Shown piece by piece: positions 1 to 64,000 of a stretch of DNA of 64,000 nt. The notes beneath the pieces were generated by a model. It ran no database searches. It had not been told where the DNA came from and worked only from the letters and a program-made list of their open reading frames with translations. Origin of the DNA: Asterias amurensis (taxonomy: Eukaryota > Echinodermata > Asteroidea > Forcipulatida > Asteriidae); contig NC_092648.1 in assembly GCF_032118995.1 (NCBI RefSeq), forward strand, positions 20,488,450 through 20,552,449. The letters run 5' to 3'. How positions within the stretch are numbered: position 1 is the first letter of the stretch; each line of letters starts with the position of its first letter. The position numbers were made by a program, and so were the translations under genes.

Positions 1-545
1 AATTTTTCTGTCGTTTAATCAAGGAGCAATTATTTTTTCCTACATGACGTGCATAGTTTTATCATAAGGCAAGGTTTTTATACAAGTCAAGATGGAGCCT
101 TTTTTTTTTTTTATAAACCAGACATCGAGATCATTGGTGGTGACCTGAGTCTGGGCTCTCATCAATAACATACAAGAAACAAAACAAACCCAATCCTACT
201 TGAATGGGGTAATTTTTCCACTTCTAACCCGCCGCAATGACAAGTCCTTCAGTGAAGTTATCTCTTCAACATGCCGCGGGGGATCCTATTGCTGGCCCAT
301 TGTATCAATGATCAATATAATCTATTTGCATAAGAAGCACTTTTATTGGTACAACCCCCTGTGCGACACAGTCCATAGCTCGTCGTAACCATAGTGAAGC
401 TCACACAGTGTTGAATGAACTATCATATACAACACTTCCTATGGGGTCTGCCCTATGCCCCCGTAACACCGATCGTGCCGGCTGAAGTGGATTACTTTGT
501 AAGAGCAAAACAAACCTGTAGAGAGACCTACTTCTTTCAGACAAA
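1..545. other. 5' flank of the STPG4-like gene
   Basis: No exon with believable splice borders was found on either strand. The short open frames here overlap each other on opposite strands and match nothing I recognise. The stretch holds a T run near 101-112 and presumably the promoter and 5' untranslated region of the gene starting at 546, but no clear TATA box or initiator can be pointed to. Confidence 0.4.
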
Positions 546-3500
546 ATGGTTCCCGATTCAACGATGGGAAAGACGGCTGTCAAACCTGCTACGGTTAGGC
601 CAGTCAAGACTCGTCTAAAGACAACGAAAGACAAGACAGGTGTGATGGAAAGAGAGACAAAATTTAAGGTAAACCCACAAGTTACAGTCTACTAATCCGC
701 CTAGTGTTCGATGGGACCATGGAGAGGGATAAGTATCGCATGGGTACAATGATAACCCAATGATTGTATTTACAGTTGTCAGGTTTCTACTTCACTTGGT
801 TCCACCATAAAATGCAACTGTTATTGTCACTTGTGGAAATCATGTGGTTTAAAAGAGACATCGTCATCACGTATATTTTAACGAGGTTGGAATTAATCAG
901 TTTAAAAAACAATAGTGTCACGTCATTACTGGTGGTGATTTAAGTCTCTCTCTAACTCTATGCAGATTATAAAACCAGACATTATTTGACCCTTGGGAAA
1001 AACAAGTAGGAACATTTTGATCGAGTAAGGGCTGACCTCTACATAGTCTAATTACTTTCAGATTTTTTGGACAATTTTTCTGATTTTTCCCTTGGGTAAT
1101 ATGTCAGAAATCAGGCTAAAGTATAAGAAGCATACATGTTTATTTGTCTGTTTATTTGTTGTAACCAATGTCCTTCGCTGCTCTGTACAATTGCCAGACA
1201 ATCGCGGGATAACTTTGTTCACGTGGTCGTGCATCATTCCCTCTATACCAAGAACTTCAAATAAAATGCCCCACCCATGTAATGAGGGTGGTATACACAT
1301 GAATTGATAAATTCATGTGATTGATCTTTTAAAACAACACTTATGTTTTTTCTCTCAGGGACGGAAGAGTTTGAAGGATAACTACGAGAAGCCGGTATCG
1401 GGCCGAGACCAATGGTGGAGAGCACACATCAGGGTAAGATATCGACGCTTCGTGAAGTTCCCGCGAAGTCAAACAAAAATGTTCCCGATCAAGTCGGACG
1501 TTTCGCTTTACAAAGCACGAATGTTTTCGGCACATCGCATGTTCCAATAAGTATTTAAAGTAGGCTGCTTTCTAATTCGGTCAGAGGCCTCTCCCTATAT
1601 ACAGTGATTATGACAAGTTAATATTTGAAATGGAAGTGTTCCTTTGAGTCTATATATAGGGCCGGCTATGCCTAATTCTGTCTGACAATTTCAGAAGGGA
1701 TTTACAAAAACAAACATCCCCCAATGCAAACTTACTAAAACTAACTGCGATATACGTAACAGCAGGATTTAAAGTATATTTGACGTAAAATTTTCCCCAT
1801 TTAAAAAAAACTCTGACAGGAAACGCCAATTCCAGGTTCCTATGCGACTCGCAACTTTCTAGCAGACCTCGATGAGCGGCCAGCGACGTATGCCTTCAAG
1901 GGGGAAGGACGCAAGAAAGACGCCGATACCCAACGTAAAGGCACCGTGCTGTTACCTGGTGCCTATGAGGCACATGACATGGTATACGACTTAGAGCAGA
2001 CAAGATATACATATTCCATGAAGAACACTTCTAGAGACGAGAACGAGCTACCTGGAGTTAAAGACAAGGTTGGTATAAATACCAGATAGTTTGGTTCAAG
2101 TTCAGGGCTTATACAAAAGCGTCTGCTGAAGCACGGCAATGGACATATTCCATGTGCGGCCATGTTGATTTTCTCCAATGCAATTTATTGTAACGAAACC
2201 AAGCCTGAAGGAAAAAATAGTCTCATTCCGTTTTGTACAACGAGGGTTAGCACCCATCAATGTTATTGGACATCACTTGTCGGGAGTCAATGTCCCTGTG
2301 TGTTATGCAGTGTTTGCCCACAAAAGACTGACAACTAAAGTTGTTTGTAAAATATGTAAATTCGTGGCAGCAGTGACGATTTTTGGCGAAGCGGCGTTTG
2401 AATGCTAACCATAATTTGCACGTGCAACTTGACTCCCAAAACCATTCGAGCGTCTGACATTGGTGCCATTATTTCAGGTTGACAAAAGTTGGGTAAAGTT
2501 GGAGTGTTCATTGATTTCCCTCACACTTGGACGTGTTTTGGCGACCCATGGCGCGAAGCAAGTTTATTTGACGTAACATTTGTTGACCTAAACAATTTCT
2601 GAGAGTTATGCAAAAACGGGTCGGTAACAAGCCCCCATGAATCATATTCCCTTGCAAAAGTGTTCTAAAAAAATCCAAGAAGTATAAATTAGTATTTGCA
2701 ATTTTACTAAAATTATTGGGTGATTTACATCACCTTTGTAGAACCTATAACGTAAAACCAATGACCAAAGCTCAAACATTATTTCTGGTCGACGGGTCTC
2801 CAAAATGCCCTCCTTCCGTCGCCATTTTGAATCTCCTCCAGGATTTCTACCACGTGCAGTTTTTTTTTAAAGTGATGATCATTTCATTTGTGTGTTCTTT
2901 TATACGCAGGGGTGCAACGTTTGTCCGACGCAATATCCAATGGAAAATTATCTATCATTGGCGTGTGAAAAGCAACCATCGAAGTAAATATGATTTTTTT
3001 TTTCTCATTATATAAACTTATGTTTCGTTACTTCCTGTATCCATACGCATCCTGACACATTGAAAGTCTATCCAGAAATACGCGGGTGATTTCAAATTGT
3101 AAACGCCAATAAATATGTGAAATCTGAAAAAATACCTCTCTCATAACTGTCCTTGTTATTTTATTTGTTTGTAGGCACCCAATGTTTAAATCTACATCGC
3201 AGAGATTCCCCACAATATATTTCCAAGGCGTAAGTATATAAATTATTTCTTCTGAAAGAACACCACTTGATAGTATTTGTTTTGTTCGAGGAAACGTCAA
3301 TTTGTGTCTGTTCTAAAGCTATATCAATGCTTCCTCCGGTTGTAAAAGTTTACCCAACTAAATGTCACCTCTCAGAACCATTTCCCTCCATGTTTTAACA
3401 GACAAAGAACCCACCACCAGACCGTTACCAAGCCTACATCCCAGAAACCATGCATGTTATATCATCCAGCTTTAAATCACGGACACCAAGGTTTTCAACA

Positions 3501-4048
3501 TCACATACGGTAAGTCTCCACTTCACCATACATCCGTACCAACCCTGGGGTGGATTTCACAAAGATAGTCCTAACTTAGGACCAGTCCTATCTCTTAGCA
3601 TTGCCTAGGACTAGTCCTAAGTTAGGACTATTTTTGTGAAATCCACACCTGGTTTCACATTAAATGCAATCGATAATCGATTCATAGAACCGATTCAGAG
3701 AAGTTGATTTTTTTTCGGAACTGATAATAATTTGGTTCAACCGACGATTTAATGTTTGCATTTCGAAAAGTAAAAGAAAAAGAATCCTCTTCATCACAAT
3801 GAAATCCAAATGTCATTAAGTCCAAATACACTCGGTGTATAAACTTAAACTTGGATTCTTCAAAATAAACAAACAATCTCAAACTTTTAACACACTGCTA
3901 ATGGTGTACACTTTATTTTCTTATTCTATGACAGAAAGTACCTGGGCCTGGATCGTACGACAAAACCTTCCAGTCTCCAATGCCAGCCACTATATCCAAG
4001 ATGGGGAGGAACCACGGTTTATTCTTTACTAGTGCATTTAATTTATGA
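546..4048 (+). CDS. STPG4: STPG4-like sperm-tail PG-rich repeat protein, seven coding exons
   Basis: Joined coding exons are 546-668, 1359-1433, 1820-2068, 2910-2983, 3175-3229, 3402-3509 and 3935-4048, all with GT-AG borders and matching phases, giving 265 aa. The family average is similar (human STPG4 is about 250 aa). Exon 2 ends in DQWWRAHIR and exon 3 opens with ETPIPGSY, followed by YAFKGEGRKK; this matches the human order of a WWR segment, TPIPGTY and a NEGRKK segment from memory. Exon 5 carries FKSTSQRFPTIYF and the last exon carries the classic repeat PGPGSYD and then ISKMGRNHGLFF, close to the human C-terminus. Proteins of this family are linked to sperm flagella and the germ line; STPG4 itself has been tied to DNA demethylation after fertilisation. 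The start is the first ATG of the open frame in exon 1. The fourth exon is the least certain because its donor is GTAAAT and its sequence is less conserved. Confidence 0.85.
3549..3650. repeat. Palindromic MITE, family with GGATTTCACAAAG ends
   Basis: A hairpin-forming element in STPG4 intron 6. The left end reads GGATTTCACAAAGATAG and the right end is its near complement, and the centre is full of TCCTAA/TTAGGA blocks. The same family is seen at 18161-18354, 31540-31666 and 52421-52538. Confidence 0.7.
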
Positions 4049-5060
4049 AAAGTCAAAATTTCCTTAAACTATGTCTAGTTTTGATACAATTCCCAATCCC
4101 TAAAACCCCAAAACCAGATTGTTTTTTTCACAAACCTATTCGAAAACCTTTATTTCTACATCATGGTCATCAACCCAAAGAGCCTTTAACACACTGTTCA
4201 GTATTATCATTCTAGTTTTTCAATGTTTACGATCCTTAATGCTTCAGTGTTTCCTTTAACATTGCCTTTACATTTATGTGCATAAGCATTTAACCGTAAA
4301 AGTATGTTTAAGGTCTTTCAACAACATGAAACATACATGCAATCTATTGGAAGAAGTTAAACAACCAACAGTTCCAACACCAAATAGTATCAAGTAAAAC
4401 ACCTGTACACTAAATGGGTTATTTCATAAATTAGGCAGGGGCCATAACCACTTGCCTCTTAATTTATGGAATGACCCACGTAAATGACCGATGTTAATTA
4501 TTATATAGACTTCTATTAAACCAAACTTCAGTTCATAAACATTGTATTTTAACACACAAAAAATGTCAACAGGATTGTTGATTCTTTTGTATACAGACAG
4601 TCAGATCATCTATATAAGGTCAGTTATATCCTAACGATACATGTTCATGTAATCTGAAACTTAATTGGTTTTGGTGTTTATTCAAAAGCAACACAAGCTT
4701 CAATTATAAAGTGCATTTCTTTTTGTAGAAATGCAGTTATTGCATTGCAAATGGTACATGTTTTTTATGTATGGTAAAACTTGATGTGAAATGTGCAACA
4801 TATGTTTTTTTGCAGCTTAAAACATGGCAATTTTATTGTATATTTTGACGGCTATTACTGACAGCTTACATTGTGTTTACAATAGCAATTTGTCGAATGA
4901 GGCTTTTTGAGTGTGTGATTTTAAAATGTTGATGGTTTTATGCAAAATTATACTTTTGTAAATAAATTATTGTTTGTATATAAATTGTTGTAATAAATAA
5001 ATAAAAGATAAGGCTGAACAATTCCGGTTGGTTCTGCAATTTGTTCCGAGTACAAAGGTG
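4049..5060 (+). other. 3' untranslated region and tail of the STPG4-like gene
   Basis: AT-rich sequence without exons. It probably holds the 3' UTR up to a cluster of AATAAA signals between 4961 and 5004. A 65-bp fold-back lies at about 4418-4486, with arms reading roughly GGGTTATTTCATAAATTAGG and its near complement. Confidence 0.5.
4961..5004 (+). promoter_or_regulatory. Polyadenylation signal cluster
   Basis: Several overlapping AATAAA hexamers lie about 0.9 kb after the STPG4 stop codon, on the sense strand. They are the best candidates for ending that transcript. Confidence 0.5.
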
Positions 5061-5151
5061 TTACATTTAAATATTTAAATATAGAATTGTTCAACAAACT
5101 AAATACCATTATTTAAACATAAAATATCAAGATCCAACTAAACCCGTTCTG

Positions 5152-5448
5152 ATGGACCAATATCAACATAGCCGAACAAGTCTTGTGTGCAATTACATTT
5201 ACATGTATCACGATTTCCGCGAAGAAGAGTTTGAATGTTATGGGTGCTGGGTTTATGATATCTGCTTGGACAAGTTTCATAATAACTATTATGGTGTTTA
5301 TGTTCCTAAAATTTATACCGATGGGGCTTATGCTCCTGATAAGTTCAACTATAGAGATGAAAGGACAGTATGGTTCAACCATGTCGACGGACAGGTTCTA
5401 GATAGCAGCCATACTAAGTTCTTTACCAATTTCTCTGGTTGGATCTGA
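5152..5448 (+). CDS. Uncharacterised open frame, 98 codons
   Basis: An ATG-started open frame rich in Tyr, Asp, Asn and Trp, with codons such as TAT, GAT and AAT that look protein-like. The frame is open further upstream to about 5070. Two other frames are also open over the same bases, one on each strand, so coding is not secure. I recognise no domain. It lies between the STPG4 tail and the convergent small gene at 5909-6753, and could be part of a 3' UTR or of an old repeat. Confidence 0.2.
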   Translation: MDQYQHSRTSLVCNYIYMYHDFREEEFECYGCWVYDICLDKFHNNYYGVYVPKIYTDGAYAPDKFNYRDERTVWFNHVDGQVLDSSHTKFFTNFSGWI

Positions 5449-5908
5449 TACTTACAACTCCATCCCGCACAAAACACACACATTATAACGTAACCACAAC
5501 GGCTATGTCCCACCGGGGGCGAAGAGATTAAGTAAGTTATATTGTAGTCCAAAATTTACTCTCAGTACACACATTCAACTTCAAATAAATTAGAATTACG
5601 GTGAATTTCAGTGATCTGCCCCCGTCTCAGAGACTCTCTGCCACCAAATACGTGGTAAAATTCACATGAAGTTTCTTTTAATAGATACACAGTGCATCTC
5701 TGCTTCCTTCCACTCAGCAGAATCCCGATAATAACAGTTTTCTGTGACGTTGCTATACCTACACTCAACGCAAAACGTTTCCAAACAAACCAGCATTGGT
5801 GAATGATACATCCTCATGGGGAAATGATGCTCCGTTCGGGGCATAAAGATAACATGCACATTTATCCGAATTGGGATCTTATGAATGAAAATGGGCTGGA
5901 GCTCACTC

Positions 5909-6753
5909 TTAAGTCGATGATCCACCAGTACCGATCGTTGAGATCTTGTCTTCCGTTTCTTCCTCTTGTCTTAAGTAGTCTCTCTCCAATAGACACTGAA
6001 TCTCCTCAGAGGTCAAAGGTTGCTCTGGAAACATCCTCCTCTTTAAGTCACTGATCGTCGTCACATCTGAAGTATCCGAAATGTCCGCATCGTCGACCAC
6101 TGAAGCGTCTTGGGTGATGAAACGCGTCATCGCATCTTCCTTGGTTTGATGGAGAGACTTGAGGATTTCTTTGGAGTTCAGCTTTCCCGGTTTTCGCTTC
6201 ATACGGTCAAGCTTCGCCTCTTCATCAAGGAGAAATGAAAAAGTAAATTAATTTTACTTAAAAAAAGTTAATTGTAAACTCATCTTTTAATGAGGCTGAC
6301 AGTATCTGAGATTCTCAATAAGACGCTACATACAAAAACGGCTTTAAGAAATTTGCTTTTCTTACATTTTGCAAACCGTTTTCGAGTTAACACATTAAGT
6401 TTCACATAACTAAAGTTGGCTAAAACCATTGACTTAATAATCATAGTTATCAATTTAGTTTTTTTGACACACATTGATAAAAGTACTCCGAAAGCATTGA
6501 GTTTTATTTTGTTATTTATTATTCAATTCAGAAGATTGTATTTCTTGACAATAATACATATCCACTTAAAAATACCACTAAATTTGTTAGCAATTCCAGC
6601 ATTCTGCAAGAAGTCTTTTAATATAATAAAAACCACTTTTTTCCAATCCAGACGAATGTTTTTCTCAAACATGAAAAAATAATCAAAATAAATCATTAAA
6701 AAATCTACAGAATGTACCTGTCTTATGGTTAATTTCCTTTGTTTTTTGCCCAT
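5909..6753 (-). CDS. Unrecognised small charged protein, two exons, 114 aa
   Basis: Exon 1 is 6718-6753, encoding MGKKQRKLTIRQ, with donor GTACAT. Exon 2 is 5909-6217, after an acceptor ending GATGAAGAG. Phases match (0/0). The protein opens with a Lys/Arg-rich stretch (AKLDRMKRKPGKLNSKEI), then has a Ser/Asp/Thr stretch (VVDDADISDTSDVTT) and a Glu-rich helical end (LTSEEIQCLLERDYLRQ). No signal peptide or membrane segment is seen, and I recognise no known family. The basic start could be a nuclear targeting or RNA-binding region, but that is a guess. A candidate ATTAAA signal on the minus strand is at 5677-5682. The gene converges with STPG4. The exon 2 acceptor lacks a strong pyrimidine tract, so an alternative upstream exon is possible. 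Confidence 0.55.
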
Positions 6754-6806
6754 ACTTTTGTCTATATGCAAAATACGGCTGATATTGTTTATGTTACGAC
6801 TTCGGA

Positions 6807-6820
6807 CCGCTAGGTGGCAG
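6807..6820 (+). promoter_or_regulatory. CTCF-like motif (CCGCTAGGTGGCAG)
   Basis: The 14 bases fit the known CTCF core, written CC(A/G)(G/C)(C/T)AG(A/G)(G/T)GGC(A/G)(G/C), at nearly every position. It lies about 50 bp upstream of the small minus-strand gene's ATG. The same longer string (CTAGGTGGCAGCAGAC) recurs in the hairpin at 37.74 kb, so it may instead be a repeat end. Confidence 0.35.
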
Positions 6821-6847
6821 CAGACATCACATAGCTGCTTAATGGCG

Positions 6848-7331
6848 GGGTGTACTTCTGGTTATTACTCCTCAAGTTGATAACCATAACAACTTACTTG
6901 GTAAAGAGCAATGGATAGCTGTTGTTGTTATAAAACATTGCTAGAAATGACCCCTTTGAAGTAGTGTAGTTTTAGAGAAAGAGGTCACTTTTCACCCAAT
7001 AATCTGAAAGCCTTTCTCAAGTATGAAAGCACAACATTCTATGCAAAAAATTGTGTTTTTTCTTTCAATACCTTCTTGCAACCCCAAAGACCAATCGAGC
7101 CAAAATGCTCACAGGTCTTTATTTTTAGACATCATATTTGGATACACCAAATGAGGATACTGGTCTTTAACGCAGAAAATACTGCTTAAAACATTTCTGC
7201 TAAGCAAAAATTAGCAGAAAACCAATCAAAGGCGATACATAAGAGATCGTAAACCTTATTCTTGTAAGCATAGTTTTGTTGTTCTTTGTAACATTTTGTA
7301 CTTAAAAGCATCTCTATGAAATTGGGCCCTG
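6848..7331. repeat. Two joined MITE remnants
   Basis: The first part, to about 7171, resembles the TTAA-type family seen at 24588 and 58411: it has the GTAAAGAGCAATGG...TATAAAACATTG block and ends in ACTGGTCTTT. From about 7172 to 7331 it joins part of the GGGCCC palindromic family, ending in TCTATGAAATTGGGCCC. One element has probably inserted into or against the other. Confidence 0.5.
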
Positions 7332-7635
7332 TTCACAGAGCACTGTTTAAAGGCCATCAGGATGACTTGTCTTACCCAATTCCATTAATGTCATGTGCAA
7401 TTCTATCCACCTTCATTACTAAATTTTACTACATTTAGGAGGACTCTCAGTTTCTTTCTTGGTTTAGGGTCAAATTCTGAGGTTAAAATTAATTGTTTTC
7501 TGTTAGAACAAAAAATGTAATTGCATCCTCTTTTGGCCATTGGTTCTCTTTGGTATTGGTAAAATTGTCATATTGAATTTGGATGTTCATTGAATCAGGC
7601 ATGGAGTGACATGCAGGGCTGTCTGCTTCGTTTTT

Positions 7636-7792
7636 GAAATGGCAAGGGCACCAAGGCATTTTCTCTTTAGCAAAGGGCACCCTATGAGGAAATTGTAAAT
7701 TTCTACTTGTGCATTTTAAGGGCACCAAGGCAATGGCAAGGGGCAACGGAGGCAATCGCCTCCGTTGCCTCCGTGAAGTATTAGGCCTGGAC
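7636..7792. repeat. Dispersed GGCACCAAGG repeat
   Basis: The segment runs from a GGCAAGGGCACC block to AGGCCTGG and is shared, more or less diverged, with 22392-22531, 35118-35275, 36781-36945, 59793-59935 and about 60361-60420. It contains a nearly perfect internal palindrome around GGAGGCAATCGCCTCC. No coding capacity is evident; open frames crossing it are chance. Confidence 0.5.
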
Positions 7793-8000
7793 ATGGAGGC
7801 CGAAGAGGCAATGTCATATGTTGCCCCTAGTAACATAGGACACCTTGGTAACCTTGGTGCCCCTTCGAATGTTTCTATAGCTATTTTAAAAATTTCCAAT
7901 GGAAGAGCCCTTTGTTAGATGAAAATGGCCTTGCCCTCTCAAAGATGAAATTGCATTGGTACATCATGGAAATGATGCAAACAGAAACATTACTAATATA

Positions 8001-9066
8001 TTATGATTCAGTTAGTTTTCCATTTATCAAAAGACTATCAGTTCCTGGTGTTTCCGAAGAGCATCTTATACCATAGTTCTCTTCAAGGTAATCCATGACA
8101 CCAGCAGTGCTAGTAATAACATTGAAGACCCGCCGTTCTGCTCTGGTCAACACCTTCTCCATCATGTTTATAAGATGATGATGAAAATACTGGAACGGTG
8201 TACCCAGAGATACCGATATATCAACCCATTGCTGCACACAATCGATTGGTGTTACAGTGTGACCAGCGTACATTGCTGGATTCTCTAGGATTCCCCTAGC
8301 AGCCATGACACCATCGACACCCGTTTGCTCGCAAACTCTATGAACATCGGTCAAGCTCTTTATATCTCCATTGGCAATCACAGGTATTCCAACACTCTCT
8401 TTGATGAGTTTCACGGCGTCATGGTTTGCCGGTTCGGTTCGATCATGAACGGTTCGGCAATGAACTGCAATCCAAGAGACCCCGGCACTCTCTGCCTTCT
8501 GACACAAGTCCACGGTGTCGCGTAGATTTCGATGGATTCTTATCTTGATTGATGTGGTGAAGTCTTCGCTGCCCGTCCTTGCCCAGGTCTGCCTCACCAT
8601 GTCCCTGACTAGCTCTGGCTGTTTAATGAGATGAGCACCATAACCATCACACGTTGCCCAGCGCTGCGGACAACCACAATTCAGATCGACTCCGTCCGCA
8701 TAAGGCCCGACAACCTCTGCTGCATCAGCCAAGTCCTTCGCATGTTTGGCTGCAAACTGAACAATCAGCGGTCTGTCCTCTCTGTTTGTTGTAAACTCAT
8801 TGTCTCTTGCCTTGGTTGATTTGACAAAGCTATCTGCCATGATCATCGGCGTGAAAGTCAAATCACAATCATATCTCCTAACCAGTGTTCTAAAAGCCAG
8901 TTTGGAGTACCTCACCATCGGGGCGCACATCTTCACTGGTTCCTTCTGCTTAAACAGATCCGTAATGGATCGACTTTGGAAAGTCGAGTCTTCATAAGTT
9001 CCCTTCATGGTGATTCTATGTTTTAAGTTTGAGTACATCAAACAATCCACTGTCCGAAATCTGTTG
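8001..9066 (-). CDS. DUS4L: tRNA-dihydrouridine synthase 4-like (DUS4L)
   Basis: Reduces uridine to dihydrouridine in the D-loop of tRNAs (positions 20a/20b in this family) using FMN and NADPH. The protein matches human DUS4L from memory along its length: MCAPMVRYSKLAFRTLVRRY, TPMIMADSFVKS, PLIVQFAA, GVDLNCGCPQRWA with the catalytic Cys of the CGCP motif, SIKIRIH, IPVIANGDI and MAARGILENPAM, ending with VMDYLEENYGI and a short tail. A good splice acceptor (GATGCCCTACAG) sits at 9067, so this is an exon whose 5' partner lies upstream. In-exon start codons are at 9038 (345 aa) and 9008 (335 aa); the latter best matches the human length of about 317. An upstream exon at 11180-11325 could extend it in frame. 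One oddity is HCRT where the family usually has HGRT. The stop is at 8001-8003. Confidence 0.9.
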
Positions 9067-9179
9067 CTGTAGGGCATCAAAACAAATTGAAAATCTATAT
9101 AAAAATTAGAATGAAATAACAACTCTCTCTCATAAATCTGCAGACTGTATTGACTTGAACTCTGCACATTGTAGCATGG

Positions 9180-10228
9180 CAGACCACATTTACAGTGCTA
9201 CCATGAGTGACACTTGTTCTTTATGATTGATTGGGCAAATCAATAATACTTCAAAAAGTGTAGCATAGAGAAAAGGACTTTCAAATTATTACTCATGTTG
9301 TAAAACCATGTATCAAACCTTGGTCATACAAACAAAACACAGAGGTCAAAGTATAGCCCTGACTGCAGCATGCTGGTACCATGCTACCTCCATGCAGGTA
9401 CATGGTACACTAGAGTGTCAGTCTCTGTTTACAAAAAAATACTACTGATATCTTCAGTAACTAAACTGAAGGAGTACGTAGTGTAAAGCACATGGGATGA
9501 ACATACTTTCAAAGTTTCAGTTTTTGTACATATAGGGGAAACTGTTTTTTTTCTTCATTTTTTTCTCCTTCATATTAGTACAGTGGCGGGGACTGTGACT
9601 TGCGTAGAGCTGCGATCGGCGTATGGAAGAAAGAATGTGCAATCTCAAAATTTGTGTTCACTGGTCAGTGACTTCGGCTCTCCTGCCAACACAGTTTAAT
9701 GTGTACAAATGTACACTGCTCCAATATTACAATTATATCAGCACGTAGTGTAGCCTGTAGGTAATCAACAGAGACCAATGTCATAGTATACTACAGTACC
9801 ACTGCCTGAGCAATTATTGAAGAATACCAATAAAATGATATAGAATTACACTAGACTAGGGTTAGAAACCATACACAATAAAATTTACTTCAGCCATACA
9901 CTACTCTTCTTCAACCCGGGCCCCCTATCTCTGGATATCATTTAATTGTTGTTAAAAAACAATCAAGTAAATTCTTTAAAGAAAAGGATGCCACGTTCTA
10001 TATGCGATAACGTAACCCTCCTCCCGACGGCGACGCCGAAGGCCGTCAGGAGGAGGGTTACGTTATCGCAACTACATTCTATACTGCAGTGCACATAATC
10101 AGACTGTACTTCTAGAAACTATAAGGAACTTTGTTAGGAACGGGGGAGCCTTCTACTAGTTTCTAGAGAAGTAATCAGACTGCACATCTTAGTACATTCA
10201 CTGCACTGCATTTTACTTTTAGGTGTCA
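9180..10228. other. Intergenic or 5' intron of DUS4L
   Basis: No exon was found on either strand. Around 9590-9710 the base composition is GC-richer than the flanks, with a splice-like CCAACACAG, but no frame is convincing. The perfect hairpin at 10003-10070 lies here. Confidence 0.4.
10003..10070. repeat. Near-perfect 68-bp hairpin
   Basis: The left arm starts TGCGATAACGTAACCCTCCT and the right arm is its complement, ending AGGGTTACGTTATCGCA, with a GC-rich loop around GACGCCGAAG. Only about one mismatch is seen in arms of roughly 28 bp, so the sequence is young or under constraint. Confidence 0.75.
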
Positions 10229-10897
10229 GGACACTTCGTACCTTTGCCACTTCGTACCTTTTCAAGGTGCGAAGTGACTTTGGACACTTCGTACCTTGGA
10301 CACTTCGTACCTTCTTACAAGACACTTCGTACCTTCTCACGAGTCACTTCGTACCTTCTCACGAGTCACTTCGTACCTTCTCACGAGACACTTCCTACCT
10401 TCGTACTAATTTGGGATTTCTGCATCGTTTATGATTTTTTTTGTGCTTTATGATCGGATGATTATGAAATAAAAGCAAAACAATCCAACTGTTACTATTT
10501 TGTTGGGACACCAAGGAGCCATTTTGACGATTGCATGATTGTTTGACTTTAAAATATTTGTAAAAAATATTGGCGAAAGATGTTGTCCTTGGCGGTAATT
10601 AACTTATACAAAATATTAGTTTCACATTAAAAATGACATTCACATACTCAAACAAAAATTATAATTCATTAAGTAGCCTATTATTAATTTTTTATCTCAA
10701 CGAACATTAAATTATTAAGGAATACACATTTTAATGGAGGTACGAAGTGACTCGGCTAAAGGTACGAAGTGACTCAGCTGATGGTCACTTCGTACCCTGC
10801 CCACGGTACGCGTACCCCGCCCACGGTACGAAGTGACCAATTTGGTTACGGTACGAAGTGTCCCGAAGGTACGAAGTGGCAAAGGTACGAAGTGTCC
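10229..10897. mobile_element. 669-bp non-autonomous DNA transposon with repeated CACTTCGTACC motif
   Basis: The ends are perfect 32-bp terminal inverted repeats (10229-10260 and 10866-10897), beginning GGACACTTCGTACCTTTGCC. Inside each end the 11-mer CACTTCGTACC recurs: about nine times on the left (10231-10400), mostly in one orientation, and seven or eight times on the right (10740-10897), mostly in the opposite one. The middle is AT-rich with no open frame. Such clustered subterminal motifs are typical transposase-binding sites in hAT and related elements. I see no clear target-site duplication, so the superfamily is not assigned. Confidence 0.8.
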
Positions 10898-11179
10898 GAC
10901 ATCATAATGTTATGATAGAAATCGTTATGATGTAGCTGATTCGGACTACTCTTTTTATGAAAACAATGTTGGTTTTGTTCTGTGCCATAGAAACCTGAAT
11001 CACTCTGACGGGGGTCTGTAGTGTACAAAACTTTTACATGGCAAGGAATTTTCCACTTTATTTTTGTTGTCTAGTTAGCTGTGCTGCTGACGGGCTGCCT
11101 GCCCGATGTGTTGTGTACACAGTAAGTGGTGGTCGTGCAATTAAACTGCCGTAAGAATTATAAAATTATAATTCACTAC

Positions 11180-11325
11180 CTACCCAAAGAAACAAGGTAC
11201 TTCTGAGACTGTTCGCCAGTGTTCTCGTTCAGCACGGGTGGTTTTAAGGTCACGACAGCTTGTGTTTTAACGATTGGTGAGGGATTGAAGTTGTCCTCGA
11301 ATCCCATTTTACCGTAGTCAGCCAT
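11180..11325 (-). CDS. Candidate upstream coding exon (possible DUS4L N-terminus)
   Basis: An ATG-started open stretch reading MADYGKMGFEDNFNPSPIVK and ending QKYLVSLG. Two donors overlap. GTAGTG after 11180 gives phase 2 and joins the DUS4L acceptor at 9067 in frame, which would make a 403-aa protein. GTAGGT after 11184 gives phase 1 and would run to a stop soon after that junction, leaving a short upstream frame. I recognise no domain. It could also be the first exon of another gene whose other exons I did not find. Confidence 0.4.
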
Positions 11326-11329
11326 TTTA

Positions 11330-12822
11330 GTTTGTACCATGTGTTGCGCACATAGCTAGCTAGCTGGAGAGGAGGTATGACGCGCCAATTGTGTTTTTAT
11401 TAACTATAATGCAACATTGTTAAAACTTTTTACAACGTGCGAGATGGTGCGAGGGTGCAACCGCGACACCATTCGAATGTTGAGATCCAGTCTTTTTTTA
11501 AAATAACATTTGGAATAAGTTAAAGTGTTGATTATGTTTCCTTCACAAATGTGAGAATTCAAAGATGTACACATATCGCACATATCGATCTCTGATGCAA
11601 CCAAAGGGCCATGGCTTCGATTCTTTCTTGTTGGATCATTACTTTTCGGGATTGTTAATATTACTCTTTGGAAAATAGTTCCTTGGAGTTCATTGGCACT
11701 TGATTTTGAGTATTTGCGGGTAGGTAGGCATGCTCTTAGGCTAGGCCTACGCATGATAGTTAGATCCGTTTGTGGTGTTATTTGAGCGTAAATCGAAGAC
11801 ACGTGCACCTCAATGGAATTCCAACTGGAAAAACCGTCGAGTTAAGTTGTCGATAAACAATGGTTTTTATTATAATAAAATATATTTTTTAACAATTTCG
11901 GAGCATTTTATTTGTTATTTTCAGCATTTAGGAGGGGTTCATGGCTTCTATTTGATTGCTACTATTTAACCACGGAGAAAAAATATTTAGCCAAGTTCAC
12001 CATCCTATCCCAATACGCCTTATACATGTACATGGACCGTCAGCAAATCATAACACGGAAACAAAAGTCGACTAAAAACGTACAGTGACACATGTAAGCG
12101 TGCCCCAGAAATGTACTGTCGGAATACATAAAAATGCCGTATTTTTAATTAAGAAATCAGTGTAATTCAAACTCGGCGGAAAATTTTTCACCAATTTGTA
12201 GGAGAGACCACAGGAAGGCAATTTACCAAGCAAAGGCTGTCTGGTCACTACAGGTCTGTATACATATTCACAAATCATGGAATCAACACATGAGAAAAAA
12301 GACTGACTTCACACATCCTATGTTTTAACAATTCAATATAATTGAGAATAAATTTGAGAATATATACACTTGAATTTTGATTTATTTTTCCACTTTACAG
12401 GCATATACAATAACATGTTTGTTTTCACACCAATGCCAGATTAATTATCTTGATAAGAAACAGTAAATTACATCAGAAAGGCACTGAAATGGGGCTTGTT
12501 GATTATTGCAACGTCTATTAATTTTGTATGCATTTCATATTCATTTATGTGAGGGTATACATCACACATGCAAGTGCTTTACAAAAACATTCTATGATTT
12601 TGTTGACTTAGTGCTACATCATACATGGTGGTTAATTGCATTGTCATATCCATGTGACCAAAAGTTCCTTAAATGAAAAAGAGAATAACACTAAAAACAA
12701 AAAGAACCCCCAAACCAGATAAGTGTTACAGTTAGAAAATAGACGTTTCTTTTTGCTTAACAATTACTTTTACGACACCTCTTGATCGATCAGGTCCATT
12801 TAGCAGGATGCAAAACCACTAT
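11330..12822. other. Intergenic region
   Basis: The 134-codon minus frame at 11404-11808 has no recognisable sequence and no gene-like context, so it is not called. A minus-strand AATAAA at about 12377-12384 may end the PPP1R36 transcript. Otherwise nothing is seen. Confidence 0.35.
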
Positions 12823-13140
12823 GAGCAAGTTCGGGTGTGCACAATGGTTAACTAAAGGTTGACCATTTTGACTCGAACCCAGGCTGGTCCACCATTGGTT
12901 GACTACTGTGGTCGACCATTTGGAGCCAGCCTCGAGACCATGGTTTCTTCACTGGTCCCAACAGCATGTTCCATTCTAACATGTGTTAAGCGCAGAGGGG
13001 AACCAGTGACACTTTAGAGAAAAGGTGGAAGGTTGACTAGACTTGCTCCAAGTCGTTCGGGTGAGTACGTCATTGCGCATGTGCGTTGCTAGTCTGTGGT
13101 CGACCACTGGTGGACTAAATGTGCGCACTCGAACTTGCTC
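12823..13140. mobile_element. 318-bp MITE with GAGCAAGTTCG ends
   Basis: The terminal inverted repeats are about 21 bp. The left starts GAGCAAGTTCGGGTGTGCAC and the right is the complement of GAGCAAGTTCGAGTGCGCAC. Both flanks read TAT, consistent with a TA or TAT target duplication (Tc1/mariner- or PIF-like). The interior contains repeated GGTTGAC/GTCGACC blocks and no open frame. Confidence 0.7.
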
Positions 13141-13263
13141 TATATATTATTAACTGCACAAACGCCATCATAATCATGAGCTGACAAATTACTCTAAAAC
13201 GTCTGGACTTTTTCTATTGGAAATGGTTTTAAGCAAACTGCTACATAAAGCTTGCTTCCTTTT

Positions 13264-13341
13264 TCTACATGTCATCATCATCATCAGTGAAGATTTCTGT
13301 TGTTGCTTGGGACATGTCAGTATGGTGCCGGCTCAAACCCA
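13264..13341 (-). other. Last exon of PPP1R36, reading frame uncertain
   Basis: A strong acceptor (T-rich tract then CAG) ends at 13342. In the phase given by exon 14 the frame stops at 13317 after eight residues. In another frame it reads LSRHHTDMSQATTEIFTDDD and ends DDM before a stop at 13264, which looks protein-like. A 25-nt candidate exon at about 13547-13571 (YGTPSPEH in one frame) and another near 14770-14812 could shift the phase, but no combination I tried with strong splice sites reaches that frame. Confidence 0.4.
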
Positions 13342-16300
13342 CTGAAAAAAAAAAAAAAAGTGTTAAAAATGCATATTATAGTAAAGGCTGCAGTCCTTCA
13401 ATCTACAGACATTTTGAAACAAGAGAGACTGGTTCGTGTTAAGTAATATTTCAAAGTATTTGTGAATAGTTTTCCCCCTTTTTATATAATTTTAAGAAAA
13501 CATGTAAATATGAATAAAAACAATTTTTTCATACCATGTTCAGGACTTGGAGTTCCATACTGTGAACTACAAATAAAAAGAGAAAATAAAGGTTTCAGAG
13601 GACAAGATTTAACTACACACAAAAATAGTTCAAGCATCCCTTAATTTTGTTTTTTTCAATTACGGTTTTACTAGTATAAACACACATAGACAAGGAACAA
13701 GTGATGCAAACTTTAGTGTTGCTGTGTTTTAAGCGTGTCAGTGAAAAGTAGCAATAACAAAAATAAAACCAAGAAAGAAATTGAAAGCTTTGCTCGGTGA
13801 AGTTGTTGATAACAATGAAATTCACACTATCACAGCAAGGTCAAAATCAATCCAAGAAAAATTCAACCAATTGCTTGAGAAATAATTTAAATTTATTTTT
13901 ATTTAACGCTATGATTGTGAGAAAGTTAAGCTTCTGTGATATTTCTCCACTGGACTAAAATACACTACGTGTCTTAATAATAGTAGAGCGAACTAACCAC
14001 TTCCAGCTCTCCCTAATTTTACAGAAAGTTCCCTGAAAATGTTCTGATAAACAAATTAAAAAATCTCTCTGACTGTGGAAACTTTCCCCGTATTTTGCTG
14101 AATGTAATTCTCAATAACTCCCCGATTAATGTACAAAAATATCCCTGATTGCAAGATGCAAATGTTGGCAGCTATGGTCGTAAATATTTTCAGTTCATTT
14201 AGCAGGGAGTAAAACATTGAGGGAAAGATTTGGGTTTATTTTAAATGCCAAATCAGGTTTTTCCTAAGCTTCTATGTATACAGATGTAACACAGTGAATG
14301 CAAATGAAATCAGTGTACAGTGTACAATGTGCAGGCATCAAGTGGGAATTGTGCTTTCTTGACGACACCCGTCGATTGGTGTTGTGATTAGTACGTATCC
14401 CACACCCACAAGGCTGTCAAATCACACTCTCAGGAGTCATCACAGTTAAAACAAAATCTTGATTATGACGTGGATTAAAAATTCCCAAAGTCAGTAACCC
14501 AGTGCAGTCAAAGCATGTAACAACAATTATGTGAAATATTCCACACGAGAGAAACATATGGACAATTCTTACTCTACGTCCAAGTCAAGGATTGCTACAC
14601 AGACTGGCACTTAAGCAAAAAGAGAAAATTTCATCAACATTCTGGTGAGGCTTTACGTTATTTTGTAAGATTCACTTGGAAAGTTAACAATAAAAGGATT
14701 GGATGTTTTTCCTCCCCAAACACAGTGCTTCACAGAACTGCTTCATATTATTTCTTGTGCAGAAACAGCTAACCTGCCACAAATCCATGTGCTCGTACAT
14801 TTTTATCGTGACTGGTCACCTGCAAATATTTGCCTCGACAGTACTTTCTGTTTGGCAGCTCTATGATTTTAAGTGATTGGCCGACATAAAAACAAAGCAT
14901 TTTAGGGCGTCATATAGGATGAACCGTCACCTATTCCACTGGATAATAACTCTCAAAAAGCCAACAATCTCAAGGAGCTTCTGGGAAGTGTATCTTCAGT
15001 GCATGAGGAGCGCTCAGAAAAACATTTTTCCTAGGCTCCCACTTAAATCTTCAATTTAGCTCACCCATCCAGGTGAGGTCGGGAAAACTATCAGTGTGAT
15101 AAATAATGGTGTAATATCTGCAGCTAATTGTTTAATGTTGGAAACGAAATGTACATGTTAGCAGTGTTGTTGTTTGTGTTTTGATGTTGGTTTTCTTTGT
15201 TGTTTGTTGCTAGTGTGTTGTTGTTGATCTAGTTGTTGATACTGTTGTTGATAAACTTGCATGTACCCTTACCTTGATTTCTGGTCCTCATCATTCTCTT
15301 CATCCTGCTCTGAGCCTAGAGGCGCAAGCGTCAATGTGTTGAATTGGTCCAAAGGCTCTCCTATGATTCCAACTCTGTAATACATTAAAGGAACAGTATC
15401 ACGGAAGAGTACTGATACATTCATTTAATTCAGCTACAGTTTTCACAATACATATCTTAAGACTACTGTTCTAAGTGACTAATTCAAATCCAGTCAATCA
15501 ACAGTTATATTCATATTGGTGGAAAGAGGGGAATAATAAACACATTAAGTGCAATTATTTAAGTCAAAGACAGTCGAGAAGAGGTCAAGAAAATAATGAA
15601 CGAAAACAAAATGAAGAAAATATAATGTAATGAATACAGAAGCCAGAAAGGCTTGTTTTGAAATGGCCAACAAATACAAACAATCTTACACAAAGAGGAA
15701 GAAGCAAAATACAATAATAATATTATGATAATACAACTAAAATGAAGGTGGTATACGAACAGAGTTTTGAAGATAAGGAACAGACAGGAATGCATAAAAG
15801 AAAGGCATGGTCTGAATATAGAAGCATATGCTCAGAGTTTAATAAAAAAACAGGACACAACGAAATGATGATAATGGGCATTTTTAAAGTGTGCCAAAAT
15901 GTCTGTCAAAGCAGCTAACATTTTAAGACAGGTATGCCAAGTTTTTGAACTATGTGTCTACTGTCTAATATAGCACCTTGTAAAGGTGTACAAGATGATG
16001 TGACACAATCTACAGCCAACCATGCCAGAAACACAACGGTGAACCCTTTTCTTGGTGTACTGAGCCCAATTTCATAGAACTGCTCAGCACAACAATTTGT
16101 TTAGCATAAAATTTCTTCCTCCATAAAAACAGGGTTACCAACCAAATTTCCACGTGATTTTCAGGATAAGCAAACAACAGCTGAATACCAGTAACAAGCA
16201 ATATAAAACAAATGGAAATTTGGTTGGTTAGTCTGTTTTTATCGAGGAAGAAATTTCATGCTCAGCAAATTTTTGTGCTTAGCAGCTCTATGAAATTAGG

Positions 16301-19300
16301 CCCTGGTTTCATTTACATGCATTACACAACAAACGGAACTCTTCGGCTTTAAGTTCTACCTGAAGGCTAAAGCAATATTGGTTACGTGCCTTACTTAAGA
16401 ACACAAATTTCCAGACAGGGACTCAAACTCTGCTGATCACAAACACCAGAGCTTAATTCCGGTGTGCTAGACCACTCCGTAAAGACAAGCCAATGATAAC
16501 GATAAATTTGTAAGCAAGAAAAAACATTTTAAAATTTTAAAATACTGACCTGTGGTTCAATCTGACCTTTCGACCTGACTCATATTCCTGTTGTGGGCCA
16601 GTCTGGTTTCTGAAAAAAACAAAAACAAACCCATAAAAGTAAAGAGATTTGTGTCTTATTTAGTTTTACCCTCAACCCCGTGAGAAAGGGATATCGTGAG
16701 GCATGATTTCCACTACCTGCTGTCCCTCTTAATACTGGTGAAACAAACCATATCATGGTAAGTGCATGCCTATGCACACACATAATGGACTGGCTGGGTG
16801 GATATTCACATCAGCTTTAAACCAGGTTGGCCAGGCCAGGCCAGAAAAAAATTGGCATGTGTACACGTCGTCTAACATGAAGTGGTTAAAGGAAAATTCT
16901 ACTGAGGAGCACCAATGTTACTTACCCTTGGGCATCCAGAGTCATTCTCTCAAACAAATAATCATTCTTCTCCTTAGGTGTAGGAAGTAACGACACAAGG
17001 ACTGGTGAACGTTGACTAGTGTGGAGGAAAAAAAGAAGAGAAACTGGTGTAACATGAATTCTCAACAGAAGTGAATTATTCCATTCCTCAATAGTATTAT
17101 CATTTGGTTAAATATTGATTCTGATCTAAACATTTAAAATACTGAAACTTCCTTCATAAGTTTGGTTCAAAGGAAAATACAGTTTTGAGTGTGTCATGAA
17201 ATGATTAAACTTACGTTATTATCTGTGTAATTGCTGGACGTTTCCTGAAGCAAAATGAAAAAAATAAAAATTTAAATTTAATATTTAAAACCAAAATTAT
17301 AAATCAAAATAATAATTCTGTTATTTTAGCAATCTTCATTAAAATTTATAACATCTGAATACAAAAAATAAAAATAAACAGCATTTGTGCCTTATGCAAT
17401 GCTCAAAACAATTTTACAAATAATACATAAATCAACAAATATTTAATACAGAAATATACAACAACAAAATCATCAGAATGCAGAACAACTGAAATACATC
17501 AAGAGTAAAAAACACAACTTAAAAAGTTTTACAAAATAGAACTCATTTCAATGAAGAAATGACAAACTGGCAATGCCGAGAAAGAAGAATGGCATCATTT
17601 AATGGCAAAGTATACTTTTGGTTTTAGTCCTATATGTAGATGTATAATAAAACAAACATATAAGTTCACGCAGTAGGAACAATCTCTAATAGGAATATAC
17701 AATCTAAGAAGAATAACTGACAGTAAGTTTAAAGTTTCGGGGCATAAAACATTATATATTTTTTACATAACAACATAACTTTGAAGTTTAAATGTTTCTC
17801 AAAACGCTTTATCAAAATGCTGCTGTAGGCTTCTCACCAAAAGTTTTTATTGCCATTTGTTTTAAGGGTGATTACCAACAAATTCAATTCACTTCAATTA
17901 ACATTTAGTTTCTTTATGTTGACAAAAGGAGAATAATAAACAACAAATCAAGTACTAATAGTTAAGTCAAAGACTGTCAAGAACAGGTCAAGAAAATAAT
18001 AAATGAAAATGAAAACAAAGGGGACGAAACAAAATATAACAGTAATATGATATTACAGCTAAAATACAGTTGGTATTATAACAACAACGAAGACGGGGTT
18101 TTGAAGATAAGCAACAGGCAGGAATGCACACCAGAACTGAGCTGAGTATTGGGAAACCAGGGGTGGATTTCACAAAGAGTTAAGAATAGTCTTATCCTAA
18201 GTCAGGACGAGTTACCCGTCCTAACTTAGGACTAGCCATACATTTTTAATATCTTCTAGGACTTGTTGCACCCCAAGTAATCAAAAATGATTACCACGGA
18301 AGCTGCTACACTAAGTTAGGACTTGTCCTAACTCTTTGTGAAATCGACCCTCCAGCAGTGTTCTAAAAGAGGTCGTAAACCGACCCAAATACCCTCCCTT
18401 TAAACTCACAATTTCTTCCTCCTGTACTCGGCTGGTGAGATGAGTTTCTTCTTGTGTAAGTCAGTGTCCATCTGTTCCTCTCGATCCTTTGCATCCGCAT
18501 CCTCCTCAGGGGCATTCTTGATGCGCAGAGCTGGGTTGAAGACGTCTGATCTTAACATTCTGAAGTCAAACATTGCGGTTAAACAATTTTCATTTAGAGA
18601 GGTTTGCAGGGACACCAGTCTTGGTTTCAAGACTATGGTACGTGTGGGTACACACAACCATTGTTCAGATCTATATACAATGCACACTGTACATGTTTTC
18701 AATGATTAAACAAAGAGGGGGTGCTTTTTTGTAACTTTGTTCCCTGGTTACCACCAAGGGTGAGATTTAGATGTCGGTTGGGAAAATAACACTAGCCATA
18801 GCATCATCTTTTTTTATTCATTACAAATGCAGTGACACAGATCTGAACACTGGTTGGAACATTGGTGACCGTGTGCACGCAAATGCCCTGGGCCCAATTT
18901 CATAGAGCTGCGAAGCACAAAAATTTGCTAAGCATGAAATCTCTTTCCCGATAAAAACAGGATTACCAGCCAAATTTCCATTTGTTACATGGTGCTTGTT
19001 TCTGGTATTCAGCTTTTGTTTGCTGATCCTGAAAAATCACATGGAAATTTGGTTGGTAAACCTGTTTTTATCAAGGAAGAAATTTCATGCTAAGCAAATG
19101 TTTGTGCTTAGCAGCTCTATGAAATTGGGCCCTGGTCTTGGGACCAAGACTTTGGGAATAATCTCTCTTTTGTGTTGTAGCTCTAAATAAACCGGTGGTG
19201 TACAACTAACTGTAAACAGTTCAATCCGTATGTTCTGAATGTCTTCAAGAAAATTTTCCTATTCTTGTTAGTTTTTGTGGATGAGACACTGCTCAATGAT

Positions 19301-22300
19301 GCATGGCAGACATTTTTGAACAAATTAAACAAAAAAAGAAAATAATTAACTATTAAAATTGAAACTGCTTACCAACCCAAATGATAGGTGGTATAAATGT
19401 AAAAATATCTCCTGGTCTGATATTTTAACGCTAGTAGAAAGTCAAGGGCCAAATAAAAGAAAACTCACCTTCCCATCTCTTTGTTAATGAGCTCATAATC
19501 TTTGCGGCGAAACACAATCCAAACCAAATGGACACAAAATCTGTACAGTGTCTGCAAATTATGTATAATAAAAGTACATAAAAATTCAGATGAAAAAAAG
19601 GCAACGTAGAACTAGATTTTACACTTCTGTCCGTTATTATAAAATGCCACTGAAATGGATTTTCATCCCCACTGTTGGTCATATTCCTAATCTGCAGTTT
19701 GATTATATGGTCCAAGCTTATTTCTTTTAGCCTGGGCTGATTTCTTTCAGCCTCCTTCTTTCACACTGACAGTATTATAAAGATAATGTTGTTATCTGTT
19801 ATCAATGAAACATACATTACCTCATAAATATCTCTGTCTTTGTAAGTTGATGACACTCTCTCACTGTTCAAAAAATGAAAAAAAAACCAACGGTTTGAAA
19901 AGCTTTATAGGTAATGTCTCCATTTCCACCTCGAGGAATCCCTGCCTTGGTTATTGGCATTCTCAATTCTTAAGATCAACTTTGTTTCAAAATCCTAACT
20001 GTGGAGTTCCCTTGTAATTTGGAATAAGACAACAGAGAGTTACAAGTTACAACAGTTGAGGCTGAGTTTAAGTTGCTTCAGTTAGAAAATATTTGGTGAC
20101 AATAACAGAAATTTGATAAATATACACCTAAAATTGAATTGAACCAAATTGAATTTAATTTGCTAATTGTGAAGCCAATGACTCTCTGAAAAGCAAATCT
20201 TTTCATCACTGTACTAGCCAAGAAATCAATGGTGAGAAGAAAAGCAGGAAAGACATCCTTCTTCATCAACACAATCCAACAGCATATTCCCTGCAACTGT
20301 TACAGTACCACACGTAAGGAAGGTAGTTTTAGCACTTAAAGACTAACTAATTACATAAAAAAAGTGCATGAGCTTTGGTAGCAACAGATGAAGTATTTGT
20401 TTCTAAAGCTCATGCAGTTTTTTTATGTAGTAAGTAAGTCTTTAAAGTGCTGCCACTATCTCCCTTGTTTATCTATCAGACTAACACAACTACTTTTAAG
20501 TTTAATTTCACAATAGTAAAGAGACGAACCTTCCACATCCCATGTGATGATGATCTGGTAATCCTAGGCCCAAGATGAGAACGCAGTAACTCTTGGCTAA
20601 TTTATGCTGAGCTGCCTCCATGCGAGACGTAATCTCTGCCATTGCTTTCTTCTCTGCCTGACTCGGTTCACTACAGAAATGTCATCAAAGGACACAAAAT
20701 GTTTGTCAGCACCATAGAAATATCTCATTATGTTGAAAAGTGTAGCTAGAGTACCAAAGTAAAGCCCGGTTCATACTTCTTGCGAATGCAAAGCGAATTT
20801 CGACGTCACAGGACTGTTTTTGCAGTGCAAACTGTGATGTCAAAATAAGTATCGCCTTTCGTGTTAGCACAAAGTATGAACCGGGCTTAACTTTATTATG
20901 CTCCGATCTCTCTGATCATTCAGGAAAAAATGCCCTCTCCTGAAAATGATCAGAGAATGACTGCTGTATGTTCTGACACCCTCATGTTCGGACAACCCTT
21001 ACTTCTGACTAGAGTTAGAGTTAGGGGGTTAGGGTTAAGGTTAGGACTGGGATTAGGATAATACATCAGGGGGGTCGCAACACAGCTTTAGCAGCTCTAT
21101 GAAATTGGGCCATGGTTTTGGTTTTATAGTGTCATGAAGTACTTAGCCAAGCTTAATCATTGCAACATGAATCAATGGGAAAAACAAACAAACAAACAAA
21201 CAAACAAACAAGCAAACAAACAAACATGAACTTACGTTGTCATCGTCTTTGGTTTACTCTCCAAAACAATTTGCTCAAAAAACGATGAGAAATAGTTGAG
21301 AAGACCGAGAAGAAACTCATCAAACTGATCCAATCTGAAATCAAAACACAGATTATAAAATGGATTCTCATGAAAAAATAGAAGCTTTTTTAGACACAAC
21401 AACAATGACTAGATTTGGGTGTAGCGTGTTAAGGAGTGTTGTTTGCATTTAAGTAGCCTACTGATGAGTGAGTGTGGGTTCAAATCCAGGTCATGATACT
21501 TGGGTTCTTGGGCAAGGGCACTTAACTTTAAACTCATCACCCAAGAGTATATGGGCACCTGAGAGGGTAGAGTTTATTTATTTCAATGATAAGAACACAA
21601 TAAACGCCTACAATTAATAGCTATTCAGAGTAATTTGACAAGTCATTGCATCAAAATTGGGATTGAGTTCACAAAAGTTGTATCTTTGAGAAATACATGA
21701 ATAAGAAGTGATACTTGTGCAGATACATGTATTCAACAGAACAGTATACTTACTCATAGAGACACATCTCAAATGAATGTGTTTGGACATTGACTTCAAT
21801 CAGTAAGGACAGGACAACAGCTGCAGAAAATAAAGAAATTATAATTTATAAAAAGCATTAAAAGTATTAAAATAACATTGCTGCCAAATTGCAAATTGCA
21901 AATGGCATAAATTAAATGGCATATTATAACAAAAATTCTTGTCAATTTGAACTTGTGCTTTTGTCAAGAAAAATTACATGCTTGTCTCAAATTAGTTCTG
22001 AAGTTTCTGGTAAAAATTCCAAGACCAAATGTCAAACTGAAATGAGGTTTACACACTGTATTGTTACTTGGCAGCTCAGGTGGTGATTTCACAAAGGACT
22101 ATAAAGAATGATCTAAACTGCCAAACGATTTTAATTGCTAAGCAAATTGTGATGTCACAATACAAATCACTATTGTAATACTGTAAAACAAATCTCATCA
22201 TAAAAAATGAATCTTAGTGCTTTGTAAAATTGAGTGCAAAATTTAAATAGACCCCTTGCATATGTCACCATTGCATGCTAAGGTCAAACAATAGAAAGGA

Positions 22301-25300
22301 GAGCTAAGCATGTATGCACCATGCATACCTCTCAGCCAAAGAGGTCTTCATTTGACTTCAGTGAGGGGGTTCAGGCCTGTGTATGCTTCGTTGTTGAAAG
22401 GGCAAGGGCACAGAGGCATTTTCTCTTTGGTGAAGGGCACCCTATGGGGAAATTGTAAATTTCTAATTGAGCATTTCAAGTGCACCAAGGCAATTACCAA
22501 GGCAGGGGCCTCCTTGAAGTATCAGGCCTGTGGGCTATTGAAACATGCATGGGGCCTATTGGATGAGACAGAAATATAACGCTGACTTACATTTGACTCT
22601 TTGAAGAGTGACGGTTGTTTCTTTGGTAGCTTTTGATCGTGCAGACTTTGATGTTAGTCCCCCCTGCCTGGCTCCTTTGGAGGCTAACCCTTGTCCTCTG
22701 TCCACATCATAACGTACTGATTGGGCTCTGAAAAGAATGATTTAAGTACAGCTGTTTCAATGAAAGCTTTTCAAGAAAAGGTCAAGTCACTTTTAATATA
22801 AAGGCTTGAATGGAAATGTAAACAAACAATAAGATAATAACAACAACAACAAATTGAACCACATTGATCAATCACCATCAAACTCGCTTCTTAAAAAAGG
22901 TATTGATAAAAAGCTTTTAAAGTCCAATTTAAAAATAATTTGCCAAAAATTCTAAGCAAACATAATCAAGTAATGGACCACATGGGAAACTGACTGGGTA
23001 AACTTGAAATCATATTGGGTTGAACAAATATGAAATGTTATTAATACAAAAACATTAAACAATTACCTGTCTTTCTTTCCTGGGTTGTCATTGAATGTGA
23101 TGTTCTTCTTTCTGTGTCCTTTCTTATCCTTCTGATCATTTGATGGATTAGCACTTTACAAAAATAAAAAATAAATAAAAATTGAGAAATTATATATCAT
23201 AAATTGCGGTTTGCAAGAATGCTTCTTATGGCGTTGATGTTGATACATCTGTTCATTGGTTTACCAATAAGAAAATAGTTAGCTGTTGCAAACCTCTGGA
23301 CCTATGGTATAAATGCAAATAGTAGTTAGTGGCCTGACGTTTTGACCCTAAAAAGACAATATTAGGATAAAACGTCAGGCCACTATCTATTTTTAAATAG
23401 TGATAATAATGACAATAGTTAACATTCAACACGCCATGTCTGTCAGAATTGAGTGAATGAAAAATATCAATCTTACTGATTGAGTTTAGAACTATGGAAG
23501 AAGAATTTTGAATTGTGTACTTGAGGTGCAAGTTTATAAATAAGGACAAACACTGCATAACTGCACTGGAATTTCAAAATGAAATAATGATAAATGAGAA
23601 CTAGTCAACAAGATTGATATTTGTAAGTGTGATGATATTTTTGACTGATAAACAAAATAAGGAACACCAACAGAATTGTTTTATCATAGTCACAATAGAT
23701 TGATGTTTTTGGTTTAAAAGACTCTCTTATTTGGGAAGGTTAAAACCTAGACCAAAATAATTACCAAAACTTCTCTACTCAGTTAAGTGTGAAGAAGAAA
23801 TTGTGTGGTAACTTATTGAGCCTCCATTTAAAAAAAGTTACCCTGTTGACAATATGAATGTGACAAAATAAGAGATTGATTTATGTTGATGAAATCTGCA
23901 CAAAAAAAGTGATTCATATTAATGGTTGTTAGATCATAGAATTTGAGTGAAAATTAAATGTTCATGAATGTACATGTGTACATAGGAAGTTTGTTTTCAA
24001 TTTAATTAATACAAACTGACAAATTCTAAAAATAATTTTCATCTGATGGTATCTCTGCATTTGTGGTCATAATGATGGAGAATGAGATGAAATGATGAAA
24101 ATGAAATGAAATTATGACAGAGTTATTGGGCGATTTTTAAATTAATTGGGCAATAATAATGTGCCCACCAAAACTCTTTGTGCAGTTAAACAAGTGCTAT
24201 GTATGCTAGCATTAGTCACTGCATAAAATGAAATGGAGTGAAAATATGCAGGAATCATGGAATGTGATGACAATTGTGAAAAAAATGTTAAACAAAACGA
24301 CATGACTGAATATGATCTTTCACCTGTTGGGCATCGGTGTGCGATAACTAATGGATGAATGTAGAATGAAAATGATAAAATGTAAGGGTGTCAAACAATT
24401 TATTTAATCATAAATTATAAGTCGTACATTTTTCCGTGTAGTGCAAATAAATTCCCATCGCTAAGAAGAACTTGAAGTTGAAGGGATTACAAAAAATGCT
24501 ACATTTAACTTTTACAAAAAACTGTACTGTTAAGGATTGGAAAGGATACACAAATCTTGGCATAATTTTAGTCTAATGAGTAAAACTTTAAAGGCAGTGG
24601 ACACTATTGGTAATTACTCAAAATAATTATTAGCATAAAACCTTCGAGGCCCCCTACTTGGTAACGAGTAATGGGGAGAGGTTGGTGGTATAAAACATTG
24701 TGAGAAACGGCTCCCTCTAAAGTGGAGTAGTTTTCGAGAAAGAAGTAATTTTCCACGAATTTGATTTTGAGACCTCAGATTTAGAATTTGAGGTCTCGAA
24801 ATCAAGCATCTGAAAGCACACAACTTCGTGTGACAAGGGCGTTTCTTTCATTATTATCTCACAACTTTGATGACCGATTGAGCTCAAATTTTCACAGGTT
24901 TGTTGTTTTATGCATATGTTGAGATACAGCAAGTGAGAAGGCTGGTCTTTGACAATAAGTTCATAACAAAACAAGTCAAACTCAGACCACTAGATTGCTG
25001 CTGGAGCCATGGAGGTAGAAATAGACATTACTTTACTTTTATATTGATTGAACAAACAAAAATGTTAAATCTATGTTTAAAAAAAAGATCCATTCATTAA
25101 TAATAAGTAAACTTTTTGTAAGTTATACATGTCATAACCGGGGGAAAAAAAATTAACACGCCGTATAAAAAATTTTGGCTTCGCCCGGGCTCGAACCGGG
25201 GACCTTCTGCGTGTAAAGCAGACGTGATAACCACTACACTACGAAACCACCTTGCTACATAGGAAGAAATATTGCTTTATAAACAATGCAGACTAACCTT

Positions 25301-25570
25301 GATTGGAACTCCAGCGAATTTGAATCTTCTTTCCAATACCACTTTCCAGTGCTTGGAGTTAGTACCTTGGATTCGAAAAATGACGATACATTTTAGACAA
25401 AACGGCAATGCCAAGACCGCACACACTTTCTTTAGGCACACAAACAAACAAGAACAACATAAAACACGAACGAAACAAACTTTCCTGACTGAGTGAAATC
25501 GAAACGAAAGGTTAATCTAGATATTGAAGAAAATACACACCTCTTCGGTCACAAGCACCGTTTTAGCCAT
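13264..25570 (-). CDS. PPP1R36: Protein phosphatase 1 regulatory subunit 36
   Basis: Coding exons in transcript order: 25541-25570, 25298-25365, 23067-23153, 22591-22727, 21754-21820, 21236-21334, 20530-20670, 19821-19863, 19469-19551, 18410-18559, 17215-17244, 16926-17015, 16550-16609 and 15273-15374. All have GT-AG borders and matching phases, giving 395 codons plus a last exon starting at 13341. Landmarks that match human PPP1R36 from memory are STGKWYWKED, FEMCLYE, LDQFDEFLLGLLNYFSSFFE, LGLGLPDHHHMGCGR, FCVHLVWIVFRRKDYELI, KRPAITQIITQRSPVL and VGIIGEP. Residues 49-53, KNITF, form a PP1-docking RVxF-type motif. The family binds PP1 catalytic subunits and is expressed mainly in testis. The start is the only ATG in exon 1, MAKTVLVTEE. 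The C-terminus is uncertain: direct splicing from exon 14 to 13341 ends SGFEPAPY at 13317. Confidence 0.88.
15527..15796. repeat. Interspersed repeat, copy 1 of 2
   Basis: Shares GTCAAGAAAATAAT and, about 200 bp on, TTTTGAAGATAAG and ACAGGCAGGAATGCA-like blocks with 17922-18133. The two copies lie in neighbouring introns of PPP1R36 in the same orientation. The family is not identified. Confidence 0.5.
16064..16305. repeat. GGGCCC-ended palindromic MITE
   Basis: A full-length copy. The left end reads GCCCAATTTCATAGAACTGC and the right end is near the complement, AGCTCTATGAAATTAGGCCC. The inner arms (AAATTTC, AACAGG, TTGGTTGG) also pair, so nearly the whole element folds back. It lies in a PPP1R36 intron. 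Confidence 0.75.
17922..18133. repeat. Interspersed repeat, copy 2 of 2
   Basis: The counterpart of 15527-15796, ending just before a palindromic MITE at 18161. It is shorter because the central part differs. Confidence 0.5.
18161..18354. repeat. Palindromic MITE with GGATTTCACAAAG ends
   Basis: The same family as 3549-3650 but longer. The ends read GGGTGGATTTCACAAAGAGT and ACTCTTTGTGAAATCGACCC. It lies 56 bp from the PPP1R36 exon at 18410-18559. Confidence 0.7.
18890..19134. repeat. GGGCCC-ended palindromic MITE
   Basis: A full-length copy very close to 16064-16305, with both ends GGGCCCAATTTCATAGAGCT or its complement. Confidence 0.75.
20331..20451. repeat. 121-bp fold-back element
   Basis: The left arm AGCACTTAAAGACT...ATAAAAAAAGTGCATGAGCTT pairs with the right arm CTAAAGCTCATGCAGTTTTTTTAT...AGTCTTTAAAGTGCT. 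It is not related to the other families in the window. Confidence 0.65.
20761..20889. repeat. MITE with AAGCCCGGTTCATACTT ends
   Basis: A 17-bp terminal inverted repeat (AAGCCCGGTTCATACTT). Related copies are at 29008-29165 and 57538-57673, with a fragment at about 48750-48785. Confidence 0.7.
21085..21112. repeat. Fragment of the GGGCCC palindromic family
   Basis: Only the end is left: AGCAGCTCTATGAAATTGGG. Confidence 0.5.
21182..21226. repeat. AAAC microsatellite next to a splice donor
   Basis: About ten copies of CAAA/AAAC end just downstream, in transcript direction, of the donor at 21234-21235 of PPP1R36 exon 6. Confidence 0.8.
22392..22531. repeat. Dispersed GGCACCAAGG repeat
   Basis: A close copy of 7636-7792, sharing the blocks GCATTTTCTCTTTGG, GGGCACCCTATGGGGAAATT and GCACCAAGGCAAT. 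Confidence 0.55.
23321..23386. repeat. 66-bp fold-back
   Basis: TAGTGGCCTGACGTTTTGA and its complement AAAACGTCAGGCCACTA are separated by about 20 bp. It lies in PPP1R36 intron 2. Confidence 0.6.
24588..24962. mobile_element. TTAA-type MITE
   Basis: Begins TTAAAGGCAGTGGACACTAT. It is essentially the inverted counterpart of the copy at 58411-58798, sharing the blocks GTAACGAGTAATGGGGAGAGG, ATAAAACATTGTGAGAAACGG and ACAACTTCGTGTGACAAGGG. The right end is decayed. It sits in PPP1R36 intron 2. Confidence 0.7.
25176..25248 (-). tRNA. tRNA-Val (anticodon UAC)
   Basis: 73 nt with a full cloverleaf. The acceptor GGTTTCG pairs with CGAAGCC (one G-U) and the discriminator base is A. The A box reads TAGTGTAGTGG. 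The anticodon arm is TCTGC-TTTACAC-GCAGA with anticodon TAC at its place, and the T arm is CCCGG-TTCGAGC-CCGGG. Six T residues follow on the minus strand as a pol III terminator. It lies in PPP1R36 intron 2, on the same strand, about 48 nt past the exon 2 donor. Confidence 0.95.
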
Positions 25571-27180
25571 AGCTTCGTTTATGAACAATGCACAGTGTAT
25601 GTTGATAAGACAGACATACTTGGATAACACGACATTTGCAATCAAATTGTACGTAAAATTAATATGATCATTTGGAACTCAGTTCAGTGCATAGATCGTG
25701 TTCATCACCGCCGCTGTGAAATCGTCCACGCTGGTGCCCATCGATAACTGCCCGTTATTCAAAAGTTTTGTGAAGAGTACCAATGAAATCTCCTAGGAAC
25801 AACGCAATCCACATGATGCGCGATGAAGAGATGACACTTCGATAGCTCTGAAAAGTGACGTTAGGGGGGGGGGGCACAAGCAAGGGGGGGGGGGGTGCAC
25901 AATTTTATTATTATTATTATTTTTTTTGGGGGGGGGTGGTTCCCATAAAAGTACCCCCCAAAAAAATGTAGTAGGCCTAAATAAATGAACAAAACAAAAA
26001 AGTCCTCAAGCAAGAAGCATCCGCAAAAAAGAGCAAAAAAGTCTTCCCAGATCCCAACGTAAACAAATAACTTAAAAAGTCTGTGTCGTACGCTATACTC
26101 CGTTAATCATTGAGTCGTACCATCCCACAACATTCCCCCCCCCCACATTGTTATCGTTTTATTTGACATATATAGGCAAAGATGTAGGCCTACATAGAGG
26201 ACGGAGGCAGACGATGGACATTGAATTATGCAGAAACAATATATAAAGCTGCAATTTAGTAGTTCAGATTTGGGCAGCACATGGTACCAATGAATGTTGG
26301 AATTTGACATTCTTTTTTCACAAAATGACAAAAATAGAGGGCGGGGCACACTATCCCCAGAGACACGCCCCGCGTCCCATCACGCGGAGGGTTTTGTTGT
26401 ACATTTTCTAATACAAGCCCCTATTCCTCCAATTTACTTTTAAAAAAATATATAAACACTTATCTGGCCGGAGTGTAAATTACGATGGGGGTGTAAAATT
26501 AATGGAAAAACAGTTTTGTCAACATCGAAATTATCACATCAAAGCGTATAAAGACTTGAGCAATAATCAATGGCGCTTGTAGGGCCGGGGTAAACAAACT
26601 CCCATAGCATCAGTACAACATTAATATTCAAAAATACACAAAAACTACCCAGAAGTCTCTCATCTTTTTACAGTAAAGGGGAAATTATTAATTGACTCTT
26701 GAACTTTAATCCTCAGCTCAATTAAATAGGGGGAGTCCAGTGCTCGACAAGTAATTCCCTCTCTAGGTCAAAACACCCCTACATGTGTAGTTTTTTCCAA
26801 CCGTCCGAGCCAGTCCTATACCTAGCACGGACCAATTTTTAAGGGTTTTGTGAAGTTCTGCAAAGCATAAAGGATATGACTGAAAAAAGTGAATATTGAG
26901 TGGCAATATATCTGGTAGAATAATTCAACCATAGCATCATCTTAATGTGCTTTCTAATATAGATTTATAAAATTGGGGCCTAGTCCAAAGTTAGTGAAAA
27001 CCCTATCATGACCATAAGGGCCAATGAAATCCTCCCCTTGGACAATTTATGCCTTTCTAGACACAGTTTCAAGGCAAATATGATTTGTTTAAAATTCTGA
27101 AATCATAAAAAATTCCAGAGTAATAACTGGTCTGACACAAAGAATAAACCTCAACCTAACACAACATTTTTTAAGTTCAT
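25571..27180. other. 5' flank of PPP1R36
   Basis: Contains the presumed promoter. G-rich low-complexity runs lie at 25866-25937, with T and C runs further on. No exon on either strand was convincing. Confidence 0.4.
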
Positions 27181-27379
27181 GACGGACATCTTTATTGTAC
27201 AAAGCATCCATATCATCAGGTCATGCAAGTTTTTAACCTGCACTGATAACTTTTAAATAAGGTTGTTAAATAAACCAGAAAAGAACATCATTAGAAAGTA
27301 CAGTTTCTACACAAAAATAGTTTACAACTTCAAAACAAGACTCAGTGCAGCATAATGTGGATGGTACAGTCACACATCT

Positions 27380-27552
27380 GAGCCCAACTTCATGAAGCCT
27401 GTTAGCACAATAACTTGCTAAGCAAAGACAAGTTACCAGCCTAACTTACATCAGGTTTACATTGTTGTGACTGGTGCCCACTCAGTTTTTGCTTAGCAAA
27501 GAAATTATTCAAGCAGTATTTTCTGCTAAACAGCTTCATGAAAATGGGCCCT
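27380..27552. repeat. GGGCCC-ended palindromic MITE
   Basis: Ends read GAGCCCAACTTCATGAAGCC and CAGCTTCATGAAAATGGGCC. Confidence 0.65.
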
Positions 27553-29007
27553 GATGGTTCAATCACTGAATACCTTTAACTTCATAGATATTCAATTGGT
27601 GTTAAAAATCCATGATAAAGATATTTGTCAAACTGCTTTTCATAAAGAGATTCCATGTTGAAAACCATTGTGCTTGTCATTTCTGATACCTCATCCATGC
27701 CAAAGTCGATTTGTAGACAGAATTAGACCTCACAAAGCACTTCCTGTCAAACCACTTAGGAGAGCCATTTGCATTAGCCTTTTTGGGGTATTGTGGACAC
27801 TGTATGAGTGCACTGTTTGGTTTTGGTGTCTAAAGACAAATTTACCCAAACCAAATAGTGTCACAGATTATTGTGTCCACTACCTCAAAATGGTTTATAA
27901 GGGTTAGTTAATGCAGAAAGCACTGTGGAAAACATGAGCTGTGGTATATGGTTGGTGCCAGGATGTTTTTTTCCTTCAGTATAGTGGAAAGAATTCTAGA
28001 CAATGAGTTGGTTATCTGTTATAACGAGACCAGTGGTTGAGTACAACTCAAGGTACATCATTTAACAATTGGAAAGCTTTCCAGACTTTACTGACTTGGA
28101 TCCAAAAGCTGCACAATCCTCTCAGCAGAATGTCTGCAGCATGGAGCAATACTTACTCCATGGTCTGCAGAGTCGACTTTCAAGTCTTACATTTTGCTTC
28201 AATTTCCACATTGTTCATTTTAGTTCCATACTATGGAACAAGAGGCAAGGTAGACATCTACGTCAGTGGTATAAAGCAAGGTGTCTTGCGATTGCTGTTG
28301 CAGGCAAAAACTTATCTTAAAATTTGTATATCATCAGGGGTTTTTGCACAAAGGAGGCTCTGTACAAAAGACCTCAGCACCACTTAGGTTTTGTGTGTAC
28401 ATCCGAATAGTAATGAACCACTTTTTCACAGGTGTGTGTTGCAAGGGCTATTTTTTGAAGATGTGAGATTTTTGCACAGCCACAATGAAATGATATTGCT
28501 TAATGAATATACACAATATTGAAAACTGTTTCTTCAAACGATTTTATTCTGCAAGAGTGTTTTGTTTTTCCACAGTACATTCACCAATTACTTCTTCATT
28601 TTCCACAGGAAATCTAGAAAGTACTTGCTTAAGTCAAGTTTAACTTAGAGGAAAGCTTTGATAGAGGACCTTGTTATCTTTGTCTTAAAACAAGTGCAAA
28701 AAGCCTCCATTCCAGCTTATTATGCAACACGAACATAACTTAGTTTTAGTATAGAAAGTACATTTCAAGAAGTAGAAATCCAGAATATTGAATTTTATAT
28801 ACATTTTGTGTTTTTTGTACAACATGGCTTCTTTCAAAGAGCACCCAAAATACAAATTATTTTCTTGGATAAATAAATATAATACATTAACTATACAAGA
28901 GACTTGCCATGTAGTAAATACTACAGAATAGTTAAGTAGATATACCTTGTTAAGAGAGGTCATTACTCACTACGCTGGTTTACCCTGACCCTTATAGCCC
29001 AAAATCC

Positions 29008-29165
29008 ATCCCGGTTCATATTTCCTGTAAATGCAAAGCAAATTGACGCCACAAAAAAGCAGTGAACAATTTGCAAGAGTTGAGCTGTTCTTGCCAAACA
29101 GTTACGACAAAAAAGCAGAATTGTGAAGTCAAATTTGCATTCACAGGAAGTACGAATTGGGCTTT
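29008..29165. repeat. MITE with CCGGTTCATA ends
   Basis: A relative of 20761-20889, with ends CCGGTTCATATTTCCTG and CAGGAAGTACGAATTGGGCT. The two sides are more diverged. Confidence 0.55.
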
Positions 29166-29759
29166 AGCAATTTACTTGCCCAGACCTGACCCACGCTTTT
29201 ACCCCACCTGGGTCCAAAAAAGTAAATATTCATTTGTGAAGCCAGAGTCCTATTTCATACCCTTGAAACATAATCTGATTAATTACTGTATCAGTTTTGT
29301 TTTGATTTGTGTAGATTCTTGGGAAATGTCAGAATGTATGGTCAAACGTGAATATAAAAGTGATTTGTTTTAAACATCTAGTTAGAAATCGAACAAATCA
29401 CTGAAGTGACTTCAGTCAGAGGTATAATTGTTTTAAGCACTTTTGTTCAAGGAGTATCAATACAAATTTTATGATAACACATACCAAATTATGATTGGTA
29501 TCCATTAAAAACTATCCATCAGTAAAAAAATATCAAGATCTTTTGGGACAAAAAAAAGAGAGTGTAAATGTGAAAGGATTATCAAGACAAAATTATTTCA
29601 AGGATTCTTCACAAAGTCGGCCTGAAGTAAAATTTTCCAGACAACTACACGTTGCAAAAGTTGTACATGGCTGATGTTACCTTCAGCAGAGTCTCCCCCT
29701 TAGCCTTTGAGAAAGAATCTGCTGATAAGGCCATTTACAATGTTTGCATTTATACCACA

Positions 29760-29949
29760 GGGCCCAGTTTCTTAAAGCTGTTACTGATTAACAAATTTCT
29801 TTGCTAAGAAAATAATTAAAAAACAGTCAGGCACCAGCCACAACAATGATAACTTAATGTAATGTGGGCTGGTAACCTGTTTCTGCTAAGCAATACTATT
29901 CTGTGCTTAGCAGGTTTTTGTGCTTACAGGCTACATGAAATTGGCCCCA
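29760..29949. repeat. GGGCCC-ended palindromic MITE
   Basis: Ends read GGGCCCAGTTTCTTAAAGCTG and GGCTACATGAAATTGGCCCC. Confidence 0.6.
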
Positions 29950-30209
29950 GGTCATTTGAAGGGATGGATTGTGATGTCCAATCAGAGGGATTAATGGGCT
30001 AAACTTTTTGAGAGATCCCACACACTAGATCATTGTTGAATTAAATTTTGAAAACAAATCTGCGGGAGGCCGACAGAAAGAGAGAATATTGGACTGAACA
30101 CTGTTATTAACAATCTGATCATACAACATTACCGACTTTTAGTATTCTACTTTCATTCCCTCCAGACAGAAATATTTGATCTCCAAATAGAAGAATTCTT
30201 TTCAGGCCA

Positions 30210-30407
30210 GGGCCTAATTTCATAGAGCTGCTTAAGCAGAAAATATTGCTTGACAATTGTCTGCTAAGCAGAAATTAGCAGGATACCAACTGCAAATCGT
30301 ACATGTGACATGAAAGTTTGGCTGGTAACCTTATTCTGGTAAGCAAAGTTTTGTTGTGCTACTAAGCTACTTTTGGCGCTTAAGCAGCTCTATGAAACTG
30401 GGCCCTA
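30210..30407. repeat. GGGCCC-ended palindromic MITE
   Basis: Ends read GGGCCTAATTTCATAGAGCT and AGCTCTATGAAACTGGGCCC. It includes the inner block GGATACCAACTGCAAATCGT shared with 51080 and 31686. Confidence 0.7.
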
Positions 30408-30544
30408 GTGTTACATAAGGGAAGGGATGAGACATTTTCATTTTACACAGGGTATTTTATTTTGTCTGTGGGAATATTTAAAGAATCACCAGGGTCAAGA
30501 ACAGAGGCAATGAAGTCCCTTTTTTGTGCCAACTGAAAACTGTT

Positions 30545-30740
30545 GGCCCAATTTCAGAAAGCTGCTTAAGAACAAAAACCAGCTAAGCACAACAAAATTA
30601 TGCTGATCAGATTAACGTATACCACCCAACCTACCATTTCATATGCACCATTTTTGACTGGTATCACTGCTAAATTTAGGCTCAGCAGATAAATTGTTCA
30701 GCAAAATTGCCTGTTTGAGCAGCTCTATGAAATCGGGCTC
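30545..30740. repeat. GGGCCC-ended palindromic MITE
   Basis: Ends read GGCCCAATTTCAGAAAGCTG and AGCAGCTCTATGAAATCGGG. Confidence 0.65.
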
Positions 30741-31539
30741 ATGTTGTTTGTCTTTGTTCTAAAGATGATTTCATTGCATCTATACCACACATCTAACGAC
30801 TTTTAAGTACACAACAACTTGGGGTGAAGTTTTTGTTGGCATCGTCAGAGTCCGCAGGGATCAGTCCTTGGCATTCAACAGTACAAGGCTTGATACACAA
30901 TAGAAACTATACAGAAACACGATATGCTTTAAGCAGTACACAAGGACTATCGACAAGACAGAAAATAAAATGTAGATAACAATGTACAATATTACTTTAC
31001 AAATGTACACTCACAAAAATAACTCACTGTTGAACAAAGCACAGTGAACGTTGGCACCATTAAAAAGCGAAGAAAATACCCACCAATTAAAATAAAGTAA
31101 GATTTACGGTAGATATACATGTACACTGCTTTTATACGTTGGTAATTTTTAACTTACAATAAATGCCTCAAATGAGGCCTAGTCAAAAGTTGTATTTACA
31201 CAGAAAGTAAATAATATATATTTATGTACAGAAATATTCTTTATCTTTGGGTATCTGAACGATAAAATTCAAAGTCGTATAGCTTAAATTAAAAAAACAA
31301 TCATTGGTTTCAAGTTAGCGTTTACTTCATAACGTACATGTATATCTACACTGAATTAATAATCATACAAAAATATGATAGTAAAACTGGAGTAGTGGAT
31401 CTGTAAAATACATTGGCACTATCAAAAACGTCTTTTAGGTTCCCGCAAGTGGTGTGAAGACTTTTTGGGGATTTCGAATTTAAAGGACTGTGTGAGTTGG
31501 CACCTATCAGATGCAGGAACCCACAAATATAACCCCAAG

Positions 31540-31800
31540 GGTCGATAACACAAAGATACTCCTAACGTAGGATTAATCCTAGGACTCTTTAGGAGTTATT
31601 AGAAATTTAAGGGCTAGTCCTAACTCGAGATAAGACTAGTCTTTACTCTTTGTGAAATCCACCCCTGGTCCTTCTCGGAACCCCAGGGTCCAATTTCATA
31701 CAGCTGCTCAAGCAATTTGTTTAACAATTTTATGCTAAGCAAAAACTAGCAGAATACCAGTCATAGATTGTATACTTGACATGGTATTTTTGCTTGTATA
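31540..31800. repeat. Two adjacent MITE copies
   Basis: 31540-31666 is a copy of the GGATTTCACAAAG family. From 31686 to about 31800 lies one half of a GGGCCC-family copy (CCAATTTCATACAGCTGCTC onward) that lacks its other end. Confidence 0.6.
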
Positions 31801-32074
31801 CCTAGTTCTACCGGAAAATTCCCTTTTAACGATGTTTTGCATCTTAAAGGTAGGGTCATACTTGAGCTTCACATTGAATTTCTTTGGCTTAGAAATGCTT
31901 CAGGAAAAAAATCCTGAGTAATAATCAAAATGAAAAAAGACATGTCATAAATGTGTATCAAAAAATTTGACAATTCTGTTTTATGTTGACTACATCTCTG
32001 TATAAAACTATAAGGTTTAAAATTATCGGGGTTGAGTAATTTAATTCTTGACACTCCGTGGCAGTGATTAAATG

Positions 32075-34623
32075 TTAAGATTCTGTAGGAGTTGCATAGC
32101 CTGAATGAAAGCTGTCTTCTGATGAATCTTGAGCCGATAGCTCCGATCTAGCATCGGTGTAGTTGCTCTCACATGAGGTAGCTCTCTTTAGCTGGTCCGA
32201 GCTTGTAACAGCCTCTAACATCAAGGGACTGCTGTTGGACCTGGATTTGGGATGAGAACTCTCGCCATCAACCTCTTGACTTTCCTCGATGGTTGGGATT
32301 GGAGTTTCCTCCGACGAAACTGGAGTTTCCTCCGACGGGACTAGAGTTTCGTCCAATGAGACTAGAGTTTCCTCAGACAGGAGGAGAGTTTCCTCTGGCG
32401 AGGGTGGAGTTTCCTCCGACGGGACTAGAGTTTCCTCCAAAGAGACAAGAGTTTCGTCCAATGAGACTAGAGTTTCCTCAGACAGGAGGAGAGTTTCCTC
32501 TGACGAGAGTGGAGTTTCCTCCGACGGGAGTAAAGTTTCCTCTGACAGTGACTTGTTCTCCTCTGCTTTGCTGTGCTTTTCTGCATCAATCTCTTTCTTA
32601 GGGTCGGCGCAGGTTCTGCGTACAGGCTTAGAGACGGCCTTTTCAAGCTCTTGAAAGCGTTCTTTGAGTGATCGAAAGAGGATGGGCTCCTTACTCTCTG
32701 CTGTTTCATTGTTAGAGGAGGAGTTCGTGGAGGATGTTTCAGTTGAATCAAGGTGGAGGTTTACCCTGGGAACATGGACAGGCGAGGTATTTGTGCTGCT
32801 CTGTGCACTGCTAGCATAGCTACTCATACAATCAGGCTCTTCTGATGCGCTACAGTAAGACGCCGTATCAGAATGGTAGAGCTCCACGTAGTTTCCTTCG
32901 CTCTTATGGTATCTCCTCTGGATTGGTCTTGATACCCATTCCTGTAGTTCCTGTCTCCTCTCCCGGAGTGACTTCATTGAGGTATCGACCTGTTGATTAG
33001 ACTGTTTGTGGAACTCTGCATTCTGCCTGATGGATTGTAGCCGCTCCTGTATCCCCATCACTGTTGGAGTCACCGCTTTGGATTCCTTTTTGAGGGATTT
33101 GGGCTTCTCAAATCTCCTCACAACATCACGTACTGAACGTCTGTTGCGAGCACTACGACTGAATGTTGAGGTCGGTGTGTCTTGGGTCTTTTCCTCCTCT
33201 GATGATGATCCTGTTGCTGTCACTGGGACGGCATGAAAGACGGAATCTGAGATATACCTCGCCCTTCTAGATGGTGCCTGCCATTTTTCATTCTCCGTCA
33301 TCGCTCTCTGGAAAGTTTCAAATCTACTGGTGACTTTTGTTACCCTTTTGCTTCTCACTACAACATCCACACCCTTATCGTCCTTTGCAGAGGAAACATC
33401 TCCAAAAGCAGAATCAGTCAGCTCCAAGCATGAGTCACTACTTGACTGTCTTGTCACAATCAATTTTGGACTTTCCTTGGCCTTTCGGCTAAACTCACGA
33501 GCAAGCTTGTTGACTGTTTTAGTACGTGGTTTAACTTTAGGTTGAACAACTATCTTTTGTTTTGGTTCTTCCATTGGCGGAGGCTCTATGATGGTTCTCT
33601 CCTCCATTGACTCAGTTCCAGCTGAAATAGTATTTGCTGTACTTTCTGTTCCATCCTTTGACGATTCGCTTTCGTCCTCATCTTTATTTTCAGAGAGATC
33701 AAGTTGAGAATACTTTTCTCCCAACAATTTGAAGGCATTGTTGACAGACTCCAAAAGGTTCTCATTTGAAGAGAAAGTAGAGGATTCCTCCGACACTGCT
33801 TGAGGTGATTCCGGTGTATGAGGATGCTCAGTGTAGGTTGGGATACAACAGACAGACCTGCTTCTGTCCTCACATGCGCTGGTCTCTAGCATATTAGGAT
33901 CTGAGCGAGATCTACTGTACATCTCACTGACTGCTGCCAACATCTGTCTGTCCTCACTGTTGCAGCGGGAGAGGGGCATTCTCTGATGTGGCGTATGCAT
34001 TGCGGCGTCAGCACTAAAAGGCCGATTGCCATACGATACACTCCTGCTCCTCATGTGAGGGCCAAGAGACATAGGAATCCACACATCCCCGTTCTTACGA
34101 GCACCCAGAGGTCGGTAGCCTTTGATGTTTGAATGACGAAGCTTGAAAGGTTCCGATGGTGAAAACTTTTTAATGTATGAAGGCAATGTCTCTAAGTCTA
34201 CAGCGTCTTCATGTCCAACAGCAGCATTGTCAACTGTTTCTGGCAATGTCTCTAAGGCTTCCAACTCATCTGGGCTGTCTGCGCCTTCCACAACTTCCAC
34301 GATGGCATTGTCCTCATCCTCTTCACTATCATCCAATCCAAGACGCTTCCGAACGGGATCAATCTTCTTAGATAAGTCCTCAGAGGTCTTATTGCCCCGA
34401 TCAGGACGTCTGCTAGAGCCACTACCGTCCTTATCACCCTCAACTGCAGCATGTTCGGACAGCGTCATGCTGCCGATTCCAGAGTCTCTGTTTGACTCTC
34501 TCTTCCGGGTTAAGTTGCTTCTCTCCATCATGGCTCTGTCTCTTTCTTCATCACTGTGTGTGCTGGACACGTTGCCGTCAAACTCGATGCTGTTACGGCT
34601 TAGTCTTTGGCTAAGGTTGTTGG
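32075..34623 (-). other. Large last exon of the PLEKHG gene, disordered C-terminal tail
   Basis: 2549 nt encoding 848 residues after the split codon. The tail is Ser/Glu/Lys-rich and looks disordered. It has short basic and RS-rich clusters (MRSRSVSYG, RSRSDPNM), four similar blocks resembling VRRFEKPKSL and LRERRQELQEWVSRPI/LKERFQELEKAVSKPV, and an acidic heptad array. The end reads SEDSFHSGYATPTES. A block repeated twice, with the pattern L(R/K)ER(R/F)QELE/Q followed by VS(R/K)P(I/V)(R)R, may be a short helical binding motif. The acceptor at 34624 follows a clear pyrimidine-rich tract. Confidence 0.85.
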
Positions 34624-37600
34624 CTGTTGGGGTCCAAGAAAAGGAAAAGAAACTGTCAGAAACAACTTTACTTTTTGTTTGTTTGTGTATGCTTGAAGGT
34701 TCAAAATATACACTTCTAAATATTATTATTATTATTATTGATTGGTTTATTTTAGAAATAAAAGCTTCACGGCCTTAAGGAGGCTGAATTGAGTTTTACT
34801 TAAACAAAATTACGAAAAGTTAAAATTAAAAACATTAAAAATATGCAAACAGTAGAAATTTTAAAATCTTTGCTAAAACACGGAAACACGTCTCAAGATC
34901 TTACCAAGTGGTTGATCTTGTTTATCCGGGCTCCTTGAGTCTGGTGTTCTGGTCGAGTCAGAGCAAGCTGATAAGCTACCTCTTCTTGCTGGGTTACTCT
35001 CATCCTGTGTATTGCCACACAAAAACAACAACAACATTGTTTTGATTAATACCGGTACACAAATAAAGGGAGTCATCAAAATAGATTGTGTGTCCTAAAA
35101 GGAGTTATAAGAACCAGGCATGGAATTTTATCATTGGGAGGGCTAGGCCATTTTCATTTGGCACAGGTCCTTTCTCTTGAAAGATCGTCAAAGGTTTATG
35201 GAAAACTTTTGAAGGGGCACCAAGGCCAAGACCAGGGCACCAGAAAACATGCCTCTAGATAATTCCAGGCCTGAAGAACCCTATCGCAAAGTGATTGTGT
35301 GTGAGGTTTTGTTGTAGCACCATTTGTAAAAATCTCTTTTGAGTAGTGTTGATTCGAAAAAGAAAAAGGTGGTTGATAACTCAACGTTTCGATCAGTATG
35401 CTCCGATCGTAATCGTGAGAAATGTTGAAGTGGACTATTTTCAAAAAACACTACTCTATACGTAAATGTTGGATGAGACAGGGAAAAAGCCACTTACCAC
35501 AAGTGATGGTTTTCTTGAAGTTGACTCTATTGATTCATTATCGGATTCCTCATCAGATACAGTATCTCGGTAAAACTCACTGGATCTTCTTCCGGCCTAT
35601 AAGAGAAACAGATATTTATTGCTTAGGTTATGAGGTGAGGTTTGTCTCTGTTTATGTACAATATGCGTTACTTGGCATAAATGAAATTTATATCTCAACT
35701 AGAACTACATTTATTACAGAGGCTGTCCTATGTATAGTTTGGTGAATTAAATAAACTTATCGGGAAAACTACATCATTAATTGGCACATACAAATGTGTT
35801 TATCGGCATAACAACTGTAATTATCTGCGAAAACTATACAAAAACAACTATGGGCAAAACTTTACAAAAAAAATGCAAACACAAATGAACAATGGAATCA
35901 GCAAAATAGTTACATAAATTTGTAATATTCAACAGTTATTCAGCAAAACTGATACATAAATTGGCAGAATAAAAAATATATGTATCAGCAAAGCAATTAC
36001 AATCTAAATACAAATATAGCAAAATATAGCAATCATCAACAGACCATCAATTGTAAAGGAGCAAAATTACAAAAGTTGAACTTTGAATGTTACTCAAAAT
36101 TATAGAAAAACACAGTAAAATAAATAAACAATTGGAACAAGTGCCCCTGCTGTCTCTTTCACTGCTGATCTCCTTTAAAAATACTTTCTCATCTTTCACT
36201 GCTATAAACACAAAATAATTTTCAGCAAAATATTTATCATAAAGAGAAATAACTCACCCATTTTGACAGCTCTGGCTTTTTCATACCTGTGAGAAAATAA
36301 TATCAGAAAAAGAAAACGATGATTATATGACAACTTTAACTAAACCAAAGACAGCAATTATGCACAATGCTTTAAAAAAAAAAGAAGCAAACTGTTGAGC
36401 ATTTTCAAGCAATTCCTTGCAAACAGAGTGTGGAACACAAGCTAGGTTGGCATTCTTTTTTCCCCATGATGAGTGGGAGCATTTGCTTTTGCAAATTTTG
36501 CTTAACGTAGGTATCAAACAAATAAAAACAATTCAAGCTCAACTTTTCCAAGTTTTATTCCTGAGGTACCTGATAACCTGGGCCCAATTTCATAAAGCTG
36601 TTTAGCAGAAAATACTGCTTAACAAATTTCTTTGGTAAGCACAGAATGAGAGGGGCACCAGTTGCAACAATGTAAACTTGATGGAATGTTGGCTGGTAAC
36701 CTGCTAGGCAAGATGTGCTTAGCTGGTTTTTGTGCTTTTGATATTGGGCCCTGGAAGTATATACTGACTGTGTGCTGGGGCAAATAAAGCTTTATGCAAA
36801 ACTCAAGGCACCCACAGCAATTGCCGTGGTGCCCTGTGCTTTTGCTGTGGTGCCCCTTGCAAAGTTCCAATGCAAATTCATATCTTCATAAGAGAAGTGC
36901 CCCTTCACCAGGGGAAAATTCTTGTGCCCCTTCACAAGCAGAGATTGAGGCTTGTATAAGCAATTGTCTTCTGCTTTGGAGCTAGCTACCAGTTTTATTA
37001 TTTCACAACGACGCCAACCATAACCAAAGTAAAAGGTGGTTCTTGAAAGCAGATGTGTAATGCAATAATGCAAATCCATTATGAAAGCACACATCAACCA
37101 TCAAATCTTCTTGATAGTTTGTGAAATAAACTTTTGATTGTAAAAGTTTTTCTGCAGTAAACAGTTCTGAATCTGTGCTTGGAACCAACATACAACTGTA
37201 AATTTGTTGATTCCTCAGTAAGTTTCTTAATAAACAGTCTGCACCAAAACAAAACGTCTTTATCTTAAATTTACTAAAAATGTTCTCTTAATATTTGAAC
37301 ATACATGTAGATAAAAATCAAATTTGTGAATCATTCCTGTCAATCAAAACAGAGTTTAAAAAAAGTTACTGAATGCGAATATGCAAACAAACCAAAATGA
37401 AAGCTCAAAGAGGAAATGATTTAAGGCAATGATTTATGAAATAAATTTTATGAAATGAAATCACATGCATGAAATGACAGCATTCATACACATATGCAAG
37501 GAAGCATGCCGCAGGGGATGTATGTGAAGTTCATGGGTCTAACGAAACATTTCATACATAACAAAACCACAGTCAACACTTGGTCAGGGTTATCCCTTAT

Positions 37601-40600
37601 TTTGTCAGTGACTAGACACAGCAGGACCAGTTAGTGTGCTGTTTCACTAGTCCGCCAGCTACTCCGCTCATCCACATTTCACAATGAATAGGAATGCATT
37701 TCAACAACGAACTATAACCAAATTGGGACTTTTGGGTTGCTAGGTGGCAGCAGACTTACCAGGTGAATCCATTGTTCTCAGTGCCATGCTCAGAACTATG
37801 CTTACAATGAAAATTTACCTGGCATGTCTGCTGCCATCTAGTGTTCCAAAGGTGGAGTGAATTTTAGAGCGAATTTTGAATGGTCCTTGGGTGTTCAAAC
37901 AGGCATTTGGCAAGGTAGATGTTAGTTTCCAAACGCCAGGAGTCGATCGCTACTCGAAAGGATCCGATGTAATCGGTAGTCGTCAAACGGGGCAGCAATA
38001 CATAGACTCGCTACCATTCCTTGAGCTTTTTCTCCCTAAGATTTGTTTGTGTATTTTTGTATGGTAGCTACACCGATGTTTACGAGTTTCGCTCTTAAGT
38101 TCAGACATTTGTTTTATTTATTTTTATTCACAACCATTAATATACAAAGGGGTCATGTATTGCTGATTTTTAAAGTATATTTCCAGATTTTTTAAATAAA
38201 CAACAAAGCAATGTGTAGCCACAGAATACAAACTCTTCATCAACTAAAAGATGATTTGTTAAAAACTGTTTATCAATACGTTATCTTTCAGATTAAGCCA
38301 ATCAAAGACTGCCATTCCCTATACAAAGGATTCCTGTAGCATTACTGATTTTATCGTATTTTTATAAAACTCCATTACATTTATTTCAGATTTAAAAAAA
38401 TTAAAGACCACGAGTCTGCTGTGCGAACAGTTTACGATTTCATCAACGCCACGGGTCGATTTGTAAAACGGTTTATCAACATGTTATCATTTAAACGAAG
38501 TCAATCCAAGACTGCCATTACCTATACAAAGCATTCATGTAGCATTAGTGATTTTATCATAAATTTATAAAGCTCCGTTATATTTATTTCAGATTTTTGA
38601 AAATTACACACCACGAGTCCCTTTGCAGCATACTTTGTATGTGTACTACACTGCTGTGCGCACAGTTTAAGATTTCATCAACGCCACGGGTCGATTTGTA
38701 AAACAGTTTATCAACACGTTATCATTCAAACGAAGCCAATCAAAGACAGTCAGTACCTAAACAAAGCATTCATGTAGCACTGCTGATTTTATCATAATTT
38801 AACAAAGCTCCATTATATTTATTTCAGATTTTTGAAAATTAAAGACCACGAGTCCCTTTGCAGCATACTGTGCGTGTGTACAACACTGCTGTGTGTACAG
38901 TTTACAATTTCATCAACGCCACGGGTCGATTTGTAAAACAGTTTATCATTACGTTATCATTTAAACGGAGCCAATCAAAGACTGCCATTTCCTATACAAA
39001 GCATTCATGTAGCAAAACTGATTTTATTATAAATTTATAAAGCTCCGTTATATTTATTTCAAATTTTTGAAAATTACACACCACGAGTCCCTTTGCAGCA
39101 TACTTTGTATGTGTACTACACTGCTGTGCGCACAGTTTAAGATTTCATCAACGCCATGGGTCGATTTGTAAAACGGTTTATCAATGCGGTATCATTCAAA
39201 TGAAGCCAATCAAAGACTGTCATTCCCTACAAAAAGCATTCATTTAGCATTACTGATTTTATCATAAATTTATAAAGCTCCGTTATATTTATTTCAGATT
39301 TTTGAAAATTACACACCACGAGTCCCTTTGCAGCATACTTTGTATGTGTACTACACTGCTGTGCGCACAGTTTAAGATTTCATCAACGCCACGGGTCGAT
39401 TTGTAAAACGGTTTATCAATACGATATCATTCAAATTAGACAAATCAAAGACTGTCATTACCTAAACAAAGCATTCATGTAGCATTACTGATTTTATCAT
39501 ATTTTTATAATGCTCCATTATATTTATTGATGATTTTTGAAAATTACACACCACGAGTTCATTTGCAGCATACTGTGCGTGTGTACTGCACTGCTGTGCG
39601 TACATTTTACAATTTCATCAACGCCACGGGTCGATTTGTAAAACAGTTTATCAACACGTTATCATTCAAATTAGACCAATCAAAGACTGTCATTACCTAA
39701 ACAAAGCATTCATGTAGCATTACTGATTTTATCATAATTTTATAAAGCTCCGTTATATTTATTTCAGATTTTTGAAAATTACACACCACGAGTTCATTTG
39801 CAGCATACTGTGCACATGTACTACACTGCTGTGCGTACATTTTACAATTTCATCAACGCCACGGGTCGATTTGTAAAACAATTGATCAACACGTTATCAT
39901 TCAAATTAGACCAATCAAAGACGGTCATTACCTAAACAAAGCATTCATGTAGCATTACTGATTTTATCATAATTTTATAAAGCTCCATTATATTTATTTC
40001 AGTTCTTTTTTAAATTAAAGACCACGAGTCCCTTTGCAGCACACTGTGCGTGTGTACAACACCGCTATCGCACAGTTTAAGATTTCATCAACGCCACGGG
40101 TCGATTTGTAAAACGGTTTATCAATACGATAACAAAGGATTTATTTAGTATTACTGATTTTATCCCATTTGTATAATGCTCCATTCTGTTTATTTCTGAT
40201 TTTTGAATATTGTATCATAAGAAAGTGGCATCTAGAGAAGGAAGGAACAAACAAAAATCGGTGAGAAATAAAAATGTGTGGCTCTTCCATACAATATCCT
40301 CTTTTTATATCAAGTTCTTCATTTAGTTAAAATTTAAATGGCCTGTCTTAGCTCCGTAAAGTTAGTAAATGACCAAAATTAGGTTCAGAAAGTTTTGTTG
40401 GTGATAGTATTAAAACAATTGAATTAAAATTAAGGGGGGAATGAAGTAATGTTTTCACATACGACACAGAAACACTTTGGTTTGATAAAGCATAGAGGAA
40501 GGCTGTCCTTCATCTATGATGTAAGTGAGTAAGCCAGCACAGACCGGCTATCAAGGACTGCAAGGCACTCAATTGGACGAAACAGTTAAATAATTTCCCA

Positions 40601-43600
40601 ATTCTTTTGTGCATGGTGATTTGCCCATTTGTACAGTTTGTGCACAGTTCTCCAGTTTCGACCAATAGAGGGCGCTGTTTTCCAATAATTATTTTCTATA
40701 ATTAAAACAACTCGTACTTTGCAAGTTTTACCATTGACGACTTTCACATGTTATTCGGGACTACCATAAGTACATGTGGGGGAAAAATCAGGTAGTTGCT
40801 GATTTCTCTGTAAAAAATAAATAATATATCTAGAGCGATAGTATGAATGTCACTAGTGAAGACACTCAATTTTGTCAAATAAGCAGACGATTTATTTTTG
40901 TTTGTCGTGATGGCCTAAAATTGACTGAAAAAAATTGTAGGCAACTGTTCCGTACTTTCTTTTAAATCTGATTGTCTTTATTATATTTTCATTACCAGGG
41001 TGTGATTAATTTTCTTTTTTTCTCTTTTATTCCAATTAATAGATTTTATAACTAAGATAAAATTCATGAGAAAATTAACTTAGATAAAAACCACATGAAA
41101 CACCCCAGATTGTGGGCTTTCAAAACCAAAGAAAATTAGTGTAAGAATGCCTCGCATTCGGATGCTTTCGCGCTCGCAAGCTTCACGCTTTGCACATTAT
41201 TTTTATTTATTTTTTTATTAGTTTATTTTTGATGTCAACAACCTATCACACCCCTGCCCATACGGTGTTAATTTTTTTTCTCTTTTTTCTTTTTTAAATT
41301 TATTTATTAATTCTTTTTGTACTTTATGCCTCCGAAGAAGGTCCTGTTTGGATCGAAAGCTAAGGCCATTTATACCTTACTCATTATATATTTTATTTGT
41401 TTATTTTATTTATTTATTTATTTATTTATTAATAGATTTTCTTGGTCAATTTCGGCAAATTAGCAGCCAATTTAACCATCAACAACCTGTTCTAATTCGC
41501 GCGAAATCGAAAGCTACTGAAAGGGGTAATTTCGTTTTTATGATTAGTCAAAAACTGTAATGCTGCGGGGACAGCGTCATTCAATTTAACAATTCAACAA
41601 AGCAGCATTGAAATTCGCAGACGCTTCTTCAAGCTTGTGTGTCTCGAAAAAGAATGACGATACGCTAAATTGATGTGCTAAAGGAATTTTAATAACTCGA
41701 CTCAATTCGAAATTGAAGGGCCGAATTCTAAATTTGAAACGCAGTCACAATTGGAGAGGCAAAACAGCTTTAATTCCAGCGCATGAAAGTTAATTCCACT
41801 GCTCATTTGCCAAATTTGACCGAGGAAACCTACATTTATTCATGGGGGGGGGCATGTATTGGAAACTGACCAAGACCTGATTTTGTATTGTTTGACAGAA
41901 ATCTTGGCAGATGTTCAACTGCTAAGGTGTGAAGAGTGTTTGCCTTTACATTATAAAGGAAACAACTTTTAAACCAAGCGTGTCTTCAGTTTAGATATAA
42001 GTGAAGTTGTTTGTTTCATTACTTGAAATTGAATACATGAAAACCATTGCTCCCGGTCCATCACCAGCAATCTTTTTCTGCATTCGTGTAAGTTGTAGGA
42101 CGACATAATCGAAGGACCATCAAAGGGCGGGTCCTTTTGATAAAACTGTTTTACAAATCGACCCGTGGCGTCGTAAACTGTAAATTGTACACACAGCAGT
42201 GTTATACACACGCACAGTATGCTGCAAAGGGACTCGTGGTCTGTAATTTTAAAAAATCTGAAATAAATATAACGGATCTTTATAAAAATATGATAAAATC
42301 AGTAATGCTACATGAATGCTTTGTTTAGGTAATGACAGTCTTGGATTGGCTTCGTTTGATCGATAACGTATTGATAAACCGTTTTACAAATCGACCCGTG
42401 GCGTTGATGAAATTGTAAACTGTACGCACAGCAGCGGTGTAAACAGGCAACTAGGCTGCAAAGGGACTCGTGGTGTGTACTTTTCCAAAATCTGAAATAA
42501 ATAGAACGGAACTTTATAAAATTATGATAAAATCAGTAATGTTACATGAATGCTTTGTTTAGGTAATGACAGTCTATGAATGGTCTAATTTGAATGATAA
42601 CGTATTGATAAACCGTTTTACAAATCGACCCGTGGCGTTGATGAAATCGTTGACTGTACGCACAGCAGTGATGTACACCATAAAGTATGCTGCAAAGGGA
42701 CGCGTGGTTTGTAATTTTCAAAAATCTGAAATAAATATAACGGAGCTTTATAAAATTATGATAAAATCAGTAATGCTACATGAATGCTTTGTTTAGGTAA
42801 TGACAGTCTTTGATTGGTCTAAGTTGAATGATAACGTACTGATAAACCGTTTTACAAATCGACCCGTGGCGTTGATGAAATCGTTGATTGTACGCACAGC
42901 AGTGATGTACACCATAAAGTATGCTGCAAAGGGACGCGTGGAATGGCAGTCTTTGATTGGTTTAATTTGAATGATACCATATAGATACACAGTTTTACAA
43001 ATCGACCCGTGGCGTTGATGAAATTGTAAACTGTACGCACAGCAGTGTAGTACACACGCACAGTATGCTGCAAATGGACTCGTGGAATGTAATTTTCATA
43101 AATCTGAAACAAATATAATGGATAATTTTAAAATTATGATAAAATCAGTAATGCTACATGAATGCTTTGTTTAGGTAATGACAGTCTTTGATTGGTCTAA
43201 TTTGAATTATACCGTATTGATAAACAGATTTACATATCGACCCGTGGCGTTGATGAAATCTTAAACTGTACGCACAGCGGTGTAATACACGCGCACAGTA
43301 TGCTGCAAAGGGACTCGTGGTGTGTAATTTTCAGAAATCTGAAATAAATATAACGGAGCTTTATAAAATAATAATTAAATCAGTAAGGCTACATGAATGC
43401 TTTGTTTAGGTAATGACAGTCTTTGATTGGTCTAATTTGAATGATAACCTATTGATAAACCGTTTTACAAATCGACCCGTGGCGTTGATGAAATTGTAAA
43501 CTGTACGCAACAGCAGCGATGTACACAGATAAATTAGGCTGCAAAGGGACTCGCGGTGTGTACTTTTCAAAAATCTGAAATAAATATAACGGAGCTTTAT

Positions 43601-46600
43601 AAAATTATGATAAAATCAGTAGTGCTACGTGAATGCTTTGTTTAGGTAATTACAGTCTTTGATTCCTCTAATTTGAATGATAACGTGTTGATAAACTGTT
43701 TTACAAATCGACCCGTGGCGTTGATGAAATCTTAAACTGTGCGAACAGCAGTGTAATACACGCGCACAGTATTCTACGAAGGGACTCGCGGTGTGTACTT
43801 TTAAAAAATCTGAAATAAATATAACGGAGCTTTATAAAATTATGATAAAATCAGTAATGCTACATGAATCCTTTGTTTAGGGAATGGCAGTCTTTGATTG
43901 GTTTAATTTGATTGATACCATATAGATAAACCGTTTTACAAATCGACCCGTGGCGTTGATGAAATTGTAAACTGTGCGCACAGCAGTGTAGTACACACGC
44001 ACAGTATGCTGCAAATGGACTCGTGGAATGTAATTTTCATAAATCTGAAACAAATATAATGGAGAATTTTAAAATTATGATAAAATCAGTAATGCTACAT
44101 GAATGCTTTTTTTAGGTAATGACAGTCTTTGATTGGTCTAATTTGAATTATACCGTATTGATAAACCGATTTACTTATCGACCCGTGGCGTTGATGACAT
44201 CTTAAACTGTGCGCACAGCAGTGTAATACACGCGCACAGTATGCTGCAAAGGGACTCGTGGTGTGTAATTTTCAGAAATCTGAAATAAATATAACGGAGC
44301 TTTATAAAATAATAATAAAATCAGTAATGCTACATGAATGCTTTGTTTAGGTAATGACTGTCTTTGATTGGTCTAATTTGAATGATAACGTATTGATAAA
44401 CCGTTTTACAAATCGACCCGTGGCGTTGATGAAATCTTAAACTGTGCGCACAGCGGTGAACGTTGTTTACACACGCACAGTAGCCTATGCTGCAAAGGGA
44501 CTCGCGTGGTCTTTAATTTTTAAAAATCTCAAATAAATACAATGGAGCTTTATCAAACTATGATAAAATGAATTCTTAAACTGTACGCACGGCAAAGTGA
44601 CTTGCCACAGTATATGAAGCAATTTAGGGGGACTCTCGGTCTTAAATATTAAAATCAGCAGAACTAGATGAATCTCTTGTGTACTGAAAGGGAATGGACC
44701 AGTCTTTTGATTGGCCTTAACTTAATTGATAACGTACGTTTGTGTTGAGAAGTTTTGCAACGTGGAGAGTGATACGTATGTACCCCTGCAGTGGGTCCCA
44801 TCCACTCGCAACACGAGAAATGCTGCACGGACTTGGTCAAGTCTAAAAGCGTTCTTAACAGTGTGGTTATTTCGGATCCTTTTCACGTGTAACGATCGAC
44901 TCCTGGCGTTTGGAAACTAACATCTACCATTTGGCAAGTTGACCCCACTTAAGAAGGGAGAATGCTATTGATGCCTGTAACCAAGACTACAACTTGACAC
45001 CTCACACTTGAGACTCAGATAGTGATGCCTTAGGACCAAGAATGAGAATTTTGAGGTCTGAGACGGAGACCTCAAGGTCTGCAACATAAACTCAAGACCT
45101 TGAAGACTGTACCTCAGAGGCCTGCAATACAGACTTAGACTTCATGGTCTGACACAGAGATCTTTAGAACTGAGACTGAAATTCAATGAATGGACAAACC
45201 ACATAAAACAAACATGCTCAGTGCGTCAAACTTCACACAGTGCAGCATCCTAATAGTACACCAATCCCATCTGAATGCTTTTGAACTGGAAATTATCTTA
45301 ACTGCGCTCCAGGAAAACTGCTTGTTTGCACACTATTTAAAAAGCATGGTAGTTTCTTTGTATAATATAAAGCTTGGTTTAATTTCAAGTGATTGGTTTG
45401 CATTTGCAGTATTCAAGCAGTTATGCTGCAACTGGGTAATTAAAAGATTTGTGCATGAGTAATACTTTGATCATTTTTTGATGATCAGCCTGGTTTGGGG
45501 TTGAGGGGAGGAGGGGGAGGGGTTAAGGATGCTTTGCATGGTGTCTAAAAGGAAAATGGCAGTAGCACCAAACAATTACCTCTTTTATGTGGGAAAGTGG
45601 CTAGGGAGAAATTCTCACAGAGCTGGAGAACACCAGACATACCGGTTCGCATTAATGTGACTTTACCGTGCGGAGAATTTTGATTGACAGAAGAACAGGT
45701 ACTGTGCTTGTACCTAGGTATATTTTGCAGAATTGTAGAGGATAGAACTTTCAGCGACCTTCCTTTTTTTTTTGTATTTGCTCTTTAAATTAGTCCTGGC
45801 ATGAAGACTTTTTGTGTGTATTTACACCAAAGATAATTCTATGGTGCTGCACTGAATATCTGGGAGAAGGGGTGGGGGGAGGGAGTGTAATTCTGTGACT
45901 AGCGAGGTAGGAATCTTGTAAGGATTGGTGTACCATCTTAATGTGATCACCCACTCACCTTTAACAATCATGCTTTCCACAGCAGCTGTAAAGTGTAATA
46001 AGCAAGGATGGGAGAGAAACCATGGGTTAATATGGCAAAGCTTTAAAATAGAAACCCCCCTGGGTGTCTATCACCATGTCTCTCACCATGTCCGCCACCA
46101 TGTATGGATGCATGTACATGGGAGTATGGATATGAGGGTTTGTCATAGTAATGTATATGTTCACATGTGTGTTTGTAACTTGTCAAAATTGTGATCTTAA
46201 GTTTAAATGTTTTTAACAAAACTGAAATTACATATTTGAAGCAACAAGTGTTTGTGATATAAGAAAATGTCTAACAGAAAGAATTGACTTCATCCATCTC
46301 AATCAAATACCTACTTAAAATTCAAGATTCCAAATAACTTTTTTGAAAACACTTCTTTCCTAATAAAATTGTTAACAAATAGTTTTGTTTGAAGTATGTG
46401 AATATTGGAAGCGTTGCCAAAGCTACAGAAAATGCAGGATCCTGTCTTGATTTAACAAAAGGGCAAGAATACTAGTATGTGCATTTTTTGCATTGTCAAA
46501 TGCTGTACCTTATATTGATTCAAAGAGAGTAAGTACATAAGAGGCAGAAGTGTAGTCAACATTACTAATGTTGCAACTATCTTGATTCAGAAAAGGAAAG

Positions 46601-49600
46601 GCATACCGGTAGCGACAGTTTTGCCAACACAGTCAAATTGTATCTTTTCTTGGCTCAACATTAAGACAGAAGCATTGTCAACATTTCGCAATGTTGTATT
46701 TTTGTTTGTATTCAAAGCAAAAATCATAAAATAGAAGTAGTGATTCCAACAATGCTAATATTGTACCATTCAAGGTGATTACACATACCCTTCGCTACAT
46801 GATCAATTCTGTACTCAAACTTCAACTTCAATCATTTCAAATAACAAAATTAAGCAATTTCAATGATTGCACAGCATATTTGGCAAAGACTTGAATAAAA
46901 TGTACACTTCCAACACCTAGTTACATTTTTCATTTGACAGTCGAAATCAGTTTTAAAAGATGAATCACGAAAGAGGTTAAAAACTAATGAGCTACCACAG
47001 AAGAAATTTCTATTCTTGTCTACAGTGTTACAAAGAGTCAGATGTAGATAGCACATTTTCTTTTCAAAGAAATAGTTATGAAGAATGTGTTTGTTTATTT
47101 TCAGAGGAAAGATGTTGACAGCATTGTTTATATGTAAACATTGTTGTGACAGTTGAAAGTGATATGACTGGACCCCACCACCAAGCCGTTAGTATATCAG
47201 CCACCTTATATGAGATTTACCACAGAGACAATAAAAGGGCTGTAGAACTGTTATCATATTTAGTAACTCATTCTTCTCTCAATCCCCTTTGTGGTTGTTG
47301 TGGTTACTTCTAAAAACCACCTCCCACTTGTTACAAAAAATACAGTTTGATAATACTTAACCACTGCTTTTTGACTCACACGGTCCAGAAATACTGTTTT
47401 GGGGAAATTTAAAGTATGGTGTGAATTGATTTCAACTTTCAGAGTCAGAGTGGATTGAAATAGCTTTTTTTGCATTTAGGGCTTACATCAACCCTCGCCA
47501 CATCCACAAACCACAAATATATATAGATGCAAATATTGAACCCTGTGGTTGACCAGATTGTCCAACATTGTAATTATGCACAGCGACTACACAGCCCTTT
47601 TACATCACAATAACACGATACCTGATACGAACAAAGAGGAAAGTTACACATCGCAACCAGTAGTGATAACAGAGTGTTAACAGAGTCAAGACAGAATGAC
47701 CCAGAGAGAAAGAAAACAAAGCCAGCGATCCAAGTCAGTTGAGAAGAATAGTAGTAACATGAAAACAGCTTTATGTCTACTTTCAAAAACAAGTCACTCA
47801 TAAACTGTATTATTTTGTTATCAATAGTGTTTTGTTATAATCACAGATTGATTTCTCAACCAAAAAATAAATACACAAATTTTCTTTTGATATACTTATC
47901 AACCATTATATTATTGGAAATGGAAAAAAAAAACAAGTTAATCAAATATTGTGTCAGTTTATTAAAAAAAGTATTATTTTTATGATTAATCTGCTGGAAG
48001 AAAAGTGAGATTTTAACCAAGCACACCAACCAACCAAAAAAAAATCGTACTGTTAGCTAATTCTCTAGGTTGACCTTTGACATACCTTTGACCTGTTTTT
48101 GACCTCTCATGAGCTTGCCCATAGGTTCTGAGTTGCGTCGTTTCTGTCGTCTTCTAGACTTCCTCTCTTTCTTCTCTCGAGCTTGCTCCTCCTGTTCTGT
48201 CTGACTTTCTTTGTCCGACTCGGTCTTTGCTGACATGGCTAGAATTTAAAAAGAGACATGACATTTGGTTCACATGTTTTCAGTTTCCACCAAAACAAAC
48301 CTGTTTACAGTAACAAATTACCCCCCCCCCCCTAAAAAAAAATTAAAAATTACATAAAAAGACAAATCTTATTTACTTCCAGTAGCAAAAAATGCAAGTT
48401 TGGACTTTCAAATGGGTTGATAACAAATTATAAATAAACAAATCTTCAAACCCAAATTCTAAAATTGAAAAATTTCTCTGAAGAACCAGTTCTAAACTTT
48501 TGTGGAAAATCTGTATCACACACCAACACACACCATGGCTAACTGCAAGAAGCTGGTGCTGAAGTAAAAAATAAAACTATGCACATTTTAACCAGAAAAT
48601 AATTAAACCAGAAAAATTAACAAAGATGTTAACCACGGCCCTAAAACCTGTGAAAAAGATCAGGGAAGGCTAAGTGAGTTCTTGCTACGCAAATAAATTA
48701 ACGCTCAGTCTAAGCTGATTTCCAATTGAGGGCCCAAGAAATTTCGCCTAAAAGTGACTACACATGAAATATGAACCAGGCTTAAGCCCCTGACTCTGTG
48801 GGAAGTTCTCTAATTTCTAGAACCCATGGACCATCAATCTGTGTCTAATTAAGTCAGATTGATGTTTGGATCATGGAGTTAAGATGGAATCCGTTACCCA
48901 GGTACAACCACTCAATTATAGCAAGACATCAAGACGGCAAGTACCATCTTGTCCATTTATAGGTCTCTCTTTCTCATCACCCGCCTATGATTGGCCCCAT
49001 GTGTGCGTAAATCCAGGGGAGGGCTTTATCTTAATGCTACTAATGCAACTGGATGACTGCTTCAGTTGTTGTTTAGCTTGATCACACTAGCAGGGATGTA
49101 TGATAGGCTGAACTGCGAGCTCAAAACATGACAGCTTGAGAGAGCACACAATGATCTTTGGTTTTAAAACCCCTACTCTGCAAGCGTGGGAATTCTATAT
49201 ATGGTTTTATCTTCATGTTTTATTGGAATTTGATCTAAATGAATGGGGAAAAAAAGAAGAAAAAAAAAGTGCATAATTATATTATTTTTTTGAGTGGAAA
49301 AAATTAATTGGATTTCCGGTGAAAAAAATGAAGGAATTACATCCCTGTACTAGAGTACTTACTGCTCTTCAGAATCAGATCTTTGACCTTGGTGGGTATG
49401 GTGCTTCCGTAGTTCTCCAGGATCAGCCTCTTGATCTCGTGGGTCCAGAGTTTCTTCTGGTCAACGTTGCGAGCCTGGCCAAAGGAGAATCCAAGAGCAA
49501 TTTTAAGCAAAAAATAAATACAGACTCAAGAAAACCTTAACAGACCTTGTTGAATCCCACCCAAGTAAAATGCAGAACTCAAGGAAAGACTGAGTGTACA

Positions 49601-52600
49601 GTGCCATGAGACAATGGTGTAAGGGTAAAACCCAACTTATAAATAGCTGTATATTTGAAACAATGGAATTGTAGACTCTCTGAATGTTTTTTCCTGTTCT
49701 GAGGTAGCCTTGCTCAAGGCAGTCGAATTATTCACTCCGAAAAAAGACCGCCGCTGTATAAAAACCCACCCGTATTCACTGTGCGTAACATCACTATCCG
49801 CATGCGTCAGCCGTTAGGCCGACAGCCTTGTAGGGTCTGTGTTGAAGCCACTGACCTCATTACTATAATAAGCGAAGAGTTCCTACGGTCAGCTCATTAC
49901 CATAATGCCCGCGAAAGACGAGACATGTTTACATCACACACGAGCATGATAGGGTCCAAAGTTCGTGATAAGGGAAGTGCGTGATTGGACGTCAAAATGA
50001 ATAATTCATTTGCCTCACATCCTGTGTTGTCTGATAGGTCTGACGAAAGATATACATATTCATGGGCTGCATACTAGCATATCCGAGAGCCCCCCCAATT
50101 TTTTCCACTAGTGGAAATTTTTCAATACAACACATTAAACCCGGAAGTTACAGACCCGACAAGGCTGTCGGCCTGACGGCCTCCGCATGCGGTTGGTGGT
50201 ACGAGTGCGGATGACTTGTGTGCACAGTAGTCGTACGATGTGACAGTGTGTATACGGGTGGGTCATGCGGTGTGATCGCACGCACAGGGTATACGGGTGG
50301 GTTTACAGCGGCGTCTTTTCGGAGCGAATAATGCGACTGCCTTGAGCAAGGCTAGCTCTGAGGTTATCTAATCTCGACAGAAACTGAACTAATTTTCCAG
50401 GGGGAATAAACAAGCGTCTTACATTAAGGAAACAGGTCAGGAGGATCGAGTACATGGTAATATAGGCAAACACGTAAATCAATCACTAGTCTGTGCTTTT
50501 AATGTGAAGACGGCTCCATAAGAATAGTCTGGCTCCTGTCTCCCAGGAGGACCTATTGCTTCCTGTCTACAAATCACTCTCAATGTGCGTCATTCCTATG
50601 TCAAATCTATAATGATATACAGCGATCCTTTGCCATAAAGCGTCTCCCCGCCCCGGACACATTCATGTTTCCCCTTTCAGTTCCTCTGGAACGATAGCCC
50701 TCACCCCCATGCGCACGATCAATGAGGGCGCTCTTTAATGATATTGGCAACCTGTTAACACCAATGATGAGCTTATCATAAGAAATATCCTTGCGGTGAC
50801 ACCGTAGATAAATCTCTCTTGAGAGATGGTGGTTCTGAGGAGAACTGGAGGACTCAATGTTTCAGACAGTATACTCTGCCTGTCGCCAGAAAACTTATCC
50901 CTGGCTGGTCCAATCAGAAGTACCACTATCGCCCAGTTACCATGGTAATTTTTTCTCACAATGAACACCACATGGTTTCAATCCAAGCCATACACATACA
51001 TAGCTTCCAAGTACTTCAAAAAAAATCAAGAGGAAAATTGTTTGGGATTTGGTCCACGGACCTTCTGCAGACATAAGCAGGGCCCAATTTCAAAGAGCTG
51101 CTTAAGCAGAAAATATTGCTCAACACATTTCTGCTAAGCATAAATGAGCAGGATACCAGTCACAAATTGTACATGCGACATGGTAGTTTGGCTGCAAGGA
51201 CAGTTTGCACAACAAATGTTGAGAACGAGGGCTGGGGACTGAGGTATGGGGGAAAGGATGAAAAAGCCATATGGGGTGAAAATGAAGGGCGATGAGAGAG
51301 AGAGAGGGGGGGGGGGGTACAGGAACAGGGCCCCCCCCCCCACAGGAAAGATTCTCTTGGCTAGACTTACCAGGATGGTGTACTGTATACTAGGATTGTT
51401 GAATGGTATCACATTGAAGCCCAGCGGCTCCTTCTGTAAGCTCTCAATCAACATCAGGTTATTACACTGTAGGGGTTGGGAGGCAAACAACACAATCAAG
51501 ATACACTTGTTGTAATGGAACACTCACACTTGAACCCTGTCAGAATTTCATGACAACCCCCCCCCCCCTAGCGCTTTGGTAAAATCCTTCAAAAATAAAA
51601 CACTACAGCCACACATACATGCTGAAAATTAATTGTGTTTACATGTTAAACATAAACACTGCATTTTTTTTTGGGTTTGAAGTTGGTGTCAAAATTTGAA
51701 GAGTGAGATCCACATTATTTATGATGCTCTGAGCAGACATTTTGTTATGTCTAGATTTATTATTTTCGGGGGAGGGGGGGCCAATGTTTTGAGGCACCGA
51801 TTTCATCAAGGAGAGGTCGCTTACGGGTATGTGGGTCTTGACGCTGATCAATGTGTCTTCTCTTTTCTTGCCGATCAGTAACACCTTCTCAAATAAGTAG
51901 AGGTAGCGTTCTGCCCGAGCACCTTGCATCCGGAATATATCCTTCGGGATTAAAAGAAAAGTTAAATACATATTACAAAGTGTATAAATAATATAACAGA
52001 AATCATGGAGTGATGAACATAAAACATTTCAGGTTGGCTGTGTTACTGCCATGCAGGGCTTGAAGTTTACACTGAACCACAGGCCCGAGGCCAGTGATTT
52101 TAGCGATGGACCAGTAAACTCATGAATGAACAAGTCCGCGGTCTCGTGTGTTTCAATTGAGTAGGCCTAATACCACCTCACCATGCATCTTCATTCATTT
52201 GGATTTTTTGTAAATGTTTTCTTTGAGCTATTCAGACCATGTACAGACCCTACGGTCTTATGGAATTTTACCCTCAATTCAAGCCCCGTCATGGGAACAT
52301 ACTGTAGTTTAGGGCGATAAAAACAGAATAAAAATCTTCTGGTATTGTTTTTCTAGCTTTTTTATATATTTAAAAACCCCACCTATTTGCTTAACAAAGA
52401 AATAATTATATTTTACCAAAAGTTTTCACAAAGATAAATAAATAAGAACTAGTCCTAGGAGTTATTAAACTTAAAGCTAGTCTTATTAGGACGAGTTTCT
52501 AACTTGAGATAAGACTAGTTTTACCTCAATCCACCCCAGTAATGCTAACGTGATTCCCGATTAAAATGAATACAAAGAGCCGTCTTAAAACATTCTGTCA

Positions 52601-55600
52601 CCCCTGGTTGAACCCACAATGAAGACCTCTCTGCCAACCATGATTTGTGTTGAGTAGTTCAAGTGGGCATAGCATTAGGTAATACAAACACCTCTTCATA
52701 AAGGTGATGTAGGGTTATGTGGTAGTAAGTAGGCTGACAAAGGGAGGTTTAGACACTATGATTGAAAAAAGAAAAGTTTCTATCAACTTCTTCGGCTGTA
52801 CATATTTTTGTTTGCCCCGCACCACAGCTGGGGCCGATTTCATAGAGCTGCGTAAGCACAACAACATTAAGCTAACCAGAATAAGGTTACCAGCCAAAAT
52901 ACCATTCCGCATGTTCCATCTGTGACTGGTATCCTGCTGACTTTTGCTAAGCAGAAAATTATTTAAGCAATATTTTCTGCTTTTAAGCAGCTCTATGAAA
53001 AGAGTTGGGCCCAGGTCTATTACATGTATTGCATTACAGCAGGTATATATCTGCACTCACACACACACACCACTCGGCAAAGTGCTAGTTCTCAAAGACA
53101 AATTGGGGCATAGCTGTTTGGTTATCCCAGCCTCAGTTTGGGAACACTGATTTGCGAGGACAAGAAACAAAGTGGCTGCTCTTTAAATGTCATTCTTGTG
53201 CAGCTACAAAATAGTTCAAATAAACTTTGAACAAAATGACCAGTGTATGAACAACCATGTCGGAAGAACCATTGAACAACCCAAGGTCACTCATAGTTAC
53301 TATTAAAAACAAGTTATAACCTATAATGTACGCTCTTTTGTTGTAACAGGTCAAAAGAAACAGTTTGTACACAAAAACAGTACTGATTACTCCAGAAAAT
53401 CTGACAACAATGGAACGCACTGGGAGTCCAGCCACCATGTAATATAAACAACAGGGTGTGCCCTGTGTTTGCATGGGTGCAAAAAAACACAAACTAATTT
53501 TGGTCAAGCTGGTTTTTGTTTTTCCGGTCAGCTCAACAAACTTAATTTCAGATGAACCTCAACTTTTTGGGTCGGCTTAGGACTGACAGGTGCTTAGGTT
53601 CTTACCTCTAGAACTAGGTCACCACTTGACATCAGGTCACCCTGTAAGATTTAACAAGAACATGGGAAATGGTTTTGTTATTAGATGATAAGACTTTATA
53701 CGATTGTTGAGTTAACAGTTTGCAGGTATAAATACTGACAGTTTAAAAACAGTTGAAAAGCGTGAGCTTCCACTTTTCATGATGTTATTGTAAACCAATT
53801 GAGAAGTATTAATGCTATTTTTGGGAGTCCATCACAGGCATGTTTAAAGACACAAATAGATTTCCAAAAGTATTTTGGTCGACAAACACCTAAGGGGTTT
53901 TCAAGCAGCGTAAACATTTAGTGAAGGTCATGAGATTCTGAATAGCAATGCATCAAGACGGGAAAATACTGGGAAGGAAAACGGAATGGGTATTAAGGAT
54001 TGGGGGCTGCATAGGAGAAATGGAAGTGAATATAGCTGGTAATACTCTGCTCTAGAATTGCAAAATCTTTTTCCCAGATGCTAATTTCCATCTATTAAAT
54101 ATAGCTGAAGTTCTCCTTTGTTCCTCTTTGAAATGTTCCATAAGCTCATTTGAAGTCACACTAGGCTTACTCTACAGAACATTAGAGAAATATTGTTTAG
54201 AATACTGCAGTTTGGTTTGCATTGCACCATGGTTTGATCTGATGAAGGAAAAGCCTAGTAATAGGGCATGTCCACAGCAAGGACATCTAATTTGACTGCT
54301 TTTGACATATGGTTTGATTTAGCCTAAGCGCTGGTGCAGAACAATTGGATAATCAGAGAGTAACTGGAAGCAGGGTCTGTTGTGGTAGGGAGATTGGAGG
54401 ATGGATGGAGGGTCGAGAGCGAAGACCAGCGCTGCCGTGGTATGGTGCCCTCCTCCAGGCTCAAGATGAGGATGAGCATTGGCAAGATTCTTGGGCCAAT
54501 AGTTGAAATGCCATGGACTCTATCTCTTCCATGGACCCACGGAGAGATGAATTTAACTCATGGCTTGGAAACTATGCATCACAGCAGGGCTGCTCCTGCC
54601 GGGATGTAACATGGATGTTAAGCTGGGGGTATTTGGGAAGATTGATCTCAGTCGGGGGAATACAGGGCATCTTTCTTTAAAACTTCAAAAAAATTTGCAT
54701 ACTTCTTCGTACAAATAACAGACAATATTGCCCCCAAAGAAACCAAAACAGAAGAAAATCATATCCTTTAAAATAATAGATCAAGGAACAAAATCATTTG
54801 AGTATTTGACATATAATATGTGATGAAATAAACAAAATTTAAAACCTGAACATAGTAATTTGTTAGCTATTCTCCCGCACCAGCGTGTCTACCTTTAAGT
54901 TATGTACACATATCCCAAGCATACGTGTGCCTCCTGACCGAAAGTGACCAAGAACTAGTTGTGTACTTATCCTCATAAAAATATCCCCATGCCTTTTTCA
55001 CTGTTGATAAAAAAGGCAGAGTGTTGTTTTCTGAAACCTTGACCTTAAAGGATTAGAGAAATAGAAGCGCCCGAGGTGTTGGAATCGTCAGGTTTATGCA
55101 GGATCGGAATGTTCAAGGTATGAATAAGTGTGGAAGCAGAAGTAATGGCATTGTCCTATCAGTCACTAATCTGTTTTATCCAGGAGGTTTCTCTAGCACC
55201 GGTGTCCAAAAAAAACGGAAATAACAATAACAATAAACCGTTCTTGTAAAGCGCATTGCACTCGGAGTCCCAATGCACTATACAAATGGTGAAGGTTCTG
55301 GTCCCAAATGGAATTGGGCAGGAGAGTTCTTGAGGTTGAAAACATTAATGCCTAGTGAAGCCTTATACTATATAGCGAAGGTGAGCCTGTACTGGAGGAA
55401 ATGATAATTCTCTGTCACGCCTCGTTTGTGCTAAGCAGTGCATGTCACAACCTTATAAACCTACTTGAATGTCATTGTTACTAATGTATTGGTTATATTA
55501 TGGTTCTATCCCACTGTTTGTAAAGAATGCTGGCTTCGAATAGAAGGAAAAAGGTACACATGGTGTCGGTGTATCTGCAAACATCCGCTGCAAAATTCTA

Positions 55601-58600
55601 GTGAATTGTGAATATTTGTTTTCCTTATCTCTAAGAGGCAGTGTATACTTTTGGTAATTGTCAAAGACCAGTATCCTCATTTGCTGTATCCCAACATGAG
55701 CATAAAATAACAAATCTGTGAAAATTTGGGCTCAATTGGTCATCAAAGTTGCAAGAAAATAATAATGTATCTGCCTTCTGAAAGCAAACAATATTGTGCT
55801 TTCAGAAGGCAGATACATTCAAAATTTTGTGGGTGAAAAATAACCTCTTCTAGAAAACTGAACGACTTTTAAGGAGCAACTTAAAAGTTGTTATGGTCAT
55901 TATAGAGTAACAACAAGGAGTATACACTGTCTTCAAGAAGGGAGATTCGCTTGACGGGGATCTGTCATCCTTCGATACATGGAAATGGATAATAGTGATT
56001 GAACATTGGCTTGGCAGCGTCAACATTCTTCATTCTATCTATGAAAGAAACCCAAAGAAAACCTCAGGAATGTACCAGCAGCTCTGAAACGGTTTCCATG
56101 CTCAAATCCTTGAAGCAGCTCTTTCAGAAACAGCCAAATGAACGATTGGAAATGACCGACGAGTGTTTGTCAAGGCACGAGCAAATCTAATAACCAGGGC
56201 CAAGGAATTTTAAGCCAATCAAATACTTCCCCTTATTTTTGTGAAATCAATTGACGATCACATACCTCAAAAATTTGGGGGGAGGGACCCTGAAATATCT
56301 AAGTGAAAAATCACCATTTTCGCTAGAATGAATATACAAGAAATGCTTAAAGTTTTGAAAAAAACCTAGCCTGAAATGGAGTTTAATGAATGAATTTATA
56401 AATATTTTTGAGGAAAAAAACTAATCTCGGAAAAAGATTTGATACATTTATGTCCTGATTCCGTCTTTCTACAAAGCTCTACTGACGAGAACACTTCTTC
56501 AACATCAAATTTGATCCGCGCAATCTTTCAGGTAGTAATTTGATTTTTGGGGTTGATCAAAGAATTGACTAGAGTGGGATTCGAACCAACAACCTCCGGA
56601 TTAAAGTGTCGGCGCTCTACCAACTGAGCTATCTAGCCCTATATTGGTGGTGTCCCTAATAATTTGATAAGGTAATAATTTGATAATTTGCCACCGAAGG
56701 TGTTTCATTAATGTTGAACTTTCCCTTTAAATGAACACCACCAAGCAAGCACACCTCATCTGCACAACTCATTCAAACCAATCTGAACACATCCTGGCCG
56801 CAATAATCTGTTGCCATGATTTTTTTAACTATGTGATAATGTTGATTTGGACTGCATTGCACTTTGGTATTTACAAATCCAGCTGTTTCACGTCCACGGC
56901 GTCTGGGTCGCACGTGGGTATATGGCACTGTGATTCACTGCTCAAACTAATTGTGACATAAGGGGGGGCTCTATATCCAAGACGCCAAAGCGCCTCAGGT
57001 CCCGGTCAGGTTTGGTCACATGAAGGCAGGACTCCAAACTGTGTTGATTTTATACCCAATTACGTGTCATATGACATGTATGTGGAACAGTTTTAGGTCC
57101 GTCCGTTAGACAAAGACTCTGAAGCACAAGCTTGGTTTCTTTAGGTTGAAAAAAAAAGAACCAAAGTCAACCACGACCTGGTGCTAGGCAAATCCACCAA
57201 GATATTTGAGACTCTTGTTCTATACCTCCATGGTTAGACTTGGACGGAACGATCAAGAACACTAAGCAGACTTATTAGACATGAGATGAAGCACGTGTAC
57301 ATTAACCATCAGATGGAAGAACATTTGATTAAGGATAGTTCATGCCAGATGTCATACACCTGGAAAGAATTTATCCCTTTTTCTTCTCTACAGATTACGG
57401 TCTTCTAGCCATGCCCATGATATATGCGGTTTGTCTGACGAATTCTAAAAATATCACTTAATTGCTACCCTATATTTGTGTTGTACCTTTTTCGTGTTTG
57501 TTCACTTGTTTTACTCTTTTCTTACTAACAATCACCATAGCCCAATTCATACTTCACATAAAATGCAAAATAGAGAATTTCTTTGTGTCACAATGGGAAA
57601 ACATCGCATACCTAATTGTTTGCATCACATAATTCGCTTTACTCTGCTTTCACGTATCGTATGAACCAGGCTTCACCAACAGTAACATTTTCAAATAAGT
57701 AGGATTTAAAACTTTGCACATGGTGGAATTACGATCTAGTAATGTTTGCGGTAACACGATGTAAAGAAAATCTCTAATTGAGTTGAGGTGGTTCTGGTTT
57801 CTTTTCGAATAGTTTATTCTTTCTCTAGTTATATCATTACCTCCCAGCCAATCAGCTGGCTCTGTATCTCCTGTACGTGGACAGACGCTTCATGCTTGCG
57901 TTTCATCTCGTTGATGTAGCGAGCAATGTCCGTCATACAATCTAGCGTATCTCCTATGGTGTCGTAACCATCGTCGTCTTTATTAAAATGTTTGTACATG
58001 TCCTGCAAGAAGCAACAAAATGATCAGACGGTTAATTAATTTGGCATACAACAATGGCATCTGATAGACCCCTTGCATAACGCGAAACGCTACAGGGAAG
58101 CTGAGGTCACGCACAAAGAACGGCCATAGTCCAATCTTTTGCCTTCTTTGACTTCAGTGAGGGCGCTTTTTGGCCCTAGTGAGGGCACTTTTTGGCCCCA
58201 GTGAGGGCGCTTATTGAGCATGTGACATCACATGCAAGAGATTTATTGCCAGAATGACAAAATGAAAAAAAAATTGTTCTCTTCTTCGGGGTAATGGAAA
58301 AGAAAATGATACATAGATAGAGCGGTAAATTCAAATGGAAGCTCATATAGCTTTAGGTATAACCAAATATTACAAAGTGAGAACCCACACACAAAAATAA
58401 TGAAGTAGTATTAAAGACACTGGACACTATTGGTAATTGTCAAAGACCAGTCTTCTCACTTGCTGTATCTCAACATAAGCATAAAATAACAAACCTGTGA
58501 AAATTTGAGCTCAATCGGTCATCGAAGTTGAAAGATAATAGTGAAAGAAAAAACACCCTTGTCACACGAAAGTTGTGTGCTTTCAGATGCTTGATTTCGA

Positions 58601-61600
58601 GACCTCAAAATTCTAAATCTGAGGTCTGGAAATCAAATTCATGAAAAAATACTTCTTTCTCAAAAGCTAGTTTGCTTCAGAGGAAGCCGTTTCTCACAAT
58701 GTTTTATACCACCAACCTCTCCCCATTACTCGTTACCAAGTAAGGTTTTATGCTAATAATTATTTTGAGTAATTACCAATAATGTCCACTGCCTTTAATA
58801 GATATAATAATACACCGAAAGTCAATTTTTCTGTCCCCCTTTAACAAAATGGAAAACAAAATATTAATAAAATCAAACTATTCTACCCATTTTTAGAAGA
58901 CAAAGAGCAAATGTCAACCATATGTACACATTGGATCAATAGTGACCCAGCGAGACAAGGCCAGAGTCAAGCAATACCCCCACAGTGGGAGTCCAACGAG
59001 TAAAATGACATAGTCACTTGAGTTTCACTTCGCAACATGTGAAACGTATCACGCCTGACTGCTCTAAGGTGACTGTGGGGTTCAACAAGAAAAATGGGAG
59101 TGTAGTTTTTTTATTTATGATAAACTGGACCCTGGGGGTGAATTACAGTGACTGGCATTTACTAATTTGTCTCGCTACATATTTGTGCATAGAAAATAAA
59201 CCCAACTCATAATGTTTACTCTCGGAGGCGCGGCAATTGTTTTGGGAGTTTTTTGTTATTTTTTTTAGCAAAGTGGAGGGTACATGTAAAAAAAAACTTT
59301 GCTGGTACAAAAGCTGTGCGGTAAAGAATGCCAGGATAAACAGCAATATGTTTATAAAGCCTTTCCGAGTTCCAAGTACAGCAGTATTGATAACAAAATT
59401 TGTATAGATATCCGTTGTGCATCAGAAGATTCATTGATGGACGGGAACCAGTCATGTGTTTAATCCGCCTTCTAGGTTTCACGGAAAAAATCATTGGAAT
59501 TTCAAATTAGACAACTCTTTTTGTGAAAATCTTGTATAGGCCTAAAGGTTACATTTTTTTAAGCTACAGCTTTGTATTCTGCAGGCATTCAACTGCAACT
59601 TCACCAAAAAGGAAGAAATTACAAAATTCCAATTGTTTTGTATAGTGTTTTTCAAGTTTGAAACCAATAATATAAAAAGAGGAATTCAGCTGATCCAAGG
59701 ACAAGTTGCATACATGATTCTGACGTTTTACTTTCCTTTCTCTTGATATTTACCAAATTTTATTTTAAAATAAGCAAGCATGGAAATTCATCTTTGAGAG
59801 GACAAGACCATTTGTGTTTTGCAAAGGGCTTGGCAAATTTTGAAGTCTATGTGAAACTTTTGAAGGGGCATAGCATTGAGCCGAAGACCATGGCAGCAGA
59901 CTTCTACATGTATTTCAAGCCTGGAACATTGTTTGTACTTATCAAGTTCTAAAAGCCATTTTGAAAGTTTCAACAACGAACCCATGGTTCGACAGTCAGC
60001 ACAAGGTGCTGGAAGTCTTGTTTACCAAGAAACCAAATCAGATCCATGACATACCCACAAATATTTCTACAATTTTGGAGAGTTTACAAATATTGCAAGT
60101 AGGCTACAACACAAAGTTGAACTGATGTATTTTGTTTACTTTCAATTTAGAAAAGAAAGTGCAACACCTTGACTTTCAAGTGTGTTTTCAAAAGTAGTTT
60201 CTTGGAATGGTGCCGTTATCAAGCAGGCAGAAAAAAAAAATATAGCACATTTTTGAACATGCTTTTTTAGGGAAAACTCATGTTTGTGGACGCCCACAAA
60301 TGCACAGCATGCCTTCTAGGGCCTCTAGTTTTCAAGAAATACATCACAGCCTAGATTTACAGGCCCGAGTCTGTGTTTTTTTGAAAGGGCAAGGCAGTTT
60401 CCTTTAAACTAAATGGCCCTCTAAATGTAAACTGAAAAGTATTCTAACTTTGCAATATGGAGCGGAGAGAGTTTAACAATTCATTTGATGAGCTGCACCT
60501 TTAAGTGTAAAACCTTGAGTGAGAATTAAGTCAGATTATTGTAGAGAAACTGCAATCATCGGCTGAATGTATCCTACATATAGGAGCTGGTTCCTAAATG
60601 CTGCTTAGTAGGGAGTGTCACCAAAATGGCTGGCCCAAAATAAGCCAGTTATAACTTCATGACCTGGGTTCAGTTGGAGAGCACAGGCATATATTCCAAA
60701 TAGGTAGTTGAAAAGTCAACAAAAGTACACCAAACTGTGTATTGCCATGTATGTAATCTGTGAGAATTTTATCGCTACTGCCAAACATAAAATAGTTAAA
60801 GGAAGGAATACCTTCGGTGATTACTCCCCTAAACAAGTAAAGGGAATTAAGGTAACTACATTTTGAGAACGGTATGGATTATGTGGTTGATTAGTCTGTA
60901 CTACATCAAGACTTTTAGTTGAACTTATTTCAGATTTTGGGCGATTTTTTTTCCCCAGAAATGACAAGTTGTATACATGGTGGATACTTGGCAGTTGTAG
61001 AACTACTTGTGAACTAAACTAGTACAGTGTTTATCAACATAAGCTTTGGCAAATACAAAAAAAAACCAACCCTAGCATTGCAACTTGTGCCATATCTGGG
61101 ATGCTTTCAATAACTTTGGATGTGACACACCCACCGTTTTAAAACCGAAAGTTTCTTTCCAACTTCACCACAAATTAAAGCTTCACTTAACGGTATTTGA
61201 TAGTTGATATTGGACCCAACCCACAGTGTCCATGAGTCACTCCTGCATCCAGCTGTTAGGGTTTGGTGAGGGTGCTGGGATTATCCCCATGGTAACTATC
61301 ACAGTTGTCATAATTCTAAGAAACCACTGTTAATTTCAATTTTCGTTTTGATTTAACAAAAGATCAAGTAAATTTCTCATTTCCGCAGTTAAGAACCAAA
61401 ATCGGAGGAGAACACTTTCATGTTCTAGCTTTTATCTGTTTGCTTAGAGAATGGTCATGGCACCATGAATCCTGGCAATTTGTCTTTTTATGAATGGCAC
61501 GAATGTTTGTCAACTGTAACATTGATCACTAGTCTGTGATCTCAATTCCACATGTGATTTTACTCCTAAACTATGATCTGAATGTCAATATCCATCAACA

Positions 61601-63007
61601 CTCATCAAAACACTGGGACCATTGTATGCAATTTATCTTCATTTCAATCTTTTTTTCCTAAATGTTGATGACAAGCTGTGGAAAATACCAAGAAGGCGAC
61701 AACCGGAAACATTTTATAAAAACTAGAGTAAGTATACTTCCATCTTGGAAAGGCATGCCACCCCCCCCCCCCTCTGGTATTTAGGGTAATTTCTCTGAGA
61801 AAGATAAGTTTTTGTTATTTCTTACTCGGCACTACAAAATTTGGGCCCCTACTGGTTTTTAAAAAATATCAGAGACAGATAATCCATTTTGATTGTTTGA
61901 GGGGAGATCAACCAGTCCATTGCAAGTCGTTTAAAACCTTGCATAGAAAATTTGATAAAAATCACACAACATCAGCCCTGCCACCTTTAAACAGCCGTTT
62001 AAGGCCCTCTGTGACACTCATTCAATAACCCACTTGCAACCTACCTGGAAGAAAAGATGATATTTCAGGACTCTTTGGACCGGTTTGAGGAGGTACGCTC
62101 CTAGAGGTAGTGGATGGTTCAGGTATTGCTGACATTCTCGGAAGAATTCAACTACGTCCTCCTGGGCCATGATATCCATCAAGATCTCCACAGTGTTGGG
62201 ATAGTTAGTGCAGTAGTCTGTGTACACTGAGAACCTCTTTTCCTGTTCAGGAAGTAAGATTCAGAAGTTTTAATTAACCATCTTATTACAATAATTATAA
62301 TAACCAATATATACCGATGCGTGTCAGCACTGTATACTCAGTATTTTCCAGAGTTCTGTGAACAAAATCACAAGCACTCGATTGGGATTCGAGCCCACGA
62401 CTTTTGAAATTCTAGAGCAGTGTCTTACCAACTAGACCACTGAAATTACCCAGTAGCTAAAGGCTAATTATTTATCTGCAAAATCGCTTGATTGTTTGGG
62501 GGGGGGGTGAGCTCAACACAATCTGCTTCAATATTCTATAGGGACTTTTTAGCTTATACAACAGGAAAAAACACTTTGAACCAGGATCACGTTCAGGGTT
62601 GTCCCTAAGATTTTTCAAAACCTAGGGGCATTCGGACGGATGTTTGGCCGAAGCTCGCTGGATTGAAACAAGTCCTAAACAGTCCTAACTGTGCTATCTA
62701 GATATGGTTTTTCTGAAGAAATAAAAAAAAATAGCTTTGTTTTAATGCGTCTTGCATGGGGCAAATGTTTTAAACAATTTAACCAAATTGGGAAGTGTGT
62801 CAGTGCTTATTTATACAACCACTAAAAATTGGACAGCAAACTTATTAACTCATATTAAAGAAGACCCATGACAAAAGCAAGGATCATGGCCAGCAAATTA
62901 AGAAAGATGAGAAGGCAAAAAGTAGTTAGTATCTTACATTGTCGAGGAAGCACTCGGCGATCAGTACTGCATCATTATTGCACTGCTGTAACTCCTTCAG
63001 AAGTTTA
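32075..63007 (-). CDS. Pleckstrin homology and RhoGEF domain protein, PLEKHG1/2/3 type (5' part outside the window)
   Basis: A Rho-family guanine-nucleotide exchange factor. Exons in transcript order: 62938-63007, 62045-62242, 57841-58002, 53606-53641, 51825-51941, 51371-51466, 49363-49474, 48086-48238, 36258-36286, 35498-35596, 34905-35004 and 32075-34623. All borders are GT-AG and all phases agree, giving 1239 residues in the window. The DH domain part has FLDNEKRFSVYTDYCTNYP, the conserved helix GAYLLKPVQRVLKYHLFFQ and a YINEMKRKHE helix. The PH domain runs from GDLVLEDIFRMQGARAERY through LFEKVLLIGKKRED and LMLIESLQKEPLGF to KKLWTHEIKRLILEN. After it comes a basic segment RRQKRRNSEPMGKLM, like the RRQSEP segment of human PLEKHG1/3. 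The first residue here is mid-DH, so earlier exons lie past 64000. I cannot choose between the vertebrate paralogues from sequence alone. Confidence 0.88.
32285..32560 (-). repeat. In-frame 21-bp minisatellite (SEETL heptads) in PLEKHG
   Basis: About 13 copies of a 21-bp unit encode heptads of the type LLSEETL, VSLDETL and VPSEETP. A longer block of several heptads appears to be duplicated. Because 21 is divisible by three, the opposite strand is also open in two frames, which explains the antisense frames there. Confidence 0.9.
34720..34745. repeat. ATT microsatellite
   Basis: About six copies of TTA/ATT next to a short palindromic stretch, in the intron before the last PLEKHG exon. Confidence 0.6.
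35118..35275. repeat. Dispersed GGCACCAAGG repeat
   Basis: A diverged copy, sharing AACTTTTGAAGGGGCA with 59793-59935 and ending in CCAGGCCTG. Confidence 0.5.
36580..36945. repeat. GGGCCC MITE followed by a GGCACC repeat
   Basis: 36580-36752 is a GGGCCC palindromic copy. 36781-36945 holds a diverged copy of the GGCACC family in the opposite sense (GGTGCCC blocks). The two lie 28 bp apart in the PLEKHG intron. Confidence 0.55.
37737..37845. repeat. Hairpin with CTCF-like motifs in both ends
   Basis: The left arm CTAGGTGGCAGCAGAC...ACCAGGT pairs with the right arm ACCTGG...GTCTGCTGCCATCTAG. Both ends carry a CTCF-like core, TTGCTAGGTGGCAG on + (37737-37750) and AACACTAGATGGCAG on - (37831-37845). 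A related single copy of the end is at 6807. Confidence 0.6.
38248..40200 (+). repeat. Left array: eight tandem 235-bp units
   Basis: The marker GGGTCGAT occurs at 38453, 38688, 38923, 39158, 39393, 39628, 39863 and 40098, exactly 235 bp apart each time. The first and last units are partly eroded. Each unit holds ACCACGAGTCCCTTTGCAGC, a CTGTGCGCACAG-like palindrome, ATCAACGCCACGGGTCGATT, CCAATCAAAGACTGTCATTA and TATTTATTTCAG. As 235 is not divisible by three, no frame can run through the array. Confidence 0.92.
40201..42124. other. Spacer between the inverted 235-bp arrays
   Basis: Unique-looking AT-rich sequence with TTTA microsatellites (41376-41432). No open frame of note and no transposase-like sequence was seen. 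A CTCF-like string, CCAATAGAGGGCGCTG, is at 40662-40677. Confidence 0.5.
42125..44600 (-). repeat. Right array: about eleven 235-bp units in inverse orientation
   Basis: The complement marker ACCCGTGG occurs at 42161, 42394, 42628, 42862, 43005, 43240, 43475, 43711, 43946, 44181 and 44416. Spacing is 233-236 bp except one short unit of 143 bp. A degenerate unit trails to about 44770. The consensus is that of the left array read on the other strand. Confidence 0.92.
44771..48085. other. Rest of the large PLEKHG intron
   Basis: No exon was found. A loosely repeated GAGGTCTGAGAC / CTCAAGGTCTG stretch lies at 45040-45180. The open frames (for example 45190-45462) have no gene-like context. Confidence 0.4.
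49706..50357. mobile_element. 652-bp MITE with long terminal inverted repeats
   Basis: The left end reads AGCCTTGCTCAAGGCAGTCG, followed by a block near ACTCCGAAAA, CGCCGCTGTA and ACCCACCCGTAT. The right end is the complement of the same order. Pairing goes on, with gaps, to a GACAGCCTTGT / ACAAGGCTGTC block about 140 bp in, so the terminal repeats are long. CTGAGGT flanks both ends (49699-49705 and 50358-50364), suggesting a 7- to 8-bp target duplication as in hAT elements. No transposase frame is present. It lies in a PLEKHG intron. Confidence 0.75.
51080..51193. repeat. Half copy of the GGGCCC palindromic family
   Basis: Begins GGGCCCAATTTCAAAGAGCT and runs to GGTAGTTTGGCTG without the right end. 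It lies in the PLEKHG intron before exon 51371-51466. Confidence 0.6.
52421..52538. repeat. Diverged GGATTTCACAAAG-family MITE
   Basis: TTTCACAAAGATAA at the left, repeated CTAGTC/ACTAGT blocks, and CAATCCACCCC at the right. Confidence 0.5.
52831..53012. repeat. GGGCCC-ended palindromic MITE
   Basis: Ends read GGGGCCGATTTCATAGAGCTG and AGCAGCTCTATGAAA...GGGCCC. A CA microsatellite follows at 53057-53072. Confidence 0.65.
55210..55290. repeat. Dispersed AAAGCGCATTGCACTCGG repeat fragment
   Basis: The run CGTTCTTGTAAAGCGCATTG resembles a sequence common near the ends of animal interspersed elements. The family is not identified. Confidence 0.3.
55634..55939. mobile_element. MITE related to the TTAA family
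   Basis: Ends AGAGGCAGTGTATAC and GTATACACTGTCTTC are inverted repeats. The inner block GTCAAAGACCAGTATCCTCA and the TCAATTGGTCATC segment match the copy at 58411. A central fold-back (AGATACATT / AATGTATCT) is present. Confidence 0.65.
56566..56638 (-). pseudogene. tRNA-like sequence, degenerate (SINE head or tRNA pseudogene)
   Basis: The A box (TAGCTCAGTTGG) and B box (GGTTCGAATCC) are intact, and the acceptor GGCTAGA pairs with TCTAGTC. The anticodon stem is broken (CCGAC against TCCGG) and the loop has no T at position 33, so a working tRNA is unlikely. A tRNA-derived short repeat is the other option. Confidence 0.6.
57538..57673. repeat. MITE with AAGCC(C/T)GGTTCATAC ends
   Basis: Ends AGCCCAATTCATACTTCAC and GTATGAACCAGGCTT. 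The same family as 20761-20889. Confidence 0.6.
58155..58215. repeat. Three tandem copies of an AGTGAGGGCGCTTTTTGGCC unit
   Basis: A unit of about 25 bp is repeated almost exactly three times, within a longer sequence (GACCCCTTGCAT...GACTTCAGTGAGGG) that is also partly present at 22250-22370. Confidence 0.7.
58411..58798. mobile_element. TTAA-flanked MITE (piggyBac-like)
   Basis: TTAA stands at both edges. Terminal inverted repeats are AGACACTGGACACTATTGGT and the complement of AGGCAGTGGACATTATTGGT, about 24 bp with three mismatches. The TTAA target and the absence of an open frame fit a piggyBac-type non-autonomous element. It is the best-preserved of four copies in the window. Confidence 0.75.
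59793..59935. repeat. Dispersed GGCACC repeat, diverged
   Basis: Contains AACTTTTGAAGGGGCA as in 35118-35275 and ends in AAGCCTGG. Confidence 0.4.
62376..62452 (-). pseudogene. Second tRNA-like sequence
   Basis: A box-like TGGTCTAGTTGG and B box-like GGCTCGAATCC are spaced as in a tRNA, but the arms do not pair well. Probably a tRNA-derived repeat head in a PLEKHG intron. Confidence 0.45.
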
Positions 63008-64000
63008 CTGTAAATTAGACAAGACAATTAATGGACAGTCAGTTTGAGTTCGTGTTTACACGCCCTTACAAGGCTCTACACTACTCAGGATGGATGACTC
63101 CGCAGATCTTACGGGTTCAACAAATGAGTGTCACAGTGGTCTATGTAAATCTATGAGATTTACAAAGCATGTTTGGGGGTTATATTGTTAGAGTTGAAAC
63201 TTTTGATTGTTTTGGGGTTTTTCTATGGGGGGGGGGTAGGAAGGATGTGACAATGTAATAAGTTGAACCCAAGTTTAATTACACACATAATTCTTCTCCT
63301 GTTTCTCATACCCCATTGTGTATAAGTAATGATACAAGTTATCAGACTTTGGCTTCTTAGTGGAAAGTAAAGAGCTATAAGCCCAGGATGACAAAAGCTG
63401 ATCCTAATAACCTTCATTATAACATGATTATATTAACAGGCATGAACACATTGACTACATGTACACACCCCACCGCAACAATGTCAGAGGCTTCCTCCCG
63501 GGCCTAACCCCCTCTCGAAAGCCTCTGATCCCTAGCTCAGCCCATTCTCATCCAGCCCACACTTCCAGGACCCCCATGTACTTGTACTCCATCCGCTCTG
63601 AACCCAAACGCCACTGTGACATTTGACTACGATGACATTACAGAGTGTATCTCTAGTGTTTTAACGAGTGATTTTGAGATGGCAGTCATGAGGTAGTTTC
63701 CATCACCAGCGGATGTGCAAAAGGAGTTGGGTCATACTTGCAGTACGTGCAGTTGAATGATCTGTGTGTGGGTGGCTTGAGGGGGAGATGAATGAATAAG
63801 TCACAATTAAAGAGCTCTTTTTAAAATTCAACGTGAATACTTTCTGGTGGGGATAATTTTCAAATTAAATCTCCGTTTATAATTTGTCATGAATACCAAA
63901 TGAGATTTATCTCACATAACGTCTTCCTGCTTGTTCCTCTATTCATGTTCTTTGAAACTCATTTAAAACTAAAAAACAAAGTCAAATTTCAACGTCATAA
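63008..64000. other. PLEKHG intron, continues past the window
   Basis: No further DH-domain exon was found on the minus strand up to the edge, so the gene's 5' part lies beyond it. A G run is at 63226-63236. A C-rich stretch at 63465-63610 has no open frame of interest. Confidence 0.5.

Follow-up and report, generated by a model that had tools for sequence, protein, structure and literature searches.

In a window of 64,000 nucleotides from the starfish Asterias amurensis (contig NC_092648.1, positions 20,488,450 to 20,552,449, to which all analyses below refer as the window), two facing arrays of 235-bp units were found to be the interior of one complete DNA transposon of 7,015 bp, situated at window positions 37914-44928. 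Taken as a whole, the element is very probably a non-autonomous, foldback-type cut-and-paste transposon, most likely moved by a MULE transposase supplied in trans, and it belongs to a well-preserved, recently active foldback family that is close in build to Tetris. No earlier description of this Asterias foldback family was found in the part of the open-access literature that was searched.

Structure and setting of the window copy

By comparing copies together with their flanks, sharp borders could be placed at 37914 and 44928, which are common to 18 other copies. The two ends are identical 36-bp terminal inverted repeats, GGTAGATGTTAGTTTCCAAACGCCAGGAGTCGATCG, and the 9 bp just outside them, ATTTGGCAA, form a perfect target duplication. 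The features are, in window coordinates:

37905..37913, no strand: left target site duplication ATTTGGCAA (from the sequence)
37914..37949, plus strand: left 36-bp terminal inverted repeat
37950..38235, plus strand: left outer domain without array units (98-99.7% identity to the other 18 copies read)
38236..40212, plus strand: left arm, 9 units, 7 full and 2 partial (TRF, profile search)
40213..42132, no strand: spacer of 1.92 kb (longest stop-to-stop frame 112 aa)
42133..44570, minus strand: right arm, 12 units, 9 full and 3 partial (TRF, profile search)
44571..44892, minus strand: right outer domain, with one degenerate unit at 44646-44759
44893..44928, minus strand: right 36-bp terminal inverted repeat
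44929..44937, no strand: right target site duplication ATTTGGCAA (from the sequence)

An earlier note on this DNA, made by a model from the letters alone, had described two facing tandem arrays and proposed a self-comparison as a check. The arrays are there: the self-comparison gave period-235 direct repeats in both arms, as well as an inverted match between the arms over 1,592 bp at 88%, and TRF reported a 235-bp period with 7.3 copies at 38416-40128, a 234-bp period with 3.4 copies at 42137-42941 and again a 235-bp period, with 6.9 copies, at 42942-44569. The spacer had likewise been sized correctly, at 1.9 kb. The note counted eight against about eleven units; the profile search, with partial and degenerate units included, identified 9 units on the plus strand (7 full, 2 partial; 38236-40212) and 13 on the minus strand (9 full, 4 partial or degenerate; 42133-44759). 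A spacing of exactly 235 bp throughout did not hold up, since most unit starts are 234-236 bp apart, the first plus-strand unit is partial, the last one is degenerate, and a short step occurs in the minus-strand arm at about 42940. The whole feature is also larger than the extent originally given, 38248-44770, and has end sequences of its own outside the arrays. Two further candidate features were rejected, namely a coding spacer (longest stop-to-stop frame only 112 aa, and neither of the two frames tested matched Pfam) and a unit built as an internal dimer (best shift identity 80/232). No RNA family reached the gathering score in window positions 37000-46000.

Judging from the surrounding sequence, the element plausibly lies inside an intron, tentatively of the RhoGEF gene proposed in the earlier note, between a PH-domain match on the minus strand at 51642-52028 (25.6 bits, below the Pfam cut-off of 27.7) and an 899-aa open frame on the same strand at 32078-34774 without a Pfam match. 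No DH domain was found in the few frames scanned.

Copies in the genome and the growth of their arrays

The Asterias amurensis genome that was searched comprises 491.5 Mb in 23 contigs, in an assembly built from PacBio HiFi and Hi-C data (PMC10625585). Among the candidates scored in a search with the array interval, many were near-complete copies elsewhere in the genome. The 36-bp end, with up to 3 mismatches, had 57 matches, as opposed to 0 for the reversed control; 46 of these can be grouped into 23 facing pairs at distances of 5.7-10.7 kb, which leaves 11 without a partner. A shorter 22-bp end pattern gave 66 sites against 3 for the control, and because the control itself gives 3, the weakest of these sites may be due to chance. 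Nineteen copies were read, i.e. the window copy and 18 others, representing 18 of the 23 facing pairs together with a copy denoted L028; one copy (L017) was read in part only.

All 19 have long inverted arms of internal tandem repeats, facing each other around the same 1.9-kb middle domain, with 4 to 25 units per arm. Since the same structure recurs across the genome, it is not a chance arrangement. Nor is a collapsed assembly a likely cause of the arrays, given the PacBio HiFi and Hi-C data and the fact that 19 copies with different unit numbers were resolved. Both ends are intact and were read in 17 copies; of these, 14 have a perfect 9-bp duplication, one (L012) matched at 8/9 positions, and two (L009 and L018) had no target duplication (3/9 each). 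The last two count against the main explanation, as does L028, which is missing the outer 8 bp at both ends. One junction pattern each was used to search the genome for reciprocal partners of L009 and L018, and none was found. The check proposed beforehand, namely whether facing pairs recur genome-wide with common outer borders and a target duplication, thus came out positive, the duplication being 9 bp and present in most copies; the resemblance to a foldback-type transposon with long-unit tandem arms, which the earlier note had pointed out, is thereby borne out.

Relative to the left end, the spacer has the same orientation in 18 of the 18 other copies, and no inversion of the spacer through exchange between the arms was seen. 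The 20-base core of the unit occurs at 454 exact places in the genome, 319 of which are inside the 19 copies read. When 100 listed places of the 454 were compared by eye, all were at loci matching the element's end, and no satellite-like free arrays were seen among them.

The spacers of the 19 copies differ pairwise by a mean of only 1.25% (range 0 to 2.6%, with the spacer of L021 partial), and the spread must therefore be recent. Two copies on different chromosomes, L011 (C19) and L012 (C9), are separated by 2 substitutions in 7.1 kb, while L014 and L015 differ by 5 substitutions, a 12-bp gap and a 708-bp gap corresponding to about 3 units. The sister of the window copy, L009, is near-identical to it outside the right arm, and the right arms differ, with a 144-bp gap. 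Units within one copy differ by about 10%, and the nearest unit in another copy by a mean of 0.8%; 359 of the 365 full units have this nearest counterpart in the corresponding arm, which indicates that the arrays travel as a whole. One five-unit block is present several times over in L018, and in L028 units are repeated at a distance of 9 and 10 units with a difference of at most 1%. Of the 19 right arms, 8 contain near-identical units (at most 1% apart), as do 4 of the 19 left arms, the contrast between the sides being small. Together with the 708-bp gap, these block repeats and near-identical units imply that array length changes by multi-unit blocks. A mosaic check of five copies gave no clean switch point.

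A conserved motif shared by units and ends

When variation was compared along 52 non-redundant units, the lowest value for a 16-bp window fell on AACGCCACGGGTCGAT, which ranks first of 217 windows with a variation of 0.6%, compared to 7.2% for the unit overall. Column permutations reached so low a value in 38 of 5000 cases for 16-bp windows, 4 of 5000 for 20-bp windows and 8 of 5000 for 25-bp windows; as the units are related to each other, these values are a guide and no probability. It is also in these conserved 16 bp that the unit matches the end repeat best (14/16), and the motif points the same way as the terminal repeat on its side of the element. When the 36-bp repeat was shuffled base by base 3000 times, a match this good arose in 11 cases; with the first 60 bp shuffled, it arose in 42 of 3000 (left end) and 50 of 3000 (right end). 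Taken alone, the end-to-unit match is only moderately unusual.

The end of a diverged 5.1-kb element on C2 reads AACGCCGCGAGTCGAT. In the 700 interior bases read from it there is no long frame; diverged units run in either direction, with two unit motifs, AACGCCGCGGGTCGAT (15/16) and AACGCCGCGTGTTGGT (13/16). In the L041 subfamily, the end has GTGACTCG where GTCGATCG stood and the four unit motifs are unchanged, which argues against a strict co-evolution of end and units. In the 6 kb read from the copy L041 no right end was found; a repeat of about 1 kb, with many copies elsewhere, forms part of its interior.

The about tenfold lower variation in the motif (0.6% against 7.2%), combined with its match to the ends, suggests arms composed of transposase-binding sites. 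With the conserved motif and the example of Galileo, in which the arm repeats contain further transposase-binding sites as demonstrated by EMSA (PMC3688188, consulted in part), we give even chances to the arms being made of such putative sites. A more far-reaching proposal, put forward tentatively, is that the arms are selected arrays of putative binding sites, each 235-bp unit contributing a close copy of the end motif, and that adding units in blocks would help the non-autonomous element to attract a transposase in short supply; at its boldest, the proposal would make array length adaptive and tuned by block duplication.

It is nevertheless quite possible, at somewhat below even chances, that the transposon is the same but that its arrays are a passenger satellite without a role in transposition, the motif being kept by e.g. 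gene conversion or a host factor. The arrays expand block-wise, as satellites do, the similarity of unit and end covers a short stretch (16 bp) and is not extreme, and in the L041 subfamily the motifs of end and units have drifted apart. Speaking against a passenger role, the 16 bp in which the unit best matches the end coincide with its most conserved window, and arrays are kept in both arms of 19 out of 19 copies read.

The foldback transposon with binding sites in its arms would operate as follows. A transposase made elsewhere, most likely of MULE type, would bind the 36-bp ends, and the same transposase probably binds the near-copy of the end motif in every 235-bp unit. The element would then be excised and inserted with a 9-bp target duplication, and the arms would grow or shrink by whole-unit blocks, presumably via unequal exchange or slipped repair.

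The putative transposase partner and related elements

No recognisable transposase gene was found in any of the 19 copies read. The genome has 12 PF10551 (MULE) matches, 75 matches to the MULE protein of locus L034 and 6 PF12762 (Merlin-type) matches, none of which was located between end pairs (the interiors of 18 of the 23 pairs being read). When the 66 end sites were compared with 45 candidate places, adjacent hits at one locus being counted once, the closest candidate was a weak PHD-only match, at a distance of 13.6 kb from an end and not within the pair to which that end belongs. BLASTN of the 12 PF10551 loci, over 3.3 kb, against the element gave no match. As there was neither a candidate match between ends nor a BLASTN match, the partner transposase is one that we infer, and since no transposase was found between any end pair, its superfamily is assigned from the 9-bp duplication and the build. 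A PHD finger, listed as a Rehavkus trait in the part of PMC6446971 that was available, was seen in two of the five Pfam-scanned MULE loci (L030 and L034), as weak matches below the Pfam cut-off. Minisatellites of 16-18 bp that share the core CTTCGTACC are present at seven of the 12 MULE loci.

Cut-and-paste movement by a MULE transposase acting in trans is consistent with the foldback arms, the identical ends and the 9-bp duplication, and the mover probably belongs to the Mutator (MULE) superfamily. The duplication falls within the MULE range of 8-11 bp given in the available part of PMC6446971. A non-MULE transposase making 8-9-bp duplications, such as Merlin or hAT, is unlikely, foldback elements being mostly Mutator according to the available part of PMC4079207. 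That no MULE gene lies between these ends, and that the genome has six Merlin-type PF12762 matches, would favor such a mover, but the PF12762 matches are likewise not between end pairs. As for hAT, its duplications are 8 bp, versus 9/9 in 14 of 17 copies here. The P superfamily, with target duplications of 7-8 bp (7 bp in its member Galileo), also differs from the starfish element and its 9-bp duplication in those 14 copies. Two alternatives suggested in the earlier note, a satellite array that was duplicated and then inverted and an array moved by a Helitron, can practically be dismissed: the unit is satellite-like and the arrays expand in blocks, but the borders, terminal inverted repeats and 9-bp duplications are shared at unrelated loci, the 100 listed of the 454 core motifs are all at loci matching the element's end, and Helitrons are not known to have terminal inverted repeats, here 36 bp, or target duplications.

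Echinoderm foldback elements with tandem repeats in their arms are known in the sea urchin TU elements, whose unit is short (about 15 bp) and to which the earlier note had likened the starfish arrays. By build alone, i.e. arms, units and duplications, the closest known counterpart of the foldback family described here is Tetris of Drosophila virilis. In the part of the Tetris description that was available (PMC4079207), Tetris is non-autonomous, with a noncoding middle and a variable number of units; in its arms, tandem units about 220 bp long are enclosed by an outer flanking domain, its target duplications are 8-10 bp, and a 37-bp stretch (about 80%) is common to outer domain and unit. The source of transposase was not found for either element, the partner being deduced in both (PMC4079207, same part). 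Tetris differs in its host, a fly as opposed to a starfish, and in its unit. Furthermore, its terminal repeats reach 1,735 bp in three complete copies, compared to up to 25 units per arm and 23 facing end pairs here, and its units also occur in satellite-like arrays of up to 66 copies (PMC4079207, same part), with none seen among the 100 listed of 454 places in the starfish genome. The starfish arms are thus longer than those of the Tetris elements described there, and offer a cleaner case for a motif shared by end and unit.

Other systems share single traits. Galileo of Drosophila has long arms with internal tandem repeats as well, but its transposase is of the P superfamily and has a THAP domain (available part of PMC3688188). 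Tm1 of Meloidogyne, assigned to Mutator, has foldback-like composite arms and mostly 9-bp duplications; unlike in the starfish family, the internal repeat is about 14 bp and some members encode the transposase (available part of PMC3169594). Similar duplications are also found in Rehavkus (9 bp) and Phantom (8-10 bp) MULEs, which have minisatellites beside one end or after the gene, but which carry a transposase gene, whereas none was found in the starfish copies read (available part of PMC6446971).

The finding bears on why foldback elements, a known but poorly understood kind, have long tandem-repeat arms. Binding sites in such arms have been shown in part for Galileo (available part of PMC3688188), and in the starfish the motif shared with the ends was singled out by conservation alone. 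With 23 facing end pairs in a chromosome-level assembly, recent copies, arms of 4-25 units and a conserved shared motif, the relation between unit number and mobility becomes testable. Lastly, the family shows clearly how satellite-like arrays grow in blocks within a mobile element.

Shortened and diverged copies of the foldback element

In L028, one of the 19 copies of the foldback element read from the A. amurensis assembly, both ends are missing precisely their outermost 8 bp, and this copy has no target duplication. Its right end is adjoined by a palindromic repeat, about 117 bp long, and the same repeat flanks another locus, L022, on its left side.

A genome search with the 22-bp end pattern, a shorter version of the terminal repeat, identified four diverged end sites, each with 2 mismatches in 22, at C16:15490714-15522259. 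Two are on the plus and two on the minus strand, facing each other 31.5 kb apart; they could represent either an unusually long relative of the foldback element or several fragments. A subfamily with the variant end GTGACTCG, which occurs four times in the genome, is represented by the following copy:

C7:7871400-7877399 (L041): foldback subfamily copy with variant end GTGACTCG

This copy includes a stretch of short repeats (approximately positions 690-1060) as well as a repeat of roughly 1 kb with many copies elsewhere.

Other features of the window

8004-9197, minus strand: dihydrouridine synthase (Dus) open frame, 398 aa
32300-32546: 21-bp and 105-bp tandem repeats, within an 899-aa open frame (32078-34774, minus strand), in which they encode a repeated SEET-type motif
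58147-58217: 22-bp tandem repeat, 3.2 copies

Repeats at MULE loci and a palindromic element

Tandem repeats were found upstream of the MULE gene at two loci:

L037 1-325 and L039 2894-3286: MULE gene with tandem repeats upstream

These loci share 99.6% identity across 2,885 bp. The repeats are 112-bp tandem units in L037 and a spaced 239-bp repeat in L039. The L037 gene has an open frame of 851 aa within the locus, with a weak Ulp1-protease match.

Within the window, TRF identified a further repeat structure:

10226-10900: palindromic element with facing short arrays, units of 16-22 bp, CACTTCGTACC core

Inspection by eye gave no clear target duplication around this element. Its core also makes up minisatellites at seven of the 12 MULE loci (PF10551 matches) in the genome, which makes the element a probable non-autonomous relative of the MULEs carrying CACTTCGTACC minisatellites.
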